From NCBI GenBank assembly GCA_022711595.1, contig JAKLET010000023.1, positions 1-64,000 on the forward strand: a stretch of DNA of 64,000 nt, written 5' to 3'. This DNA comes from Deltaproteobacteria bacterium (lineage in GTDB: Bacteria > Desulfobacterota > Syntrophorhabdia > Syntrophorhabdales > Syntrophorhabdaceae). The notes below the pieces were generated by a model. That model saw nothing but the letters and a program-made list of their open reading frames with translations, did not search any database and was not told where the DNA came from. Every line of letters starts with the position of its first letter. The first letter of the stretch is position 1. The position numbers and the translations under genes were made by a program. Shown here piece by piece: positions 1-64,000 of this stretch.

Positions 1-398
1 TCCAGAAGACGGCGGAGCTCGTCCAGGAGATCAGCGCGGCCAGCAACGAGCAGAACACCGGCGCGGACCAGATCAACAAGGCCATCCAGCAGCTCGACCA
101 GGTCATCCAGCAGAACGCCTCCGCCACGGAACAGATCGCGTCCACCGCGGAGGAGCTTTCCTCCCAGGCGGTGCAGCTCATCGACACCATCGGCTACTTC
201 AAGGTCGACAATAAAGACAGGGCCGCAAAGGGACCGAAGGCCGAGGCCCGCAAGGTCATCGCGGCCGGGGCACAGGGCAGCCACAACGGCAACGGCAACG
301 GGAAGGCCAGGGCCGGCGACGCGGCCAAAGGCGCGGGCGTGGTCCTCGACCTGGGCGAGAGCCGTGACGGGCTGGACTCAGAGTTCGAGAGATTTTAG
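1..398 (+). CDS. Methyl-accepting chemotaxis protein, C-terminal end (5' truncated by window)
   Basis: The frame is open from base 3 to a TAG at 396-398 and has no start inside the window. It begins in the descending arm of the MCP signalling hairpin, with the phrases [20 protein letters not shown] and [16 protein letters not shown] typical of the methylation and adaptation helices. It then runs into a linker ending in a Gly/Asn/Ala-rich tail. Chemoreceptors signal through CheW and CheA, and a cheW gene follows 20 nt downstream on the same strand, so the two are probably cotranscribed. The sensory domain lies outside the window, so the ligand cannot be judged. The tail after the hairpin (about 65 residues) carries no visible CheR-docking pentapeptide. 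Confidence 0.9.
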
Positions 399-418
399 GC
401 ATTGAGAAGGAGGAAGTC

Positions 419-928
419 ATGAGCGTGTTATCGATAAACGGCACGAGGCAATACCTGACCTTCCGGCTGGGCGACGAGATCTTCGCTATCGATGTCGCCA
501 ACGTCCGGGAGATACTGGAGTTCACAAAGGTCACCAAGGTCCCGAAGACGCCGGAGTACATGAGGGGTGTGATAAACCTGCGCGGAAGCGTGGTCCCCGT
601 CCTGGACATGAGGCAGAAGTTCGGCATGGAAAGCACGGAAAAGACGATAGATACCTGTATCGTGGTGGTAGAGGTCACCTATGAGGATGAAGATATCGTC
701 ATAGGGGCGCTGGTCGACTCGGTCCAGGAGGTCTTTGAGCTCGAGGCCGAGAACATAGAGCCCGCCCCCCGGATAGGCACCCACGTGAAGACGGAGTTCA
801 TAAAGGGCATGGGCAAGAAGGACGACAGGTTCATCATCATCCTCGACAGCTCCAAGGTCTTCTCGGCGGAGGAGCTGGCCCAGGTGGTGCAGAACGACGA
901 GGGCATGAAGGCCTCGAACGACCAGTAG
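419..928 (+). CDS. cheW: Chemotaxis adaptor protein CheW
   Basis: A 169-residue protein of normal CheW length. The start is set by a strong Shine-Dalgarno site (AGGAGG) just upstream. The sequence runs through the SH3-like CheW fold: YLTFRLGDEIFAIDVANVRE near residues 11-30, MRGVINLRGSVVPVLDMR near 50-67, and VDSVQEVFEL near 100. CheW couples chemoreceptors to the CheA kinase at the inner face of the membrane. The gene follows an MCP gene, and a stem-loop terminator follows it. The last 20 residues are a polar tail without family similarity. I am confident of the family; which receptor array it serves cannot be told from here. Confidence 0.95.
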   Translation: MSVLSINGTRQYLTFRLGDEIFAIDVANVREILEFTKVTKVPKTPEYMRGVINLRGSVVPVLDMRQKFGMESTEKTIDTCIVVVEVTYEDEDIVIGALVDSVQEVFELEAENIEPAPRIGTHVKTEFIKGMGKKDDRFIIILDSSKVFSAEELAQVVQNDEGMKASNDQ

Positions 929-929
929 A

Positions 930-970
930 AAACAGCTTGAACAGCTTGAGCGGCTTGAGCCGTTTGAGCG
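930..970. repeat. Short imperfect tandem repeat (GCTTGA-type)
   Basis: After cheW, the unit (A)GCTTGA(G/A)C(A/G)G is repeated about four times in imperfect form. The same word family reappears in the intergenic stretch at 10897-11006. It looks like slippage-type intergenic sequence with no reading frame. Confidence 0.5.
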
Positions 971-984
971 GTAAAAGGACAAAA

Positions 985-1029
985 AAGACTCCCGGCTTCC
1001 TGTGAGAAGGGCGGCCGGGAGTTTTGTTC
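985..1029 (+). terminator. Rho-independent terminator of the mcp-cheW unit
   Basis: The arms ACTCCCGGC (988-996) and GCCGGGAGT (1014-1022) form a 9-bp GC-rich stem with a 17-nt loop. A T-rich run follows (TTTGTTCT), and A-rich sequence precedes it, so it may work in both directions. Confidence 0.8.
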
Positions 1030-1171
1030 TCGGCGGCGGCCGTCCGGTTTTTATTTGTTTCTATTGTTTGTCTGGTTTCTCTGGTTTGTTTGGTTCATGA
1101 GGAGCCCCTTCTTTTTTAACGTATCACAAACTTTCAAAAGTCCCACAAACTCTCAAACTGTCTTTCTGCCC

Positions 1172-1200
1172 TTGACCCTTTTCTCTCATGCGGATACAAT
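1172..1200 (+). promoter_or_regulatory. Sigma-70-type promoter abutting the histidine kinase start
   Basis: TTGACC (1172-1177), a 17-nt spacer and TACAAT (1195-1200) match the housekeeping consensus in 10 of 12 positions. The expected transcription start, near 1207, coincides with the ATG at 1208, so the transcript would have almost no leader. Confidence 0.65.
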
Positions 1201-1207
1201 TTATATA

Positions 1208-2731
1208 ATGCGTGTTGCAGAGATCCTTTTAAAATACAGGGATGAGATCATTGCTGAATGGGTGGAACGCCTCATGGCCGAGATGGGAACACACTACCGC
1301 AACCGGCCGAAAGGCGAGCTTTACATTACCGTCGCGGCCGCTTTCGACGCAAGCTACTCCGTGCTTGTCGACCGCGACTACAAAATGATAGACTGCCACA
1401 TCAGGTGGATCACGGGGTTGAGGCTCCTCGGCGGGTTTTCCCTCTCAGAGGTCCAGGGCGCGTATGAAATGTTCAGGATGGTGGCCACCCCGATCCTGAT
1501 AATGAAATTGAAGAAGAACGAGCTTTTGAACGCGATAGAACGGCTGAACGAGTGCCTTTTTTACACCATTACGCGGTTCAGCAACAATTTCCAGCAGCTC
1601 CACGAAAAGCAGATCAGGGACCACGCACAGAACCTGGAAAAAGAAGTGGACAAAAGGACCAGCGAGCTTGCCGAATCGGAAGCGAATTACCGTGTCCTCG
1701 TGGAGGACATCAATGACGGATACTTTGTCAATCAGAACGGCATAATCGTCTTCGCGAACAAGGCCTTCTGCGACCTCCACGATTATACCATGGCCGAGGT
1801 GATCGGCAGACCCTATATCGAATTTATCACGCCGGAATCACGGGTGGAGGTGAAGAAACTTTATGAGGACCGCGTCGAAAAGGGATACGCTCAGGACCTT
1901 TATATGTACTACCGCCGAACGAAGGACGGCAGAGGCCTGCCCACCGAGAACAAAGTGAAACTGGTCATATACCGGGGAGAAAGGGCCGTGGCAGGTGTCT
2001 GCCGGGACATCACGGAACGGATGGAGATGGAACGGAAGATGCGTGAAACGGAGAGCCTTGCCCACATCGGCCAGCTCACCACCTCGCTCGCGCACGAGAT
2101 CCGCAACCCCCTGTCGTCTGTAAAGATGAACATACAGATATTGCTGAAGAAGATAGAATTCAGGGGGAATGATAAAAGGCGCATGGAGATAATGACGGAG
2201 GAGATATCACGCCTTGAAAGGATCCTGACGGAGATGCTCGATTTTGCGAAACCCATCAGGGTGAACCTTCAACCCGCCTCCATAAAGGCCGTCATCGTTT
2301 CCTGCATTGAGATGATGTCCGTGAGGATCCAGGAAAAGGGCATTCATGTGCGGAGGAAGTTTTCGAGGCAGATACCCGATATGCTCATTGACCGCGACAA
2401 GATCGAACAGGCAGTGCTCAACGTGCTCCAGAACTGTATTGACGCTCTTCCCGAAAGCGGCGGAGAGATCGGGATCGCCACGAAGTACGGGCCGGGAATA
2501 GGCAGGAAGGTGAGCATAGAGATCGACGACAACGGCCCGGGCATAGCCGAAGAAGACCTCCCGTATGTCTTTGACCCGTTCTTCAGCAACAAGAAAAAGG
2601 GCACCGGACTGGGCCTGTGGAATGTTAAAAAGGTGATCGAGGCACACGGTGGACAGGTCAGTATTGTTTCGAAAAAAGCCGGCGGTGTGCATCTGTCCAT
2701 GACCGTGCCCCTGTCAAGGGCGGGACAATGA
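1208..2731 (+). CDS. Sensor histidine kinase with RsbR-like N-terminus and PAS domain
   Basis: A 507-residue cytosolic kinase. The frame stays open further upstream, but the extra 51 residues are low-complexity, and a promoter ends 7 nt before 1208, so I take that ATG. The order is a helical RsbRD-like N-domain (about 1-140), a short coiled coil, a PAS domain (about 165-275), a HisKA dimerisation helix with phospho-acceptor His 296 in LAHEIRNPLSS, and a HATPase domain with an N box (NCIDALPESGG), a G1 box (DDNGPGIA) and a G2 box (GTGLGLW). There are no membrane segments, so it probably senses a cytoplasmic signal. It overlaps the response regulator by 4 nt and is surely its partner. Confidence 0.9.
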   Translation: MRVAEILLKYRDEIIAEWVERLMAEMGTHYRNRPKGELYITVAAAFDASYSVLVDRDYKMIDCHIRWITGLRLLGGFSLSEVQGAYEMFRMVATPILIMKLKKNELLNAIERLNECLFYTITRFSNNFQQLHEKQIRDHAQNLEKEVDKRTSELAESEANYRVLVEDINDGYFVNQNGIIVFANKAFCDLHDYTMAEVIGRPYIEFITPESRVEVKKLYEDRVEKGYAQDLYMYYRRTKDGRGLPTENKVKLVIYRGERAVAGVCRDITERMEMERKMRETESLAHIGQLTTSLAHEIRNPLSSVKMNIQILLKKIEFRGNDKRRMEIMTEEISRLERILTEMLDFAKPIRVNLQPASIKAVIVSCIEMMSVRIQEKGIHVRRKFSRQIPDMLIDRDKIEQAVLNVLQNCIDALPESGGEIGIATKYGPGIGRKVSIEIDDNGPGIAEEDLPYVFDPFFSNKKKGTGLGLWNVKKVIEAHGGQVSIVSKKAGGVHLSMTVPLSRAGQ

Positions 2732-4089
2732 GAAAAAAGATCCTCATCGTAGACGATGAACGCTCCCTCCTGGAGTCGCTTGAGATGTTCCTGAGCGAAA
2801 AGGGTTACGAGGTGACCTGCGCCATGACCGCTGCAGAGGCATTAAAAAAGAACGATTCCTTCAGGCCCGATGTGATCATACTCGATGTGCGCCTTCCCGA
2901 CAAGGATGGTATTGAAGTGCTGAAGGAACTCGGCCTGAAACCAAAGCACAGCAACGTCATCATCATCACCGCATTTCACGATATGGACACCACTATAAAG
3001 GCAATGAAGTCGGGTGCCTGCGAATATATACCCAAGCCCATCGATATCGAGGAACTGGAGCGGGCCGTCGAGCGGGCCGCGAGGGCTGGTATTCCGTCTT
3101 CGGGTGCCAATGCCATATCGCTGGATCCGTCCCTCATATACGAAAAAGGGAAGATAATCGGAAAAAGCAGGGTTATGAAGGAGATATTCAAAACCATCGG
3201 CATACTTTCCGAGAACAAGGTCACCGTACTGATAGAGGGTGAAACAGGCACCGGCAAGGAGATGATAGCGCAGGCCATTCACTATCACAGCCCTTTCAAG
3301 GACCACCCCTTCCTGGCGATAAATTGTTCCTCGATCGTCGGTACATTGCTGGAAAGCGAGCTTTTCGGGCACGAGAAGGGCTCTTTCACCGGCGCCATCG
3401 CGACTAAAAAAGGAAAGTTCGAGCTTGCAGGGGATGGTACTATCTTTCTGGACGAAGTGAGCGAGATCCCATTCGAGCTCCAGGCGAAACTCCTGAGATT
3501 TCTCCAGGAAAAAGAGTTCGAACACGTCGGCGGCGAGAAAAGCTTGAAATCGAATGCGAGGATCATCGCCGCGTCCAACAAGGACCTCTGGCAGATGGTC
3601 AGGGATGGGCACTTCAGGGAGGACCTCTATTACAGGCTGAGCGTTGCCATGATCATGGTGCCTCCGTTGAGGGAGCGTAAGTCCGACATACCTCTTCTTA
3701 TCCAGTACCTTCTGAAGAAGATCAATACCGAACTGCACCGCAACATCAAGAGGGTTGAGGAGATGGCCATAGAGAGGCTTATTGCCTATCACTGGCCCGG
3801 GAACGTACGCGAGCTGGAGAACGTTCTGACCAGGGGAGTGATATCCACACTGGGAGAGGTGGTGCTCGATGAATTTATCGCCACACTGCTCGAAAAGGGT
3901 GCCGCAGCGGACGACATGAGATGCGACGGTATTGGCACGATGAGCCTGCAGGACGTTGAGAAGGAACACATCCTCAAGGTGCTTGCGCACACAGGGTGGC
4001 ACTTCGGGAAGGCCTGCGATATCCTCGGTATATCCCGGCCCACCCTGAGGCAGAAACTGAAGGAATACAGCATATCCATCCCTTCCTGA
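2728..4089 (+). CDS. NtrC/AtoC-family sigma-54-dependent response regulator
   Basis: A 453-residue protein in three parts. The receiver domain has acidic pocket D9/D10, phospho-acceptor D53 in LDVRLPD and the KP motif near residue 103. The AAA+ domain has Walker A GETGTGKE, the sigma-54 contact loop GSFTGA (usually GAFTGA) and Walker B FLDEVSEI. A Fis-type helix-turn-helix ends at residue 453. Such proteins hydrolyse ATP to open sigma-54 RNA polymerase promoters once phosphorylated. A strong sigma-54 promoter lies 360 nt downstream, ahead of the ABC transporter operon, which is its likely target. The start overlaps the kinase stop (ATGA), indicating translational coupling. Confidence 0.95.
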   Translation: MRKKILIVDDERSLLESLEMFLSEKGYEVTCAMTAAEALKKNDSFRPDVIILDVRLPDKDGIEVLKELGLKPKHSNVIIITAFHDMDTTIKAMKSGACEYIPKPIDIEELERAVERAARAGIPSSGANAISLDPSLIYEKGKIIGKSRVMKEIFKTIGILSENKVTVLIEGETGTGKEMIAQAIHYHSPFKDHPFLAINCSSIVGTLLESELFGHEKGSFTGAIATKKGKFELAGDGTIFLDEVSEIPFELQAKLLRFLQEKEFEHVGGEKSLKSNARIIAASNKDLWQMVRDGHFREDLYYRLSVAMIMVPPLRERKSDIPLLIQYLLKKINTELHRNIKRVEEMAIERLIAYHWPGNVRELENVLTRGVISTLGEVVLDEFIATLLEKGAAADDMRCDGIGTMSLQDVEKEHILKVLAHTGWHFGKACDILGISRPTLRQKLKEYSISIPS

Positions 4090-4133
4090 CCGCTGGCATT
4101 CTAATTGCAAAAGCTATTGCAGGGACTTTTCCT

Positions 4134-4301
4134 GTGAAAACTTTGCGAGAAATACGAAAAGAGCACATCCTCAAAGTGCTTGAAAATGCCAACTGGAACC
4201 TGAAAGAGGCCAGCGTCATCCTGAAGGTATCAGAGGTTTTTTTAAAGAAAGAGATCCATGATATAAAGCCTGCCGTAAGAAAAAACCCCAAAGAAAAATA
4301 A
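4134..4301 (+). pseudogene. Detached second Fis-type HTH (duplication remnant or micro-protein)
   Basis: After the regulator's stop, another frame encodes KTLREIRKEHILKVLENANW and continues with a helix-turn-helix pattern to a TAA at 4299-4301. It closely matches the end of the regulator (DVEKEHILKVLAHTGW), including at the DNA level, where CACATCCTCAA(A/G)GTGCTT is shared. A possible GTG start at 4134 would give 55 residues, with only a weak ribosome site. It is either a decayed duplication of the DNA-binding domain or a small stand-alone Fis-like protein. Both strands were examined and no other gene fits here. Confidence 0.45.
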
Positions 4302-4448
4302 AAGTATTTTTCAAACACGGCCCCGGTACATTGAAAGTTATTTACAATTACACCCGGCGATCCCGGAAGGCCCCCGACGTGTTCTTCCTGTCGCGAACTG
4401 CCGTCACGATGCCACCTCAGTGCATCACCACTGCTGTCCGGGAGGACA

Positions 4449-4464
4449 TGGCATGGATATTGCT
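4449..4464 (+). promoter_or_regulatory. Sigma-54 (-24/-12) promoter of the ABC transporter operon
   Basis: TGGCATGGATATTGCT matches the consensus TGGCACG-N4-TTGCW at all but one conserved position. The invariant GG (4450-4451) and GC (4462-4463) are exactly 10 nt apart. Transcription should start near 4475, leaving a leader of about 75 nt before the ATG at 4550. The neighbouring NtrC-type regulator is the obvious activator. No convincing activator palindrome could be picked out in the 150 nt upstream. Confidence 0.8.
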
Positions 4465-4549
4465 CTTTGCCACCCGCAAGGGTGCATCAAAAGGGTACAA
4501 GGGTTCAAGAAAAACAAAAACCAAATATCTAAGAAGGGGGAGGGGCAAC

Positions 4550-5812
4550 ATGAGAAAGCTTATGTTAGCGATCATTGTCCTCGGTGCCATGGGATTGCTG
4601 CTGCCCGGTCTGTCGTATACGGCCGAGCCGCCAATCGTCATTGGAGCACCATTGTCAACCGCTTTTCTCTATGGCTGGGATGCTGAAAGAGGGATAAAGC
4701 TCGCGGCGGACGAGATCAATGCCGCCGGCGGTGTAAAAGTCGGGGCGGTAAAACGGCCGTTCAAGATCGAGGTGATAGATACGAGAGACCTTGAACCTGG
4801 AGTGCCGGTCAGTGAGGCGCTCCTGGGGCTGGAAAAGCTGATACTCGAAAAGAAGGCAGACTTTATCATAGGCGGCCCCGTCAGATCGGAGGCGGCCCTC
4901 GCCGCGATGGACCTTTTGAACAGATACAAGAAGGTGAGCATCATCACCACAGGGGTATTGACCCCCGCCTATCATAAAAAGGTCGAAGGGAATTACAGCA
5001 AATATAAATACTGTTTCCGGAACACAAGCCATGTGGGCGTTATGATGGGCGAGTTCGTCACACTGCTTGAGGACATGAGGAAGAACTACGGCTTCAAGAC
5101 CGCGGCCATACTGGTCCAGGATGTTGAGCATGCCCGCAAGGGCGGGGAAGCGATGCAGAAGGCCCTGACCGACAAGGGATGGACCGTGATTGCACCGAAG
5201 ATATATCCCACCGGGACCACCGACTATTCCGTGGGCCTTTCCGATGCCGGGAAGAGGGGCGCCCAGATACTCTTTCTCTGGATGGACATGCCCGAGAGCA
5301 CTATCCTTCTCAAGCAATGGGCCGACATGAAGCTAAAATCGATCCCTGTCGGATTTGTGAATGCCGCGGAGCAGCCTGGTTTCATGAAGGCCTCCGGAGG
5401 CAAGGGCGAGTCCCTGATCGTGAACCTTGTCAATGGCGGGAACGCGCCTGCGAAGATCACGCCCTGGACGATGAAATTTGTCGACGCTTATAAAAAGAAA
5501 TGGGGCCTCGAACCGGAAGGCTACGGGACATCGTCAAGCTACATGGCGGTCTATCAATTGAAAGACGCAATCGAAAAGGCCGGAAGCACCGACCCTGACA
5601 AAGTCATAACGGCCCTGGAGAACGGAGACATCATGGGTGTGTACGGCAGGATGAGATTTGACAAGAAAACGCACCAGGTGATCCCGTCCATGGACCCGAA
5701 AGAAGGGGCCGTAACGGGCATTATACAGTGGCAGAAGGGCAAGAGGGTACAGATATTCCCCCCGAAGACAGCCGAGGGGAAGGTCGTGCTCCCGCCCTGG
5801 ATGAAGAAATAG
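4550..5812 (+). CDS. Liv-type ABC transporter periplasmic substrate-binding protein
   Basis: A 420-residue exported protein. The ATG at 4550 follows a GGGGGAGGGG ribosome site and opens with a clear Sec signal peptide (MRKLMLAIIVLGAMGLLLPG, then cleavage near SYTA). The mature part begins IVIGAPLS and carries the two-lobed Peripla_BP_6 fold seen with branched-chain amino acid importers, including GIKLAADEINAAGGV and FIIGGPVRSEA. Members of this family also bind aromatic acids, urea and amides, so the ligand is not settled by family. The neighbouring acyl-CoA ligase suggests a carboxylic acid. First gene of a six-gene plus-strand operon. Confidence 0.9.
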   Translation: MRKLMLAIIVLGAMGLLLPGLSYTAEPPIVIGAPLSTAFLYGWDAERGIKLAADEINAAGGVKVGAVKRPFKIEVIDTRDLEPGVPVSEALLGLEKLILEKKADFIIGGPVRSEAALAAMDLLNRYKKVSIITTGVLTPAYHKKVEGNYSKYKYCFRNTSHVGVMMGEFVTLLEDMRKNYGFKTAAILVQDVEHARKGGEAMQKALTDKGWTVIAPKIYPTGTTDYSVGLSDAGKRGAQILFLWMDMPESTILLKQWADMKLKSIPVGFVNAAEQPGFMKASGGKGESLIVNLVNGGNAPAKITPWTMKFVDAYKKKWGLEPEGYGTSSSYMAVYQLKDAIEKAGSTDPDKVITALENGDIMGVYGRMRFDKKTHQVIPSMDPKEGAVTGIIQWQKGKRVQIFPPKTAEGKVVLPPWMKK

Positions 5813-5830
5813 AAAGAAAAGAGGGGCCGC

Positions 5831-6700
5831 ATGGAGCTTATCGTATACGGGATCATAAACAGCATTACACTCTCCCTCGTATCACTGGGTTTCACACTGG
5901 TTTACAGTATAAGCAGGGTCCCAAACTTTGCCCACGGGGCCCTGTATATCACCTCAGGATATCTTACATGGACCTTTCTTGATAAGTTCGCGGGGTTCCC
6001 CTATCCGCTGGCGATCCTTGCCGGCATCGGCATTACGAGCATAGTGGGGGCAATGATCTATCAATTCATACTTGTCCGGATCAGGGGCATGGAGATATCG
6101 GAGATAATTGCAACGTACGCCATAGGGCTGGCGATCCTTGAGGGGTTAAGGTGGGGAGGGCTGCGTGGGATGACGTTTACCCTCCCTGCCTTTTTTACCG
6201 GTTCCGTCAACATACTCGGCGCGAGCGTGGACTATCAGCGCCTCATCATTGTCGGCGCGGGCCTTCTGACATTTGCCTTGCTTTATCTGTTCACGCGCTA
6301 CACAAAGATCGGGCTTGCCTTCAGGGGCATTGCCCAGGACGAGAGGGCGGCGATGATGCTCGGCATCAATTCAGACATGACCGCGGTCGTCTCCCTTGCC
6401 ATCGGCTCCGCGCTGGCGGGTTTTGCGGCAATACTTCTTCTGCCGCTGGGGAATATCGTCGTGGAGACGGGATATAACGTTCTGATCTTTGCGATTGCCG
6501 TCTGCGTGATCGGGGGCCTTGGAAGCTGGGGAGGGGTCATAGTCGCATCCTTCATCATAGGGTTCGCCCAGATACTGACGGAGGCCTTTATCTCGGCCCA
6601 CTACCAGATGGTTGTCGCCCTTCTCGCTATTATCATAACACTTCTTGTAAAGCCTTCAGGTATATTCGGTAAACAGAAAGAACTGGAAGAGCGGGTGTAG
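5831..6700 (+). CDS. Branched-chain-type ABC transporter permease (LivH-like)
   Basis: A 289-residue membrane protein with about eight hydrophobic helices. It opens with LIVYGIINSITLSLVSLGFT and contains the family phrases NFAHGALY and GGLGSWGGVI typical of LivH. With the LivM-like partner encoded 2 nt downstream it should form the transmembrane channel of the importer. It starts 18 nt after the binding-protein stop, preceded by an AGAGGGG ribosome site. Length and hydropathy are normal for the family. Confidence 0.92.
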   Translation: MELIVYGIINSITLSLVSLGFTLVYSISRVPNFAHGALYITSGYLTWTFLDKFAGFPYPLAILAGIGITSIVGAMIYQFILVRIRGMEISEIIATYAIGLAILEGLRWGGLRGMTFTLPAFFTGSVNILGASVDYQRLIIVGAGLLTFALLYLFTRYTKIGLAFRGIAQDERAAMMLGINSDMTAVVSLAIGSALAGFAAILLLPLGNIVVETGYNVLIFAIAVCVIGGLGSWGGVIVASFIIGFAQILTEAFISAHYQMVVALLAIIITLLVKPSGIFGKQKELEERV

Positions 6701-6702
6701 CC

Positions 6703-7716
6703 ATGGAAACTATGATGCGGAAAGAGAGGATCGACAGGGGGCTCAAGGTCAGGACGGAGGGGATATACGCCATAAATTCCGCGCGTGAGATACTATATCT
6801 CATGGGCCCGAGGCTCCTGCTTATCGCGGGGCTTCTCGCGCTCCCCTTCGTGTTCGAGTTCGCCCCGTACTGGAAAAGGGTCATAAACATCATGTGCGCG
6901 TACGCGCTGCTCGCGATCGCCTTTGATTTTCTCGCGAACTACGTTGGACTCGTTTGTCTCGGCGGCGCATTTTTCACCGGCATCGGCGGGTATTTTGCCG
7001 CGATATACAACGTCAATCTCGGACTGCCGATATATCTTTCAATTCCCCTGGCCACCGTCAGCGGGGCATTGTTGTGCACCTTTTTCCTGTTGCCGTGCCT
7101 GCCCCTCAGGGGTGTCTATTTCGCAATAGTGACACTTATGTACCCGCTTTTGTTCACAAGGATCATCGAGGCGCTTGACATATTTGGCGGCACCAACGGC
7201 ATAACGGGCCTTGACAGTTTCCCCAATCCGTACCTGGAACACTATGCCATCATTATTATCGCCCTTGTCTTTCTTTTCGGAATGCGCAGGTTTGTTAACC
7301 AGGATGTCGGGCTGGTATTGAGGGGCGTGAAAGACAACGACCAGTCCGTGAAGGCATCGGGAATAAACGTGACCCGCATGAGGATCATAGCGGTCTTTGT
7401 CGCCTCCTTTATAGGGTGCTTCGCGGGTGCCTATATTGCGCACCTGTACATGTGGGCAGGGATCTCGCTCTTCGCCCTTGATTTTTCGATCATACCCATC
7501 GCGTCCGTTGTGATCGGCGGCGGCGGAACACTGGTCGGCGCGGCGATAGGGGCGTTTATCCTGGTTCCGCTTTCGGAGATCCTGCGCGCCTTCGGGACGT
7601 TCAGGATTGTCATCTATTGTATCGTTCTGACAGGTTTCATTGTTTTCAAAAGCGAGGGGATCATGATCTACCTTCAGAGAAAGTATCACCAATTCGAAAG
7701 GTGGGTGAAGGTATGA
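6703..7716 (+). CDS. Branched-chain-type ABC transporter permease (LivM-like)
   Basis: A 337-residue membrane protein, the second channel subunit. A short cytosolic N-terminus is followed by some nine hydrophobic segments. The LivM signature region includes FDFLANYVGLVCLGGAFFTG, GITGLDSFPNPY and, near the C-terminus, GGGGTLVGAAIGAFI. The stop overlaps the start of the LivG gene by 4 nt (ATGA). The exact start is uncertain because in-frame ATG codons at 6703, 6712 and 6715 are close together. Confidence 0.92.
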   Translation: METMMRKERIDRGLKVRTEGIYAINSAREILYLMGPRLLLIAGLLALPFVFEFAPYWKRVINIMCAYALLAIAFDFLANYVGLVCLGGAFFTGIGGYFAAIYNVNLGLPIYLSIPLATVSGALLCTFFLLPCLPLRGVYFAIVTLMYPLLFTRIIEALDIFGGTNGITGLDSFPNPYLEHYAIIIIALVFLFGMRRFVNQDVGLVLRGVKDNDQSVKASGINVTRMRIIAVFVASFIGCFAGAYIAHLYMWAGISLFALDFSIIPIASVVIGGGGTLVGAAIGAFILVPLSEILRAFGTFRIVIYCIVLTGFIVFKSEGIMIYLQRKYHQFERWVKV

Positions 7717-8480
7717 GCGCCGAACCGATACTGTCTATTAAAGGGATCACAAAAACATTCGGCGGGTTGAAGGCGCTCGTGGATGTGTCCTTCGACATTG
7801 AGAAGGGAGATGTGTTCGGGATCATCGGGCCCAACGGTTCCGGGAAGACAACACTGATCAACTGCATCACCGGCTTTATCAGGACGGAATCCGGACAGGT
7901 CAGGTTCAGGGGAAAGGACATCACCGGCTGGAAGCCCCACAAGATAGCCGATATGGGGATCGCCCGGACATTCCAGATCATGAGACCTTACTATTCGCTC
8001 CCTGCCTTCAAGAACCTCATCATACCGCTGTGGTCGCCGAGGGCCCGTAAGACAGGCGGGTGGCGAGGCGGCGGCAAGCACGGCGACAGGGACACCGTGG
8101 CCGTGGACATCCTCGAAGAGATCGGGTTCGAGCGCGACTCAAGGGTCCCCTACAAACTTGCCTCAACGTTGCCGACGGGCTATCAGAAACGGCTTGAGCT
8201 TGCGAGGTGCATGGCGCTCCGGCCGGACGTGATATTCTGCGACGAGGTATTTTCGGGGCTCAGTATGAGCGAGATCGCGGGCATGGTCCCCCTTATCGAA
8301 AAGATGAAATCGGAGGGGATAACACTCATTATGGTTGAGCATCGGCTAAGGGAGCTTTTCAAGGTGGCAAACAGGGTGATGGCGCTCAATTTCGGGGAAA
8401 AGTTAACTGAAGGCGAACCGCTGGATGTCATTGAGAACAAACAGGTCAGAGAGGCATACCTCGGAAGCGAAGGAGTGTAG
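7713..8480 (+). CDS. Branched-chain-type ABC transporter ATP-binding protein (LivG-like)
   Basis: A 255-residue ATPase. I start it at the ATG that overlaps the LivM stop, because the frame upstream lies inside livM. It has Walker A GPNGSGKTT, a Q-loop region near ARTFQIMRPY and the switch His in MVEHRL. Two family motifs are unusual: the signature reads LPTGYQKRLELAR instead of the LSxGQ type, and Walker B ends FCDEVFSGL rather than LLDEPxAGL, though the catalytic Glu is kept. It also lacks part of the usual LivG insertion. It should pair with the next gene product to drive uptake. Confidence 0.9.
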   Translation: MSAEPILSIKGITKTFGGLKALVDVSFDIEKGDVFGIIGPNGSGKTTLINCITGFIRTESGQVRFRGKDITGWKPHKIADMGIARTFQIMRPYYSLPAFKNLIIPLWSPRARKTGGWRGGGKHGDRDTVAVDILEEIGFERDSRVPYKLASTLPTGYQKRLELARCMALRPDVIFCDEVFSGLSMSEIAGMVPLIEKMKSEGITLIMVEHRLRELFKVANRVMALNFGEKLTEGEPLDVIENKQVREAYLGSEGV

Positions 8481-8485
8481 AGACT

Positions 8486-9232
8486 ATGTTCGAAGCCTTT
8501 GAGCTCATGGTTTTTTACGAGAACATGATCGCCCTCAACAATGTGAGCATTACCTGTGATGAGGGGAAGATCATAGGCATATTCGGCTCCAACAGTGCCG
8601 GGAAAAGCACGCTCATGTATGCCGTTTCCGGCATTATCCTGGACATCAAAAGGAAAGAGGAGATGAGGGGCGGGGAGCGGATATCGGTGTTCGGGCGTGT
8701 GTTCTTCGACGGACGGGACATGACGGCGGTGAAGCCCCACAACAGGGCGAAGGCAGGGATCGTGCTTTGCCCTGAACGCAGGAGGATATTCCCCGAGAGC
8801 TCCGTCCTTGAGAACCTGAAGATCGGCTCGTATTTGACGAGCAGCCGCGAGGCGAAACAGAACCTGGAATATGTCCTCGATCTTTTTCCGCGGCTCAAGG
8901 ACCATTTGAAGAGGCAGGGAGGGTTCTTGAGCGGCGGCGAGCAGCAGATGCTCGCCATCGGCAGGGCGCTGATGGCCTCGCCGAAGGTCCTGCTGCTTGA
9001 CGAGCCCCTCCTGGGCCTGAGTCCAGCCTACCAGGAGATCGTGATCAACGGAACGAAGGCGATCCGGGACTCGAAGGGCATCTCCATCATCGTCACTGAG
9101 CAATACGCTCGGCCCGTTATGCCCATCATCGATTACGGTTATATACTCGAGAACGGCTCCAGCGTCCTCATGGGGACGAAGGAAGAACTGCTCGACAACC
9201 CGGATGTCAAGTCCGCGTATTTTGGAGTGTAA
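8486..9232 (+). CDS. Branched-chain-type ABC transporter ATP-binding protein (LivF-like)
   Basis: A 248-residue ATPase with standard motifs: Walker A GSNSAGKST, signature LSGGEQQMLAIGRAL, Walker B VLLLDEPLLGLSP and the family marker VLCPERRRIFPESSVLENL. It follows the LivG-like gene by 5 nt. In this transporter class LivF and LivG form an ATPase heterodimer on the cytosolic side of the two permeases. The slightly long insert with IKRKEEMRGGERISVF between Walker A and the Q loop is not common in the family. Confidence 0.92.
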   Translation: MFEAFELMVFYENMIALNNVSITCDEGKIIGIFGSNSAGKSTLMYAVSGIILDIKRKEEMRGGERISVFGRVFFDGRDMTAVKPHNRAKAGIVLCPERRRIFPESSVLENLKIGSYLTSSREAKQNLEYVLDLFPRLKDHLKRQGGFLSGGEQQMLAIGRALMASPKVLLLDEPLLGLSPAYQEIVINGTKAIRDSKGISIIVTEQYARPVMPIIDYGYILENGSSVLMGTKEELLDNPDVKSAYFGV

Positions 9233-9243
9233 GGGGTGAGAAC

Positions 9244-10896
9244 ATGGCGTCCTTAGAACGCGAATACACATTTACCCGGTTTGAAGAGATCTGTAAAAAG
9301 TATTCCTATAAGACCGCGCTCATATATCTTGGTGAGCGTTTCACCTACGGGCGGTTGGAAACATATGTCCATAAGTTTGCGAAGGGCCTTTCCGACATGG
9401 GTGTGAAGCCCCAGGACAGGGTGATGCTCTACATATCGAACTGCCCGCAGTGGATAATCGCTAATTTTGCAATAAACCGGATCGGCGCGGTCACCGTGCC
9501 CGTGTCGCCTATTTATACGGCCTTCGAGATAGAGTACATGATCCAGGACGCAGGTATCGAAACCGTGATCTGCCTCGATACCAATTTCGTGTACGTAAAA
9601 GAGGTCATGGAGAGAACGAACCTGAAGAGGGTGATCGTTACGAATCTCGTCGATTTTGTCTCACCCTTCAAGCGGGTGGTGGGCCATCTTTTCGACAAGA
9701 TACCCATCGGCAAGGTGGAGAAAGGGGAAAAGATATTCTTTTTCAAAGACATCGTGGCAAAGTCCGTGAACATCCCTCCGCCGATCGATATAGACCCGAA
9801 CAGCGACCTCGCCTATATCATGTATACCGGGGGGACCACGGGGTTTCCGAAGGGTGTCCCGGGCAACCACATCGGTGAGATCACCTACATACGGGACATC
9901 ATGGACGATGTCATTAAGGATTTTGTCGATGAAGGCAAGGATGCCGTGCTTATGGTGAACCCCCTTTTCCATATCATGGCGAAGGGTTTTTCCATCGCCT
10001 TCGGTTTCAATTACGGCAATACCGTTGTGCTTATGCCCATTCCCGAGGTGGATCCTACGCTTTCGGCCATCGAGAGGTACAGGATAAAGTGGATGCTTGG
10101 CGTCCCGGCTCTGTACAGAATGATGCTGGAGAATGACAGGATAGACCAGTACGACCTGAGTTCGCTCAGGTATTGCTACTGCGGCGGAGACGTTCTCCCT
10201 GTGGAAGTCTTCAGAACGTGGCAGGAAAAATATTCCATACCTCTCTACCAGGTGTACGGTTCAACAGAGATAGGCCACGTTACCTACAGCCTCCTCACTC
10301 AGGAACCTTCCCCCACAGTTATCGGAACTCCCCTTAAGACCAGGAAGTCGATAGTGGTTGACAGGGACACGCTGGAGAAGCTTCCGCCGGGCGAACTGGG
10401 GGAACTGCTCGTGACATCCCCCTACACGCTTAAGGAATACCTGAACAAGCCTGACGAGACAAGCTATTCCTATGTGCAAATGAACGGAGATATCTATTAC
10501 CGGATGGGCGATTACGTGAAGATGAATGAAAGGGGGGAGTTGGAGTTCGTCGAGAGGACCGCGGATATCATAAAATACAAGGCGTACCGTGTGTCGGCAT
10601 CAGAGGTCGAGGCGGCCCTTCAGGACCATCCCACGGTCATCGGTGCCTGTGTCATAGGCATACCGGATCCGAGGGTGGGGGAGAGGATCAAGGCGATCGT
10701 CGTGCTCAAGGAAGACGCGAAAGGGATCGGAAGTGCCGAGCTGACAAGATGGTGCAGGGACAGGCTTGCCCCGTACAAGGTTCCCGGCTATATCGAATTC
10801 CGGGACATGCTGCCCAAATCGAAGGTCGGGAAGCTCCTGAGGCGCGAGATAAGGGACGAAGAGAAGCGCAAGATGGAGAAGGACAAGAAAAGATAG
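9244..10896 (+). CDS. AMP-forming acyl-CoA ligase
   Basis: A 550-residue enzyme of the ANL superfamily that activates a carboxylic acid with ATP to an acyl-AMP and then to the CoA thioester. The phosphate-binding motif YTGGTTGFPKG is near residue 197, YQVYGSTE near 335, YRMGDYVKMNERGELEF near 420 (A8 hinge region) and the catalytic-lysine region KSKVGKLLRRE near the C-terminus. It starts 11 nt after the last transporter gene, behind a GGGGTGAG ribosome site. The arrangement suggests that the imported acid is activated at once. The substrate is unknown; aromatic acids and medium-chain acids are both plausible. Confidence 0.9.
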   Translation: MASLEREYTFTRFEEICKKYSYKTALIYLGERFTYGRLETYVHKFAKGLSDMGVKPQDRVMLYISNCPQWIIANFAINRIGAVTVPVSPIYTAFEIEYMIQDAGIETVICLDTNFVYVKEVMERTNLKRVIVTNLVDFVSPFKRVVGHLFDKIPIGKVEKGEKIFFFKDIVAKSVNIPPPIDIDPNSDLAYIMYTGGTTGFPKGVPGNHIGEITYIRDIMDDVIKDFVDEGKDAVLMVNPLFHIMAKGFSIAFGFNYGNTVVLMPIPEVDPTLSAIERYRIKWMLGVPALYRMMLENDRIDQYDLSSLRYCYCGGDVLPVEVFRTWQEKYSIPLYQVYGSTEIGHVTYSLLTQEPSPTVIGTPLKTRKSIVVDRDTLEKLPPGELGELLVTSPYTLKEYLNKPDETSYSYVQMNGDIYYRMGDYVKMNERGELEFVERTADIIKYKAYRVSASEVEAALQDHPTVIGACVIGIPDPRVGERIKAIVVLKEDAKGIGSAELTRWCRDRLAPYKVPGYIEFRDMLPKSKVGKLLRREIRDEEKRKMEKDKKR

Positions 10897-11010
10897 GGCG
10901 GCTCGAACCGCTTAAACGGCTTGAACGTCAGAAAAAAAGCACCTATTCTTTTTAAAGATTATTTTTGAACGTTCAAACTGTTCAGGCTGTTCAAGCGGCT
11001 GAAACTGTTT
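10897..11010. repeat. Intergenic region of short inverted and direct words
   Basis: Between the convergent ligase and small basic gene lies a stretch built from CGGCTTGAAC, TTGAACGTTCAA (a palindrome), CTGTTCAGGCTGTTCAAGCGG and similar words, in both orientations. Pairings are possible, but no single stem followed by a clean T run stands out. It may act as a weak bidirectional terminator. The words resemble those after cheW. Confidence 0.4.
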
Positions 11011-11199
11011 TTATTGTGTGGGGGTGTCCTGTTCGTCTGGGGTTTGTTCTTCACCGGTAGAAGCGGTTTCTTCGTTGATTTCTTCTCCGGGCTCCTCTTT
11101 CTTGAGACCCTGCCTGCGCAACATCTTTTCCTGGGCTTTCTGTTGACGCTTGATCTCTTTCTGACGTTTCAAATAACTGTTGGGATTGCGTTTTGCCAT
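11011..11199 (-). CDS. Small basic, Lys/Gln-rich conserved hypothetical protein
   Basis: A 62-residue protein. It opens MAKRNPNSYLKRQKEIKRQQ, continues as a strongly charged helix to about residue 33, and ends in an acidic Glu/Thr tail. An AAGGAG ribosome site lies 6 nt before the ATG, which supports translation. I recall similar short MAKxxPNxYLKRQKE proteins in other deltaproteobacterial genomes, but no function is known to me. The charge pattern would suit an RNA- or ribosome-associated protein; that is a guess. Confidence 0.7.
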   Translation of the reverse strand: MAKRNPNSYLKRQKEIKRQQKAQEKMLRRQGLKKEEPGEEINEETASTGEEQTPDEQDTPTQ

Positions 11200-11451
11200 G
11201 CCGGCTCCTTTTCTCTTCCTTATAGTGTACCCTAGCTGCCGATGTGTTACCCTGTCGACTGTTCCAGGAAGAATAATGGGCCAATAGCGCCCATATGGTT
11301 TACGATTATGACGTTATTTAGGCCGTTTGTCAAGACCCACTGAAAAGATAGTTTCAAGTTTCCAGTTTCAGGGAAAAGATAAAAAACATCGCCTTCTTTT
11401 TCCTTGAAGCGCTTTTTAAACTCCCGGGCACCGAAGCCGTTTTTTACCGGT

Positions 11452-11721
11452 TTAGGGTTTTATGATCTGGGGAGGACCGCAGCCCTCGATGCTGTCGCAG
11501 TCTTCCACGGCCTTCGGCGGCGGCGGGCAACCGCCGGTGCTTTCACAATCGGCAAGCACGCACATGCACGAACCGTTGGACTGGAGCACCGGATTGTAGC
11601 CCGGTCCGCACGTGGTGCTGTCGCAACCCTGTCCTCCCTGCTGCGCGGACACATTGCCCTGAACAAGAAAAATGGAGAAAAACAGGGTCAGGATTGCAAG
11701 AAATAAAATGCGGTAAAACAT
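11452..11721 (-). CDS. Exported Cys-rich small protein, paralog A
   Basis: An 89-residue protein with a Sec signal peptide (FYRILFLAILTLFFSIFLVQ, cleavage near VSAQ). The mature part has nine cysteines, in CDSTTCGPGY, NGSCMC and GGCP/EGCGPP groups. It shares the block CGPGYxPVLQSNGSCMC with the next minus-strand gene upstream (11800-12069), so the two arose by duplication. A GGAGCG-type ribosome site lies upstream. The Cys spacing suggests a disulfide-stabilised periplasmic or surface peptide. Function unknown. Confidence 0.75.
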   Translation of the reverse strand: MFYRILFLAILTLFFSIFLVQGNVSAQQGGQGCDSTTCGPGYNPVLQSNGSCMCVLADCESTGGCPPPPKAVEDCDSIEGCGPPQIIKP

Positions 11722-11799
11722 GGAACGCTCCTTTTACAGTTAATACCCATAGCGGATCGCGAAAAGATCCGGGCGGTCCTGCTTTGCCGGAACCTTACC

Positions 11800-12069
11800 T
11801 TACCTGGGTACGTTTCCCGCAGGCGCGCAGCCTTCGGGCCTGGCGCAATCATCATCAGATGTCAGAGACGGCTGAGCGCTCCCGGAGGTATTGGTTCCCG
11901 CGAAGATGCACATACACGAACCGTTGGACTGGAGTACGGGTTTGTAGCCGGGACCACACACCGTCTTGTCGCAGGACTGGCCGCCTGATTGTGCATGGCT
12001 GTTGCCTGAGGCAAGAACAACCAGGAACATCAACGCCAGCAGCATAAGAAACAAAACACGGTAAGACAT
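11800..12069 (-). CDS. Exported Cys-rich small protein, paralog B
   Basis: An 89-residue protein of the same length and plan as its neighbour at 11452-11721. The signal peptide is YRVLFLMLLALMFLVVLASG, then AQSGGQSCDKTVCGPGYKP and SNGSCMC, then a variable linker and a final CAPAG. The first half is conserved between the two, while the C-terminal halves have diverged, which argues that the N-terminal Cys cluster is the constrained part. A GGAGCG ribosome site precedes the ATG. I do not recognise a named family. Confidence 0.75.
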   Translation of the reverse strand: MSYRVLFLMLLALMFLVVLASGNSHAQSGGQSCDKTVCGPGYKPVLQSNGSCMCIFAGTNTSGSAQPSLTSDDDCARPEGCAPAGNVPR

Positions 12070-12309
12070 GGTATACGCTCCTTATCGTTAATGTGATATC
12101 TCATCTGTTTATTTACTAACAATCGGGAAAATTAGCAACAAAGAAATGAAAAACCGTTTTAAAGTTCGAGAGTTCGAAAGTTTGTGAAGCGATTTAAAAG
12201 AAGGAGTGACTTATTGTGTATTTAACATTGAACGGTGATCAAGGGCTCAAACTCTGGAGTATTTTACTTTATGCTCAAACTTTCAAACCTTCAAACATGC
12301 GAACCTTTT
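12070..12309. other. AT-richer intergenic region without a supported gene
   Basis: About 240 nt of low-complexity sequence with scattered AGTTCGA/GAGTTCGAAAG and CAAACTTTCAAAC words. Short plus-strand frames here overlap the ATPase gene antisense and lack ribosome sites. Nothing convincing is seen. Confidence 0.4.
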
Positions 12310-13128
12310 TTAGAGGTACTCCCTGCGCATCTCTTCTATCATCTCCGAGGTCAGTTTTTCCTGTTTTCTCAGGTCGGCGAATCGGTCCAGGAGGTCGTTT
12401 ACGGTGAGGAACTGCTTTTCCTTTCCCGTGATCTCCTCGATGACCTTCCCTTTGTTCATGAGGATCGTCCGGGTGCCCAGCTCCAGGGCCTGCTGCATGC
12501 TGTGAGTGACCATGACCGCTGTCAGATTATAGCGGGAGATGAACTTTTCCGTGAGTGCCACTACCTGGGAGGCCGACTTGGGGTCAAGTGCGGCGGTGTG
12601 TTCATCGAGTAGCAGCACTTTCGGTTCGTTCATGACGGCCATGAGAAGGGTCAATGCCTGTCTCTGGCCGCCCGATAAGGTCCCTATGGTGTTGTCGAGC
12701 CTGTCTTCGAGCTGCATCTCGAGCATCCTCACCTCTTCGCGGTACCCTGCGAGGCGATCCGAGCTCAGGCTGAAAATGGGGTATCTTGGTTTTCCTCTCA
12801 GGGAGGCAAGGTGAAGGTTTTCGGCTATGGTCATCTGGGGAGCAGTGCCTGTGAAGGGGTTCTGAAAGACCCTGGAAATGACCTGCGCCCGTTGAAAATC
12901 AGGCTTTTTTGCCATGTCCTTGCCGCCTATGGTGATCGTACCGCGGTCGGGAAGGAACGTGCCGGCGATCGCGTTGAGAAGGGTCGATTTACCGGAGCCG
13001 TTGGTCCCGATGATGGTCAGGAACTCACCCTCGGCAATATCGAGGTCGATCCCCCGAAGCGCATAGACCTCATTGATGGTACCGGCGTTGAATGTTTTAT
13101 GAAAGCCGGATATGCCGATCATCGTCAT
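12310..13128 (-). CDS. ABC transporter ATP-binding protein (TrpZ/COG1101-like)
   Basis: A 272-residue ATPase: Walker A GTNGSGKST, signature LSGGQRQALTLLMAV, Walker B VLLLDEHTAALDPK and switch His VTHSMQQAL. DEH in place of DEP in Walker B is typical of this subfamily, which serves COG4120 permeases and COG2984 binding proteins. Its start overlaps the end of the fused permease gene by 4 nt, so the three minus-strand genes from 17168 down form one operon. The pair should make a complete importer, given that binding domains are fused to the permease. Confidence 0.9.
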   Translation of the reverse strand: MTMIGISGFHKTFNAGTINEVYALRGIDLDIAEGEFLTIIGTNGSGKSTLLNAIAGTFLPDRGTITIGGKDMAKKPDFQRAQVISRVFQNPFTGTAPQMTIAENLHLASLRGKPRYPIFSLSSDRLAGYREEVRMLEMQLEDRLDNTIGTLSGGQRQALTLLMAVMNEPKVLLLDEHTAALDPKSASQVVALTEKFISRYNLTAVMVTHSMQQALELGTRTILMNKGKVIEEITGKEKQFLTVNDLLDRFADLRKQEKLTSEMIEEMRREYL

Positions 13129-15947
13129 TTCACCACCTTTACAGCTTTTTTGATAAGGTCATTTGATATTGTGATGCCGTACTCCTTCGCAAGAAAGAGG
13201 TTGACCGTCAGCTGTTCCGGGACATAGGAAACGATCGGTATACCGGAGGGTTTCTCTCCCCTGATGACCCGTATCGCCAGGTCCGCTGTTTTAAGCCCGA
13301 CGTCGTAATAATCCGCGCCAAGGCACATAAAGGCGCCGGAGTCGATATCGGCCGGTGTGTTCGTGATGTAAGGGATCTTTTTCTGCCTCAATTTTTGCGC
13401 GATGGAAGGGATGACAGAAGAAACTGTCGTGTCGCCGGAAGTGAAGAAGATATCGGGAGAGCTGCCCAGGACCGACCTTAAGGCCTCGTCTATTTCCTGG
13501 GTGCCGGTTATCTGTACCTCTACAAGCTTAAAACCGTATTTTTTTGCGGCCTCGCGAGTCATCAGCGTACAGATCTCCGAGTTTGCCTCGGCCGGGTTCC
13601 AGATCATGCCGATGATCTTCGCATTCGGAAAGACCCTGCGCATGAGCCTCACCGTCGATTCCACGGGCTGCGGCGTCGCAAGTCCCGTCATGTTCGGGGG
13701 GTGGTCGGTAAAGCTTTTCGCGACACCCGCCTTGATGGGATCGGTCACTGTCCCGAAAACGTGGGGGATCTTTTTATTGTTGTTCACCGTTACCTGGAGC
13801 GATACCGTGGAGATGGTGACGATGTAATCGTAGTTCTTGCTCACTATATCCTGCGCCATTGACTGGGCGGTTGAAAAATCGCCGTGGGCAAGTTTCTGGT
13901 CAATGGTGATGTTCTCTTTTTCAAGGATGCCGCTCTGTTTCAGTCTGTCGATGACTCCCCTGGCACTGACATCGAGAACGACGCTGTCGGTGAACTGGAA
14001 AAGGGCGAGCCGTTTGACCGGTCCGGCAGGTTTGCCTTCCGCAGGGCCTCCGTCCCTTTTCTTTTTGTTCCCTTTTTCGTCGACGATCACCGTTGCCTCA
14101 TCGATGAGATCCCGGGGTATTGTCAAACCCAGTTCTTTGGCGACCTTGAGATTGACACCCAGCACTGTTTCCTTGTATCGCTCAAAGGGGATCGAAGCCG
14201 GATCCTCTCCTTTCAGAATGCGGTCTGCAAGATTGGCGGCCTGCCTGCCACTGGTTTCGTAAGTGTATCCGAAGACTGCGAGGGCGCCGCCTTCCGGATG
14301 GTCAACATCATTGTAAATGATCGGGACCTTTTTACTTCGGGCCGCCTTGACGACGGACTCGAAGGCCGAGTAGACGATGTTGTCGGTGGGCAGGACGAAG
14401 GCGTTGATGTTCTTATGGACAAGAGACGCGGCAACCTGATGTACCTCCGACGAACCTGCGATGTTGCCGCCGACGAAGGTGACTTCCGGGTGGTTCTTCA
14501 GGGCTTTCTTGAGATTGTTGACATTCTCCTCGGAATTTGCCTGGGAAGGGTCCCAGATAACGCCTATCCTGAGGTGTCCGGGCAGGATCTTCCTGACGAT
14601 CTCCATCGTCTTGTCCATGGGTACCGCGCCGTAGACACCCGTCACATTCGGCAGGTGGTCCGTGTCAGACTTGCCGGCTCCTATGATAAAGGGGTTTGCC
14701 ACGGTGGCGAAGACGACAGGGCGGTCTTTTATCTTGTTGACTGACACCTGAGTGCAGGCCGTGGAGATCGGTACGACGATATCCACCTTCTCCCGAAGGA
14801 ACTTATCGGCAATGGTGTTTACCGTTGCAAGGTCGCCGTTTGCATTTTCCACAAGAAAGGTTGCGTTCTCACCCTCCACATAGCCAAGACGTTTCATCTC
14901 GGCAAGGAAGGCGTCCCGGGTGATGCTGAGTATGGGGTTGTCGCTCACCTGGAAGACGCCGATTCTGACCTTCTTTTGCGGTATGATGCCTGAAAAGTTC
15001 CCATATTTCATACCGGCGAATATGCCTATGATGGCAACAACAGCCATCGCTGCGGCAAAGAGGTGCTTTTTCTTTAACTTGCCGGCGCCCTTTCCGATCC
15101 TGGCCGTGATGACAAGGGTGATGAGAACGAAGATCGCTGTCAGGAGCTTTAAGTCGATCGGGTTCATACCGGCATAAAGAGCGATGGCGATCATGAACCG
15201 GAAAATTACCGAACCTGCGATCGCGCTCCCGATCCAAACATAGATGGAATGTTTCTTGAGGATCGATTCTCCGATGATGACAGCGGCGAGGCCTGTCACA
15301 ACGGTCCCAATACCCATTCCGATATCGGAAAAGCCCTGATACTGTGCTACGAGGCTGCCGGAGATACCCACGAGACCGTTGGCGAAGGCCACGCCCAGGA
15401 TCTTGACACGGTCCACGTTGATCCCGGCCGCCCGGGCCATGACGGGATTATTGCCGCTTGCCCTCATTGAGAGGCCGAAGTCGGTTTTGAAGAAGAAGGA
15501 TACCGCGAACCAGGAAGCGGCCACGATGAAGGTGAGACAAATCGCTATCCAGGGCTCGCGGGGTGCCCCGGGGTTCACCCTGTCAAGGAGCGTGAAGAAC
15601 TCGGGCGCCTCGAGCAGCGGTATGTTGGAACGGCCCATAATGTGGAGGTTGATGGAATAAAGTCCCGTCATGACCAGGATGCCCGCCAGGAGGCTGTTGA
15701 CGTTAAGGCGGGTGTTGATGAGCGCTGTTATGCTTCCTGCCGCCGAACAGGCAATGAAAGAGGCCGCCACGGCCAGGAGAGGATGGGTGCCGCTCACGAC
15801 GAGGACGGAAGTGACAGCGGCGCCCGTTGTGAAGGTCCCGTCAACGGTGATATCGGGAAAATCATGGATGCGGAAGGTGATGTAGATGCCTATGGCGACG
15901 AAGGCGTAAAGGAAGCCGAGGTTGAGCGCGCCTACCCAGAGCTCCAT
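13125..15947 (-). CDS. Fusion: COG4120-type ABC permease with two tandem substrate-binding domains
   Basis: A 940-residue protein that joins parts normally made separately. Residues 1 to about 300 form a permease with roughly eight helices (start MELWVGALNLGFLYAFVAIG), and a further helix (LFAAAMAVVAIIGIFAG) leads outward. Then come two ABC_sub_bind (COG2984) domains, about 328-640 and 655-940, each with its own VxxVI.WxPxxANSE-like core (GVIWDPSQANSEEN; GMIWNPAEANSEI). A Lys/Gly-rich linker separates them. Tethered binding domains usually raise capture efficiency. Ligands of this family include aromatic amino acids; the ligand here is unknown. It starts 3 nt after the STAS gene's stop. Confidence 0.9.
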   Translation of the reverse strand: MELWVGALNLGFLYAFVAIGIYITFRIHDFPDITVDGTFTTGAAVTSVLVVSGTHPLLAVAASFIACSAAGSITALINTRLNVNSLLAGILVMTGLYSINLHIMGRSNIPLLEAPEFFTLLDRVNPGAPREPWIAICLTFIVAASWFAVSFFFKTDFGLSMRASGNNPVMARAAGINVDRVKILGVAFANGLVGISGSLVAQYQGFSDIGMGIGTVVTGLAAVIIGESILKKHSIYVWIGSAIAGSVIFRFMIAIALYAGMNPIDLKLLTAIFVLITLVITARIGKGAGKLKKKHLFAAAMAVVAIIGIFAGMKYGNFSGIIPQKKVRIGVFQVSDNPILSITRDAFLAEMKRLGYVEGENATFLVENANGDLATVNTIADKFLREKVDIVVPISTACTQVSVNKIKDRPVVFATVANPFIIGAGKSDTDHLPNVTGVYGAVPMDKTMEIVRKILPGHLRIGVIWDPSQANSEENVNNLKKALKNHPEVTFVGGNIAGSSEVHQVAASLVHKNINAFVLPTDNIVYSAFESVVKAARSKKVPIIYNDVDHPEGGALAVFGYTYETSGRQAANLADRILKGEDPASIPFERYKETVLGVNLKVAKELGLTIPRDLIDEATVIVDEKGNKKKRDGGPAEGKPAGPVKRLALFQFTDSVVLDVSARGVIDRLKQSGILEKENITIDQKLAHGDFSTAQSMAQDIVSKNYDYIVTISTVSLQVTVNNNKKIPHVFGTVTDPIKAGVAKSFTDHPPNMTGLATPQPVESTVRLMRRVFPNAKIIGMIWNPAEANSEICTLMTREAAKKYGFKLVEVQITGTQEIDEALRSVLGSSPDIFFTSGDTTVSSVIPSIAQKLRQKKIPYITNTPADIDSGAFMCLGADYYDVGLKTADLAIRVIRGEKPSGIPIVSYVPEQLTVNLFLAKEYGITISNDLIKKAVKVVK

Positions 15948-15950
15948 CGT

Positions 15951-17168
15951 CTAACCCCCGAGTTCAACGATGCCCATGAGGCCGGGGCCGATCCTTGTTT
16001 TCCCGAGAAGGTGGAGGACCCTCTGGGGCTCCATTTTTGTAATGACCCTTCGGAGCTCATAGGGAAAGTTGTCTATGAGCTTGTTGAATGGTTTTTTGTC
16101 GAACACAACGCCGTGTATGTGATATCGTCCTTGCTCCGGGATGATCTTTTTTGCCTCCCCGGTGACGCTGCTCCTTTCTTTCACGGCAATGCCCGTCATG
16201 ACGACCAGGTTGTATATGTCTTCCGGTTCAATGGAATAGTCGATCCATTCCGGGAAACTGTCTCCGGAGAAGATGTCTTTTTCTTCTTTGCCGTGCGTTT
16301 CCCGGAGGGGTGTTTTTTTCAGGCGCATCCCGAATATGCCCTTGCTCTCAAAGATCGCCGTTATTCCGACAATGTTGGAAGATGCCACGAGAAACGAAGA
16401 ATCAATGAGATCGTCAAGGGTGAAGAAGCCGTCCTTTGGTTCGAAGGAAGCGACGTGGCTGAATTTCCCATGGAATGAGAACCCGTAAAGGAAATGGTAC
16501 GCGGTGTCCCGCCCTCCTTCGGTATGTATAATGAAATCAACGGCCGATCTCTTGAGCGCCGGATAGACGAAAATATTGCCGTCGATAACGGCGGTTTCCC
16601 CGAAATAACCTTTGTAATCTTCGTAGGTGCTGCCGAGGGCGGCAAGTCCGGTGGCAAACTGCAGGTCGGATGCCCGGACGGCCTGTACGTCCGTTTCGCC
16701 GTAATCGGCGCGCAGGAGCTTTTCTTCGCTGCCCATGACCCACAGGCGGCCCTGGTGCCGGGCCTTTGACAGCGCGCGCAGGGATATGCGGTCCGTTGGG
16801 ATATCCCTGGTTTCCTGTCCGTTTTTCAGTGCGTCTTCCGTCAGCCCGCTGACCTCGTCTTCGCTGGAGATGAAGCGGAATATGTTCGTAAAACCACTGA
16901 TCTCGAATATGGAATAAACCGGGGCGGCGGCATTGAAAAGACATATCTCGCCGCCGGCCTTTTTCAGTTCTTTTTGGAAAGAGATGAAAATACGCAGCCC
17001 TGCACTGCTGACATAGTTGACGTCTGTCATATCGGCGACAATGAGCCGCTTGCCTGCCATGATGGAGTCCCTGAAGAGTGTTTCGATCTCGCGGGCGGTT
17101 ATACTGTCGATCCTGCCCCTGAGGAGAAGACGCTCAACTGTTTCCTGTGAAGAATAAGAATCGTCCAT
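15951..17168 (-). CDS. STAS-domain protein with a large uncharacterised C-terminal domain
   Basis: 405 residues. The N-terminal 110 form a STAS (anti-sigma-factor-antagonist) domain: VERLLLRGRIDSITAREIE and MTDVNYVSSAGLRIFISFQK, the latter with the conserved Ser pair of the SpoIIAA phosphorylation site. The remaining ~290 residues (SEEKLLRADYGETDVQAV, YHFLYGFSFHGKFSHVASF, YNLVVMTGIAVKERSS) match no family I know; they lack the metal-binding aspartates expected of a PP2C/SpoIIE phosphatase and any obvious kinase box. First gene of the transporter operon, 3 nt before the permease fusion, so it may tune transport or report on it. A promoter ends 9 nt from the ATG. Confidence 0.8.
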   Translation of the reverse strand: MDDSYSSQETVERLLLRGRIDSITAREIETLFRDSIMAGKRLIVADMTDVNYVSSAGLRIFISFQKELKKAGGEICLFNAAAPVYSIFEISGFTNIFRFISSEDEVSGLTEDALKNGQETRDIPTDRISLRALSKARHQGRLWVMGSEEKLLRADYGETDVQAVRASDLQFATGLAALGSTYEDYKGYFGETAVIDGNIFVYPALKRSAVDFIIHTEGGRDTAYHFLYGFSFHGKFSHVASFEPKDGFFTLDDLIDSSFLVASSNIVGITAIFESKGIFGMRLKKTPLRETHGKEEKDIFSGDSFPEWIDYSIEPEDIYNLVVMTGIAVKERSSVTGEAKKIIPEQGRYHIHGVVFDKKPFNKLIDNFPYELRRVITKMEPQRVLHLLGKTRIGPGLMGIVELGG

Positions 17169-17177
17169 AGTCCGTAG

Positions 17178-17207
17178 ATTATCACGTTTGACGAGTCACG
17201 AAAGCAA
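17178..17207 (-). promoter_or_regulatory. Promoter of the STAS-transporter operon
   Basis: Reading the minus strand, TTGCTT (17207-17202), an 18-nt spacer and GATAAT (17183-17178) lie 9 nt before the ATG at 17168. No Shine-Dalgarno site fits in the remaining nucleotides, so a near-leaderless mRNA is predicted. Confidence 0.5.
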
Positions 17208-17230
17208 GAGTAATGTGATAAAAGAACATA

Positions 17231-17265
17231 CCGGGGACAGGTGACCGCAATAAACCTGTCCCCGG
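17231..17265 (-). terminator. Strong stem-loop after the OmpA-family gene
   Basis: CCGGGGACAGGT (17231-17242) and ACCTGTCCCCGG (17254-17265) form a perfect 12-bp stem with an 11-nt loop. On the minus strand it lies 8 nt after the stop of the OmpA-family gene and is followed by TATGTTCTTTT. It probably separates that gene from the STAS operon. Confidence 0.75.
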
Positions 17266-17273
17266 CTATCTTT

Positions 17274-18278
17274 CTACTGTTCCACCATCTCTACCCTACG
17301 GTTTTTGGCACGCCCGTCTTCGGTGCTGTTGGAGGCGACAGGCGCCAGGGAGGCAACTCCTTTGGCTGCCAGCCTCTGCTGACTGATCTTGTATTTTGTC
17401 GTCAGTTCCCTGACCACCGCCTCTGCTCGTTTCTGAGACAGGGTCTGGTTATGGGCAAAGGTACCTGCGTTGTCTGTGTGCCCGACGATATAGACCTTTA
17501 ATTTGGGTTTCTGACCGAGGAGCTTGGCCATTTCCTGGAGGGTCGCATCCGAAGCCGGCTTGATGTCCGCCTTGTCGGTGTCGAAATAGATGCCGTATAT
17601 GGCGACGTGGCCGGTCTTTTCTATATCGCCGCCCATGGCTGCGGCGTCAACCTTTACCATCGCGGTCTCCATGCCTTTGGTCTCGACGATCTGGATGAGG
17701 GTGAGGGCCTTGTCCTTTGTTTCCTTGAAATGGTTGAATGTTTCCACTGCTACGTAAAGGGACACATAAACGTCCCCCTCGGGGCGGGAGAGCTTCGCCG
17801 ACAGGTAACGCTGGTCTTTTGGGAAGGAAAAAGCGTATTCACTCAATTGTCCCCGATTTTTTAATTTTTTCTTGAGAGGGTACATGATGTGATGGAATTG
17901 CTTGCCGCATTCATCCTGGCTGCAGTTGAAAAGATTGGTAAAGCCGGCCTTTGTCAGCGCGGTCTCGTAATTGCGAAACACCTCAAGGGATGAACGCTCC
18001 TCCGGCAGGACATAGAGGATCCGGGTATATTTCCCTTCAAGGCGCTGTGTCCTGGCGAGGGGTTCCGGTGCCGTGTGGGACTTTACCTGTTTGCCAAGCG
18101 GCAGCACGAATTCGTCAAAAGCCCTTTGTTCATAACCGACTATGTAAGAGCCTTTATAACGGCTGACAAGAGGGTGGTCCTTGCTCCCGGCGACATCTTT
18201 TTGCTGTGCCAGGGCAGGCATGATGCATATTGCCGTGACGATCAACGAGAAAAAGAGGACTCTGGCCGCTTTTATCAT
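17274..18278 (-). CDS. OmpA-family envelope protein with a DUF4892-like N-terminus
   Basis: 334 residues. A signal peptide (IKAARVLFFSLIVTAICIMP, cleavage near ALAQ) is followed by a DUF4892-like domain of about 190 residues (DHPLVSRYKGSYIVGYEQRA; TRILYVLPEERSSLEVFRNY). The C-terminal OmpA domain contains IYFDTDKADIKP, YIVGHTDNAG and the NRRVEM end that bind peptidoglycan. The protein should sit in the periplasm or outer membrane, tied to the cell wall. It is transcribed alone, with a terminator behind it. Confidence 0.88.
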   Translation of the reverse strand: MIKAARVLFFSLIVTAICIMPALAQQKDVAGSKDHPLVSRYKGSYIVGYEQRAFDEFVLPLGKQVKSHTAPEPLARTQRLEGKYTRILYVLPEERSSLEVFRNYETALTKAGFTNLFNCSQDECGKQFHHIMYPLKKKLKNRGQLSEYAFSFPKDQRYLSAKLSRPEGDVYVSLYVAVETFNHFKETKDKALTLIQIVETKGMETAMVKVDAAAMGGDIEKTGHVAIYGIYFDTDKADIKPASDATLQEMAKLLGQKPKLKVYIVGHTDNAGTFAHNQTLSQKRAEAVVRELTTKYKISQQRLAAKGVASLAPVASNSTEDGRAKNRRVEMVEQ

Positions 18279-18470
18279 TTCAACCTCCGCTTAAATTGTG
18301 ATTTTGATTATATTACAACGACAGTCCGGAAAATTACAACGGATAAAAACTATTGTTGCGTTAAAAGGCGTCAGAGATCATATAAACCGCAAAAAGACCG
18401 GGAACCATTCCTTGGCCCGTGTCATTGATTACAGACTTGCAACAAAAGAGAGGTGCCATGCGCGTTACTG
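18279..18470. other. Intergenic region, no gene seen
   Basis: Upstream of the OmpA-family gene and downstream of the small membrane protein gene. It is AT-rich near 18295-18365, as expected of a promoter, but no clear -35/-10 pair was fixed. No reading frame with a ribosome site is present. Confidence 0.4.
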
Positions 18471-18653
18471 TCAGGCCTTGACCTTTTTCGCCTTCTCCCT
18501 TGCGAAGAGGAAAACAAAGAGCCCGATGAAAATAAGGACAGCGCCGGCGGCGAGGATGGTTGTGCTCCGGGTTATAAAGACCAGGGCAAAACCGCCGAGC
18601 ATGATGACAAAGCTGATTATGTACAAGATCATCGAATTGTTGTTGTCGGCCAT
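18471..18653 (-). CDS. Small two-helix membrane protein
   Basis: 60 residues: a short polar start (MADNNNS), two hydrophobic helices (ILYIISFVIMLGGFALVFI and ILAAGAVLIFIGLFVFLFA) and a basic end (REKAKKVKA), so both termini should face the cytosol. A GGGGG run upstream may serve as ribosome site. Such short proteins are common and hard to name; I see no link to the flanking arsenic genes. Confidence 0.6.
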   Translation of the reverse strand: MADNNNSMILYIISFVIMLGGFALVFITRSTTILAAGAVLIFIGLFVFLFAREKAKKVKA

Positions 18654-18897
18654 TCAAACCCCCGTTGTTTTATAATATCTTACTATATCATACATTTATG
18701 TTTTTTAAAAAATATTTTCTCGTTTAATATCCAATTTTTTATCATAGTTATCGATGACTTGAAAAAAAACTTTGTTAAGAGAGCGCCGGTTTTTCCGATA
18801 ACCCTGATATGTTGATGCGGAATCCTGGTTGCTGAAGTTGCGTCTTGAGCGATCAACGGGCGGACATAAGACCATGTACAACAGGAGCGGACCCGAA

Positions 18898-19110
18898 ATG
18901 AAGGAACTAAACACTGCCAAACAGCGTGCGGTAGCGGACAAGAGCGATCAGAGCTACGAACAAAAGACCGGTCTGTGCAGCGAAGAGAAGATGGCCGGGT
19001 GCCTTTTCCATGATATGATGAAGTATCATGGTCAAAGCGGCTGCAGAGAGCGGGGGTGTCATTGCCCTCTTTCCGGTCCGGGGCCGGATACAGCCAAAAG
19101 AACTCATTGA
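18898..19110 (+). CDS. Possible Cys/His-rich small protein upstream of the ars genes
   Basis: A 70-residue frame with an AGGAG ribosome site 10 nt before its ATG. The N-terminal half is polar (MKELNTAKQRAVADKSDQ), and the second half holds six cysteines and several histidines (GLCSEEKMAGCLFHDMMKYH, GCRERGCHCP). The cysteine and histidine content would suit metal or metalloid binding, in line with its place ahead of arsM. The third-position bases look coding, but no family is recognised and an opposite-strand frame overlaps it. The region 18654-18897 holds nothing I can support. Confidence 0.35.
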   Translation: MKELNTAKQRAVADKSDQSYEQKTGLCSEEKMAGCLFHDMMKYHGQSGCRERGCHCPLSGPGPDTAKRTH

Positions 19111-19178
19111 CCAGCGCGCATATCTCACCTGCGGCTGTCCGCGCATTTGATGATCTGTTGAAAATCAGGAAAAACACC

Positions 19179-19208
19179 TTGACAACCGGGTTTACCTGGT
19201 CATATCAT
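19179..19208 (+). promoter_or_regulatory. Promoter of the arsM-arsR-selenoprotein genes
   Basis: TTGACA (19179-19184), an 18-nt spacer and TATCAT (19203-19208). The first match is perfect and the second is 5 of 6. It leaves a leader of nearly 185 nt, AT-rich and without another gene, before arsM at 19397. Confidence 0.65.
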
Positions 19209-19229
19209 ATAAACATATATTTATATGAT
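19204..19229. promoter_or_regulatory. Palindromic operator, probable ArsR site
   Basis: ATCATATAAA (19204-19213), six bases CATATA, and TTTATATGAT (19220-19229) form a perfect 10-bp inverted repeat lying on the -10 hexamer of the ars promoter. ArsR-family repressors bind AT-rich inverted repeats in this position, and an arsR gene is second in the operon. Confidence 0.7.
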
Positions 19230-19396
19230 TGATGACCATAATGAATAAATCAGTTATAACATACCTTAATTACAAATCTATTAGTTCACACGACGGAAAC
19301 AAACCTATCTTTATCTATGGATATATTCATATATGTAATGAGTTTTGAATTATTATGAAATGCCAGAGCAGTACATTATTCGAGAGGTGAAGGGCC

Positions 19397-20203
19397 ATGG
19401 AGGAAACAAAGATCAGGAGTACGGTCCGGGAGGCGTACGGGGCGATAGCCGAAGGAAAAGCGCAGGGAAAGTCGTGCTGCAGCAGCAATTCATGCGAGAC
19501 CGGGGAGTTCGCTCTCTCCATCGGTTATTGTGAAGATGAGCTTAAACTGGTCCCTGACGGGGCCAACCTGGGCCTCAGCTGCGGGAACCCGACGGCCTTT
19601 GCGAAACTCAAGGAAGGAGAGGTCGTCCTCGATCTCGGTTCGGGGGCGGGGTTCGATTGTTTCATAGCGGCCAGAAAGATAGGCTTGGCCGGCACGGTCA
19701 TTGGCGTCGACATGACCCCGGCGATGATCGAGAAGGCACGCCTGAACGCGGCAAAGGGTTCTTTTTCAAACGTGGAGTTCCGCCTTGGCGAGATCGAGAA
19801 CCTGCCCGTTGCCGACAACTGCGTGGATGTGGTCATAAGCAATTGTGTGATCAATCTTTCCACGGATAAGGCGCGGGTCTTCAGGGAGATACACAGGGTG
19901 CTCAAACCCGGGGGCAGGATCTCGGTGTCCGATATGGCCCTCCTGAGGCAGCTGCCTGAGAGTATCAGGCAAAACGTTGACGCATACGTGGGGTGTGTTG
20001 CCGGAGCGGTCCTGGTCGATGAATACAAAAAACTTGTTGAAGAAGCCGGGTTCGGTTCTGTCGCGGCGACAATATCGGGAGGCTCAGCATGCTGCAGGCC
20101 AGACACACCAGACCCTATGGGCAGGGCCATGCAGGAGGGTGTTGAGGAAGGCACATCGCTTGAGGACTATGTGGTGAGCGTCTATGTGGAAGGCCGCAAG
20201 TAG
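19397..20203 (+). CDS. arsM: Arsenite S-adenosylmethionine methyltransferase
   Basis: 268 residues, of normal ArsM length. SAM-binding motif I reads VLDLGSGAGFDCFIAARKIG; TPAMIEKAR and SNCVINLS follow. Cysteines thought to hold As(III) in the family are present: a CCSSNSCETG cluster near residue 33-40, C in VGCVAGA, and a CC pair in GGSACCRPD. The enzyme methylates As(III) to volatile or less retained species in the cytosol. The start follows GGTGAAGG. An arsR gene follows 24 nt later, and both share the ArsR-type operator upstream. Confidence 0.93.
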   Translation: MEETKIRSTVREAYGAIAEGKAQGKSCCSSNSCETGEFALSIGYCEDELKLVPDGANLGLSCGNPTAFAKLKEGEVVLDLGSGAGFDCFIAARKIGLAGTVIGVDMTPAMIEKARLNAAKGSFSNVEFRLGEIENLPVADNCVDVVISNCVINLSTDKARVFREIHRVLKPGGRISVSDMALLRQLPESIRQNVDAYVGCVAGAVLVDEYKKLVEEAGFGSVAATISGGSACCRPDTPDPMGRAMQEGVEEGTSLEDYVVSVYVEGRK

Positions 20204-20227
20204 GGCCGCGATCAGAAAGGACCCTCT

Positions 20228-20608
20228 ATGAACGATCTGGCAAGAACATTCAAGGCTTTGTCCGATGAGACTCGGCTCAGGATAATCAAGCTCCTCGAAA
20301 GCGGGGAATTGTGCGTCTGCGACATCGCCGCAGGCCTCGACATGGTCCAGCCGAAGGTTTCCTTCCATCTTGGCGTCCTGAAGAAGGCGAAGCTGCTCAA
20401 AGACCGCAAGGACGGCAAGTGGATGCACTACCGCATCGATGATTCGGACATGTTCAACAGGCTGCTCCTGCTGTCCGTCCTCGAACGCATACCCGGTGCC
20501 GAAAGCGGCAAGGACAGGGAAAGACTTGATCTGGCCCTGGAGGGCAGGGCCGCCCGGGAGTGCTCCGGCGCTCCGGTGTGCTGCCCCTCCGCATCCGAGA
20601 CAAGATAA
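20228..20608 (+). CDS. arsR: ArsR-family metalloid-responsive repressor
   Basis: A 126-residue winged-helix protein. It starts MNDLARTFKALSDETRLRII and carries the classic As(III)-sensing motif ELCVCDIA in helix alpha-3, then VSFHLGVLKKAKLLKDRKDG (recognition helix and wing). The tail is long, ending with a CCPSASE segment that might add thiol ligands. It should repress the arsM promoter through the palindrome at 19204-19229 and release it on binding arsenite. Confidence 0.92.
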   Translation: MNDLARTFKALSDETRLRIIKLLESGELCVCDIAAGLDMVQPKVSFHLGVLKKAKLLKDRKDGKWMHYRIDDSDMFNRLLLLSVLERIPGAESGKDRERLDLALEGRAARECSGAPVCCPSASETR

Positions 20609-20732
20609 AATGAGTCATAGCGCTCACCGCTGCGGCTGGATATCTTGCCGATCGGCTGGTATACTGATTACAGGTCAGGACGGATTGAAAGCGGCCCTGC
20701 CGGGCTGGTTATAACGATAAGGAGAATGCGTT

Positions 20733-21080
20733 ATGTCCATTTTTAAAGTGACGGGATGAGTTACCTGAGTTGATCCCAACGCGCCGACAGTTAGTCGGCG
20801 TACACTCAGGTTTGTTGACGGAACACAGGTTGCACTCAGTAATCTCCATGAGATAATGGCGGAGCTTTATTCCGTCGGCAAGGAGGCCAACAGGAAGACC
20901 GTGGAGGAGATCATCGCCGGGTTGGAAGCCATGGGCAATTATATATCCGATTCAGAGGTTGCTCGAAGAGAATACAGGAATGTCCTGTTAAAGGAATATG
21001 AGGAATTTATTGAGATACACGACAGGGAAAAAAAAGACAGGATACCCGCGAGTGGTCCCGGGGGAAGAGAGGCGTCATGA
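20733..21080 (+). CDS. Probable selenoprotein with a UxxU motif (two in-frame TGA codons)
   Basis: An ATG at 20733 has an ideal ribosome site (AAGGAG, 8 nt away). The frame reads MSIFKVTG, TGA, Val-Thr, TGA, VDPNAPTVSRRTLRFVDGTQ, then on to a TGA at 21078-21080: 115 residues if both inner TGA codons (20757-20759, 20766-20768) are selenocysteine. UxxU mimics a CxxC redox pair. A two-part stem-loop directly after the second TGA fits a bacterial SECIS. An ATG at 20856 could start a 74-residue version, but it has no ribosome site and would waste a clearly protein-like stretch before it. Third gene of the ars operon. I do not recognise a named family. Confidence 0.72.
20764..20810 (+). promoter_or_regulatory. 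Candidate bacterial SECIS element
   Basis: The outer stem CCTGAGT (20764-20770) pairs with ACTCAGG (20804-20810) and holds the second TGA at its base. The inner stem CGCCGAC (20782-20788) pairs with GTCGGCG (20794-20800). The apical loop is AGTTA. The loop begins 20 nt after the second TGA and 29 nt after the first, inside the range known for bacterial SECIS, and has a G at loop position 2. Confidence 0.68.
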
Positions 21081-21095
21081 CCGGCAGGATCGTTA

Positions 21096-21707
21096 TTAAT
21101 TTCGTTTCTTTTTCAACTGGTTAAGGGCATCTATAATATCGCTGCCCCCGGTGTATTTACTTGTCTTGCCGTTGATCTCGATCACGCATGTGGGGGTTGC
21201 CTCAATTTTGTCTTCTTTAAGACAACGAGACATGATCTCAAAGGTTGGTTTGGGATCGAAGGGTTTCAGGGCTATATTTTTCTCCTTCAGCAGCGCTTCC
21301 AGTTTCTCAGCACTGTCCAATCTCTGTTTTGCAGCGTCCATGAGGAGTCTGCGTACCGTGAGGGCGTGACCGAGGTCCTTCTTCTCATTTATAGCGTAAA
21401 GGAAATGCCGGACATAGAGAGAGGAGAACCGGTAAAACGGTGTGTCGTTAAAAGAGAGTTCAATGATCTTGTCCCTGACGAGTTCCTTGATAACCGGCTC
21501 AAGGTCAGGCGCCATGTCCCTGCAGGGAGGGCAGAAATAATCTGCGTACAACCGTACCTTCACCTTGCCTTCACCGAAGGACGGAAGAAATACATCAGCG
21601 GCTGAACCGGCGGCGGGTATGCTGAAAAATAGTGCCAGAACGGTAAGGAGCGTGATGACCTTTGCGGCGGAGCGTTTCCGTATTATTCCAATTGTTCTTT
21701 TCGTCAT
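21096..21707 (-). CDS. Exported thioredoxin-fold oxidoreductase (DsbA-like)
   Basis: 203 residues. A signal anchor (KVITLLTVLALFFSIPAAGS) is followed by a thioredoxin fold with YFCPPCRDMAP (active-site CPPC) and a late cis-Pro segment IEATPTCVIEI. The helical insert between them is typical of DsbA/DsbG. It should exchange disulfides in the periplasm. Its start overlaps the VKOR-like gene's stop by 4 nt; VKOR proteins reoxidise DsbA, so the two form a disulfide-making pair. Last gene of the minus-strand ArsR-controlled operon, ending 15 nt from the convergent selenoprotein gene. Confidence 0.85.
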   Translation of the reverse strand: MTKRTIGIIRKRSAAKVITLLTVLALFFSIPAAGSAADVFLPSFGEGKVKVRLYADYFCPPCRDMAPDLEPVIKELVRDKIIELSFNDTPFYRFSSLYVRHFLYAINEKKDLGHALTVRRLLMDAAKQRLDSAEKLEALLKEKNIALKPFDPKPTFEIMSRCLKEDKIEATPTCVIEINGKTSKYTGGSDIIDALNQLKKKRN

Positions 21708-22249
21708 GTGAACTTCCTATGATCTGTAAAAAGGTTTTGAGGGGAAAGGGTGTGCTGGCTGTAAGAGTAAGAGGGCGTAAGGGAGCCCTTGAAGAAGATG
21801 GAGAAGAGGATAAGCGACAGCGCCATGGAGATGATACAGAGCGCTTTGCGGTCCCGCTTGAAGTTCAGGAAGAAGAGGATGAAGACGACGGCCGCGAAGG
21901 CAAGGCAATAAGGGCAGTAGGTGTTGTGCCATACCTGGAAGCCGATAAGGTAGAACTCGATCCCAACGCCCGCGGAAATGAGTATGATGAGCAGCGTGTC
22001 CCTTTTCAGTATGCTCAGGAGAACAAGGCACGCCATGTAGGCAATACCGACGTACTCGAGGTTTATCCCGAAGATGTCGCCCTTCAGATACGAGCAGGAG
22101 CCCCCGCAGATGCTGTAGTATATCTCAAGGCCGACGGCAAGACAGGCGAGGAAGATGTTGATGATGTACCTGCGGTGCCGTGTCCGGCCTGAAGTTCGAT
22201 GCAGGACGTCTTCTTCCCGTGGACCATCCATTTCTGTGGTGTTTCCCAT
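21704..22249 (-). CDS. VKOR-family membrane protein
   Basis: 181 residues from the ATG at 22249; the frame upstream is Arg/His-rich and overlaps the lipoprotein gene, so I reject the longer start. After a polar N-terminus come four to five hydrophobic helices with the vitamin K epoxide reductase marks: YYSICGGSCSYLKGDIFGI (loop cysteines) and NTYCPYCLAF (active-site CPYC by the quinone). VKOR homologs oxidise DsbA and pass electrons to quinones. The gene order VKOR then DsbA-like with overlapping ends supports this role. Confidence 0.85.
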   Translation of the reverse strand: MGNTTEMDGPREEDVLHRTSGRTRHRRYIINIFLACLAVGLEIYYSICGGSCSYLKGDIFGINLEYVGIAYMACLVLLSILKRDTLLIILISAGVGIEFYLIGFQVWHNTYCPYCLAFAAVVFILFFLNFKRDRKALCIISMALSLILFSIFFKGSLTPSYSYSQHTLSPQNLFTDHRKFT

Positions 22250-22262
22250 GGCGCCCCCGGTC

Positions 22263-22400
22263 TTATTTTTGTGTCCCGACGGCCGGTGCCGTGTTCTGTG
22301 AGTATGTCCTCGGTGTGGACGGCGGCACGGGACACGAGGAACAGGCATACAGGGATAAGGCTGTCATGGCAATGATGGTGGAAAAGATTAATCGTTTCAT
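22263..22400 (-). CDS. Small lipoprotein with Cys pair
   Basis: A 45-residue frame. It begins MKRLIFSTIIAMTALSLYAC, giving a lipobox LYAC with Cys20 as the lipidated residue, followed by SSCPVPPSTP and a short polar tail. A GAGGGG ribosome site lies a few nt before the ATG. It sits between the DGC-domain gene and the VKOR-like gene on the same strand. One further cysteine (three residues after the lipidated one) remains free for redox or metal binding. Too short for most gene callers. Confidence 0.65.
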   Translation of the reverse strand: MKRLIFSTIIAMTALSLYACSSCPVPPSTPRTYSQNTAPAVGTQK

Positions 22401-22438
22401 ATGGCCCCTCAAAGTAGTGGAATAGACTACACGGAAAC

Positions 22439-22843
22439 TCACAAATTTTCCAGTACGGACTTCATGACAACGGAGGTTTCTTCGGACAGCCTGCTGAAAT
22501 CGTGTGCCTTCTGAACCCCGAGTTCGGTGACGACGAAGTACTGCGACGGCACAATGCCGTATTTCTCGAATGCTTTTTTCGCGCACCCCGTGGGGCATCC
22601 GTCGATAACGACCGTTCTCGCCGCTTTCGCGCTTTCGATAAAGCCTGAAAGGGCCGCACCGATGCCGGCAAGGCAGTAGGCGTTGCCCACCCCTTTTCTG
22701 TCGAGTTCGATCATGATGTTGTTCGATACCTGGCCCGCATTCGACCCGCCCGAACAGGCGACGACAAGCGTGGTGACGCCAGCGCCGCAGCATGTGTCGC
22801 CGGTTTTAGGGCCTGCCTGGCAATTGTTTTGTTGTTCCGACAT
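22439..22843 (-). CDS. DGC-domain putative zinc-binding protein
   Basis: 134 residues. It has LVVACSGGSNAGQVSNN near the start, YCLAGIGAALSG in the middle and the name-giving IDGCPTGCAKKAFEKYG, which fit the DGC family of small proteins with paired cysteines thought to bind zinc. The N-terminal GDTCCGAG adds another Cys pair. In many anaerobes this gene neighbours a COG0701 permease and a mini-thioredoxin, exactly as here, which suggests a shared role in metal or metalloid handling. Ribosome site GGGAGG. Confidence 0.85.
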   Translation of the reverse strand: MSEQQNNCQAGPKTGDTCCGAGVTTLVVACSGGSNAGQVSNNIMIELDRKGVGNAYCLAGIGAALSGFIESAKAARTVVIDGCPTGCAKKAFEKYGIVPSQYFVVTELGVQKAHDFSRLSEETSVVMKSVLENL

Positions 22844-22860
22844 ATCGTTACCTCCCGTTT

Positions 22861-23091
22861 CTATAGAAATTTTTTGATCTCTTCAACGGAGAGAACCTTG
22901 CCGACGCTCTTCACCACGCCGTCGACAGCGATGGCCGGGGTCATCATGACGCCATAGTTCATGATATCGTTGATGTTGGTGACCTTCTCGATCTCGAATT
23001 CGACCCCCGCACTTTTCGCTGCCTCTTGAGCATTCTCTGCGAGTTTTACACACTTGGCGCAGCCTGTTCCGAGTATCTGTATCTTTTTCAT
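22861..23091 (-). CDS. Mini-thioredoxin (thioredoxin-like, CAKC motif)
   Basis: 76 residues. The start MKKIQILGTGCAKCVKLAEN holds the CxxC redox motif, and the cis-Pro segment reads VMMTPAIAVDG. This glutaredoxin-sized family is common beside COG0701 permease genes and is cytosolic. It lies 15 nt after the permease gene and before the DGC gene; ribosome site GGAGGTAAGGAA. A reductive or metal-delivery role for the permease is likely but not proven. Confidence 0.9.
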   Translation of the reverse strand: MKKIQILGTGCAKCVKLAENAQEAAKSAGVEFEIEKVTNINDIMNYGVMMTPAIAVDGVVKSVGKVLSVEEIKKFL

Positions 23092-23106
23092 TTCCTTACC
23101 TCCATT

Positions 23107-24396
23107 TTATTCGACGATCCACCCGTACAGCATACCGGCAATGGTGGAGAGCAATACGACGTAAACTATGAAAACAATAGTTTTTTTCGTACCAAGGATG
23201 CTCCTGATGACGATCATGCTCGGCAGCGAAAGGGCAGGCCCGGCAAGAAGAAGGGAGAGGGCGGGCCCCTGGCCCATGCCGGAGCCAAGAAGCCCCTGAA
23301 CTATGGGGACCTCGGTCAGGGTTGCAAAATACATGAAAGCGCCCACTATTGAGGCAAAAAAATTGGCCAGGAAGCCGTTTCCCCCGACGAGCGCTGATAT
23401 CCACCGCGAAGGGATGATACCGTTGTCTGTCCCCGGCATGCCCAGGAGGAACCCCGCAACGACGACCCCGCCGAGGAGAAGCGGTGCTATCATGAGGGCG
23501 TACATCCACGTTGAGTCGATCCAGCCCTTGGTCTCGTCCGATGAGGTTTTTGTAACCCACACGACCCCGGCTATACCCGCCGAGAAAGCAAGGAGCGGCC
23601 ATTTCGGGAAAAGAAGGCCCAGGGCCAGCACCACAACCCCTGTTATGATGGTGGGGATGGGTTTAGCCTCGAACCACCTGATAATAACATAGCCGAAGAG
23701 GATCCCGAAGAGTCCCGTCACATACCATTTGGCTGCATAAATGGTATGCCATATGCCCGTTTCTTCCATGGGCTTGCCCCAGTTTGCGAAGACGAGGATG
23801 CCGATCATTGAGGCCATGTACACGACGTCCTGCCAGAGCTTCCTCTTCGGTTCTTCCATCGGCATACAGGCCGCCTGCTTGGCGGCCTCTTCCTTTCGGA
23901 AGGTGACCGCCATGAGAAGCCCGATCACGTAGGCGAACAGGACCGCGCCGATGGCCCGTGCCAGACCGATCTTCCACCCCAGGACCTTGGCGGACAGAAC
24001 AATGGCGAGGACATTGATGGCAGGTCCAGAGTATAAAAACGACGTGGCGGGACCCACACCTGCCCCCATCCGGTATATGCCGGCGAAAAGGGGCAGAACG
24101 GTGCAGGAACAGACGGCGAGCACGGTACCCGAAACGGACGCCACCGAATAGGAGAGGCACTTGTTCGCCGCTGGACCGAGATATTTCATGACCGATGCCT
24201 GCGAGACGAAGACCGAGATCGCTCCGGCGATGAAAAAGGCCGGAACGAGGCAGAGCAGCACATGTTTCTGAGCATAGTCCTGGAGCATGTAGAAGGATTC
24301 CAGGATGGCCTTCTGCACCGATGTGTTGTCAAAGGGGATGAAGTAGGCCGCGGCAAAAACCCCGAGGAGTATGAGGAATTTATATATGTCTTTCAT
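23107..24396 (-). CDS. COG0701/DUF318 permease (ArsP-like)
   Basis: A 429-residue membrane protein with about ten helices in two repeated halves. Characteristic stretches are YFIPFDNTSVQKAI, VFVSQASVMKYLG and TVLPLFAGIYRMGAGVGPAT in the first half and GALMYFATLTEVPIVQGLL-like FMYFATLTEVPIVQGLLGSG in the second. The CSCTVLP motif resembles the cysteine pair of ArsP exporters that pump trivalent organoarsenicals; other members export metal ions. ArsR control and a methylating enzyme nearby make methylarsenite a sensible substrate. Ribosome site AAGGAG. Confidence 0.85.
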   Translation of the reverse strand: MKDIYKFLILLGVFAAAYFIPFDNTSVQKAILESFYMLQDYAQKHVLLCLVPAFFIAGAISVFVSQASVMKYLGPAANKCLSYSVASVSGTVLAVCSCTVLPLFAGIYRMGAGVGPATSFLYSGPAINVLAIVLSAKVLGWKIGLARAIGAVLFAYVIGLLMAVTFRKEEAAKQAACMPMEEPKRKLWQDVVYMASMIGILVFANWGKPMEETGIWHTIYAAKWYVTGLFGILFGYVIIRWFEAKPIPTIITGVVVLALGLLFPKWPLLAFSAGIAGVVWVTKTSSDETKGWIDSTWMYALMIAPLLLGGVVVAGFLLGMPGTDNGIIPSRWISALVGGNGFLANFFASIVGAFMYFATLTEVPIVQGLLGSGMGQGPALSLLLAGPALSLPSMIVIRSILGTKKTIVFIVYVVLLSTIAGMLYGWIVE

Positions 24397-24420
24397 GCGG
24401 CGGTTCTCCTTGAAAGGCGG

Positions 24421-24741
24421 TTACCGCTTGCAGAGGCACACCTGCTGCCTTCGCACGTTGTTCTCTATCACGGCGGTGACGCACCCGAAAAAGTCCGTAA
24501 CACAGGGGACCTCGAGGGTGTAGATCATGTCAGAGCCGTTCTTTTTCGAGGAAACTATACCGGCCTCTTTCAGCACAAGGAGGTGCTTCGATATCGTCGA
24601 TTTGTCAAATCCGAAAAGGCCGAAGATCTCCGAGAAAGTCCTGGACCCGTCCTTGAGGTATTCTATGACCATGAGTCTCACCGGGTGTGACATGGCCTTG
24701 ATGATACCGCTTCGTATTTCTGCTTCTTCTATGGTTATCAT
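24421..24741 (-). CDS. ArsR-family repressor of the permease-redox operon
   Basis: 106 residues from the ATG at 24741, which has an AAGGAG site 6 nt upstream; a longer frame to 24777 exists but would run through the operator. It starts MITIEEAEIRSGIIKAMSHP, with a winged helix (DKSTISKHLLVLKEAG). It lacks the ELCVCD motif; candidate thiols are instead C-terminal (VPCVTDFFGC and QQVCLCKR), as in other ArsR subtypes that sense metalloids through late cysteines. It heads the minus-strand operon down to 21096. Confidence 0.88.
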   Translation of the reverse strand: MITIEEAEIRSGIIKAMSHPVRLMVIEYLKDGSRTFSEIFGLFGFDKSTISKHLLVLKEAGIVSSKKNGSDMIYTLEVPCVTDFFGCVTAVIENNVRRQQVCLCKR

Positions 24742-24758
24742 GGATGCTCCTTGGTATA

Positions 24759-24793
24759 TTGGTAAAAATACCAACAAGCCAATAAAAAATCAA
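24759..24793 (-). promoter_or_regulatory. Promoter with overlapping operator for the permease-redox operon
   Basis: On the minus strand TTGATT (24793-24788), a 17-nt spacer and TATTTT (24770-24765). The perfect hairpin word TTGGTA-AAAA-TACCAA (24759-24774) covers the -10, with a further TTGGTAT half-site at 24751. It fits direct repression by the ArsR encoded just downstream. Confidence 0.6.
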
Positions 24794-24816
24794 GAAAAAT
24801 TTTCGAAAATATTTCG

Positions 24817-24845
24817 TTGACAGGGCACCTATTATCGTATTTATT
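24817..24845 (+). promoter_or_regulatory. Promoter of the arsR-acr3 operon
   Basis: TTGACA (24817-24822), 17-nt spacer, TTTATT (24840-24845, 4 of 6). Around it CGTATTTAT (24835) and ATAAATATACG (24866) form an imperfect inverted repeat that could be the operator. The leader is about 30 nt. Confidence 0.5.
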
Positions 24846-24881
24846 CTTATATCCGTTTATGCAGATAAATATACGGGGTGA

Positions 24882-25313
24882 ATGATGGAAGACATAGCAC
24901 AGATATACAAGGCCCTGTCCGAGCGGATGAGATTGCGCATACTCATGCTTCTCACACACGGGGAACTGTGCGTGTGCGACATCATGGCAGTCCTGGAAGA
25001 GCCGCAGTCAAAGGTATCACGCCACGTTGCCTACTTGAAGAATTCAGGATTGATAAAAGGTAAAAGGGTTGGTACGTGGATGCATTATTTCCTGAAAGAG
25101 CCCCTTGAGGGGCTGGCGGCGGCGCACGTTGAATTTATTAGAAGGGAACTGTCAGGGCTCGATTGGGCAAAAGCGGACGCAGAAAAAATGAGAAACGTCC
25201 AGGCAAAGAAGCTCTGCGAAGCATCTGCCGGCGGCGCAGCAGCTTCCGGAAAAAGTAAAACCGTAAAGAAAAGACAGGCTGCAATGAACAAAAGGACAAA
25301 AGCTAATTCGTAA
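24882..25313 (+). CDS. arsR: ArsR-family repressor with Lys-rich tail
   Basis: 143 residues (or 142 from the second ATG). It has the ELCVCDIMAVL arsenite-sensing motif and the recognition helix SKVSRHVAYLKNSGL, very close in plan to the protein at 20228-20608. After the normal domain it carries a 45-residue extension ending SKTVKKRQAAMNKRTKANS, strongly basic and probably disordered. First gene of the plus-strand operon with acr3 (12 nt apart). The extension is odd and might aid DNA binding. Confidence 0.9.
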   Translation: MMEDIAQIYKALSERMRLRILMLLTHGELCVCDIMAVLEEPQSKVSRHVAYLKNSGLIKGKRVGTWMHYFLKEPLEGLAAAHVEFIRRELSGLDWAKADAEKMRNVQAKKLCEASAGGAAASGKSKTVKKRQAAMNKRTKANS

Positions 25314-25325
25314 AAGGGTAAACCG

Positions 25326-26420
25326 ATGGCTTCAGAACATATAGGTAAGAAACTTTCCTTTCTTGACAGGTTCCTGACATTGTGGATCTTCCTTGCAATG
25401 TTCATCGGGGTCGGCTGGGGGTACCTCTTCCCCGGGATCGTCGGTTTCTGGAACCAGTTCCAGTCAGGGACCACAAACGTACCCATCGCCATAGGCCTTA
25501 TCCTCATGATGTACCCGCCACTTGCCAAGGTGAAGTACGAAGAGTTAGGAGAGGTGTTCAGGAACTACCGCGTGCTCATCCTTTCGCTCATCCAGAACTG
25601 GGTGGTGGGCCCCATCCTGATGTTCATTCTGGCCATTGTGTTTCTTAGAGGTTACCCCGAGTACATGGTCGGACTGATCATGATCGGCCTTGCACGGTGC
25701 ATCGCCATGGTGATCGTCTGGAACGACCTCGCGAAGGGCGACACCGAGTATTGTGCAGGACTCGTTGCTTTCAATTCCATCTTCCAGGTCCTCTTTTTCT
25801 CTGTCTACGCCTATGTGTTCATCACCGTCCTGCCGCCCGTGCTGGGGTTGAAGGGAGTGGCGGTCGACATCACCATCGGCCAGATAGCTGAGAGCGTCTT
25901 CATATACCTCGGCATCCCTTTTATTGCAGGGGTGATCACGCGCTTTGTTCTTATTAAGGTAAAAGACAAGGCATGGTATCATGAGAGGTTCATACCGAAG
26001 ATCAGCCCCATTACCCTCATTGCGCTGCTTTTTACAATACTGGTCATGTTCTCCCTCAAGGGGGAATATATCGTAAAGATACCCCTCGATGTGGTGCGGA
26101 TCGCAGTGCCACTTCTCATTTATTTCGTTTTCATGTTCATCGTCTCTTTTTACATGAGCGCGAAGGCGAAGGCGCATTACGGACAGGCTGCAACCCTATC
26201 TTTTACGGCCGCGTCAAATAACTTCGAGCTGGCCATTGCGGTGGCCGTCGCTGTTTTCGGCATCAATTCCGGACAGGCGTTCGCCGCGGTAATAGGCCCT
26301 CTCGTGGAGGTACCCGTACTTATCAACCTTGTCCACCTCTCACTCTGGATAAGAAAAAAATACTTCCCCTATGCCGTTGAAACACCTTCCGGTATATGTT
26401 ACATGACATGCAAGGAATGA
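25326..26420 (+). CDS. acr3: ACR3-family arsenite efflux permease
   Basis: 364 residues with ten hydrophobic helices, the usual size. Family segments include [37 protein letters not shown] (with the conserved Cys of helix 4 needed for arsenite transport) and [18 protein letters not shown]. The protein expels As(III) in exchange for protons. The tail ends in [10 protein letters not shown]. It is cotranscribed with the arsR gene before it. Confidence 0.95.
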
Positions 26421-26479
26421 TAAAGTTTGTTGGAGGAGATACCGGTTTCGGTTCAATTTAATAAAATGGAGGTTGATTC

Positions 26480-26608
26480 GTGAGAAGATTTATTATCATA
26501 GTCATTTTCTTGCTCTCGGTGGCTATAATGTTAAACGCCTGTTCCGGCGGATGCAACTGTAATAAATGGCAACCCAAAAAACAACAAGAGGTTAAGGATG
26601 AAAAATAA
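26480..26608 (+). CDS. Small Cys-rich lipoprotein
   Basis: A 42-residue frame from a GTG at 26480 with a GGAGG ribosome site. It reads MRRFIIIVIFLLSVAIMLNA, then C21 as lipidated residue (lipobox LNAC), then SGGCNCNKWQPKKQQ. The stop overlaps the next gene's start by 11 nt, which implies coupled translation with the exported thioredoxin. Three cysteines remain close together just after the anchor. It parallels the lipoprotein at 22263-22400 in the divergent operon. Below the size limit of most gene callers. Confidence 0.65.
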   Translation: MRRFIIIVIFLLSVAIMLNACSGGCNCNKWQPKKQQEVKDEK

Positions 26609-27095
26609 GACTGCCATTGTTTCAAGCGCTCCCGCCGTATTCAAAAGCAGGCTGATGATTATTGTTTTTATTATATTATCATGGGGTCTTGTGGCAAATT
26701 ATCCCGGTTTTTTTACAGGCGAGGCCCTTGCCGGCCAGAAGAGTACTGAAGTTTCGAAAAAGACCGCAGCTGCTCCCGTCCTGGTGCAATACCCCGCGTT
26801 GGTCGACGTCGGTGCAAAGCAATGCATTCCATGTAAAATGATGGAACCTGTCCTGGAACAATTGAAGACGGAATATGCCGGTGTTCTCCGCGTGGAATTC
26901 ATAGACGTGCAGGTCGATCCCCAGAGGGCCGTAAAGCTGGGTGTGCGGGGTATCCCGACCCAGATATTCTATGACGAGTCAGGCAAGGAACGCCACCGGC
27001 ACATGGGCTATATTTCGAAGGAGGGGATCCTGACCACATTTAAAAAGCTCAAGATCGAGCTGGTAAAAAAGGACATCGGGAAAAAGACTAAATGA
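26598..27095 (+). CDS. Membrane-anchored or exported thioredoxin
   Basis: 165 residues. A hydrophobic segment (LMIIVFIILSWGLVANYPGF) with a possible cleavage at EALA is followed by a thioredoxin fold: VDVGAKQCIPCKMMEPVLEQ (active site CIPC) and GIPTQIFYDE (cis-Pro). Its end overlaps the CcdA-like gene by 4 nt. CcdA proteins pass electrons from cytosolic thioredoxin to such periplasmic partners, so the two form a reductive pathway across the membrane. Confidence 0.88.
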   Translation: MKNKTAIVSSAPAVFKSRLMIIVFIILSWGLVANYPGFFTGEALAGQKSTEVSKKTAAAPVLVQYPALVDVGAKQCIPCKMMEPVLEQLKTEYAGVLRVEFIDVQVDPQRAVKLGVRGIPTQIFYDESGKERHRHMGYISKEGILTTFKKLKIELVKKDIGKKTK

Positions 27096-27790
27096 TCGAA
27101 GCGATCTTTGTTGGTTTGACCGGAGCAGTTGAGGGAACGCCCGCGATTGCACTGGGAGCATCATTTCTCTGGGGGGTACTGAGCCTGATCTTAAGCCCCT
27201 GTCACCTTTCGAGCATTCCACTGATAGTGGGTTTTATTGATGAACAGGGGCGGACTTCGCCTAAAAAGGCCTTTTACACCGCCTCGCTGTTCTCCGCGGG
27301 CATCATGATAAGCATCGGATTGATCGGGATCATCACGGCGATGGCGGGGAGGATGATGGGTGATGTCGGCCGATATGGCAACTATTTCGTAGCATTCATC
27401 TTCTTTATTGTGGGGCTGCACCTTATCGGTGTTATTCCCATGCCCTGGTCCGGCCCGGGCAACATTGGCATAAAAAGAAAAGGCCTTCTGGCGGCCTTGA
27501 TCCTCGGGGCAGTTTTTGGCATTGCCCTGGGTCCCTGCACTTTCGCATATATGGCCCCCATGTTGAGCATAACATTTCAACTGGCAGCGACGAAGATATG
27601 GTACGGGATCGCACTTCTTCTGGCCTATGCCGTTGGCCATTGTTCTATCATTGTCATGGCAGGCACCTTCACGGAGGCCGTACAGGGATATCTGAACTGG
27701 AATGAACGTTCCATTGGCGCGAGGGTTGTAAAGATCGTCTGCGGTGTGCTGGTGGTATTCGGCGGGGTGTACCTGGTGTATAGCGCGTGA
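27092..27790 (+). CDS. CcdA/DsbD-type thiol-electron transporter
   Basis: 232 residues and six hydrophobic helices. The two essential membrane cysteines are in LSPCHLSSIPL (helix 1) and LGPCTFAYMAPM (helix 4), each beside a proline as the family requires. It should shuttle reducing power from the cytosol to the exported thioredoxin encoded just before. A stem-loop terminator follows, ending the arsR-acr3-lipoprotein-thioredoxin-ccdA operon. Confidence 0.9.
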   Translation: MIEAIFVGLTGAVEGTPAIALGASFLWGVLSLILSPCHLSSIPLIVGFIDEQGRTSPKKAFYTASLFSAGIMISIGLIGIITAMAGRMMGDVGRYGNYFVAFIFFIVGLHLIGVIPMPWSGPGNIGIKRKGLLAALILGAVFGIALGPCTFAYMAPMLSITFQLAATKIWYGIALLLAYAVGHCSIIVMAGTFTEAVQGYLNWNERSIGARVVKIVCGVLVVFGGVYLVYSA

Positions 27791-27822
27791 AGAGATTGAG
27801 AAACCGCATGGCGTAAAATATG

Positions 27823-27876
27823 AAGCGTAAGATGTTAATAAGTTCTAAAAAAATCTCCTTATGCCTTACGCTTTTT
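27823..27876 (+). terminator. Terminator after the ccdA-like gene
   Basis: AAGCGTAAG (27823-27831) pairs with CTTACGCTT (27865-27873) and is followed by TTTCGGG; an inner pairing ATAAG/CTTAT extends the stem. The TATAAT at 27881-27886 right after it may be the -10 of a promoter for arsC, but its -35 is poor. Confidence 0.55.
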
Positions 27877-27916
27877 CGGGTATAATGCGCTGCGAAAAAG
27901 GATAGGAGGTGCTGGG

Positions 27917-28366
27917 ATGGATAAGGTGAAGGTATTATTTGTCTGTGTGCATAACAGTGCCAGAAGCCAGATGGCCGAGGCGTTCCTCAACAACCTCGCC
28001 GGGGACAGGTTTCGGGCCGAAAGCGCCGGGATGGAGGCGGGCGTACTCAATCCCCTTGCAGTAGAAGTCATGAAAGAAGAGGGGATCGATATCTCCCGAA
28101 ATAAAACCAAGAGTGTTTTTGACAAATACAAACGGGGAGAATTGTTTTCTTACGTGGTCACCGTCTGCGATGAGGCAAGCGCGCAGATATGTCCAATTTT
28201 CCCCGGTCTTCTTACACATACACTCCATTGGAGTTTCGAAGACCCTGCGGCCTTCGAAGGTTCGCATGAAGAAAAGCTCGGGAAGACCCGCCGCGTCCGG
28301 GATGCTATAAAGGAAAAGATACTGGAGTTCATAGCCAAACAGGGAGGAGCTGGATCCATATTGTAA
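27917..28366 (+). CDS. arsC: Arsenate reductase, low-molecular-weight phosphatase type
   Basis: 149 residues. The P-loop [17 protein letters not shown] (Cys nucleophile near residue 11, Arg near 17) and the VTVCDEA cysteine near residue 79 are seen. The DPA loop reads [10 protein letters not shown]. The enzyme reduces As(V) to As(III) for efflux by Acr3 or methylation by ArsM. The usual third redox Cys in Bacillus-type ArsC has a candidate in [10 protein letters not shown]. Ribosome site AGGAGG. It is transcribed separately from the acr3 operon. Confidence 0.92.
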
Positions 28367-28404
28367 CCCCCTCTCTTTCATAATGAGAGAACAGGAGGGT
28401 TTTC
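28366..28404 (+). terminator. Probable terminator after arsC
   Basis: CCCCCTCTC and GAGAG...GGAGGG pair around the loop TTTCATAAT with one internal loop, and TTTTC follows. A moderate match to an intrinsic terminator. Confidence 0.45.
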
Positions 28405-28547
28405 GGTATCTTCCGCTTTTCAAGAACGGTCATTTCTGATATCATTTGTAGCATGTGAGGCTTCAGACGGCCAACAGCCCGGGGGGGCAGCAGCCGGCAG
28501 CGCGCGGCGGGCGATGCCGCAATGATATATCAACCGGGAGGTCCACC

Positions 28548-28895
28548 ATGAAGAAGATCATTCTTTTTGCATTCAACGGCGAACCCACGTGTTTCATCCA
28601 TGTCCTGCTCAATGCCCTCAACATGAAGACAAGCGGTTATGATGTCAAGGTTATCATTGAAGGGGCTGCAACGAAGCTTATCCCGGAGCTGCTCGAAGAG
28701 GGCAACCCTCTTTCGGTCTTCTATCGCAGTGCCAGAGAAAAAGGGCTCATAGAAGGCGCCTGCAAGGCCTGCGCGAACAAGATGGGAACACTCAAGGACG
28801 CCGAAGAGCAAGGCCTGCGTCTTCTTGATGACATGTCAGGTCACCCTGGCATGGCACGCTATATCAATAACGGGTACGATATCATAACATTCTGA
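28548..28895 (+). CDS. DsrE-like small protein
   Basis: 115 residues from the ATG at 28548 (GGGAGG ribosome site); the open frame before it is Gly/Arg-rich and has no ribosome site. MKKIILFAFNGEPTCFIHVL and YDVKVIIEGAATKLIPEL resemble the Rossmann-like DsrE/DsrF fold that relays sulfur as persulfide. Cysteines at EPTC and ACKACANKMG are candidate carriers; the latter CxxC lies at the place of the DsrE active Cys. The role could be sulfur or thioarsenate handling. Family assignment is reasonable, function is inference. Confidence 0.7.
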   Translation: MKKIILFAFNGEPTCFIHVLLNALNMKTSGYDVKVIIEGAATKLIPELLEEGNPLSVFYRSAREKGLIEGACKACANKMGTLKDAEEQGLRLLDDMSGHPGMARYINNGYDIITF

Positions 28896-28958
28896 ACGTT
28901 CATGCCCGCTGATGAAGGAGGGCGGTCACCGTTATATTCGCAAAAAGGAGGAAATGCC

Positions 28959-29846
28959 ATGCATCGTATGCCTATGAACCGTTTCCGTATATTTATTATA
29001 TTGAATGCGATGGCGATATTGTGCCTGACGTTTCTTGCGCATGTGTGCGTGTTTGCCGCTGATGCCGGGATAACCATCCAGACATCGAGGTCTACTTCGT
29101 ATAAACATACCCAACCCTTGACAAAACCGATAACGGACAAGCTCAAAGTGAGCGTGAATTCCGATGATCCGGCTATGATCCGCAGTGCCCTGCGTCAGCT
29201 CAATGACGGTGATGTCCTTGTCCTTGCAGTTCATTCGAATCCCGGTGTTTTTGGATTAGGTAAAAATGTAGTGGAATGGAGGAACTTCTGGAGATCCTTC
29301 GGTATCGCCAGGCCTCCGCAGCTTGCCTCGGTGATCATCGGGGGCTGCATGTCGAACGAGTTCGGCGAGGGCGACGATAAAAGATACGTGCATGTTACAG
29401 AGAAGGAACTTGAGTCTATCAGGTTGATCTTCAACGCCAAGACGCTTTTCGCGCCCGGGTCAGAGATCATGCCGCCTGTTGCGATAAACGATACCAACGG
29501 GATACTGGGCTCCCTGCTGGCAGGGAAGAAGCTTGCTGACATAGATCTTCAAAAGCGCTGGTATTATGTAGCAGGTCCCGGAGTGAACAAGAACAGCGTG
29601 ACCCTGAAGGACCTGCGCGGCGGAGAGCTTCAGGATTGCCTTTGCCGTTGCCTTGAACCGAAGGGGGGGAAGATCTCCTGCCGGTATGACCTCGCAGACA
29701 CGGGAACCTCTCCGTCCTGCAGGGACCTTAAGAATGGCCCATGTTTCTGCAAAGCGGCCGCGCCCAGCCCCGGCTGCTCCAGGAGGCAGCTGCCCACGAG
29801 CGGTGATTGCCATGAAGCATGTGCGAAACAGTACGGTGGCCGTTGA
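28959..29846 (+). CDS. Exported protein with a caspase-like His/Cys arrangement
   Basis: 295 residues from the ATG at 28959 behind AAGGAGG. A signal peptide (IFIILNAMAILCLTFLAHVC, cleavage near FAAD) is followed by a domain with DVLVLAVHSNPG and SVIIGGCMSNEFG. Strand-then-His and strand-then-Cys in this order and spacing (about 36 residues) recall the dyad of caspase-like (C14/CHAT) hydrolases, though similarity beyond that is not clear to me. The C-terminal 70 residues hold ten cysteines (CLCRCLEP, PCFCKAAAPSPGC), so a disulfide-rich or metal-binding tail is likely. Lies after the DsrE-like gene and may share its transcript. Confidence 0.65.
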   Translation: MHRMPMNRFRIFIILNAMAILCLTFLAHVCVFAADAGITIQTSRSTSYKHTQPLTKPITDKLKVSVNSDDPAMIRSALRQLNDGDVLVLAVHSNPGVFGLGKNVVEWRNFWRSFGIARPPQLASVIIGGCMSNEFGEGDDKRYVHVTEKELESIRLIFNAKTLFAPGSEIMPPVAINDTNGILGSLLAGKKLADIDLQKRWYYVAGPGVNKNSVTLKDLRGGELQDCLCRCLEPKGGKISCRYDLADTGTSPSCRDLKNGPCFCKAAAPSPGCSRRQLPTSGDCHEACAKQYGGR

Positions 29847-29864
29847 CGGGCCGTGCCGATAATG

Positions 29865-30092
29865 TCATCCCGAGCAGCAGCCCCCCGGAGTACCACAGGA
29901 CCCGGGTGAGCCGCAGCACCCTCCAAAATCCGGCATGGATGAACCTGAAGAGGAAGCAGTGTTGTGCGCGGACATGAGCTTGGTGAGCTTTGCACCCCCG
30001 CACAGGGGGCAGGTTATTTCCTCATCCTGTTTTAAGACGATGAACTCGCTGACCGTCCCGCAATCTCCGCATTTGTATTCGTAAATAGGCAT
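29865..30092 (-). CDS. FmdB-type zinc-ribbon protein
   Basis: 75 residues from the ATG at 30092 (AAGGAG site). It starts MPIYEYKCGDCGTVSEFI, the hallmark of FmdB regulators, with a second pair in TCPLCGGAKL to complete one zinc ribbon. The tail is Gly/Cys-rich (GGCCGSPGSCGTPGGCC), a feature seen in FmdB proteins of sulfate reducers and syntrophs. Third gene of the minus-strand DUF134-NifX-FmdB operon, 10 nt after the NifX-like gene. Confidence 0.85.
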   Translation of the reverse strand: MPIYEYKCGDCGTVSEFIVLKQDEEITCPLCGGAKLTKLMSAHNTASSSGSSMPDFGGCCGSPGSCGTPGGCCSG

Positions 30093-30102
30093 ATTCCACT
30101 CC

Positions 30103-30489
30103 TTAATGTGAATGGCCGCATCCGCCGCCATCGCTATGGCCTGCGCAGGTATGGTCCATGGTCAGTTCTGGAAGCTTATTCTCCTTGAAGAGGCCGATGT
30201 TCCCTTTAACGGTTGTCTCGACGGCCCTGAACACCTTTATGCCTTCCGCATTGAGCCTCGTAAGGGCACCGGCGCCGATGCCTCCGACAACAACGGCGTC
30301 CACCTGTGCTCCCCCTATCGCCTGAATAGGATTGCAGGCGCCATGGACGTGGTTCATGTCACGATTGACAACGGAAGAAACAACATCTTCCTCCGTATTG
30401 ATAACAACAAAGGCCGGTGCTGAACCGAAATGGCCGTACACGGTGCTTTCAATGCCTTCGTCCTTCGCTACCGCAAAACAGATCTTCAT
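30103..30489 (-). CDS. NifX/NifB-family (Fe-Mo cluster-binding-like) protein
   Basis: 128 residues. It opens MKICFAVAKDEGIESTVYGH and has the GHFGSAPAFVVI and VDAVVVGGIGAGAL segments of the dinitrogenase iron-molybdenum cofactor superfamily, ending in a His/Cys tail (HTCAGHSDGGGCGHSH). Nitrogenase genes are absent from the window, so it is probably one of the stand-alone proteins related to ORP of Desulfovibrio, which binds a Mo/Cu cluster. It overlaps the DUF134 gene by 4 nt. Confidence 0.88.
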   Translation of the reverse strand: MKICFAVAKDEGIESTVYGHFGSAPAFVVINTEEDVVSSVVNRDMNHVHGACNPIQAIGGAQVDAVVVGGIGAGALTRLNAEGIKVFRAVETTVKGNIGLFKENKLPELTMDHTCAGHSDGGGCGHSH

Positions 30490-30791
30490 AAAATTCCTCC
30501 TGTTTCTATTTCCTGCGATTCTATCCTGAGGGCCTTGCCTTGCAGGATGGCCTCAGCAACCTTATGGCGGGCAGAATCGATGATCCTTCCGAATGTGGCC
30601 CGGGAAATGTCCATGCGGCGCGCGGCCTCTTCATGATAGAGGCCTTCAAAATCTGCAAGGCGCAGGGCCTCAAGCTCATCAATTGCGAGGTGTATCTCGT
30701 CAAGCCCTGAAAGCGGGATTCCCCGGGGCTTGAAGCAGTCGGATTGAAGTTTACAGCATAAACATGTACATTGTTTTTTAGGCCGTGCCAT
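30486..30791 (-). CDS. DUF134-family DNA-binding regulator
   Basis: 101 residues. MARPKKQCTCLCCKLQSDCF holds a cysteine cluster in place of the usual short basic start, followed by PLSGLDEIHLAIDELEALRL and a sigma-70-region-4-like helix-turn-helix (YHEEAARRMDISRATFGRII). DUF134 proteins commonly sit beside NifX genes. The promoter and a 32-bp palindrome directly abut the start codon, and no ribosome site exists, so the mRNA is probably leaderless and self-repressed. The cysteines suggest a redox or metal signal. Confidence 0.88.
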   Translation of the reverse strand: MARPKKQCTCLCCKLQSDCFKPRGIPLSGLDEIHLAIDELEALRLADFEGLYHEEAARRMDISRATFGRIIDSARHKVAEAILQGKALRIESQEIETGGIL

Positions 30792-30825
30792 GACTTATTA
30801 TAAGCATATGCTCATAATAAGTCAA
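30792..30825 (-). promoter_or_regulatory. Promoter and 32-bp palindromic operator of the DUF134-NifX-FmdB operon
   Basis: On the minus strand TTGACT (30825-30820), 17-nt spacer, TATAAT (30802-30797), 5 nt, then ATG. The palindrome 30792-30823 (GACTTATTAT...ATAATAAGTC, two mismatched pairs) covers both hexamers. Core: ATTATAA-N8-TCATAAT. Confidence 0.75.
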
Positions 30826-30910
30826 TGGAGAAGAAAGTTTCAAAATTTCAGAGAAACTTCCTTTTTTCGTTCTGAAACGATTCACAAACATTGAAACACC
30901 GGCGCCGCCT

Positions 30911-31063
30911 TTATTTTTTCGGCGGTATTTTTGCACCGCAAAACTTACAGGGAACGGTCTTGTCTTTCTGATCTTTCTTTACGATCTGTTCGCGTTTGCA
31001 TTTGGGGCATTTTCTTTTGAGGTGCAAAAGAGTCCCCATGACAGCAGCTAAAAAAGGGTTCAT
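30911..31063 (-). CDS. Small zinc-ribbon protein coupled to the antiporter gene
   Basis: 50 residues. Its ATG follows the antiporter's TAA directly, so translation is likely coupled. A short hydrophobic start (MNPFLAAVMGTLLHL) leads into KRKCPKCKREQ and VPCKFCGAKIPPKK, two CxxC knuckles of one zinc ribbon 19 residues apart. A shorter version from 31039 is possible. No family name is known to me; short ribbons linked to transporters may act as sensors or assembly aids. It is easily missed by gene callers. Confidence 0.65.
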   Translation of the reverse strand: MNPFLAAVMGTLLHLKRKCPKCKREQIVKKDQKDKTVPCKFCGAKIPPKK

Positions 31064-33091
31064 TTATCCACCGGCCCTTTCATTTTTGTTTTTTTCAACA
31101 GGTTTACCATGTGAATCCAGGTAATCGACCGCACAGTCGATATCTTCACGCTTGCCGATGAAGAGCAGGACATCATCCTCCTTGAGGCACAGCGTGGGTG
31201 AGGGCATCCGGTGGATCTCTCCCGCACGTTCAATGCCTATCACCGTCACCCCGGTCTTTGAACGCAGGTCGATCTCGCTTAAACTCTTTTCATCGGCAAT
31301 TGAACCCTTCCTTATCCGGTAGGTTTCTATCCCGATGTTCTTCAACATGTCTTCACGTTCAACAAGGTACCTCCTGGGCAGCTTGACGATCCGCAGCGCC
31401 CGGTAGCTGTCCTGCCGTATCTTGTCGATATGTTCCCTGATGTCATTTATCGGTACGTGCAGGCGGTGGAGGACCTTCGAGAATATCTCAACGGATGTTT
31501 CGAACTCTTCCGGTATGACATCATTTGCACCAAGATGTTTCAGGCCTTCCACTTCTGCCACGTATTTTGTGCGGACGACGATGTAAAGATTGGGATTTGC
31601 CGAGCGTGCCAGCTGGACGATCCTCCTGGTGGATGCTGCGTCACTTATAGCGACGACAAGAACGCCGGCGCTTTTAACCCCAAGCTTGAAAAGGATATCA
31701 ACGCTGGCGCCGTCGCCGTAATAAATGGGTTCCCCCTTTTTTTTGGCCGATCTCACCGTCTTGTTGTTCAATTCAAGAACGACATAGCGGACATTCATGG
31801 ACCGCAGCACCTTTGCAAGGTTTCCCCCGTTGAGGCCGAAACCGACGATGATCACGTGGTCGGCGATGCCTTTCGGATATCGTTCGCGGTCGGCCCTTCT
31901 CTTCCTTTTTTCAAGGAAGTGAAGCGGTGTTTTCGTTGTTATCCACTCCGCGATGTGTGAAGAGGCCATGATAAGGAACGGCGTCATGATCATTGTGATG
32001 ATCGAAGCAGCAAGAAATGCCTGGTACAAACCTTCGTTGATGAGACCATGTTTTTTCCCTTCAAGTGCCAGGATAAAGGAGAACTCGCCGACTTGAAGCA
32101 GATAAAGCCCCGCGATGAATGAAGTCTTTAGTGAATTGCCCAGTCCGTAACTCGTGGATGCGATGACAACCAGCTTTATAAGTACGATGATAAAGACCAT
32201 GACAGCGACGCCGCCCATATCACCCGCGAGAACACTGAGGTCGAGGAGCATTCCGATGGATATGAAAAAAAGCCCGGTAAAGCTTTCCTTGAATGGAAGA
32301 ATATCGGATACGGCTTGTGCGGCGTACTCCGAATCGGATATGATGATGCCTGCCAGAAAGGCGCCAAGCGCCAGGGACAGTCCAAGCGCCGAGGTAAGGA
32401 GCGCGGTGCCGAGACATAGTGTGATCACGGTAATGACAAAAAGCTCGCGGCTCTTTGTGCTGATTATCTGTCGAAAGACAAAAGGTACGATCCAGCGGGA
32501 AGAGAAGAGTATGACTGCAACGACGAAGAAAGCTTTGACGATGGTGAGGACGATGTTCCCGCCGCCTCCCGCATTGCCGGCAAGTACGGGGACAAGGAGC
32601 ATGAACGGTACTACGCAGAGGTCCTGGAAGATGAGTATCCCCACCGAGAAGCGCCCGTGAGGGCTGTTCATCTCTGCCCTGTCGAGGAGGATCTTGAAGA
32701 CGATGGCGGTGCTGCTCAGCGCAACGAGAAAGCCGTCAAATACGGCACCGTTGAAAGGCTGCCGGTAAAAGAGATAGCTCAAAAGGGTGATAATGGCTGT
32801 AACGAGGGACACCTGGAGGAAGCCGCCGCCAAGAACGACTGACCTGAGCTGGAACAGGTTCTTCAGGGAGAATTCCAGGCCGATGGTAAACATGAGGAGC
32901 ACTACCCCGATCTCCGCGAGCAGTTCTATCTCGTGATGATCGCCTATAAGATTGAAACCGGACGGGCCTATGAGTACGCCGGCGACAAGGAAACCGACAA
33001 CGGAAGAGATCCTGAGCTTACCGAGAATGAAGACGATAAGTGCGCTTATCCCGAGAAGCATAACCAGCGCCTGAAGATACTGGGTTACCAT
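31064..33091 (-). CDS. CPA2-type cation/proton antiporter with TrkA-N and TrkA-C domains (KefB-like)
   Basis: 675 residues from the ATG at 33091 (a GTG at 33106 is possible; neither has a good ribosome site). About 12 helices (residues 1-390) include VGFLVAGVLIGPSGFNL and the core LALGAFLAGIIISDSEY. Then a Rossmann TrkA-N domain (HVIIVGFGLNGGNLAKVL, nucleotide site GxGxxG-like) and a TrkA-C domain (residues ~580-660). KefB relatives exchange K+ for H+ under control of nucleotides or glutathione adducts. Confidence 0.92.
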   Translation of the reverse strand: MVTQYLQALVMLLGISALIVFILGKLRISSVVGFLVAGVLIGPSGFNLIGDHHEIELLAEIGVVLLMFTIGLEFSLKNLFQLRSVVLGGGFLQVSLVTAIITLLSYLFYRQPFNGAVFDGFLVALSSTAIVFKILLDRAEMNSPHGRFSVGILIFQDLCVVPFMLLVPVLAGNAGGGGNIVLTIVKAFFVVAVILFSSRWIVPFVFRQIISTKSRELFVITVITLCLGTALLTSALGLSLALGAFLAGIIISDSEYAAQAVSDILPFKESFTGLFFISIGMLLDLSVLAGDMGGVAVMVFIIVLIKLVVIASTSYGLGNSLKTSFIAGLYLLQVGEFSFILALEGKKHGLINEGLYQAFLAASIITMIMTPFLIMASSHIAEWITTKTPLHFLEKRKRRADRERYPKGIADHVIIVGFGLNGGNLAKVLRSMNVRYVVLELNNKTVRSAKKKGEPIYYGDGASVDILFKLGVKSAGVLVVAISDAASTRRIVQLARSANPNLYIVVRTKYVAEVEGLKHLGANDVIPEEFETSVEIFSKVLHRLHVPINDIREHIDKIRQDSYRALRIVKLPRRYLVEREDMLKNIGIETYRIRKGSIADEKSLSEIDLRSKTGVTVIGIERAGEIHRMPSPTLCLKEDDVLLFIGKREDIDCAVDYLDSHGKPVEKNKNERAGG

Positions 33092-33203
33092 TGCAACATA
33101 ATACACTTTATGCGGCAGGTGCGCAACGGCGATCCGCCTTTACATCCTGCACTGTTGTTTTCATGATCGATCAATGGTAAAAAATTAGCAGGGAGGAGAT
33201 GCC

Positions 33204-33554
33204 ATGGTAGAAAAATGGATAAATGAGATCAAAAGATCGGTGAGTCCCGACGCCCTGGGGATGATGCTTGTCCATAACGGTGTCGTGAGAGCGACATCGA
33301 AAGACGGAAAGCCGGTGAAGGGAATGCACCTGTCCTATGACCACGGGCTGCTTTCGGCGGTTATAAAGGAGATGAAAAAACATGCCGGCATTGCCGATAT
33401 CAGGGTGTGGATCAACGAGGGTGAATTGAAGGTAGGCGATGATATCATGTACGTTCTCGTGGCCGGGCGTTTCAGAACGGATGTTCTCCCGGTCCTGCAG
33501 GAGCTTTTAACAAAAATAAAAGGTGAGGTTGTACACGAGGAGGAGATGTTCTAA
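33204..33554 (+). CDS. MoaE-like protein (molybdopterin synthase large-subunit fold)
   Basis: 116 residues. The region VRVWINEGELKVGDDIMYV-like IRVWINEGELKVGDDIMYVL and AGRFRTDVLPVLQELLTKIK follow the MoaE core (HRxGxLxxGD and HR...LK). The family's end, PIWKKE with its second catalytic Lys, is replaced by VVHEEEMF, and the HR pair reads FR, so normal molybdopterin synthase activity is doubtful. Ribosome site GGGAGGAG. It directly precedes the DUF1847 gene (GTG start right after its stop). Confidence 0.7.
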   Translation: MVEKWINEIKRSVSPDALGMMLVHNGVVRATSKDGKPVKGMHLSYDHGLLSAVIKEMKKHAGIADIRVWINEGELKVGDDIMYVLVAGRFRTDVLPVLQELLTKIKGEVVHEEEMF

Positions 33555-34235
33555 GTGAAAAAGAAGATCGAGAGCAACTGTGCACATTGCGCCGGAACGC
33601 CCGGCGAACGGCTGTGTGTGAACCCCGACGGTAAAAGTTCAAAAGGGTGCCCGACGGTCCTGAAAAAGGACCTCGCGGCAAAAGCCCGCAGGGAATACAG
33701 GAAGAAAGATGTCCACGAATTCGCACGCAAGGCATCTATCCAGGAAGGGGAATGTTATGCGGACCGTGATAAGCGGCCCTACCGGCTGCACCCGGTGAAG
33801 CCCCGCATCCTGGAGATATGTGAGTTCGCGAAGAAGATGAAGTACAAGAAACTGGGTCTTGCTTTTTGCGGCGGCCTGGCGAAAGAGGCCGAGATGATCT
33901 CGCAGTTCTTCATCCTGAAAGGTTTCGAAGTCGTTTCGGTCATGTGCAAGGCCGGCAGTATGCCCAAAGAGGAACTGGGTCTCAAGGACAGTCAGAAGAT
34001 ACATCGCGGCCAGTACGAGGCTATATGCAACCCTATACTCCAGGCGCTGGTGGTCAACGAAGCAAAAACGCAGTTCAATGTCCTTGTCGGGCTTTGTGTG
34101 GGCCATGACTCGCTTTTCTTGCGCTACGCCGAGGCGCCCTCAACGGTGCTGGCCGTCAAGGACAGGGTAACGGGCCACAATCCGCTCGCAGCCCTGTACA
34201 CGCTTGGAAGCTATTACGCTTGGCTGGAAGAATAG
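33555..34235 (+). CDS. DUF1847 metal-binding family protein
   Basis: 226 residues. A cysteine-bearing N-terminus (NCAHCAGTPGERLC, KGCPTVL) precedes the conserved domain with KKLGLAFCGGLAKEAEMISQ, VVSVMCKAGS and FNVLVGLCVGHDSLFLRYAE, which define DUF1847. The many conserved cysteines suggest an Fe-S or zinc site. GTG start directly after the MoaE-like stop, so the two are translationally coupled. Function unknown to me; the gene is common in strict anaerobes. Confidence 0.88.
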   Translation: MKKKIESNCAHCAGTPGERLCVNPDGKSSKGCPTVLKKDLAAKARREYRKKDVHEFARKASIQEGECYADRDKRPYRLHPVKPRILEICEFAKKMKYKKLGLAFCGGLAKEAEMISQFFILKGFEVVSVMCKAGSMPKEELGLKDSQKIHRGQYEAICNPILQALVVNEAKTQFNVLVGLCVGHDSLFLRYAEAPSTVLAVKDRVTGHNPLAALYTLGSYYAWLEE

Positions 34236-34364
34236 GATAGAGGCGGGCGGCAGGGTGCAGCTGTCGGAAAAAGACGCATGACCACTGCCGCCGACCCCGA
34301 GCGCTACCCCTGTTGCCGCCATGAGTTTCATGAATTCCCTCCTCGTTGCCCCATTTTTCCCCAT
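34140..34364 (-). pseudogene. Orphan Tat signal peptide, probable remnant gene
   Basis: A minus-strand frame opens MGKNGATRREFMKLMAATGV, a textbook twin-arginine leader (RREFMKL, then hydrophobic stretch ALGVGGSGHAS). After about 30 residues the frame loses any protein-like quality and runs antisense into the DUF1847 gene. It is best read as the 5' end of a lost Tat-exported enzyme. A GAGGAGG inside the frame resembles a ribosome site for the second Met. A functional short peptide cannot be excluded. Confidence 0.4.
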
Positions 34365-34476
34365 GATAACCGCCCTTTCATATTATTTACCGGCAACCCG
34401 CCGCGAAACGGTGCATCGATGCTAAAGGGAAAACGATCCGGTGAAGGGAATGCGTTTTCTGCCTGCCCGCTGCTTG

Positions 34477-35373
34477 TCAATCTTTTGTGAGCGCCGCCGC
34501 AGTATCAGTGCACCACTCTTCCATGGAGCCGTCGAAAATGGAGACCTTTTCGTATCCCAGTGACTCGCTGAGCAAAAACCACCACGTCGGGGAGAAGCGG
34601 CCGGTGCAGCAGAGTATCACTATCTCCTTCTTTTTGTCTTTCCCGACTGCGTGTGAAGCATGGCTGGCGAGCCTGTCTTTGCCCTGGAAGGTTCCGTCTT
34701 TCTTGAACGCGAGCGTGTAGGGGAGATTGACGCTGCCGGGGATGTGTCCCATTTTCTTCACACCCGGGTCTTTTGTTTCGCCGGTGTAGTAGCTGTGGAG
34801 TCTCGTATCAACAATGGTGACCCTGCCGGCCTTTTCCTTGAGACATTCTTTCGAGCAGAGCACATCCTTGTTCCAACTGCAGCAATGGGTGCCCGGCTCG
34901 ACCTTTTTCCACCCGCCCTCAACGGGAAGTTTCTCTTTTTTCCACTTGTTGAATCCTCCGTCAAGGATGGCAACATTGCCAATGCCTGCATATTTCATGG
35001 TCCAGGCGACCCGGGCCGGATGGGCCCGGTCCAGATCGGTGTCTGTCTTACCCACGATGACTATGATGCTGTTCCTTCCGACCCCCGCTGAACGCAGGTT
35101 GTCTTCAATATCCTCTTTCAGCGGAAGCTGGCAGGAGATACCCTTTTCCATGGTTCGCCAGGCGTTATAGGTGAGACTGACGGACCCGGGTATGTGTTCT
35201 TCCTTATATTCTTCAACTTTCCGGATGTCGGTGATGATGAGGCGGGGATTATTCATATTTCCCGACAACCAGGCCGTAGTGACGACGGGCGGTATCCTCT
35301 CGGCAGAGTGTGCCGCAGCTGAGGTCAAAAGTATCAGAAAAACCTGGGCCAGTGTCATGATCATTGGTTTCAT
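34477..35373 (-). CDS. Exported two-domain rhodanese (thiosulfate sulfurtransferase)
   Basis: 298 residues. A signal peptide (IMTLAQVFLILLTSAAAHSA) precedes two rhodanese domains. The second has the active loop VILCCTGRFSPT with the catalytic Cys; the first lacks a loop Cys, as in classical tandem enzymes (IVIVGKTDTDLD). It moves sulfane sulfur from thiosulfate to acceptors such as cyanide or protein thiols, here in the periplasm. Lies 44 nt after the IscU-like gene on the same strand, so it may end that operon. Confidence 0.88.
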   Translation of the reverse strand: MKPMIMTLAQVFLILLTSAAAHSAERIPPVVTTAWLSGNMNNPRLIITDIRKVEEYKEEHIPGSVSLTYNAWRTMEKGISCQLPLKEDIEDNLRSAGVGRNSIIVIVGKTDTDLDRAHPARVAWTMKYAGIGNVAILDGGFNKWKKEKLPVEGGWKKVEPGTHCCSWNKDVLCSKECLKEKAGRVTIVDTRLHSYYTGETKDPGVKKMGHIPGSVNLPYTLAFKKDGTFQGKDRLASHASHAVGKDKKKEIVILCCTGRFSPTWWFLLSESLGYEKVSIFDGSMEEWCTDTAAALTKD

Positions 35374-35417
35374 GACTGCCTCCTTGCGGTGCTTTTATTT
35401 GGGTGGAACCTTCCCGG

Positions 35418-35807
35418 CTACTCCTTCGCGTCAGATATGTAACGGGTGATGTGGTTCATGATCGCCTTCTTCAAGCCTGTCGCGCCGAGATTTGAGCAAT
35501 GGAGCTTGTATTCCGGGAGTCCTCCCAGTGCATTGACAATGTCCGTATCTTCGATCATCATCGCTTCATCGAGGTCTTTGCCGATGGCGAGTTCGGTCAT
35601 CACGCTCGCGCAGGCGATGGATGCGGGACAACCCCTGATCTGGTACCTCACTGCGATGATGATATTATCCTCCACCTTGATGAAAACCCGGAGGAAATCG
35701 CCGCAATTGGGATCACCGATCTCTCCAAATCCGTCGTGATTATTGATGATACCAACATTACGGGGATTGTTGAAGTGGTCCATGACAATCGAGGTATATT
35801 CGTTCAT
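35418..35807 (-). CDS. IscU/NifU-type Fe-S scaffold-like protein
   Basis: 129 residues. MNEYTSIVMDHFNNPRNVGI is the typical IscU opening; cysteines stand in GDPNCGDFLRV, RGCPASIACASV and KLHCSNLGATG, matching the three scaffold ligands. There is no LPPVK chaperone motif. In this operon it may serve cluster assembly on the MinD/Mrp ATPases upstream rather than general Fe-S biogenesis. It overlaps the DUF364 gene by 4 nt. Confidence 0.9.
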   Translation of the reverse strand: MNEYTSIVMDHFNNPRNVGIINNHDGFGEIGDPNCGDFLRVFIKVEDNIIIAVRYQIRGCPASIACASVMTELAIGKDLDEAMMIEDTDIVNALGGLPEYKLHCSNLGATGLKKAIMNHITRYISDAKE

Positions 35808-36616
35808 GGGAAGATGTTGCCTCCTTGGTCTTTCATGTATGTGACGAGCCTGATCGAGCCCGTCCTTTTCAACTCCCTGAAGTTTGCTCCCTGGCGTATG
35901 TGGAGGAGGGCGGTTTCATGATCGGTTACTACGGAGCCCGAGATAACATCGATGCCGTGGTCGAAGAGAACGGCGGTGAGCGGTGTTGTGGGGCCGAGGA
36001 GCATTTTCGTGCTGTGCGCCGGGCAGAGCCCGAGTATGTTATCGAGGGTATGATTGATAAGGGTCGTGCTGGAGATGGCCACGATGTCGGATTGTCCAAG
36101 CAGCGCGGCCGTTTCTTCTTCGGGGTGATCGCCGGGCTGCATACGTTTTTCGATCACCCAGAGATTCCGGGCCGCTTTTCTCAGATCATCGGCAAAAGGG
36201 AAATGGCCGATCACGGAGATGTTCTTTCCCCGCCCGTTCTTTGCGAGATATTCTCCGGCGTTGAGGTCGACGCATTTACCGGTGTCCACTTCGATGAGGG
36301 AATTGATCGCGGCGAGCCCTACCGAAGAATCGGTTGTGTCATCAGAGAGTGCCCCCCTGGCGACCTCGGCTGCGCTCATCTGCAGGTACTGCCTTTGCGC
36401 GGGCTCTTTGCCTTCTTCGATCCTGCAGTCATAGATCATCGTCGATGCCAGGCCGCAATGCCTGCTCACCACCGCAGTCCAGTATATTCCCCTGGTAACC
36501 TCGTGTACGGGTTCGTCGATGGTGATGGAAGATATGATGTCCCGCAGTATCTTCATGGACGATGGCCTGATCCTGCCGGGAGCGGGCGGGAGATCCGCCT
36601 CGACCGCCCCCGGCAC
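35804..36616 (-). CDS. DUF4213/DUF364 protein (putative heavy-metal chelation)
   Basis: 270 residues from a GTG at 36616 with an AAAGGA site; an ATG at 36556 would give 250. The N-terminal DUF4213-like part contains VTRGIYWTAVVSRHCGLAST, and the C-terminal DUF364 part has VAISSTTLINHTLDNILGL and MLLGPTTPLTAVLFDHGID. These proteins occur beside metal-cofactor genes and are thought to bind metals in the cytosol. 20 nt after the Mrp-NifX gene and overlapping the IscU-like gene, so part of the same operon. Confidence 0.85.
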   Translation of the reverse strand: MPGAVEADLPPAPGRIRPSSMKILRDIISSITIDEPVHEVTRGIYWTAVVSRHCGLASTMIYDCRIEEGKEPAQRQYLQMSAAEVARGALSDDTTDSSVGLAAINSLIEVDTGKCVDLNAGEYLAKNGRGKNISVIGHFPFADDLRKAARNLWVIEKRMQPGDHPEEETAALLGQSDIVAISSTTLINHTLDNILGLCPAHSTKMLLGPTTPLTAVLFDHGIDVISGSVVTDHETALLHIRQGANFRELKRTGSIRLVTYMKDQGGNIFP

Positions 36617-36636
36617 TCTGTTGATCCTTTATACTT

Positions 36637-37911
36637 TCAATGGTCGCACGTGTTCGCGCCGGTGACGAGCGTTCCTTTCAGGTAGTTTTCTACCGCCATA
36701 CGCGGGTTTTCCTCCTGCGCGCCGGTGATGACCTTAACGCCATGCTGGGCAAAAAGCTGCTGGGCGCGGCTCCCCATTCCTCCCGCTATGATGCAGTTGA
36801 CACCTCGCTGCGCGAGCCATGGCGGCAAAAGACCCGGTTCATGGGGCGGCGGCGTTACATAGGTTTCATTTAAAACCCTGCCCTGTGTATCGGTGTCTAT
36901 GAGCGCAAAGGCTTCACAGTGGCCGAAATGCATGCAGAGCTTGCCTTCGTTGGTCGGTACGGCAAATTTCATGGTGCCTCCTTGAGAATCCATGGCCCCC
37001 TGCTTCCCGTCGCCCGGGGATTTTGCGGCAGGGTTGTTGTTATTGCCCGTTGTTGCCGGAGACCGGGCGGACTCTGTATTGTCAGATGAATACAAGGCGG
37101 TAATTTTATCGACGATCTCGTCAAAACGTTTTGCTGTTTCCGTCGTGCTGTAAGAGAGGACGTAAGGCTGTCCGCTGTCACCGCTCCTGACGATGTCCGG
37201 ATCGAGAGGGACGGTGCCCAGGAAAGGCACCCCCATCCGTGAGGCCAGCTCTTTCCCGCCGCCGCTCATGAAGATATCCACCTCTTTGCCGCAGTGGGGG
37301 CAGAAGAACCCGCTCATGTTCTCGATTATGCCCGTGACGGGGAGCCCAAGCTGGTTGCAGAAGGTTACGCATTTTGCCACATCGATCGTTGCAACCTGCT
37401 GGGGTGTTGTCACGATGACGGCGCCGGCACGTTCCTTGATAAGCTGCCCGATAGAAAGCGGCTCATCTCCCGTTCCGGGGGGGGCGTCGATGACTAGGTA
37501 ATCGAGGGTCCCCCACATGACGTTCTGGAGGAACTGTTTGATCACGTTGTATTTGAGGGGTCCTCTCCAGACGACCGGCTGGTCGTCATGTTCGATAAGA
37601 AGGCCCATCGAAACGACGTGCAGTTTTCCGTAACATTCGATGGGAATGATCTCGTTTTCCGTTACGCCGAGCTTTTTGCCGTTGAGCCCGAGCATTTTGG
37701 GTATGCTCGGCCCATGGATATCGACGTCAAGAAGGCCCACTCTCAGGCCTCGCGCCGCGAGGCTCAATGCCAAATTGACCGCCACCGTGCTCTTGCCTAC
37801 ACCGCCTTTGCCGGAGAGGACCATCAGTGTCCTGCCGATCCGGCTCAAACGTTCCTGAAGCATGAGATCGTCCATTTCATCGCCTTGTGATGTCTGTCCA
37901 CACTCTGTCAT
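36637..37911 (-). CDS. Mrp/NBP35 P-loop ATPase fused to a NifX-family domain
   Basis: 424 residues. Residues ~25-275 form the Mrp ATPase: deviant Walker A LSGKGGVGKST, DVDIHGPSIPKMLG, VIDAPPGTGDE and the CPHC pair (FFCPHCGKEVDIF) that holds a bridging cluster. A linker rich in Asn/Ser/Gly (about 275-315) leads to a NifX-like domain (TMKFAVPTNEGKLCMHFGHC; IAGGMGSRAQQL) to the end. Fusions of this kind are seen in anaerobes and suggest that the ATPase loads a metal cluster on its own NifX domain. Compare the ORP genes of Desulfovibrio. Confidence 0.92.
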   Translation of the reverse strand: MTECGQTSQGDEMDDLMLQERLSRIGRTLMVLSGKGGVGKSTVAVNLALSLAARGLRVGLLDVDIHGPSIPKMLGLNGKKLGVTENEIIPIECYGKLHVVSMGLLIEHDDQPVVWRGPLKYNVIKQFLQNVMWGTLDYLVIDAPPGTGDEPLSIGQLIKERAGAVIVTTPQQVATIDVAKCVTFCNQLGLPVTGIIENMSGFFCPHCGKEVDIFMSGGGKELASRMGVPFLGTVPLDPDIVRSGDSGQPYVLSYSTTETAKRFDEIVDKITALYSSDNTESARSPATTGNNNNPAAKSPGDGKQGAMDSQGGTMKFAVPTNEGKLCMHFGHCEAFALIDTDTQGRVLNETYVTPPPHEPGLLPPWLAQRGVNCIIAGGMGSRAQQLFAQHGVKVITGAQEENPRMAVENYLKGTLVTGANTCDH

Positions 37912-37916
37912 AATCG

Positions 37917-38786
37917 TTACTCCTTGTATATTGTTATTATATGTTCAGATATCCCGCGCAGAGCTTTGCTCACCGGGAGATCGGGTGCGTATTCCACTAT
38001 GGCCTTGCCCTGGCGTTGTGCCTCGGATATTGCCTGTTCGTAGGGAAGACGGCCGAGAAGAGGTATGTCCTTTTGGGCGCAGTACTGCTCAATGGAATCC
38101 GTGCAGGATTGATTAATGTCGCTTTTATTGATGATCACCGCGGCGGGGATGTCGAAATGCCGTGCCAGCTGGACGATCCTTTCGAGATCGTGGATGCCCG
38201 AGACGGTTGGTTCCGTGACGATCAATGCGAGCGATGTCCCTGTTATTGACGAGATGACGGGACACCCGATGCCGGGCGGGCCGTCGATGAGGATACGCGA
38301 CAGGCCTGCATGCTGCGCCCGTTCCTTGGCTTCCGTTCTTACCATGGTCACCAATTTACCAGAATTTTCCTCGCCAGGAAAGAGCTCCGCGTAAACGAAA
38401 GGGTCGCCTGCCGGTGTGTCGCATATGTAACAGCGGCCGGCCAGCGAGGTTTCGAATTCCACGGCCGAAGCGGGGCAGAAGAAAAAGCACGCGCCGCACC
38501 CTTCACACGAGATGGGGTCGATGACAAAATTTTCAGAGATGGCCCCAAACCGGCACATGTCCCGGCAGATCCCGCATTGGGTACATTTCTCCGGAATGAT
38601 CCGCGCTTTTTTTCCGGCAGTAAAATCTTTTTCATCAATGATGCGGGGTGATAATACAAGGGAAAGGTTCGCGGCATCGACGTCACAGTCGACCATGGCC
38701 TTGTTTTCAATGAGGCAGGCAAGGGACGCAACGACGGATGTTTTGCCTGTCCCGCCCTTTCCGCTCACCACTACAATTTCTTTCAT
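37917..38786 (-). CDS. MinD-type ATPase with inserted ferredoxin domain (1)
   Basis: 289 residues. Deviant Walker A VSGKGGTGKTS at the start; two [4Fe-4S] motifs in the middle, CTQCGICRDMC and CEGCGACFFFC with trailing CP; then a switch region ILIDGPPGIGCPV. This COG1149 architecture joins ATP hydrolysis to a ferredoxin. Pairs of such genes are part of the ORP cluster, where the products interact with MinD-like partners. It overlaps the second copy by 4 nt and precedes the Mrp-NifX gene by 5 nt. Confidence 0.92.
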   Translation of the reverse strand: MKEIVVVSGKGGTGKTSVVASLACLIENKAMVDCDVDAANLSLVLSPRIIDEKDFTAGKKARIIPEKCTQCGICRDMCRFGAISENFVIDPISCEGCGACFFFCPASAVEFETSLAGRCYICDTPAGDPFVYAELFPGEENSGKLVTMVRTEAKERAQHAGLSRILIDGPPGIGCPVISSITGTSLALIVTEPTVSGIHDLERIVQLARHFDIPAAVIINKSDINQSCTDSIEQYCAQKDIPLLGRLPYEQAISEAQRQGKAIVEYAPDLPVSKALRGISEHIITIYKE

Positions 38787-39682
38787 GATTGTGCCCTCCT
38801 GGCATGAACATTGTGGCCGCCGAGGAGTTTCCCCAGGTTCACGGCGAGAGAGAGGTAGGTATCGATATACCGGGGAAGAGATTCGAGAATGATGCTTCCC
38901 TGTGAATAGTGACGGGCGATGTCGGGATCTTCTGGGATCACCGCAAGGACGGGTATATTGTTTGTTTCCAGGTAGTCGCTGAGCGGCCGGTATCCTCCCT
39001 GGTCCCTGTTGATAACCACTCCTGTAGGAATATTGAGCAGCTTTGCCACATCTATGGCGATCTTGAGATCATGCAGGCCGAAGGGGGTCGGTTCGGTGAC
39101 CATGACGACGGCGTCAGAGCCGTTAAGCGTTGCTACAACCGGGCATGAGGTTCCCGGCGGGGCATCGACAATGTGTACATATTGGTCCTTCAGCCCTGAT
39201 TTTACTTTTTTAATGAGCGGGACCGCCATTGCCTCGCCTACATTCAGTATGCCATGGATGAATTCTATCTCTTTTGTCCCTTTTCCATTCTCCATAATAC
39301 CCACGTCCCGGGTCCCTTCCGTGATGGCTCCCGTGGGGCACACCGCGCTGCAAAGGCCGCAGCTGTGACATAAACCCGGAAATATAAGTGTGTCCCCGGG
39401 AAGGTTAACTATGGCGTGGAACTGGCATTTGGCCCCGCATTCACCGCAGGAAGTGCATTTTGTCTGATCTATCACGGGGACCATTACCTTTGAAGCAGAC
39501 GATGCGCGAATGGCGGGCTTTAGGAAGATATGGCCGTTGGGTTCCTCCACATCGCAATCGAGGTATTGCACCTTCTGGCCCGTATACGCGAGAAACCAGG
39601 CAAAGTTGACCGCAACGGTTGTTTTTCCCGTTCCGCCCTTACCGCTGGCCATCGTGATATTCATCCCCGTAAGATCTGTCAT
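38783..39682 (-). CDS. MinD-type ATPase with inserted ferredoxin domain (2)
   Basis: 299 residues from the ATG at 39682, which overlaps the zinc-ribbon gene's stop (ATGA); a further ATG at 39709 is in frame but lies inside that gene. Walker A ASGKGGTGKTT, ferredoxin motifs CTSCGECGAKC and CHSCGLCSAVCPTGAI, switch VDAPPGTSCPV. It is about 45% similar by eye to the downstream copy, so the two arose by tandem duplication and may form a heterodimer. Confidence 0.92.
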   Translation of the reverse strand: MTDLTGMNITMASGKGGTGKTTVAVNFAWFLAYTGQKVQYLDCDVEEPNGHIFLKPAIRASSASKVMVPVIDQTKCTSCGECGAKCQFHAIVNLPGDTLIFPGLCHSCGLCSAVCPTGAITEGTRDVGIMENGKGTKEIEFIHGILNVGEAMAVPLIKKVKSGLKDQYVHIVDAPPGTSCPVVATLNGSDAVVMVTEPTPFGLHDLKIAIDVAKLLNIPTGVVINRDQGGYRPLSDYLETNNIPVLAVIPEDPDIARHYSQGSIILESLPRYIDTYLSLAVNLGKLLGGHNVHARRAQS

Positions 39683-39906
39683 GATGCCCTCGCCATTGTC
39701 GACCCGCATTGAGGGCAGTGCTGTTCAAAACAGGGTGTACCCCGTGTGTGAGGCGCCCTGGCTCCGCACTTCGGGCACAGGCATTCACCTCCGGCGCCGA
39801 GGCCCCGGCCGCCCATCCTGCCCTTTCCCGAACCTGATTGGCCGCCGCGCCCCTGACCGGTCATCGTTCCTTTTCCCAATGGGCCCTTTCCGTCTTTGCC
39901 CGGCAT
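39679..39906 (-). CDS. Small Gly-rich DUF5320-like/zinc-ribbon protein
   Basis: 75 residues. MPGKDGKGPLGKGTMTGQGR is the Gly-rich opening of DUF5320-type proteins found with NifX and MinD genes. The C-terminal half holds a zinc ribbon, CLCPKCGARAPH and HCPQCGSTM. Ribosome site AGGAGG. It sits between the DUF134-NifX fusion and the MinD pair. A second protein with the same opening (MPGGDGTGPRGFGPMTG) occurs at 52730-53140. Confidence 0.8.
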   Translation of the reverse strand: MPGKDGKGPLGKGTMTGQGRGGQSGSGKGRMGGRGLGAGGECLCPKCGARAPHTRGTPCFEQHCPQCGSTMARAS

Positions 39907-39925
39907 GATACATACCTCCTTTTAT

Positions 39926-40708
39926 TTACCAGTGTCCTTCGACATCGGCGCCTGCGAGCCTGGAGAGCTTTCCGTTCTTGTATGCCTCGAGGGCTCCACG
40001 GACGGTCATTCCCGGTGCGGTGAACACTTCCACGCCGGCCGCCGAGAGAACACGGAACGCATTGGGACCCAGATGGCCGCTGATGACAACATGCGCCCCG
40101 GACTGAATGACATTCTGTGCGGTCTGGATGCCGGCCCCCTGGGCGGCATTCATGTTCGTCAGGTTGTCAACGGTTTCCTGACCGTTTGTCCCGGTATCGA
40201 AGACGACGATCTTTTTTGCCCTGCCGAAACGTTCGTCAACCATTCCGTCAAGTGTGCCGTCGGCACTCGTTACGGCTATTTTCATTGGGGATCCTCCTTG
40301 TTCAGGTTTGCTCATTTTGTTCTTTGACGCCGCGGCTATGCCTGCGGCGGTGTCCGCGGAAACACACCCCTGGCCCCAGTGTTTTCTCCAGTGGCACGGA
40401 CCGGCAGTTTCTTCGTGAACGCTCACATTGCCTCCTTCTATCCGGAGGGCCTTGCCGTTGATGATGGCGTCAGTTATCTTCTGATGCGCCGCGTTGATAA
40501 GACGATGAAAGGTTGGCTGGGAAACGCCCATCTGGTTTGCCGCTTCCTCCTGGGGGAACCCGAGAAGGTTCTTCAGCCGCATTGCCTCAACCTCGTCCTG
40601 GCCTATCACAATTTCTGAAACAACCGTCATAGGAACGCCGGCGGGTTTAAAATAGACCGCTTTCGGTTGAAACCCTATCTTTCTTCTGCATGTTGGCCGT
40701 GGCATCAT
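39926..40708 (-). CDS. Fusion of DUF134 regulator and NifX-family domain
   Basis: 260 residues. The first ~95 form a DUF134 DNA-binding protein (MPRPTCRRKIGFQPKAVYFK; HTH FPQEEAANQMGVSQPTFHRL). A linker of about 45 residues with CHWRKHWGQGC leads to a NifX domain (MKIAVTSADGTLDGMVDERF; GAHVVISGHLGPNAF). In the neighbouring operon the same two proteins are separate, overlapping genes. Fusion suggests the NifX domain is the sensor for the DNA-binding part. Start at 40708 or 40705 behind GAGGGA. First gene of the long operon down to 35418. Confidence 0.9.
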   Translation of the reverse strand: MMPRPTCRRKIGFQPKAVYFKPAGVPMTVVSEIVIGQDEVEAMRLKNLLGFPQEEAANQMGVSQPTFHRLINAAHQKITDAIINGKALRIEGGNVSVHEETAGPCHWRKHWGQGCVSADTAAGIAAASKNKMSKPEQGGSPMKIAVTSADGTLDGMVDERFGRAKKIVVFDTGTNGQETVDNLTNMNAAQGAGIQTAQNVIQSGAHVVISGHLGPNAFRVLSAAGVEVFTAPGMTVRGALEAYKNGKLSRLAGADVEGHW

Positions 40709-40738
40709 TCCCTCATTTACTTCATGGTCCGCTCAATA

Positions 40739-40774
40739 CATAATGAATATATATTCATAATGAGCTTTTGTCAA
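40739..40774 (-). promoter_or_regulatory. Promoter and palindromic operator of the DUF134-NifX/MinD operon
   Basis: On the minus strand TTGACA (40774-40769), 17-nt spacer and TATATT (40751-40746). The 24-bp palindrome at 40739-40762 (one mismatched pair) sits over the -10, with core ATAATGA-N8-TCATAAT. The same core pattern overlaps the promoter of the other DUF134 gene. Confidence 0.75.
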
Positions 40775-40781
40775 GGGAAAC

Positions 40782-40860
40782 TAAAAAAACAGTTCCAGGT
40801 TCCATGTTCACCTTTTTCTCTTCCGTTGAACCTGGAATCTGGAACATTGAACTGTTTTTT
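40782..40860 (-). terminator. Intrinsic terminator after the gene at 40859-41152
   Basis: AAAAAACAGTTC (40784-40795) pairs with GAACTGTTTTTT (40849-40860), with further inner pairing CCAGGTTC/GAACCTGG. In the minus direction the stem ends in a run of seven T. It overlaps the stop of the upstream gene. Confidence 0.7.
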
Positions 40861-41152
40861 AAAGATCTCCCGTGAGGATGTCGGTGATGTCCCGCTCCCG
40901 GCAGATGCCTTTTTTCCACCTGTCGAGATGGGGGATGATGTGCGGCAGGAGCCTCATGGCATAGAAAGGGGGGAGTATGGGGAGGCCGACGAGGTCACCG
41001 AAGACGATGAGCATGAAAAGGTTGTTGAGATGGCCCTTGTCTTTACGGACCTCAAGGTCCAGTTCGTGGACGGTCATACCGTAAAAAACCTCGCGGATCG
41101 TTTTGCTAAAAGAGTTGAAAACGGAAGAAATATGCCTATTATTGTCTGTCAT
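40859..41152 (-). CDS. Conserved-looking hypothetical protein (97 aa)
   Basis: A soluble or weakly membrane-bound protein. It starts MTDNNRHISSVFNSFSKTIR, has one moderately hydrophobic stretch (NNLFMLIVFGDLVGLPILPP) and ends with basic and acidic residues (RWKKGICRERDITDILTGDL). I do not recognise the family. It is transcribed alone, divergent from the flavodoxin gene, and closed by a good terminator, which supports a real gene. No ribosome site is evident before the ATG at 41152. Confidence 0.65.
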   Translation of the reverse strand: MTDNNRHISSVFNSFSKTIREVFYGMTVHELDLEVRKDKGHLNNLFMLIVFGDLVGLPILPPFYAMRLLPHIIPHLDRWKKGICRERDITDILTGDL

Positions 41153-41216
41153 GGCGGATACTTACTTATATGCCAGCCGAAAGTACATGTCAATGGAAGC
41201 AAAAGAAAGAATGTTT

Positions 41217-41245
41217 TTGACAGAAAGGGAGTGGTATAGTTCAAT
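41217..41245 (+). promoter_or_regulatory. Promoter abutting the flavodoxin-like gene
   Basis: TTGACA (41217-41222), 17-nt spacer, TTCAAT (41240-41245, 4 of 6), ending 6 nt before the ATG at 41252. The expected start site is at the ATG itself. Confidence 0.45.
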
Positions 41246-41251
41246 AATTGC

Positions 41252-41713
41252 ATGGTCAAGATATTGATTGTATTTCATTCCCAGACCGGCAACACCCGGA
41301 GGCTTGCCGAAGCTGTGGCGTCCGGTGTGAGCGGCACGGAAAAAGCTGAAGGGGATCTGAAAAGAGCCATTGATGCAACGGCGCAGGATGTGAGGCGGTG
41401 CGATGCAGTCGTGCTGTGCTCGCCGGAATATTTTGGGTACATGGCGGGCGCTATAAAGGATTTCTTCGACAGGACCTACGAGGAATTGAAGGACGATGCG
41501 CAATCGTTGAAAAAACCCTATGCCGTTGTGATCTGTGCGGGCAACGACGGCACAGGAGCGCTGAATCATATAGAACGCCTGTGCAAGGGTTATCGATTTA
41601 AAAGAGTACAGCATCCGGTCATTTGCAAGGGTCCGGTCACAAAAGAGGTGCTGGCGAAATGCTACGAACTTGGAAGAACGATCGCGGAAGGAGTTAAATT
41701 AGGGATATTCTAG
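41252..41713 (+). CDS. Flavodoxin-like protein
   Basis: 153 residues. KILIVFHSQTGNTRRLAEAV carries the phosphate-binding loop for FMN (SQTGNT), and CSPEYFGYMAGAIKDFFDRT and VVICAGNDGTGAL are the isoalloxazine-binding loops. The family includes NAD(P)H-dependent FMN reductases and electron-carrier flavodoxins; the lack of a long insertion favours a short-chain flavodoxin. Transcribed alone, just before a broken insertion sequence. Confidence 0.85.
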   Translation: MVKILIVFHSQTGNTRRLAEAVASGVSGTEKAEGDLKRAIDATAQDVRRCDAVVLCSPEYFGYMAGAIKDFFDRTYEELKDDAQSLKKPYAVVICAGNDGTGALNHIERLCKGYRFKRVQHPVICKGPVTKEVLAKCYELGRTIAEGVKLGIF

Positions 41714-41863
41714 CCTGTCGCGCTTGCTGCAGCCCTCCCGGCTTCACCCTTTCGTGAGTTGTTGCCCAATCTACCGGAAATATAGGTCGGGAGGCCCGGT
41801 CAACAGGTTTGTCTCACCTCAATGGACCATGTTTTCCCATAATCCCTCTGCTTTCTTTTCTTC
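41714..41863. other. Spacer between flavodoxin gene and transposase remnant
   Basis: 150 nt without a gene on either strand. CGGGAGG/CCTCCCGG and repeated GGTCAACAGG words are present, but no terminal inverted repeat for the adjacent insertion sequence could be matched with confidence. Confidence 0.35.
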
Positions 41864-43028
41864 TTACCCTTTCGTTAAGACATGCAAACTTTTCAGATTA
41901 CAGCCGATCAACGCCAGGGTCCATTCACCTTGCACCAACTCAAAGCCGCGGAGGAGGAAGGTCCGAAATCCGAGTCCGGATTTGATAATTCCAAACACAG
42001 GCTCCACCATACTCTTCCGCGTGGCATAGACCGCTTTTCCTGCAACTGTCTTGAGGCGGTGTTTTAATTTCATGACCGTGTCGGCATCATCAGGGATAGG
42101 TGGAGGCTCGCTGAATCGTTCCATAAGGGAATTGGTTGTGACCCTCACGGCCCGGGGCGATATAGGGGGTTATTTCGTTCTCTTCGCAGAGAAAGACATT
42201 TGTTTCACTGAAATACCCGCTGTCGGCGAGAAGGGTATCAACTGAACCAAGATTCCCGGGAAGAGCCTCTATGGAGTCAACAGCCGGTTCCAATTCTTTC
42301 TTGTCGTTCGTATTCTGACTGACGTGCCCGGCGACAACAAGCATGGAGGCCGTATCCACGGCAGCCTGGGCGTTATAGGCCTGTTCGAAGCCTCCTCCCC
42401 CGGGCATGATCCGGGAGTCGCCATCAGTCAGGTTTACCTGGTCTTTGCCTGCAGGGCCGGCTTCGGGAGGCCTCGGGGGAGAGCCTTTCGGTTTGTCCTT
42501 CTTGCTCCGCTCGGTCATCTTCCTCTCGTAGGCTTCCTGCTCTGTGGCATGGCGTTCTTTGGCGCGGCGGTCAATCTCTGCTTTTGCCTCAACAATCGCC
42601 TTAAGTCTTTCTTCTCTCCGTGCAAGTTCTTCGGGTATATTCATTCCATCGGGGATGGCGGCTTGATCCGCGGATTCGGCCTTTTTAAAGAGTTCGGCAA
42701 TCTCGGCCATAAGCTGTTTCTCAAGTCTTGAGGCATACTCGTAGCTTAATGCGGAATGTTTCGACGCGTTGGCCTTCACCCTGATTCCGTCCAGACTCAC
42801 GGAGCCCAGCTTCAGAACGCCCGTCTCATGCGCGATCTCAAGAATCTGCACGAAGAACTTTGCAAGCTGAGGCAGGAACCTTTGACGGAAATCGGCAATC
42901 GTGTCATGGTCCGGATTGGTGTTGGCGGCAACGTACCGGAATGCTATGGAGTCAGAGGTGCCCTGTTCGAGCTTTCTGCCACTGAAGACTCCCGTGGCAT
43001 AGCCATAGAACAAAAGAGTTGTCAGCAT
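41864..43028 (-). mobile_element. Frameshifted IS1182-family transposase remnant
   Basis: The minus strand encodes a DDE transposase in two frames. The larger part (43028 to about 42150) starts MLTTLLFYGYATGVFSGRKL and has the DUF772-type start, NTNPDHDTIADFRQRF and DTLLADSGYFSETNVF. A frameshift near 42140-42150 moves the rest into another frame, which continues RLKTVAGKAVYATRKSMVEPV, FGIIKSGLGFRTFLLRG to the stop at 41864. The normal N-terminal ~60 residues before MLTTLL are not readable in frame either (stop codon upstream). So the gene is broken at two places and inactive. Element boundaries are not defined. Confidence 0.85.
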
Positions 43029-43180
43029 TGCCGGGCTATAGGAATGTCCCCTGGCTGCACTGGACTCCCTTCGCCTTATACTTCAGTGTCTTGCGGGAAG
43101 GTAGAGGCATCACCGATCAGAAGGGGTTTAAGCTTGTTAGGAAAGTTATTTACTTTCTAGCGATGTCCCCTGTGTGCCCC
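43029..43180. repeat. IS edge with a doubled GGGGACAT motif
   Basis: On the minus strand the word CAGGGGACATNNCTA occurs twice, about 110 nt apart (near 43042-43056 and 43148-43163). The sequence between carries frameshifted transposase-like codons (SRKTLKYKAKGVQCSQGTFL in one frame). It could mark a terminal repeat or a deletion joint of the insertion sequence. Confidence 0.4.
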
Positions 43181-44254
43181 TTAGTGTCCGACGGTCAGGA
43201 ACCTATGGACCCGGTTGGCGGCATTTGCCGCGATGTTGTTGTAGTAGAACGGGTAGTCATAGTTGTGATAGACCCCTGCGGTGAAGACCGAATTTGTCGC
43301 GAGTGCCGCCGGAACGACCGTATGGCAAAGCACCACGCTCGTCGTCGAGGTCGGGTCGATCTGACTGGTGGTCGGGTTGATCGGGGTGACTTGCGCGTCG
43401 GCAAAGTCCATGACGCTGGGCTGGGCCGGGAGCACGGTCTGCCCGCCTTGTTTAAGGAGCAAAGACCCCAGGTTTTGGCCGGCCGTTGCCAGGCCTTGTG
43501 TCCTGGTCCACGTAATCGGGTTAATTGCCATGGCTCCGGGAAAGACGACGGGATTTCTTCCCACGAATCCAGGCCCCTGCGTGTTGTACGAAATGATGAC
43601 TCCCGTATCCTCGGGACCCAGCGCAAACCTCAAATGCTTGTTTTTATTGAAGTAAGCCTGCGTGAAGGACCATCCGATCGCATATGCGGCGACCATTTTG
43701 GCATATACCGGGGGATTGTCTCTCATATAGTTTTCCAGCAGCAATGCCACTGCCGTCGAACCCTGGGAATGACTAGCCAAAATGAAGGGGCGACCATGGT
43801 TGTAATGGCGGATGTAGTAGTCGAATGCCGCGGTTACGTCGGATTCCGGGATGCCTCCAATGACATTATATACGGCGTCGATAGTCGGCAGGCTCAATGC
43901 ATAGCTGGCGTCTGCCTGCCTGTAGTAAGGCGCATAGATATTCCCTATGGCCGCAAAGGCGGACGCTTGCTCGCCAAGGGCGACTTGTGCACCCGCGACC
44001 ATGCTCGGGTCGTCGATCGTGCTGATAACAGGGCCGTTCGGACCCGCAACGTATTCGGTGGGGTAAACGTAGAAGACGTCGACCGCTTTATCAGGAGAAG
44101 AGGGCAGCGCCAGCCAGTTTTCGGACTTCGAATAATCTATGTCCGAAGTAATGGCGCGAGCGACTGCGCCGCCCGAACGACCGCCTCCGCATCCTGCAAG
44201 AATCAGGAATAGAAAAAGCGCAAGAAGCACGGCGGCGGTAATCTGTTTTTTCAA
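43181..44254 (-). CDS. DUF3089 alpha/beta-hydrolase lipoprotein
   Basis: 357 residues from a TTG at 44254 with AAGGGA upstream. The N-terminus LLALFLFLILAGCGGG has a lipobox (LAGC). The DUF3089 core shows AVDVFYVYPTEYVAG, an alpha/beta hydrolase elbow ASHSQGSTAVALLL (nucleophile Ser) and a late His in HNYDYPFYYNN or the end HRFLTVGH. These proteins are probably envelope esterases of unknown substrate. It shares its strand with the following metallophosphoesterase gene, 95 nt upstream. Confidence 0.85.
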   Translation of the reverse strand: MKKQITAAVLLALFLFLILAGCGGGRSGGAVARAITSDIDYSKSENWLALPSSPDKAVDVFYVYPTEYVAGPNGPVISTIDDPSMVAGAQVALGEQASAFAAIGNIYAPYYRQADASYALSLPTIDAVYNVIGGIPESDVTAAFDYYIRHYNHGRPFILASHSQGSTAVALLLENYMRDNPPVYAKMVAAYAIGWSFTQAYFNKNKHLRFALGPEDTGVIISYNTQGPGFVGRNPVVFPGAMAINPITWTRTQGLATAGQNLGSLLLKQGGQTVLPAQPSVMDFADAQVTPINPTTSQIDPTSTTSVVLCHTVVPAALATNSVFTAGVYHNYDYPFYYNNIAANAANRVHRFLTVGH

Positions 44255-44349
44255 TCTGCAGGCTCCCTTGTTTTATTGTGACGCACCGGTTTGCTCAATT
44301 TCACCGATTGCACAGTAGCCCCACGGGGCACCCGGCCGTGGCACCTCTG

Positions 44350-46059
44350 CTACGGCACAGTTGCGATCTTCGCGGCCATTTCGGCGCTCAACTGTTTCAG
44401 GAGTTCCGCGTTGTAGGCGCCGCTCGGCAGGTAAGGCAGCGGGGGGCCGCCGGTGAATATCTCATCGGCCGCTACTGCGTACGAGCGAGACCGGGCTGCC
44501 GGACTCCCCGGCGTCACGGACGGATCGACGTTGGTAGTGAAGATGGAAATCGTGTTGTCGCTGTTGCGGACTATCTCGAAAAGACGAAATTGCTGGGGGA
44601 AGTCTCTCAGTGATGATGTCTCTACTTCCCAGAACCCCAGCTCAGGGTGATTGACGGGGTCTTTCGGCGGAAAGGGGGTAACCGTGTTGTAGTGACGATG
44701 TCCCGCGATCCACAGTATGAGGTTCGGATATGTGTGGAGCTTGTCGATCAGTGTATTCTCCGAGGGAGACGATGCCGGGTCCCACAGATTCTTGTCAACT
44801 CCGATGGGCACATGGGCCGCCACTATCATGAGCTTGCCGTCGGTCTGGCCTCTGTCGAGTTCTTTCACCAGCCAGTCATAACGCTCCTGATCGAGGGATC
44901 CTGAGGCGCCGCTGGCATTCTTTCCGAATTTGCCATCATCCCTTTCGGTATCGTCAAGGACAATCACCCTGAGAGGAAGACCCGCTTTCGGTTCGAAGGT
45001 ATAGCAGACAAATCCCGTTTTGACGTTATCCTCAGAAAACCCGTGACCCACCGGACGGGACGTGGTGTTGAAGAAACTGCCCAACCACTCCTTTCGTCCA
45101 AGCCAGCGGCGATCGGGGTTGGCTGCTGTTTTGGGGGGAGTTGAAAAGTCGGCCTCGGGTCCTGCGGATACTACCTTCTGAAAGGCCGTGGAGCCGTCGA
45201 CAACACCTGTGTAGAAACCACGGTGATCGAGGTTCGGGTCAGTGAGGACATTTCCTACGTTGAGCACGTTCTCGCCCACCATGGTCTTTTTGATCCGCTC
45301 GTTGGGCGGGTACATGCCTGACCAAAAATGATCGTGGTTGCCGAGGACCTGGTACCACGGAATCGACCTATCGAGCCCCGCCGCCTTATAGGGTCGCGCA
45401 TAGTCAACGGTCGAGGTCGACCCGGGATTCGAATTCGGGTTGATGGGCCGGCCGTCGATGACGTCGATGTACCATCTGAGCTCGATGTTCTGGCCGTTGT
45501 TGATGGCGTCACCGAGGAATATGCCGAAGTCGAAGGCCTGTTTCTTGTTGAGGGCGTTCACAGTCTGGATTGCCGCATCCAGGACGTGGGTGGTATAGGG
45601 GATAACGGCTGAATAGGCGGCCTGCATGCCCGGCATTGGCTTAAGACCGAAGTAGATGGCCTGGGCCGGAGACTGAGCGTCCGTTATGTGTATGTCAGAC
45701 ATGGCAAAGAAGCGTAGAAGTGACGAGGTCTTTCCGGCCGATCCGCCTTTGTATGCGGGTGGCATGAGATCGAGCCTCCTATCATGGCGAAGGCCCTGCC
45801 CCATCTGCCAGTCGCCGTAACCATACCTGGAGTAGGACGCGACGTCATTGGGGAGCACTTTTTGCGTATTTGGCGCCAGAGGAACGGCGATGACGGTGCC
45901 ATCGAGGGTGGTGCGGACTGGAGAGCTCACGGGATAGGTGGGCTGCTGCAGCGCCGGTTCCGAGGCAAGAAGAACATGCGTGCATCCGAGGACCAGCATC
46001 AGTAGAACACCGAAACCGCCCGTGAGACCAAGCTTCAAGAAAGTGTTGCATTTTTTCAT
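44350..46059 (-). CDS. Exported metallophosphoesterase (TIGR03768-like)
   Basis: 569 residues. A leader with a possible lipobox (LLMLVLGCTHVLL) precedes a calcineurin-type fold with its metal ligands: MSDIHITDAQ, FLGDAINNGQ, LGNHDHFWSG, AAHVPIG and AGHRHYNTV. Members of this set are annotated as metallophosphoesterases without a known substrate. Long inserts (GRPINPNSNPGS; TERDDGKFGKNASGASG) and a C-terminal helix are normal for the family. Ribosome site GGAGGAGA. Confidence 0.88.
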   Translation of the reverse strand: MKKCNTFLKLGLTGGFGVLLMLVLGCTHVLLASEPALQQPTYPVSSPVRTTLDGTVIAVPLAPNTQKVLPNDVASYSRYGYGDWQMGQGLRHDRRLDLMPPAYKGGSAGKTSSLLRFFAMSDIHITDAQSPAQAIYFGLKPMPGMQAAYSAVIPYTTHVLDAAIQTVNALNKKQAFDFGIFLGDAINNGQNIELRWYIDVIDGRPINPNSNPGSTSTVDYARPYKAAGLDRSIPWYQVLGNHDHFWSGMYPPNERIKKTMVGENVLNVGNVLTDPNLDHRGFYTGVVDGSTAFQKVVSAGPEADFSTPPKTAANPDRRWLGRKEWLGSFFNTTSRPVGHGFSEDNVKTGFVCYTFEPKAGLPLRVIVLDDTERDDGKFGKNASGASGSLDQERYDWLVKELDRGQTDGKLMIVAAHVPIGVDKNLWDPASSPSENTLIDKLHTYPNLILWIAGHRHYNTVTPFPPKDPVNHPELGFWEVETSSLRDFPQQFRLFEIVRNSDNTISIFTTNVDPSVTPGSPAARSRSYAVAADEIFTGGPPLPYLPSGAYNAELLKQLSAEMAAKIATVP

Positions 46060-46243
46060 GTGTCATCTCCTCCAATAACGGATCCTGGGCTTTGCACGCG
46101 CAACCACTATTTGGCACGGTCTCCGGCGGATGCTGTTCTGTCCGGTGGCAGGAGTGCCTACGTCTGAACCTGCGGACACGCCCCACGCTTATTATCGGCC
46201 GGGGAGAAGGAGTCTTAAGTTTGTGGGTCTGCTGGTGATAAAA
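46060..46243. other. Intergenic region, no gene seen
   Basis: About 180 nt upstream of the metallophosphoesterase gene, GC-rich. Only frames antisense to the flanks occur. No promoter could be fixed. Confidence 0.35.
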
Positions 46244-46723
46244 CTAGCCATTCTGTGCCGTTCTCATCGCGTCCGGCATCCTGACGGCGACAACCTCTCC
46301 GCGTGCGCAGACCTTTCCCCCGGCAATGACCTCAACCGCTACTACCGCTTTGCGTTTCCCCACGCTTTTAACTTCTCCACGTGCCGTGAGCTCAACGCCC
46401 AGCGGTGTGGGCAGGAGATAATCCACCTTAAGCGAAGCCGTGACAAAGCGGAGCTTCGGTTCGGTGTCCATGGTCCTTCCCTCAAAGCGGTATGACGCAG
46501 CCGCAGCCGTACCTGTCCCATGACAGTCGATGAGCGATGCGATGAGGCCGCCATAAACAAAGCCGGGCGACGCCATGTGGCAGGCCTTCGGGGTGAACCG
46601 GGCGACCGATCCATCGCCATCCCAGTAGCTCTTGATGTGAAGGCCTTCGTCATTCAGGCGGCCGCATCCGTAGCAATGGCTCACGTCTTCGGTGTAATAA
46701 TCCTGAAAAGCCTTTTCATCCAT
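46244..46723 (-). CDS. PaaI-type hotdog thioesterase
   Basis: 159 residues. HCYGCGRLNDEGLHIKSYW is the typical opening of this hotdog group, followed by CHMASPGFVYGGLIASLIDC with catalytic-helix residues (HMASPGFVYGG...D) and the strand LKVDYLLPTPLGVELTARGE. It should hydrolyse acyl-CoA thioesters in the cytosol. Ribosome site AAAGGA. It may serve aromatic or fatty acyl-CoA turnover, in line with the ligase and crotonase genes elsewhere in the window. Confidence 0.85.
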   Translation of the reverse strand: MDEKAFQDYYTEDVSHCYGCGRLNDEGLHIKSYWDGDGSVARFTPKACHMASPGFVYGGLIASLIDCHGTGTAAAASYRFEGRTMDTEPKLRFVTASLKVDYLLPTPLGVELTARGEVKSVGKRKAVVAVEVIAGGKVCARGEVVAVRMPDAMRTAQNG

Positions 46724-46818
46724 GTCTTTGTCCTTTCCTGAAGCTTAGTGTAAAGGGTATACAGGATTATTATGTATCATTTTAAGGGAAGAAAAGCATT
46801 TATATTTATTGTTGGGCG

Positions 46819-47037
46819 TCAGTCCTTTGTGATGGTGATGCGGAACCCGGCCCCTTCCGGTTCAACGCCTTTCAGAGCCCATCCCTGGGCGATCGCGGCA
46901 CGTGAGACGTTTTCTTTCGAGGTGACCGTGTCCACAAGAATGACGATCTCGCCCTTTCCCATCTTTTTGATCTCGTTCATTGTTAGAAGAACAGGCTGCG
47001 GGCATGAAAGCCCGGTTGCATCGACGATTGTACCCAT
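46819..47037 (-). CDS. TusA/SirA-family sulfur-carrier protein
   Basis: 72 residues. MGTIVDATGLSCPQPVLLTM contains the family's CPxP motif with its sulfur-carrying Cys. Ribosome site AAGGAGG. The gene follows yedE by 16 nt. In selenium-using bacteria this TusA-like plus YedE pair is linked with selenium metabolism, where the protein may carry selenium or sulfur to its users. That fits a genome with a selenoprotein. Confidence 0.9.
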   Translation of the reverse strand: MGTIVDATGLSCPQPVLLTMNEIKKMGKGEIVILVDTVTSKENVSRAAIAQGWALKGVEPEGAGFRITITKD

Positions 47038-47053
47038 TTAAAATCCTCCTTGT

Positions 47054-48148
47054 TCAGGCGACTTGTTTTCTCATGGTGAACCCGATGAAGAGGCAGACCA
47101 GAAGACCCGTGATCACCGCCGGGATCCCGTAAGGCCCAACACCTGCAGGGCTGCTTGCCAGGCCGAAGTTGTGCGATATACCCGCCCCGACGATCATCCC
47201 CAGGACGAAGACCGCCGCGTCACCGTCGCCTTCCCCCGAGAGAAAGAGCTGCCGTCCCGGGCAGCCGCCGGCCAGGCAGAAGGCCAACCCAGCAAGTACC
47301 ATGCCGCCGAAGTTCCACAGGCCCATTGTATGCGCAACGGGTTGTTTTGCAAAGCCGGGATTGAACTGTCCCAACACCAGGTTTGTCAGGAACGCGAACA
47401 CTACAAGAGCGATAAAACCGGAAAGGAGATGGGTCTGCCTGAAAAGGACGAGGTCCCTGATCGCCCCCATGGTGCAGAACCTGCTTCTCTGCGCCAGAAA
47501 ACCCACGATAAGGCCGATTACAAGGGAAATGAAAAGAGGAGCGTGCATGGAACCAGGGCCTTTCAGGCTGTAGAACAGGACCCCGCTCCTGTTCTGGCCC
47601 TCCACCTGCGGGAAGACGAGCGTGAGTGCGAGAAATCCAAGCATTATCAAGGGAAGGAGCCATCCCACCGAAGTGTGGGTAGTCCGGGAGCGACCCAGGT
47701 TGAAGCCGCCCTTGAGAAAGAACGTGCCTACCCATATTCCCCCGATGAGCCCGAGCAATCCCAATATGGCGTTCCAGTCACCGCCGGCCAAACGGAGCGC
47801 TGCCCTCCACGGGCAGCCCAGAAAAACCAACCCACCGATCATGGCGAAGGCGCCCAGAACGAAACGGACAATGGGGGCCGAGCCTGCCCGCGCCCGGAAC
47901 TCTTTAAAGGCGTAAGCAGCTGCCAGCGAGCCGATGACGAAGCCAATGATCTCGGGCCGCATATATTGGACGATGTCAGCCCGGTGAAGCCCCAGGGATC
48001 CCGCCATATCCCTCTCGAAGCAGGCCACGCAGACGCCCATATTCGCCGGATTCCCCAGTTTTTGCAGAAGCTGGGCCAATATCCCTATGAAGGCTCCCAC
48101 TGCGATGATTCCCCACCGTGTCGCGAAGATCTGCGTAAATTTTGACAT
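47054..48148 (-). CDS. yedE: YeeE/YedE-family transporter, selenium-linked type
   Basis: 364 residues with nine or ten helices. Cys-bearing motifs include NMGVCVACFERDMAGSL, FLGCPWRAALRLAGGD, RSRFCTMGAIRDLVLF and LAGGCPGRQLFLSGEGDGDA, the last typical of the YedE subfamily tied to selenium metabolism. Relatives such as YeeE import thiosulfate; this branch is thought to handle selenium compounds. Cotranscribed with the TusA-like gene. Ribosome site AAGGAAGGG. Confidence 0.9.
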   Translation of the reverse strand: MSKFTQIFATRWGIIAVGAFIGILAQLLQKLGNPANMGVCVACFERDMAGSLGLHRADIVQYMRPEIIGFVIGSLAAAYAFKEFRARAGSAPIVRFVLGAFAMIGGLVFLGCPWRAALRLAGGDWNAILGLLGLIGGIWVGTFFLKGGFNLGRSRTTHTSVGWLLPLIMLGFLALTLVFPQVEGQNRSGVLFYSLKGPGSMHAPLFISLVIGLIVGFLAQRSRFCTMGAIRDLVLFRQTHLLSGFIALVVFAFLTNLVLGQFNPGFAKQPVAHTMGLWNFGGMVLAGLAFCLAGGCPGRQLFLSGEGDGDAAVFVLGMIVGAGISHNFGLASSPAGVGPYGIPAVITGLLVCLFIGFTMRKQVA

Positions 48149-48454
48149 AGGCCCTTCCTTCCCCTGTAGTTATTTAGAACCTTAGTTTTTTTAAGGAAAG
48201 CATAGAGAATACATATATGTCAAATTAATATTAGTAATGACTGTTGATACTATCATTCATATTAATTATTGATTTAGCGGGTGCGTATGCAGTCTTTTGC
48301 ATTGCTCCGGGCGGCTTTGATTTTTTCATTCATCCTTATTTTAATTCACTTTGACAATGGCGCGTACAATCTGATATGGGACTGGATGTATACGAATGGG
48401 TCCTGGCAAAACGTTGGATCTCAGGAGCAATGAAAATACCGAAAGGAGCATGGC
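48149..48454. promoter_or_regulatory. Divergent control region of yedE and the crotonase gene
   Basis: AT-rich and free of genes. An imperfect inverted repeat spans 48224-48266 (ATTAATATTAGTAATGA against TCATTCATATTAAT), which could be an operator for yedE. On the plus strand TTGACA at 48351-48356 is a perfect -35 for the crotonase gene, but the matching -10 is weak. Confidence 0.4.
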
Positions 48455-49234
48455 ATGGAATATAAAAACATTCTTACAAAGACGGGCGATGATCATGTCG
48501 GCGAGATCGTACTGAACCGGCCAGAAAACATGAATACCTTCAATACCCCCATGGCAGGGGAACTCAATGACGCCCTCCGGGTGTTCGACGGTGACGAGAA
48601 GGTCCGCGTGATCCTGCTGAAGGGAGCCGGCAAGGCGTTCTGCGCCGGCATCGATGTTGGTGAATTCCCGGGAAAGACCGCGATTGAGTACGGTGAATGG
48701 ATAGGGCTCATGGGGTCGCCGATGGTGACTATGAACGATCTGAAAAAACCCGTCATCACGCAGGTCCAGGGGATGGCCGCAGCGATAGGGGCGGGCCTTG
48801 TCGCGGCATCCGATCTGGCGATCGTATCTGAAAACGCTCGTTTCGGCCTGACGGCGATCAACGTGGGGCTCAACTGCGTTGGGCCGGTGGTCCCCGTCAC
48901 CAGGTGCATAGGAAGAAAACGCGCCCTTGAACTTTTGTTGTACGGGGACCTGATAGATGCCCGTGATGCCCTGCAGATGGGACTCGTAAATCGTGTTGTT
49001 CCCGGGGAAGAGCTTGACCTGGAAGCTAGGCAGTGGGCCGCCCGGCTGGCAGCGAAAAGCCCGCTGGCGGTGGAAACTGCGAAAAAGGCGTTCTATACGG
49101 CTGCGGACATGGAGTACCATAAGGCCTTCGAACACATGACCAACACCCTTGCGCGCCTTTGCACCACTGAAGATGTCAGCGAAGGGATCAACGCTTTCTT
49201 TGAGAAGAGAGAACCACAGTGGAAACGCCGTTGA
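48455..49234 (+). CDS. Enoyl-CoA hydratase/isomerase (crotonase) family protein
   Basis: 259 residues, normal length. The oxyanion-hole parts read GAGKAFCAGIDVGEF and GMAAAIGAGLVAASDLA. The place of the first catalytic Glu of hydratases (FGxPE) reads FGLTAIN, and the second Glu region reads CVGPVVPV, so both hydratase glutamates are missing. It may therefore catalyse another crotonase-type reaction such as isomerisation, hydrolysis or C-C cleavage. Ribosome site AAAGGAG. Confidence 0.88.
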   Translation: MEYKNILTKTGDDHVGEIVLNRPENMNTFNTPMAGELNDALRVFDGDEKVRVILLKGAGKAFCAGIDVGEFPGKTAIEYGEWIGLMGSPMVTMNDLKKPVITQVQGMAAAIGAGLVAASDLAIVSENARFGLTAINVGLNCVGPVVPVTRCIGRKRALELLLYGDLIDARDALQMGLVNRVVPGEELDLEARQWAARLAAKSPLAVETAKKAFYTAADMEYHKAFEHMTNTLARLCTTEDVSEGINAFFEKREPQWKRR

Positions 49235-49288
49235 CCGCGTACACCTTGCGAGGGCGGCCCACCGTGCTTTAGGCGGCGATTGCGTACT

Positions 49289-49711
49289 TTAATCGAGATA
49301 ATCATGGAGGGCAACCTGGAGCGTGTTAGCGGCGAGCGACGCGCAGTGCTGGTCTTCCTCGGGAAGGCCGCCGATGGTTTCCAGGATGGTTTCGGCAGTG
49401 ATCCTTTCGATCTCCTCGGGTTCTTTTCCGAGGGCGAGCTCGGCCGCGAGAGAGCCGCAGATCATGCTGGGACCGCAGCCGTCTGTCGTGAAAGAGGCCT
49501 CGCTGACCCTTCCATCCTTGAATCTCAGGAAGATCTCCATCGTATCGCCGCAGGAGCCGGTGATGCGGCCGTGGGCGTCAGGGTTCTCCATGGGATGCAT
49601 GTGTGACGGGTCGATCCACCGGTCAAACGCTTTTCGCCCGTAATCTCTGAGCGTTTCATCGTAGATCTGGTCCTGCAATTCTTTGAGAAAGCTGTCAAGC
49701 TCATCGGACAT
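49289..49711 (-). CDS. IscU/NifU-like scaffold protein
   Basis: 140 residues from the ATG at 49711 (GGAGA site); the longer frame to 49807 overlaps the DUF89 gene and is rejected. Cysteines stand at GSCGDTMEIFLRF, TTDGCGPSMICGSLAAELAL and DQHCASLAANTL, the scaffold pattern. The N-terminus with SDELDSFLKELQDQIYDETL is extended compared with IscU. Distinct from the copy at 35418-35807. It follows the DUF89 gene by 17 nt. Confidence 0.88.
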   Translation of the reverse strand: MSDELDSFLKELQDQIYDETLRDYGRKAFDRWIDPSHMHPMENPDAHGRITGSCGDTMEIFLRFKDGRVSEASFTTDGCGPSMICGSLAAELALGKEPEEIERITAETILETIGGLPEEDQHCASLAANTLQVALHDYLD

Positions 49712-49728
49712 GATCGTTCTCCGGTTTT

Positions 49729-50592
49729 TTATCCGGGTGTTTTCGAGGTTCCTGTAAGAACGTTCGTTCCCATTTTGAACCCCGTGTGAGATGCCACCAC
49801 CCCGCATTTGATCCTGAAAAGGAAAAAGATGTTTTTCTTTTCGTCGCTCAAGGTTTCATAATTACCCTGGCCCTTCGCTATTATGAGGTCGGCCTTGTTG
49901 AAGCGCCTTTGGAATTCCAGCCCGCAATCGTCAAGAATGGTCCCCGGTGCATCTGAACCGTTATCTATCACCCTTACGATCTCGTTCAGGCCCGCCGCGC
50001 GCGCGTCATCAACGGTCGCATCGTTGATGACCGGTCCGCCCCGGACGGCAACGGTGACCCGTCCTGCCGGCAGTTCTTCGATGAGGAGACGATCGAAAAC
50101 GATCTCCCCCGCGTTGTCGGCCAGGTACAGTATGCTCGATGCCCGGTCTATCGCCTTTCGCAGGCGTTCGATATCGATGTGAAAGGGTTCTGAAAGGGTG
50201 CGGGTGATGTTCGCGATCACCTCATTCTCTGTAAGACCATGCTTCGCTCCGAGATCGACGACATTTCCCGTGATCGCGAGACAGGCCGAGGCTTTTAAAG
50301 GATCGGGACTGTTTTTCACCTGTTCTCTGAGTTCCGGCAGCATTTCGAGGGCCAGGCGGTTATGATGTTCTTTGGCGTTTCTGTAGGGATCCGGATTTCC
50401 CGTTAATTCCCTGAGCTTGCGGTGTATCATCTGCCCCACGACGGGCGGTGACTGGTCGAGATCAAGCCCTGCCAGGCAACGGAGGATCTCGCGAAGGACG
50501 CCTTCGTGTACGGAGGGGTAGACCGAAACGAACCGCGTGGCTTCCAGCGTCTGTCTTACAAAACAGGGGATGCAATCGATGGATGTTTTCAT
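49729..50592 (-). CDS. DUF89/ARMT1-like metal-dependent phosphatase
   Basis: 287 residues. The N-terminal MKTSIDCIPCFVRQTLEATR holds the CxxC typical of the bacterial/archaeal short DUF89 branch, and LYLADNAGEIVFDRLLIEEL and DLIIAKGQGNYETLSD hold the metal-binding residues. Relatives remove phosphate from damaged or excess phosphometabolites. Upstream of an IscU-like gene on the same strand. Whether the Cys pair binds an Fe-S cluster is not known to me. Confidence 0.88.
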   Translation of the reverse strand: MKTSIDCIPCFVRQTLEATRFVSVYPSVHEGVLREILRCLAGLDLDQSPPVVGQMIHRKLRELTGNPDPYRNAKEHHNRLALEMLPELREQVKNSPDPLKASACLAITGNVVDLGAKHGLTENEVIANITRTLSEPFHIDIERLRKAIDRASSILYLADNAGEIVFDRLLIEELPAGRVTVAVRGGPVINDATVDDARAAGLNEIVRVIDNGSDAPGTILDDCGLEFQRRFNKADLIIAKGQGNYETLSDEKKNIFFLFRIKCGVVASHTGFKMGTNVLTGTSKTPG

Positions 50593-50741
50593 AACGTTAC
50601 CGTCAGACCCTTAAAGCAATTACTATGCCAATGGTTCTCAAACACATGGTAAATCCAGATAACACTTTGATATCAAAAGGTAATAAGCATTGGCCAAAGC
50701 CGTACCGGGGCACAAGCGAAGCGTTTTAACGAGGGTATATT

Positions 50742-50756
50742 ATTGCACTATGCAAT
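50742..50756. promoter_or_regulatory. Inverted repeat ATTGCA-N3-TGCAAT after the sigma-54 regulator
   Basis: A perfect 6-bp inverted repeat two nt beyond the regulator's stop. A near copy (ATTGCA-GAA-TGCATT) lies at 52181-52195 ahead of the same gene. No T run follows, so it is more like a protein-binding site than a terminator. Confidence 0.35.
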
Positions 50757-50757
50757 A

Positions 50758-52119
50758 TTATCTTCGGCGTCCCCGTCCATCCCTTTCGGGGTTTTCGATC
50801 TTGAGGTTTCTGATCTTCCGGTACAACGTGCTGGTGTCGATGCCGAGGTCCCGTGCGGCGCGTTTCCTGTTCCCATCATACCGCCGCAACGTTTCAGCGA
50901 CAAGCTGTTTCTCCATGGACCTGAGGTTCATGGGGCCGATGTTATCGGTGGAAGTGACCACGGCCGGGCGCAGTTCCGGGGGGAGATGGTGAAGCTCTAT
51001 GATATCTGCGCCGCACAGCACGAACGCCTGTTCAATTATGTTTTCGAGTTCCCGGATATTTCCGGGAAAATCATGCCCCATGAGTTTCGTCAGCGCTTCA
51101 AATGAAAGACCTGAGATGTTTTTCCCCTGAAGGCGGTTATACCTGGCTATAATATGGTCCACGAGCAGGGGGATATCTTCCCTTCTTTCCTTCAGGGACG
51201 GCAGGGCGAGATGAATGACACGGATCCGGTAATATAGATCCTCCCTGAATTTCCCCTCGTCAACAAGCTTTGTCAGCTCTTTATTGGTTGCTGCGACAAC
51301 GCGGACGTCAACTTTCACGGGTTCCGTGGCGCCAAGCGGTTCCACCATGCGTTCCTGGAGTACCCGCAGCAGTCGTACCTGCAGGGCAGGCGATATGTCG
51401 CCGATCTCGTCGAGGAATATTGTACCTCCTTCTGCAAGCGCAAAACGCCCCTTCTTGTCTTTTTTCGCGTCTGTGAAGGCACCGGCCTTGTGTCCGAAGA
51501 ACTCGCTTTCCAGCAGCGCGTCCGGCAGGGCGGCGCAGTTTACCGCGACGAAACGCTTTTTTCTCCGCGGTGAGAGGTTATGTATGGCCCGGGCGAAGAG
51601 TTCCTTTCCCGTACCGCTCGGTCCTTCTATCAATACCGTGCTGCTGCTTTCGGCAATGAGAGGGAGGATCTCGAAAAGACGCATCATCGCCGGGCTTCTT
51701 CCGACGATGTCCTCGAAGGTGTGGTGGCTCTGCAGCTCCTTACGCAATTGCTCGATCTGGCTTAAATCCTGAAATGTTTCAACACCGCCTATCACGTTGC
51801 CGTTTTTGTCCTTAAGTATCGCCGTGGAGATGCGTATGGGGACGATAAAGCCCTTATTGTCGACGATGCGCGCGGTGGCGTTCACGACGGGCTTTCCCGT
51901 TTCGAATGTCTGCCTCAGCGCGCAGTTGTTCTCACAGATGTTTGCATGGAACACCTCGGAACAGGGCCGCCCTATGCTGTCTTCTCTCGAAATCCCCGTG
52001 ATCCGTTGCGCTGCCAGATTGAAGGAAGTGATCCGCCAGTCGAGGCCTACGGTAAAAACACCCTCGTTGATCGAATTGAGAATAACGTCCCGCTCGTTAA
52101 CCGTTACGCTGTCTTTCAT
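50758..52119 (-). CDS. Sigma-54-dependent activator with PAS domain
   Basis: 453 residues from the ATG at 52119; upstream codons to 52326 would run through the promoter region and are Tyr/His-rich, so I reject them. A PAS domain (NSINEGVFTVGLDWRITSFN; C-bearing NICENNCALR), the AAA+ domain (Walker A GPSGTGKE, loop GAFTDA, Walker B FLDEIGDI) and a Fis HTH (GNRKRAARDLGIDTSTLYRK) are seen. The loop GAFTDA departs slightly from GAFTGA. There is no receiver domain. In Desulfovibrio a comparable activator controls the ORP genes; here NifX genes are divergent from it. Confidence 0.92.
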   Translation of the reverse strand: MKDSVTVNERDVILNSINEGVFTVGLDWRITSFNLAAQRITGISREDSIGRPCSEVFHANICENNCALRQTFETGKPVVNATARIVDNKGFIVPIRISTAILKDKNGNVIGGVETFQDLSQIEQLRKELQSHHTFEDIVGRSPAMMRLFEILPLIAESSSTVLIEGPSGTGKELFARAIHNLSPRRKKRFVAVNCAALPDALLESEFFGHKAGAFTDAKKDKKGRFALAEGGTIFLDEIGDISPALQVRLLRVLQERMVEPLGATEPVKVDVRVVAATNKELTKLVDEGKFREDLYYRIRVIHLALPSLKERREDIPLLVDHIIARYNRLQGKNISGLSFEALTKLMGHDFPGNIRELENIIEQAFVLCGADIIELHHLPPELRPAVVTSTDNIGPMNLRSMEKQLVAETLRRYDGNRKRAARDLGIDTSTLYRKIRNLKIENPERDGRGRRR

Positions 52120-52153
52120 CTTGGCCTCCGGCCATTGAATATTAATATCATGC

Positions 52154-52195
52154 TTATTGCAATAATAAACATAGTGTATAATTGCAGAATGCATT
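52154..52195. promoter_or_regulatory. Palindromes in the divergent region of the sigma-54 activator
   Basis: TTATTGCAATAA (52154-52165) is a perfect palindrome, and ATTGCA-GAA-TGCATT (52181-52195) is a near-perfect inverted repeat. Both share the TTGCA half-site. They lie between the activator's start and the sigma-54-like promoter of the NifX gene, where an enhancer site would be expected. Confidence 0.4.
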
Positions 52196-52271
52196 AATAA
52201 AGTCAATCCCAATTGTCCCCACAATGCTGGGAAATGCCGTCTGTACTTGATCTTGCCCGATACGATCATCG

Positions 52272-52287
52272 CGGTACGGATGTTGCA
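52272..52287 (+). promoter_or_regulatory. Candidate sigma-54 promoter of the NifX-family gene
   Basis: CGGTACGGATGTTGCA keeps the invariant GG and GC at 10-nt spacing and the full TTGCA element, with two departures from TGGCACG in the -24 part. The start site would be about 52298, just ahead of the ATG at 52300. Confidence 0.4.
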
Positions 52288-52299
52288 ATCTTTCTTGAT

Positions 52300-52692
52300 A
52301 TGTTGATAGCAATAGCAAACTGGCAAGGCTGCATTTCGCCCGTATTTGACGTATCGGACAGGTTGTGCCTGGTAGAGATCGTCAGCGGCAAAGCGGTGCG
52401 GAGGGAGAACTTACTCCTTAAATACCGGGATCCCTTTGGAAGGGCGAGAGAAATTGCCGGGATAGGTATCGAACTCTTGATATGCGGTGCAGTTTCACAC
52501 GTTTATGAGACCGCCCTTATCAGCGCGGGTATACGGGTTGCCGGGTTCATGTGCGGTGATCTTGAGGCCGTTCTCGACGCCTTCCTGCAGGGCAGATTGA
52601 CGGATAGCCGTTTTTTTATGCCAGGTTGTTTCTGGAAACGGCAGGGTTATCGTTTCCAGCACCGTCGTGGAAGGAATTTCAAACGGCGGTGA
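52300..52692 (+). CDS. NifX-family protein with basic tail
   Basis: 130 residues from the ATG at 52300, where family similarity begins (MLIAIANWQGCISPVFDVSD); the frame continues upstream without a ribosome site. It has IGIELLICGAVSHVYETALI and ends with MPGC followed by a basic tail (FWKRQGYRFQHRRGRNFKRR). Proteins of this sub-type usually end shortly after MPGC, so the tail is an extension. Divergent from the sigma-54 activator and followed by the DUF5320-type gene after 37 nt. Confidence 0.85.
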   Translation: MLIAIANWQGCISPVFDVSDRLCLVEIVSGKAVRRENLLLKYRDPFGRAREIAGIGIELLICGAVSHVYETALISAGIRVAGFMCGDLEAVLDAFLQGRLTDSRFFMPGCFWKRQGYRFQHRRGRNFKRR

Positions 52693-52729
52693 GCTATCAA
52701 CCAAGTATTAATGAAAGGAGGTAACAGAT

Positions 52730-53140
52730 ATGCCAGGTGGAGACGGAACGGGACCTCGCGGATTTGGTCCAATGACAGGGCGTGCGGCAGGTTTCTGCAC
52801 CGGTTTCGGTGTTCCCGGGTATGCGAACTTCACTGCTGGAAGGGGATACCGGGCCTGGGGCAGGGGCCGTGGAGGCGGCGGAGGCGGTCGAGGCTACAGG
52901 AACTGGTTTTACGCAACCGGCTTGACGGGTTGGCAGAGAGCGGCCGGCTATATGCCGGCATGGGGTAATCCCTTTGCTTACGGTGGGCCTTATTACGCAC
53001 CGCCAACACCGGTTGTGAACAGGCAGCAGGAAGTGGATGCGCTCAAAGCTCAGGCGGAATACCTGGAAGACGCGCTGGAAGGCATCCGCATGCAGCTCAA
53101 GGAATTTGAGGCAAGGCAGGCGGACACCCGGACGGGTTAA
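52730..53140 (+). CDS. DUF5320-family Gly-rich protein
   Basis: 136 residues with a perfect AAAGGAGG ribosome site. MPGGDGTGPRGFGPMTGRAA, then Gly/Arg/Tyr-rich sequence (RAWGRGRGGGGGGRGYRNWF) and a C-terminal coiled coil (QQEVDALKAQAEYLEDALEG). This is the classic DUF5320 layout found beside NifX genes in anaerobes. Function unknown; the coil suggests self-association. Followed by a stem-loop and a NifX gene. Confidence 0.88.
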   Translation: MPGGDGTGPRGFGPMTGRAAGFCTGFGVPGYANFTAGRGYRAWGRGRGGGGGGRGYRNWFYATGLTGWQRAAGYMPAWGNPFAYGGPYYAPPTPVVNRQQEVDALKAQAEYLEDALEGIRMQLKEFEARQADTRTG

Positions 53141-53152
53141 GGGCCGCGGGGC

Positions 53153-53197
53153 CAGGGCACAAGGGGTGTCGGATAAACTGACCGCCCCTTTGCCCTG
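53153..53197 (+). other. Intercistronic stem-loop
   Basis: CAGGGCACAAGGGG (53153-53166) pairs with CCCCTTTGCCCTG (53185-53197): 13 bp with one bulged C and an 18-nt loop, between the DUF5320 and NifX genes. No T run follows, so it may adjust mRNA stability or relative expression rather than terminate. Confidence 0.55.
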
Positions 53198-53227
53198 ACC
53201 TGGAATACAGAACTATGGAGGCTTATC

Positions 53228-53896
53228 ATGCTTATAGCAGTTACATCAGAGGGGCCATCCCTTGAGGCAAGGATCGATGGGCGGTTTGGAAGGTGCCGGT
53301 ATTTTCTGATCATAAATACCGACGATCTTAGTTTTGGGGCGATTGAGAACCAGAATACGGCGCTGGGCAGCGGCGCGGGCATTCAGTCCGCACAGATGGT
53401 CGCCGCGAAGGGTGTGACGCACGTGTTCACCGGTGCCTGCGGGCCCAACGCGTACCAGGTCCTATCGGCGGCCGGGGTCGAGGTCGTTACAGGTTGCGCC
53501 GGAGGGGTTAAGGATGTGATCGACCGGTTCCGTGACGGCAGTTTTGAAGCGGCGGCCGGCCCCAACGTGGCCGACCATTATGGGATGGGTCAAAATACTT
53601 CAATGCAGGCAGGTTACGGAACAGGCGCCGGGTTTGCTTCTGGCATGGGCGGCGGCATGGGAAGAGGCATGGGAAGAGGTATGGGCGGCGGTATGGGACG
53701 CGGTATTAGACGCGGAGGCGGCATGGGAGGAGGTATGGGACGCGGAGGAGGTTTTGCCGACAGGCAAACAGTTGGCACGCAGAACGCGCAGGAAACCGGT
53801 GACGATGAACTGGAAAAATTAAAAAGGCAGATGGACCAGATCAGTGAACGTATCCGTCAACTTGAAAAGGAAAAGAGCGGCAAAGGAAAAGGCTGA
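53228..53896 (+). CDS. NifX-family protein with Gly/Met/Arg repeat and coiled-coil tail
   Basis: 222 residues. The first 120 are a NifX domain (MLIAVTSEGPSLEARIDGRF; GVTHVFTGACGPNAYQVLSA). Then about 45 residues repeat GMGGGMGRGMGRG-type units, with Met, Gly and Arg only, and the protein ends in a charged coil (EKLKRQMDQISERIRQLEKE). The repeat resembles the Gly-rich part of DUF5320 proteins, so this looks like a NifX domain joined to a DUF5320-like tail. Met-rich repeats may bind copper, which is interesting given the Mo/Cu cluster of ORP. Ribosome site TGGAGG. Confidence 0.88.
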   Translation: MLIAVTSEGPSLEARIDGRFGRCRYFLIINTDDLSFGAIENQNTALGSGAGIQSAQMVAAKGVTHVFTGACGPNAYQVLSAAGVEVVTGCAGGVKDVIDRFRDGSFEAAAGPNVADHYGMGQNTSMQAGYGTGAGFASGMGGGMGRGMGRGMGGGMGRGIRRGGGMGGGMGRGGGFADRQTVGTQNAQETGDDELEKLKRQMDQISERIRQLEKEKSGKGKG

Positions 53897-53958
53897 AGAG
53901 GCAATATTGACAACCGGGAATTCAATGCCAATGCGTGATTCCCCGCAGAAAGAGGAAT

Positions 53959-54957
53959 ATGGATATTTTTGATATCGTTGTAAACTGCCTAGAGAATGGT
54001 TCCCATGGAGTGCTTGCGACGGTGGTGAAAAGGGCAGGGTCTGCCCCTCGTGACGTAGGCGCAAAAATGTTCGTTGTCGATGACGGGAGCATCTTCGGGA
54101 CCGTTGGCGGCGGGCAGCTTGAATCAAGCGCGTATGATAAGGCAAAAGAAATAATGGGCAAAGGCGCGACCTTTGTCCTAAATGTGAACATGGATGCGAC
54201 AGAAGTGGAAGGCAGGGACATGCTCTGCGGAGGGAACGTCGATATCCTTCTTGAGCCGGTGACCGAAAGGCATCGCAGCGTGTATGAGGCTATCAGGAAG
54301 TACCGGGAGGACAAGGATCCGGCGGTCATATTCACACGCTTCGGTGCCGGTGTATTCGCCAAGTCATTGATAAGGGGAGACGGAACGGTGATCGGTGACC
54401 CGGTGGACCGGGAGGCGATGGAAAGGTGCATGGAATCACTGCGCCGGCGGGAACCGGAGCTGCATGGAAACACTTTCACAGAGCCTGTCGGGGTGATCGT
54501 TCCACTTTACATCTTCGGTGCCGGCCATGTATCACAGCACCTCTCGAAGATCGCGAAGATAGCCGGCTTTTCCGTTACCGTCGTCGATGACAGGAAGGAA
54601 TTTGCCAATGCCGAACGGTTTCCCGAAGCAGACAGCATTATTACTGCAGGCATCCGCGATGCTTTTAACTCCCTGGACCTTACAGGAAACGAATACGTGG
54701 TCATCCTGACCAGGAGCCAGGAAAACGACGCGATGGCCCTTGAGGAAGTTTTGAAGAGAAACGCAAAGTACGTGGGCATGATGGGGAGTGCAAGAAAGGT
54801 CGGTATAATCATGGACCGCCTCCACGAAAAGGGTTTCGATCGGAAGGTCACAGCCGGTGTTCACGCGCCGGTGGGGATAGATATCGACGCAGAGGCGCCG
54901 CAGGAGGTGGCAGTCAGTATCGTGGCCGAACTCATAAAGGTGAAAAATGCAAAGTGA
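53959..54957 (+). CDS. XdhC/CoxI-family protein
   Basis: 332 residues from the ATG at 53959 (AGAGG site); a GTG at 53935 is possible. An N-terminal XdhC domain (HGVLATVVKRAGSAPRDVGA; GTVGGGQLES; CGGNVDILLEP) is followed by a Rossmann domain (LYIFGAGHVSQHLSKIAKIA; NEYVVILTRSQENDAMAL). XdhC proteins sulfurate and insert molybdenum cofactor in xanthine-dehydrogenase-type enzymes; no such enzyme is in the window. Overlaps the radical SAM gene by 11 nt. Confidence 0.9.
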   Translation: MDIFDIVVNCLENGSHGVLATVVKRAGSAPRDVGAKMFVVDDGSIFGTVGGGQLESSAYDKAKEIMGKGATFVLNVNMDATEVEGRDMLCGGNVDILLEPVTERHRSVYEAIRKYREDKDPAVIFTRFGAGVFAKSLIRGDGTVIGDPVDREAMERCMESLRRREPELHGNTFTEPVGVIVPLYIFGAGHVSQHLSKIAKIAGFSVTVVDDRKEFANAERFPEADSIITAGIRDAFNSLDLTGNEYVVILTRSQENDAMALEEVLKRNAKYVGMMGSARKVGIIMDRLHEKGFDRKVTAGVHAPVGIDIDAEAPQEVAVSIVAELIKVKNAK

Positions 54958-55729
54958 CTTCAAGTATATATACGGCCCGGTGCCGTCCTGGAGGCTGGGA
55001 AGTTCCCTGGGTATCGATCTCTTGTCCCGTGACGAAAAGATCTGTTCCTTTGATTGCACCTATTGTCAGCTTGGCAGAAATAAGGCCAGGCAAACGGCGA
55101 GGGGCCTGTATGTCCCCGTTGAAGATGTGGTGAGAGAGATCAGGTCGCTGCCTGATATACACATCGATTATTTGACCTTCTCCGGCAGGGGGGAGCCCAC
55201 GCTCGCATCCAACCTGGGCGACGCGATAAGGGCCCTTAAGGATATCAGGCGTGAAAAGATCGCAGTGATCACGAACTCGTCACTTATTCCCATGGAGGAG
55301 GTGCAAACGGACCTCCTCACCGCTGATCTTGTGATGGCCAAGCTCGATGCGGCAACGGATGATGTTTTCAACGCTATCAACAGACCATCGAAAGATCTGA
55401 GTTTCTATGAAATCATCAACGCTCTCGCGGTTTTCAGGAAAAAATTTGCGGGGAAATTTGCATTGCAGGTCATGTTCACTTCCTTGAATAAGGATTTTGC
55501 TCCACGGATAGCAGAGATAGCGCGTGCTATCGGTCCGGATGAGGTTCAGATCAATACCCCTTTGAGACCATGCGCGGAAAAACCTCTCCCGGCAAGTGAA
55601 CTCCAGTCTTTGAAGGTGTACTTTGACATGTACGGACTGAATTCAAAAAACGTTTATGAAGCCGAAAAAAAGATAGTTGACCCCTTAAGCGATAACGATA
55701 CCTTGAGAAGGAGAGGGAAGGAGACATAG
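54947..55729 (+). CDS. Radical SAM protein (COG0731-like)
   Basis: 260 residues. GPVPSWRLGSSLGIDLL is the typical start of this subfamily, then CSFDCTYCQLG with the CxxxCxxC [4Fe-4S] site and FSGRGEPTLASNL for SAM binding. There is no C-terminal auxiliary cluster of several cysteines (only one Cys at RPCAEK). The reaction is unknown. It overlaps the xdhC gene and directly precedes the MBL gene, so the three belong together, possibly in a molybdenum-hydroxylase maturation or pterin-related route. Confidence 0.88.
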   Translation: MQSDFKYIYGPVPSWRLGSSLGIDLLSRDEKICSFDCTYCQLGRNKARQTARGLYVPVEDVVREIRSLPDIHIDYLTFSGRGEPTLASNLGDAIRALKDIRREKIAVITNSSLIPMEEVQTDLLTADLVMAKLDAATDDVFNAINRPSKDLSFYEIINALAVFRKKFAGKFALQVMFTSLNKDFAPRIAEIARAIGPDEVQINTPLRPCAEKPLPASELQSLKVYFDMYGLNSKNVYEAEKKIVDPLSDNDTLRRRGKET

Positions 55730-56449
55730 TTGAAATCAATGGAGATCAGGATACTTTTCGACAACAAGAAAGAAGACATACGCTACGTGGTCGGCTGGGG
55801 CGTTTCTTACCTTGTCAACGGGGACATCCTTTTCGATGCCGGTGAAAATGAAGAGATGCTTTTCCATAATATGAGATTGATGGATATACGGCCAGACCAG
55901 ATCAAAAAGATCGTCATATCCCATGAGCACTGGGACCACGTAGGCGGATTATGGCGCCTTATAACGGGTAACCCCGGCGTGCCAGTCTATATCTGCCCCG
56001 GTTTCAGCCGAGAATTCAAGGACAGGATCATATCCTCTGGCGCGAATGCGATCGAGGTCGGACCGTTCACGGAAATTGACAGGAACATTTATACAAGCGG
56101 CGAGATCCAGGGTTCCTGCCGGTATGGCAGGATCCCGGAGCAGGTCCTGATACTCAGGTCAAAAAAAGGCATTTCCGTTGTTACCGGCTGCGCGCACAAC
56201 GGGATAGCGGACATCCTGAAATCGATCAATGAGAGAATGCCGGGGCCTATTCACCTTGTTCTGGGCGGTTTCCACACCCTTGATATGTCGGCATCCGTTG
56301 TCGGTTCGGTGATAAAAAGATTTCAGCAAATGGGGGTCGGCAAGGTTGCCCCCACCCATTGCACCGGGGACGAAGCCATCCGGTTGTTCAAAGAGTTTTA
56401 CGGTGCCGATTTTGTTGAAGCTGTTGTGGGCAAAACCATTCATGTCTGA
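55730..56449 (+). CDS. Metallo-beta-lactamase-fold protein (COG1237-like)
   Basis: 239 residues from a TTG at 55730, set by AAGGAG 6 nt upstream; an ATG at 55739 is the alternative. The metal motif is VISHEHWDHVGGLW, followed by TGCAHNGIADIL and LVLGGFHTLDMS. These mark the group named for dihydropterin ribofuranosyl-aminobenzene-phosphate synthase of methanogens, though most bacterial members are unproven. Last gene of the xdhC-radical SAM-MBL unit, convergent with the Fe-S operon at 56471. Confidence 0.85.
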   Translation: MKSMEIRILFDNKKEDIRYVVGWGVSYLVNGDILFDAGENEEMLFHNMRLMDIRPDQIKKIVISHEHWDHVGGLWRLITGNPGVPVYICPGFSREFKDRIISSGANAIEVGPFTEIDRNIYTSGEIQGSCRYGRIPEQVLILRSKKGISVVTGCAHNGIADILKSINERMPGPIHLVLGGFHTLDMSASVVGSVIKRFQQMGVGKVAPTHCTGDEAIRLFKEFYGADFVEAVVGKTIHV

Positions 56450-56470
56450 TGGTATTGCCTGTTATTTGTA

Positions 56471-57649
56471 TTATGTACAGCATGCACCGGCTACGATCTC
56501 GACGATGTCCTTTACCGCGAGTGTGTCTTCCAATTCTTCAGATTTGACAGCGTCCTCGAGCATGATGAGACACTTGGGACAGGCCACGGCAAGGACGTTT
56601 GCCCCCAATGCGGCCGCCTCTCTCACCCTGCGCCTGGCCGGACTCGATTCGCTGCCGCCGAGAAGATCGATCTCGAAGTTGCCTGCTCCGCCGCCGCAGC
56701 ACAGCGCCCCGTCCCTGTTCTTTTCCATTTCAATGAGCTTCAGCGACGGGACCGTTTCCAAAAGCTCCCTCGGAGTCTCGTACTGCCCGTTCCATCGTCC
56801 GAGATAACAGGGGTCATGGTAGGCGGTTTTTGCATTGAAACCTTTTGAAAGGTCGAGCTTTCCCGCTTTGATGAGTTCGAGGAGTATCTGCGTGTAGTGG
56901 AATACCTGAAAATTGCCGCCAAGCCGGGGATAGAGATTTTTCATCGCGTTGTATGCATGGGGCGAGAGGGTGATGATCTTTTTGACGCCGAGATCGTTGA
57001 AGCGCGCCATGTTGTCTTCCGCCAGGACTTCGAAAAGACCGGCCTCGCCGAGCTTTTCAACCTCGTTGCCGTCGCAGTTCTCCTCGCTGCCGAGCACTCC
57101 GAAGGAGACCCCTGCCTTATCAAGCAATATCCCCAGGGTCTTCGAGGAATTCTGTGCCCTCGTATCGTAGGATCCCGTGCACCCGACATAATAGAGGTAT
57201 TCCTGTCCGTCGTATTGCTCTATCGGGGCCCCTTCCATCCACGCGCCCCGTTTGCTTCTTGCATTACCGTAAGGGTTGCCATAGAGGTCGATGTTCTCCA
57301 GGAATTTTTTAACGGCAGGAGGGAGCTTTCCCTGTTCCACCATCTCGCCCCTCGCGGCCACCACCATGTTGACGATGTCCACATTGAAACCGAGGGGACA
57401 CTTGATCTCGCAGTTCCTGCACGTTGTGCACGAATAAAGGATCTCAGCGAGGTGGTTCGACCAGTCGATGATCTCATTCAGCCACGCGCGTGTCAGCCAC
57501 AGTCTGCCGCCGCATGAATACGGTTCCATCCTGAAGCGGGCGTAGGGCGGGCAGTTGTTAACGTCCATCCAGTTCGTGGGGAATTTGCAATAACCGCACC
57601 TGAAGCAGCGGTGTATGATGTCATGGAATTTGTAGGTATCGAGAGGCAT
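56471..57649 (-). CDS. CCG-domain Fe-S protein (HdrD/GlcF-like), C-terminal subunit
   Basis: 392 residues from the ATG at 57649, which overlaps the FAD oxidase stop by one base (TAATG). It has ferredoxin-like cysteines (CFRCGYCKFPTNW; CTTCRNCEIKCP) and two CCG domains (YYVGCTGSYDTRAQN with SEENCDG; YHDPCYLGRWN with LCCGGGAGNFE and VACPKCL). Such subunits pass electrons from a flavoprotein to quinone or heterodisulfide-like partners. The end ...GACCT has a Cys pair. Partner of the FAD oxidase and the second Fe-S protein. Confidence 0.92.
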   Translation of the reverse strand: MPLDTYKFHDIIHRCFRCGYCKFPTNWMDVNNCPPYARFRMEPYSCGGRLWLTRAWLNEIIDWSNHLAEILYSCTTCRNCEIKCPLGFNVDIVNMVVAARGEMVEQGKLPPAVKKFLENIDLYGNPYGNARSKRGAWMEGAPIEQYDGQEYLYYVGCTGSYDTRAQNSSKTLGILLDKAGVSFGVLGSEENCDGNEVEKLGEAGLFEVLAEDNMARFNDLGVKKIITLSPHAYNAMKNLYPRLGGNFQVFHYTQILLELIKAGKLDLSKGFNAKTAYHDPCYLGRWNGQYETPRELLETVPSLKLIEMEKNRDGALCCGGGAGNFEIDLLGGSESSPARRRVREAAALGANVLAVACPKCLIMLEDAVKSEELEDTLAVKDIVEIVAGACCT

Positions 57650-59007
57650 TATATCCCCTCCCAGTTTCCCGGGTTCATTATCCCGCCCGGATCGAGGACC
57701 TCTTTGATGCGTTTCATGAGCGTCCGTGTCCCCGGGTCGAGTCGCTCCATGATGAGCCGCTGGCCGTATGTCCCGGGCTTCCATATCACTCCGCCCAGTT
57801 CGAGGACAAGGTCATCGGTCTCGTGGAGGGCCTCGCGCGCCTGGCGGATGGTCTCGGGGTCCGCCCTGTTGAAGGCATAGGTCCACGCGAACATCATGGA
57901 ATGGCCGACACCGATGCAGCGTCCCGTTACCGTGTAGGGAATGCCGTGCCTTTCAGATATTTCCCGGCCGCTGCGGTAGCACCGGGGGTATGTTTCGATG
58001 GGCATGATGCCCCCGACGTATTCAAACCCCCCACCTTTTTTGTAATCAGAGGTCTTTGATATTTGTGGGCGTTCCAACCCGCGCGTGAAACCGAGGTACC
58101 CGCCGTCACCCCGGCGGATGTATTCCCCCAGGGCATCGTCCCATATCAGTTCCTGTTTGAACTCAAGTTCCTTTTCCGAGTCGGCGGCGATATTAACGGT
58201 GAAATGCTGAAGACCCATGCCGAAGGGAGGTATGGCGCGGCTGTATGCTATGATGTCCTCGGCCATTTGTGTCCGGGTGATCTTTTCCATGATCTCGGGG
58301 ACGAGTTCCTCGTTTTCCACGACGAACTGGCCCACACCCCTGATCGGTTTCGCCGGATAGAGCCGTATCGACAACCGGGTAACGATGCCTGTGGTCCCGC
58401 ACCACCCGAAAAAGAGTCCCACGTCAGGCAGCGGGTGATTGGTGAACCACGAAGCGCCTATCGCGCAGGAGCCGAAACGGCAGACCTCGCCTGTCGGCAG
58501 GACAACCTCGAGGCCGTTCACCAGGTCGGAATTGAAACCATAGGGTTGGGAGAGGTCGCCCTGTCCGTGGATCATCACGTTTCCGGTGATGGTGGCGGTG
58601 GGCGGAGCTCCAGGCTCCGAGTGGGTCAGGCCCGGATGGTTCCTGGCAAGGTATGATGTGAGCTGGGCCTGCGAGACCCCGCATTCCAGGACGGCGTACC
58701 GCCCCTTCTCGTTCACTTCAATTATGCTGTCCATACGTTTGAGATCGACGAGTATCCCGCCCTTGAGCGGAACTGCGAGGCCGGCCAGCGATAGACCTCC
58801 CCCGAGGGGGACCACGGGTATCTTTTCCCTGTTCGCAAGACGTACGATATCCTGCACCTGCTGTGTTGTCCGGGGAGCGACGACATAATCCGGGCGTTGC
58901 GGCTGTGCGGTCCCCAGGTCGAAGGAGTAGATGTAGAGCTCTTCGGGCCTGTCTGAAACGTGTTCCCCGTCCACTATACCCACAAGCGCCTCATAGATCG
59001 ATTTCAT
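57649..59007 (-). CDS. FAD-linked oxidase (glycolate/lactate dehydrogenase type, GlcD-like)
   Basis: 452 residues. The FAD_binding_4 region has VVPLGGGLSLAGLAVPLKGG and TITGNVMIHGQGDLSQPYGF; the C-terminal FAD-oxidase C domain ends IKEVLDPGGIMNPGNWEG. Enzymes of this type oxidise 2-hydroxyacids such as D-lactate or glycolate. The two flanking CCG-domain genes (4 nt upstream, one-base overlap downstream) show that it works as a membrane-associated dehydrogenase complex. Confidence 0.92.
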   Translation of the reverse strand: MKSIYEALVGIVDGEHVSDRPEELYIYSFDLGTAQPQRPDYVVAPRTTQQVQDIVRLANREKIPVVPLGGGLSLAGLAVPLKGGILVDLKRMDSIIEVNEKGRYAVLECGVSQAQLTSYLARNHPGLTHSEPGAPPTATITGNVMIHGQGDLSQPYGFNSDLVNGLEVVLPTGEVCRFGSCAIGASWFTNHPLPDVGLFFGWCGTTGIVTRLSIRLYPAKPIRGVGQFVVENEELVPEIMEKITRTQMAEDIIAYSRAIPPFGMGLQHFTVNIAADSEKELEFKQELIWDDALGEYIRRGDGGYLGFTRGLERPQISKTSDYKKGGGFEYVGGIMPIETYPRCYRSGREISERHGIPYTVTGRCIGVGHSMMFAWTYAFNRADPETIRQAREALHETDDLVLELGGVIWKPGTYGQRLIMERLDPGTRTLMKRIKEVLDPGGIMNPGNWEGI

Positions 59008-59011
59008 CCGG

Positions 59012-60061
59012 TCACCTCCATCCCGACGGTGTCTCGCCTATCGCGAGACGGCACAGATCGCTCATGTACACGGGTCTGATGCCCTCGCGGGCAACCATGC
59101 CGCCGAGCGTTTGAAGACAGGCCGGACAATTGAACACGCATATTTCCGCTCCGGCCTTCTTCATGTCCTCAATGTTTTTTCTTTGTATTGCTGCGGAGCG
59201 TTTGCGGCTGCCTTCCTTTCTTTGCCCCTGGATCGTTCCGCCGCAGCACAGGGCGTTTTCATCGACGAACTCCCTCTCAACCTCGTCGGCCCCGATGAGC
59301 CGGAAGATCTTGTTGACAAAACGGTGTTTGCCGGGTGAGAGCCTCGACGAGCAGGGCCTCTGATAGACAACCTTCAGGCCGACCGGTCGTATGAGGTCTT
59401 TTAATTCACTGAGACGGTTGTAGAGGTATTCGAAAAAGTGGACAGGAGTGAAAGGCACGTCGATGCCCACACCGGGACAATAGGAAGTGTAGGTGCCGTA
59501 GCACTCGTCGTGGAAGCAGATGACCTCTGTCGGCCTGTGCCGCATGATGGTGGCGATGACACCGGGCAGCCTTTCCTTGATGACCGAGCTTTTTGCATAG
59601 TGGAGGTACATAAGCTGGCAGAAGTAGTGGAACATCTTTCTCCCGTCCGTTGATATCACGGGAAGCCCTTCGAAGAGCTTCCCCTGTATCAGGGGTGTCA
59701 GTTCGGAAAATGCGGCCATGTTCAGGACCGGGCCGTTTATCTCCCTGATCTGCGGTTCTCCCCTGAAAGGCAGGCCCAGGTTGACGGCCCTGCGCACAAG
59801 GGGCCCGGGAACGGGCGGGATGCCGAGGGCTTCCTGCTTTTCCGCAATGAGATAGAAAGGATGGTTGCCCATCGGGCAATACTCTTCGCATCCGTAACAG
59901 GTGACGCATTCACGGAGCACGGGTGAATCCTCTCCGCGGGCGATCCTGACCATTTCTTCCCGTGCCCTGTCCCGGTCGATCTCGATATACTGGCATTTCA
60001 CCAGGCAGTCAGCGCCCTGGCAGTTGAGGCATCTGTTTTCATCGAATGGGAGCGCGTACAT
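59012..60061 (-). CDS. CCG-domain Fe-S protein (GlpC/HdrD-like), N-terminal subunit
   Basis: 349 residues from the ATG at 60061, which has AGGAGG 7 nt upstream; the frame beyond (to 60142) is rejected. The first cluster set is RCLNCQGADCLVKC, then ECVTCYGCEEYCP. The CCG part shows YQRPCSSRLSPGKHRF, LCCGGTIQGQRKEG and FNCPACLQTL. It lies first in the three-gene operon and may hand electrons between the flavoprotein and the downstream HdrD-like protein. Confidence 0.92.
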   Translation of the reverse strand: MYALPFDENRCLNCQGADCLVKCQYIEIDRDRAREEMVRIARGEDSPVLRECVTCYGCEEYCPMGNHPFYLIAEKQEALGIPPVPGPLVRRAVNLGLPFRGEPQIREINGPVLNMAAFSELTPLIQGKLFEGLPVISTDGRKMFHYFCQLMYLHYAKSSVIKERLPGVIATIMRHRPTEVICFHDECYGTYTSYCPGVGIDVPFTPVHFFEYLYNRLSELKDLIRPVGLKVVYQRPCSSRLSPGKHRFVNKIFRLIGADEVEREFVDENALCCGGTIQGQRKEGSRKRSAAIQRKNIEDMKKAGAEICVFNCPACLQTLGGMVAREGIRPVYMSDLCRLAIGETPSGWR

Positions 60062-60227
60062 CTGTTTCCTCCTGGCGCGTTCACTCATTGCATTGCTGAA
60101 CGGGGAACATTCCGTCACGGACTTTTTTGTTTTATCACACAATGCCCCTTTTTTGAAATATCTCCTGTTTGAAATACCTGCTTTATGGGAACCTCTTTTT
60201 TCCTTGATGTGCTATATAGTATGAGCG

Positions 60228-60809
60228 ATGATCCCTTTCAATCACCTCGGCCCGGTCTTCAAGATGTTCGCGTCGCTGATATACCCCGGCGAGTTCAGGA
60301 AGGTGTTGGAGTCAACCGTTCAAAGGGTCCGGAATAAAGGCACAGTGTTGGATGTGGGTTCCGGAACAGGGATACTCTCCCAGTTTGCGCAGGCCGTGAG
60401 AGGCGATCTGCGGTTCATGATGGTCGACCCCGCCCCGGGCATGCTCAGGTTCGCGCCGGGGTTCGCGGAAAAAGTGATAGGGAGGGCGGAATCTTTGCCG
60501 TTCCCGCCGGGGTTGTTCGATGCAGTGTTCACAGGCGACGTAGTCCATCATTTCAGCGACCCGGCCGCGGCGCTTGGGGAGATACAACGGGTCATGAGGT
60601 CCGGCGGTGTTTTAGTTGTTTTCGATATCGATCCCGGCAGTCCCCTGGGGGCTTTGATCACGCGCGGTGAAAAGATATTCAGGGAACCGGCCCATTTTTA
60701 TCGTCCCGAGAGGCTTGCCGGGCTGCTTGCGCCGCGTGGTTTTAATTGCAAAATATACCGGTATGGCTGGAGGTATTCAATAATTGCAAATACAGGCGAC
60801 AGGCAATAA
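60228..60809 (+). CDS. SAM-dependent methyltransferase (type 11)
   Basis: 193 residues. VLDVGSGTGILSQFAQAV is the SAM-binding motif I, and MMVDPAPGMLRFAPG, DAVFTGDVVHHFSDPAAAL and RSGGVLVVFDIDPGS are the later motifs of class I methyltransferases. The N-terminal 40 residues form a cap without clear family link. The substrate cannot be told. It stands alone, divergent from the Fe-S operon. Ribosome site is weak. Confidence 0.8.
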   Translation: MIPFNHLGPVFKMFASLIYPGEFRKVLESTVQRVRNKGTVLDVGSGTGILSQFAQAVRGDLRFMMVDPAPGMLRFAPGFAEKVIGRAESLPFPPGLFDAVFTGDVVHHFSDPAAALGEIQRVMRSGGVLVVFDIDPGSPLGALITRGEKIFREPAHFYRPERLAGLLAPRGFNCKIYRYGWRYSIIANTGDRQ

Positions 60810-61040
60810 ATACAGGTTATGGGTCATAGGTTATGGGGGTCGGCACGCAGGCGGTCAATGGCAGGGTGGAGGAAAAAGACATGTTTGAAAAATGATGTTC
60901 AAGTTGTTTTGATTCGACCACCGGTTGTTGTATTATTGTTCGGTTAACGTTATATTTATATCGGTTGACACAATGCTTCAAAAAAAGTAAAGTGTCATCA
61001 ATATTATAAACGTAGCACGCATGGATTGGAGGAGGGGGTC
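60810..61040. promoter_or_regulatory. Promoter region of the 61041-62631 unit
   Basis: TTGACA (60965-60970), 17-nt spacer and TAAAGT (60988-60993). The word TGACAC at 60966 and GTGTCA at 60992 form an inverted repeat over both hexamers, a likely operator. Upstream part (60810-60900) has a short GTTATGGG-type repeat (CAGGTTATGGGTCATAGGTTATGG); no gene seen. Confidence 0.55.
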
Positions 61041-61412
61041 ATGGCGAAGGTGAACTTTAAGCGTTACGGGCTTTATCTTATACGGTGGCAGCTGTCCACG
61101 CCCATTCTCGCCGTCGTTCTCTACGTGCTGTCCGGCACGGGCAAGATCATGGCCACGACCATAGCGAATCTCGTGGGCGGTCTTATATTCTTCTGGGTCG
61201 ACAAGTTCATCTTCACGTCCGAACTTCTCTCCGTGCAGTGGGAGGTAAAGGATGCCGTCGTCTGCGTGGACTGCGGAAAGGAAGCCAGGGGTTATCGGAT
61301 CGTGAAGGCGGCGGGATACGATAAAAGCCGCGATTCGAGGCCGGAATTTCGCTGTGAGGAATGCTCAAAGAGAAAGACCGAAGAACTCCGCAAGCAGGGG
61401 TTTGAAATATAG
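61041..61412 (+). CDS. Membrane protein with C-terminal zinc-ribbon-like Cys pairs
   Basis: 123 residues from the ATG at 61041 (GGAGGAGGGGG site). Two hydrophobic segments (STPILAVVLYVLSGTGKIMA; TIANLVGGLIFFWVDKFIFT) are followed by VCVDCGKEARGYR and FRCEECSKRKTE, two CxxC pairs that probably bind zinc. The cytosolic ribbon may interact with nucleic acid or with a partner. I do not recognise a named family. It precedes thyX by 23 nt. Confidence 0.75.
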   Translation: MAKVNFKRYGLYLIRWQLSTPILAVVLYVLSGTGKIMATTIANLVGGLIFFWVDKFIFTSELLSVQWEVKDAVVCVDCGKEARGYRIVKAAGYDKSRDSRPEFRCEECSKRKTEELRKQGFEI

Positions 61413-61435
61413 GTCGGTTGAAATAAAGGAGACAT

Positions 61436-62179
61436 GTGTTGGAATCGAGGTTGAAAGTTGTCATGCTGGCCCATACGCCAAACCCGGAAGAAACCGTTTC
61501 AGCCGCTGCAAAATTGTGTTACAGCGCGTCCGATGTTGAAAGCATAAAAAAGGCTGTGTATGAAAAGGACCAGCATCCTTTCATCGAAAAGCTTGTGGAC
61601 ATGGGCCACTTGAGCCCCATTGAGCACGCCTCCTTCACGTTTGCGATCGAGGGCATATCCCGGGCTTGCTCTCATCAGCTCGTCAGGCACAGGCTCGCCT
61701 CTTACAGCCAGCAGTCGCAGCGGTATGTCGGCATGGAGGAGGGGTTCGGGTATATCGTCCCGCCGTCCATCGGGGACGACCCGGCGCTCAGGGAGCGTTT
61801 CGAGTTTTTCATGGAAGGCATCCAGCAGTTCTACAACGATCTGGTCTTTGACCTGAAGGCGAGGGGGATAGAAGGGGAGGCGGCCTACGAGGATGCCCGT
61901 TTCGTTCTTCCCAATGCGGCGGAAACAAAGATCATCGTCACCATGAACGCCAGGGAGCTCCTCCACTTTTTTACACAGCGGTGCTGCAGGCGTGCCCAGT
62001 GGGAGATCAGGGCCATGGCGGTGGAAATGCTGAAAGAGGCGAAAAAGACGGCACCGGCCATATTCAACGACGCGGGTCCGGCGTGTCTTCGGGGACCGTG
62101 CCCTGAGGGGGCATATTCCTGCGGCAAGGCGGAGGATGTCAGGGCTTTTTTCAACGATCTCCACTGGATCGCAACATGA
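61436..62179 (+). CDS. thyX: FAD-dependent thymidylate synthase
   Basis: 247 residues from a GTG at 61436 (or TTG at 61439) behind AAAGGAG. The ThyX signature RHRLASYSQQSQRY (RHRxxS) is near residue 83, HLSPIEHASF before it, and ARELLHFFTQRCCRRAQWEI with flavin/dUMP-binding residues in the C-terminal half. It makes dTMP from dUMP with methylene-tetrahydrofolate and FADH2 and replaces ThyA. Overlaps the next gene's upstream ATG. Confidence 0.95.
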   Translation: MLESRLKVVMLAHTPNPEETVSAAAKLCYSASDVESIKKAVYEKDQHPFIEKLVDMGHLSPIEHASFTFAIEGISRACSHQLVRHRLASYSQQSQRYVGMEEGFGYIVPPSIGDDPALRERFEFFMEGIQQFYNDLVFDLKARGIEGEAAYEDARFVLPNAAETKIIVTMNARELLHFFTQRCCRRAQWEIRAMAVEMLKEAKKTAPAIFNDAGPACLRGPCPEGAYSCGKAEDVRAFFNDLHWIAT

Positions 62180-62193
62180 AACGAGGTGACCAT

Positions 62194-62631
62194 ATGAGTG
62201 CGGAAGTAAAGACATACAAGAGCATCGATAAGTCGGTTCTCAAGGCAATTCCCAACCCGACGAAGGAGGCCTATGAGATCAAGATCAAGATACCGGAGTT
62301 CACGTTCCTGGGTGTAAGCGAGCAGCCCGACTTCGCTGTCGTCTATCTCACCTTTTATCCGAAAAAGAAGGTCATCGAGCTTAAATCCCTCAAGCAGTAT
62401 GTCTATCAGCTCAGGGATATCATCGTTTCATACGAGCGGCTCATCAACATCATGTATGATCACATCATGGAAGTCTATGAGCCGGACCGTGTCCGCATTG
62501 TCATGATCTGCCACCCCCGGGGCGGCATCAGCTCCAAACTAACCATCGATTCAGACTGGGGCGTAAGAGGCGGCGAGGAAAAATACCGCGACTGGGTAGG
62601 AATAGAAGACGGCTGGGGAGTATCGATGTAG
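62194..62631 (+). CDS. QueF-like T-fold protein lacking the catalytic cysteine
   Basis: 145 residues from the ATG at 62194 (GAGGTGA site); an ATG at 62176 that overlaps the thyX stop is possible. The chain follows the short unimodular QueF (preQ1 synthase) pattern: IPEFTFLGVSEQPDFAVVYL, VIELKSLKQYVYQLRDI and HPRGGISSKLTID. In QueF the active-site segment reads SLCPxTGQPDF; here it is FLGVSE-QPDF, so the nucleophilic Cys is Gly while the Asp is kept. It thus cannot form the usual thioimide and may have another function. Confidence 0.85.
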   Translation: MSAEVKTYKSIDKSVLKAIPNPTKEAYEIKIKIPEFTFLGVSEQPDFAVVYLTFYPKKKVIELKSLKQYVYQLRDIIVSYERLINIMYDHIMEVYEPDRVRIVMICHPRGGISSKLTIDSDWGVRGGEEKYRDWVGIEDGWGVSM

Positions 62632-62683
62632 ATTCAATGCTGGTTTCTTTTGTCTGGTAAATTGTTTATTGACGGCCCGGCGA

Positions 62684-64000
62684 TTATCTTTTCAATTGGT
62701 TATTTGGTTCTTTACTTCGACTGATGAGGAGCGAGAAGAAAAACGCTATGACGCAGACAACCCCTCCGAATATGTAGGCATTTTTAAAACCTGCGAGAGA
62801 CGCTTCCCGGATGGTTGACAATACAGGCATCGGTGACGAGTCTGCAGGAAGTGATCCGGACATTATCATTTCGAAGAGGCACACTCCGAGAGCGAGACTG
62901 AGGCTGTTTATGGTGTTGAAGACGCCGGAGGCGGTTCCCTGCCTGTCATGCGGTGCAAGGCTCATGACCTGATTGTTGTTTGGTGATATGAAAAAACCGA
63001 AAGACAGTGCTGACCACACAAGGAATACGATGACCGGGACAAGTCCCGGGGACGAAAGAGTGAAGGCGAACACGAATGAGCACAGTGACACGGAGAGCAC
63101 GGCAAAAACGCACAGAAGGCTTGGCCGGACCCTGTCGGATATGCGCCCCGCAAAGGGGCCAACGGCCATGTAAATGATGGAATAGATCATTATTACAAAC
63201 CCGGCCGCTGCTGTCTGGAGGCCTTTTCCGATCTCGAGGTAGAACGGCAGAAGGAAAGAGTTGCCGGCCAGCAGCATGTACGCAAAAAAAGTTGAGGCAA
63301 CTGCGGCATTGAAATGGAAGCTCTTGAAGAGTCCGAGATCGAGGAGGGGTTCCTTACAGCGTACCTCCCTGACGAAAAAAACTGCAAGGAGAAGGAAAGA
63401 GACGATAAAAGACCCCAGGATCCGCTGTGATGTCCAGCCGAATGACCGGCCCATGTTGAGGCCGTATATGAGCAGCGCGAGCCCCATAAAGCTCAAGGCT
63501 GCCCCGAGTATATCGAAACCTGCTTTCCTCAGGCCATCTGAAGACCTCTTATCCTCATCGGGTAGATATTTCATGACTGCATACATGGCGAGGATGCCGA
63601 AGGGCACATTGACAAGGAAGACCCATCGCCAGGAGAGAAATCCCGTGATGATCCCTCCCACTGGTGCCCCGACTGCAATGCCGAGCGCGGCCCCGGTGGC
63701 GGCCATGCCGAAGGCCCACCCGATGATCTCCTGGGGAAGAAATTTGGGGATGATGGCGAATGCTATGGCGGTGAGCATGGCACAGCCCGCTCCCTGTATG
63801 AAGCGCGACACGATAAGGGTGTTGAGCGAAGGTGAGAGCCCGCACAGCAATGATCCAAGGGTGAAAAGAAGATAGCCCAGAAAAAAGACCCTGCGCAGCC
63901 CGAAACGGTCCCCCAGTTTACCGAACAAAAGAAGCGTGCTCGTCGATACGAGCAGGTAGACGAGGACTATCCAGGACACCTCGCTGCTGGTGACGCTGAA
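62684..64000 (-). CDS. Major facilitator superfamily drug:H+ antiporter (N-terminus beyond window)
   Basis: The minus-strand frame is open to the window edge and reads FSVTSSEVSWIVLVYLLVST, so the true start lies past 64000. About 13 helices are seen (at least 431 residues). Motif A reads GKLGDRFGLRRVFFLGYLLF, motif C is near GAALGIAVGAPVGGIITGFL, and FLVNVPFGILAMYAVMKY is typical of the 14-helix DHA2 (EmrB/QacA) group. It should export drugs or metabolites in exchange for protons. Convergent with the QueF-like gene. Confidence 0.9.
   Translation of the reverse strand, partial: FSVTSSEVSWIVLVYLLVSTSTLLLFGKLGDRFGLRRVFFLGYLLFTLGSLLCGLSPSLNTLIVSRFIQGAGCAMLTAIAFAIIPKFLPQEIIGWAFGMAATGAALGIAVGAPVGGIITGFLSWRWVFLVNVPFGILAMYAVMKYLPDEDKRSSDGLRKAGFDILGAALSFMGLALLIYGLNMGRSFGWTSQRILGSFIVSFLLLAVFFVREVRCKEPLLDLGLFKSFHFNAAVASTFFAYMLLAGNSFLLPFYLEIGKGLQTAAAGFVIMIYSIIYMAVGPFAGRISDRVRPSLLCVFAVLSVSLCSFVFAFTLSSPGLVPVIVFLVWSALSFGFFISPNNNQVMSLAPHDRQGTASGVFNTINSLSLALGVCLFEMIMSGSLPADSSPMPVLSTIREASLAGFKNAYIFGGVVCVIAFFFSLLISRSKEPNNQLKR

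Follow-up and report, generated by a model that had tools for sequence, protein, structure and literature searches.

A predicted double selenoprotein in an arsenic-resistance gene neighbourhood of a deltaproteobacterial genome

Two in-frame UGA codons near the start of a small gene in an arsenic-resistance region are almost certainly both recoded as selenocysteine (Sec), a conclusion drawn from sequence comparison without mass spectrometry or 75Se evidence. That the gene encodes a true double selenoprotein follows from the conservation of the UGAs, the coding signal before and between them, the covariation of a hairpin downstream and the presence of selA, selB, selC and selD in the genome. The best explanation overall, and one that we consider probable, is that this double selenoprotein acts as a selenol-headed carrier in arsenic resistance. 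The features discussed below are collected in Table 1; the window is the whole stretch of 64,000 nucleotides that was analysed.

Table 1. Positions in the window of the two-Sec gene, its signals and its neighbours
Feature	Position	Strand	Details
arsM, arsenite methyltransferase	19397-20203	+	NF008823, 334 bits
arsR-type regulator	20228-20608	+	NF033788
Shine-Dalgarno AAGGAG	20719-20724	+	8 nt 5' of ATG 20733
Two-Sec selenoprotein gene	20733-21080	+	115 residues, Sec at 9 and 12, stop TGA 21078-21080
UGA1 (Sec9)	20757-20759	+	register kept in 20/20 close relatives
UGA2 (Sec12)	20766-20768	+	register kept in 20/20 close relatives
Lower stem, 20763-20770 with 20804-20811	20763-20811	+	folds here, not conserved in the family
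SECIS apical hairpin	20781-20801	+	CCGAC 20784-20788, loop AGUUA 20789-20793, GUCGG 20794-20798
Unnamed 'NYIP' body, codons 22-104: beta-hairpin and three helices	20796-21044	+	common to ArsE-thioredoxin fusions
DsbA-like thioredoxin-fold protein, convergent with the two-Sec gene	21096-21707	-	PF13462
VKOR-like membrane protein	21704-22348	-	NF011480, weak, below cut-off
DGC-domain protein	22439-22843	-	PF08859
Stand-alone MTH895/ArsE-type thioredoxin-like protein (GCAKC)	22861-23091	-	TIGR00412, 105 bits
ArsP-type permease	23107-24396	-	PF03773, 243 bits
acr3 arsenite efflux pump	25326-26420	+	TIGR00832, 455 bits

Reading frame, UGA codons and SECIS hairpin

Across the 64-kb window, both strands included, the arrangement TGA-N6-TGA with an ATG no more than 30 codons before it and 90 or more open codons after it occurs once, at 20733-21080. 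With TGA read as U, the frame from ATG 20733 begins MSIFKVTGUVTUVDPNAPTVSRRTLRF..., so that GUVTU forms the Sec-containing head of the protein. The initial annotation had placed two in-frame TGA codons at 20757 and 20766 in a frame that remains coding to 21080, and both the coordinates and the homologues agree with it. The good ribosome site that it described is also there, as AAGGAG with an 8-nt spacer, and a Shine-Dalgarno-like motif 5' of the upstream ATG recurs in relatives. As it had further anticipated, the plain ORF list holds only a 74-residue piece starting at 20856. It could be argued, in keeping with what such a standard list gives, that this shorter ORF alone is translated from ATG 20856 and that the upstream frame is decayed or open by chance. 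We give this reading hardly any credence. The stretch before 20856 lacks a Shine-Dalgarno, the SECIS hairpin covaries, and 20 relatives preserve both UGAs, the N-terminal residues and the upstream ATG preceded by its Shine-Dalgarno, while accumulating synonymous substitutions.

Close relatives of the gene (n = 20; 57-82% identity in the best segment) were obtained from a scan of genome contigs and belong to MAGs of deltaproteobacterial, proteobacterial or Syntrophorhabdales/Syntrophobacterales type. Their alignment has an in-register TGA at both positions in all 20. Codons 2-8 vary at four first, one second and seven third positions, while the variation in codons 10-11, between the UGAs, is confined to third positions (0/0/2), and most changes around the UGAs either are synonymous or substitute a similar residue. 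When 395 genomes of the phylum were searched with a profile, the family turned up in 36 genomes from 26 genera, and 47 of the 48 members compared, from several families of the phylum, carry two in-frame UGAs, with a spacing that varies (UxxU, UxxxU, UxxxxU). With TGA read as U, the heads seen are GUVTU, GUITU, GUTTU, GUVGU, GUIDU, GUVDU, GUTKU, GUKDGU and GUGDGU. The lone exception among the 48 (locus L050, G319:C75) has TTA at the first UGA (GLITU) and keeps the second UGA and the hairpin; it is possibly a one-Sec variant or an assembly error. Two further loci (L049 and L059, G224) have a variant head in which U is followed by CU (GUVGGCU, GUAGGCU), with several copies in one genome alongside CC/CPC paralogues. 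The cysteine paralogues (L059, L067-L071, L135) bear a CC or CPC head at the equivalent place in the chain, with other spacing, and no exact CxxC in place of UxxU was found among the homologues. The expectation that homologues would show UxxU or CxxC at this place was thus met in that Sec is kept across both TGA positions, but not as regards an exact CxxC, for which the cysteine paralogues offer CC or CPC.

The RNA from 20757 to 20815 folds at -23.7 kcal/mol (z = -4.36), and none of 200 shuffles folds as well. The loop AGUUA has its G at the second position and lies 20 nt past UGA2 and 29 nt past UGA1. Bacterial SECIS (bSECIS) elements are constrained to a loop of 3-9 nt, a G at loop position one or two and a distance of 16-37 nt from the UGA (PMC13188914). 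The apical hairpin of the window gene satisfies these constraints, and with its covariation the check for a bacterial SECIS proposed at the outset is passed. In the window gene and 19 close relatives (20/20), codons 18, 20 and 22 are invariably CCG, GTT and CGG and serine 21 has only AGY codons, the synonymous sites of the apical hairpin being frozen at this range. Because the core is nearly invariant, RNAalifold returned for the close relatives the apical hairpin only, without covariation, and a wider set was needed. In a set of 36 different hairpins, base pairing holds in 84.5% of cells, against 12.7-46.4% for slid partners, and 13 double-change cells are present versus a shuffled mean of 5.0, a count that none of 500 shuffles reached. 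A lower stem as a feature of the family was rejected, as four of its seven scored pairs are broken in some relatives. Of the SECIS-like double stem initially described, the apical hairpin, its loop G and the 20-nt distance are therefore real and conserved, whereas the lower stem is not conserved. An Rfam search of the region gave no match. We propose that this single hairpin would, from its two distances, direct the decoding of both UGAs as selenocysteine.

Selenium machinery and the arsenic-resistance neighbourhood

The genome of the window encodes SelA, SelB, SelD and a tRNA-Sec (selC) with anticodon UCA, so that the four selenocysteine genes sought are all present. The presence of selB was dropped as a discriminating test because 353 of the 395 sampled genomes have it over the cut-off. 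The selD gene of this genome (G000:C23:186546-187457, L082) has an in-frame TGA inside. The window also encodes a YedE-type putative selenium transporter (47054-48148; TIGR04112, 485 bits) next to a TusA-like partner, the two genes together covering 46819-48148 on the minus strand. Of the yedE/tusA pair that had been noted 26 kb away, yedE is well supported, but the partner, a short YedF/TusA-type protein, falls below the cut-off; the pair indicates selenium use, but nothing links it to the two-Sec gene.

The two-Sec gene lies approximately 125 nt 3' of arsR and on the same strand as arsM and arsR, with acr3 4.3 kb further on. Comparable neighbours occur at approximately 13 of the 20 close-relative loci and at many distant loci, and at relatives' loci they comprise ArsR, ArsP permease, DsbA/VKOR, ArsM, DsbD, thioredoxin and ArsC-like genes. 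Across the phylum sample, acr3 is found within 8 kb of 20 of the 36 Sec-form genes, where approximately 0.2 would be expected, and is on the same strand in 19 of these 20 cases and in all 15 within 1.1 kb. No acr3 is present within 8 kb of the other 16, some of which are close to contig ends. The association is not built in, because the family search used no arsenic gene. We consider it strongly supported that the two-Sec family belongs to an arsenic-resistance context, and the arsenic link first inferred from the position after arsM and arsR is strengthened by the proximity and co-orientation of acr3 across the phylum. Conceivably, the protein instead acts on reduced selenium, as its carrier or in its detoxification, and the link to ars genes stems from a shared metalloid stress, as the yedE-type transporter gene in the window could suggest. 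However, that gene is 26 kb off and the phylum-wide adjacency is to acr3, which leaves selenium handling improbable.

Two other observations concern these regions. A small protein that is unnamed apart from a PF04060 Fe-S motif at its C-terminus recurs in such islands, at L088:1315-1836, L100:4766-5290 and elsewhere. In the window, 13125-15947 on the minus strand encodes a 940-residue fusion that, judged by eye, has an ABC permease-like region and two substrate-binding-like regions.

A helical body inferred to carry different heads

In the AlphaFold model, residues 1-14, including both Sec, have a pLDDT below 50, and the remainder forms a beta-hairpin and three helices; the model is of moderate quality (pLDDT 75.6) and was built on a shallow alignment. 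Pfam and NCBIfam (release 20) models matched the Sec protein with no family at E <= 1 and gave no convincing match to the cysteine forms or the fused NYIP domain; the TIGR00412 / PF13192 thioredoxin domain was likewise without a match in the window Sec protein. Searching the PDB by sequence with the Sec profile gave chance-level matches only, and searching it by fold with Foldseek gave nothing at E <= 0.001. The family was matched neither in a plasmid collection (tblastn) nor in viral contigs.

A profile of the Sec, cysteine and fused forms has matches in 108 of the 395 genomes, and many of the extra matches are proteins of approximately 170 residues in which the NYIP body is followed by a thioredoxin domain. 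The thioredoxin part carries GCxxC in all 20 fusions inspected, and every one scanned is matched by TIGR00412 (ArsE-type) or PF13192. As an independent test, the Sec alignment was compared profile to profile with the fused N-terminal domain, which gave an hhalign probability of 97.4 (E 1.2e-11). Ahead of the NY motif, 19 of the 20 fusions have no cysteine; the remaining one (L139) has two, which precede an alternative start, so that its N-terminus is probably over-called. The islands of the fusions hold Acr3, ArsP, ArsR, DGC and DsbD genes. NYIP-ArsE thioredoxin fusions were seen at L088, L091, L100 and L131-L150, and occur widely across the phylum in ars/permease islands. We infer a single body with three exchangeable heads: a UxxU tail, a CC/CPC tail and a fused ArsE-type thioredoxin.

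Homeodomains are the top structural neighbours of the model (Z 5.7), and it might be imagined that the three-helix body makes contact with DNA or with a regulator while the selenols sense arsenic or the redox state. Yet small helical folds commonly reach a Z in this range, the homologous body occurs in fusions with thioredoxins, and ArsR regulators are already there, so that a role as sensor or regulator appears very unlikely. The homeodomain likeness itself (VIA-align) was set aside as not distinguishable from common helical arrangements.

Possible roles and relation to known systems

How a selenol-headed carrier might work can only be sketched. A flexible N-terminal tail would present the UxxU selenol pair on the small beta-hairpin/three-helix body, the pair would bind As(III)/MAs(III) or reduce an intermediate, either an arsenic or a disulfide one, and a neighbouring thioredoxin-like protein (ArsE-type, DsbA-like) would recharge it, while the body may dock on a partner in the efflux machinery (Acr3 or the ArsP permease). 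That the body is a docking module and the head performs the thiol/selenol chemistry is inferred, with no data on chemistry or protein partners. The initial proposal of a selenium-dependent thiol chemistry in arsenic handling is accordingly supported for selenocysteine and for the arsenic context, and remains an inference for the redox chemistry.

It is possible that the protein is simply an As(III)/methylarsenite chaperone whose two selenols bind the metalloid and hand it over to Acr3/ArsP without redox turnover. The co-orientation with acr3 and the placement of the Sec pair in a disordered tail of the model would suit such a function, as would the absence of any other cysteine from the window protein and most close relatives, which makes the two Sec the only strong ligands. 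However, two residues provide only two of the three ligands that As(III) usually takes, and the thioredoxin in related fusions points to electron or thiol exchange, so that we regard a pure chaperone as rather doubtful. A somewhat better, though still tentative, case can be made for a reductant of pentavalent arsenic species or of disulfide-trapped partners (e.g. in the ArsM cycle) that draws electrons from ArsE-type, DsbA-like or thioredoxin proteins, given that UxxU looks like a redox pair, that a GCxxC thioredoxin serves as the alternative head and that DsbA/VKOR/DsbD/thioredoxin genes are neighbours. Against it, UxxU lacks a surrounding catalytic fold and sits in the unstructured tail of the model.

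Several described families resemble the two-Sec protein in having more than one Sec and a metalloid or metal context, namely the NF047649 methyltransferase/UXPK-star, the NF041536/NF041537 ArsM fusions, NF045648 MbdU and the NF041115 UxxU metal-binding protein (PMC13188914). The window protein differs from these families in that its UxxU forms a tail attached to an unnamed helical body and in that it has no methyltransferase domain. With the MTH895/ArsE family (TIGR00412) fused to the NYIP domain it has the helical body and the ars-island context in common, but it is devoid of a thioredoxin domain, and in place of GCxxC it has an N-terminal UxxU as the putative active pair. Its possible role, in which As(III) is handed to an efflux pump, recalls ArsD-type arsenite metallochaperones. 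ArsD uses cysteines and partners ArsA, and the Sec protein has no ArsD match. By domain and motif, no visible match exists among the 119 families tabulated in a 2026 review (PMC13188914), although an earlier mention elsewhere is not excluded.

Given the conservation of the UGAs in dozens of related bacteria and the usual place beside acr3, the two-Sec family would appear to be a selenium-based component of arsenic detoxification that has not been described. A more specific scenario, which we put forward only tentatively, is that of an undescribed arsenic-resistance selenoprotein family built as a helical adaptor with interchangeable heads, the selenol form of which passes electrons or trivalent arsenic directly to Acr3/ArsP. 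The few multi-Sec bacterial proteins known so far gain a further family, whose genes standard annotation misses. GUxxU with the NYIP body offers a search motif for more of them in MAGs, where gene callers would leave approximately 75 residues. Selenocysteine is here tied to the arsenite efflux gene acr3 and not to methylation alone, and the exchangeable heads pose a sharp question, that is, on which partner the adaptor docks and what a selenol does there that a thioredoxin does not.
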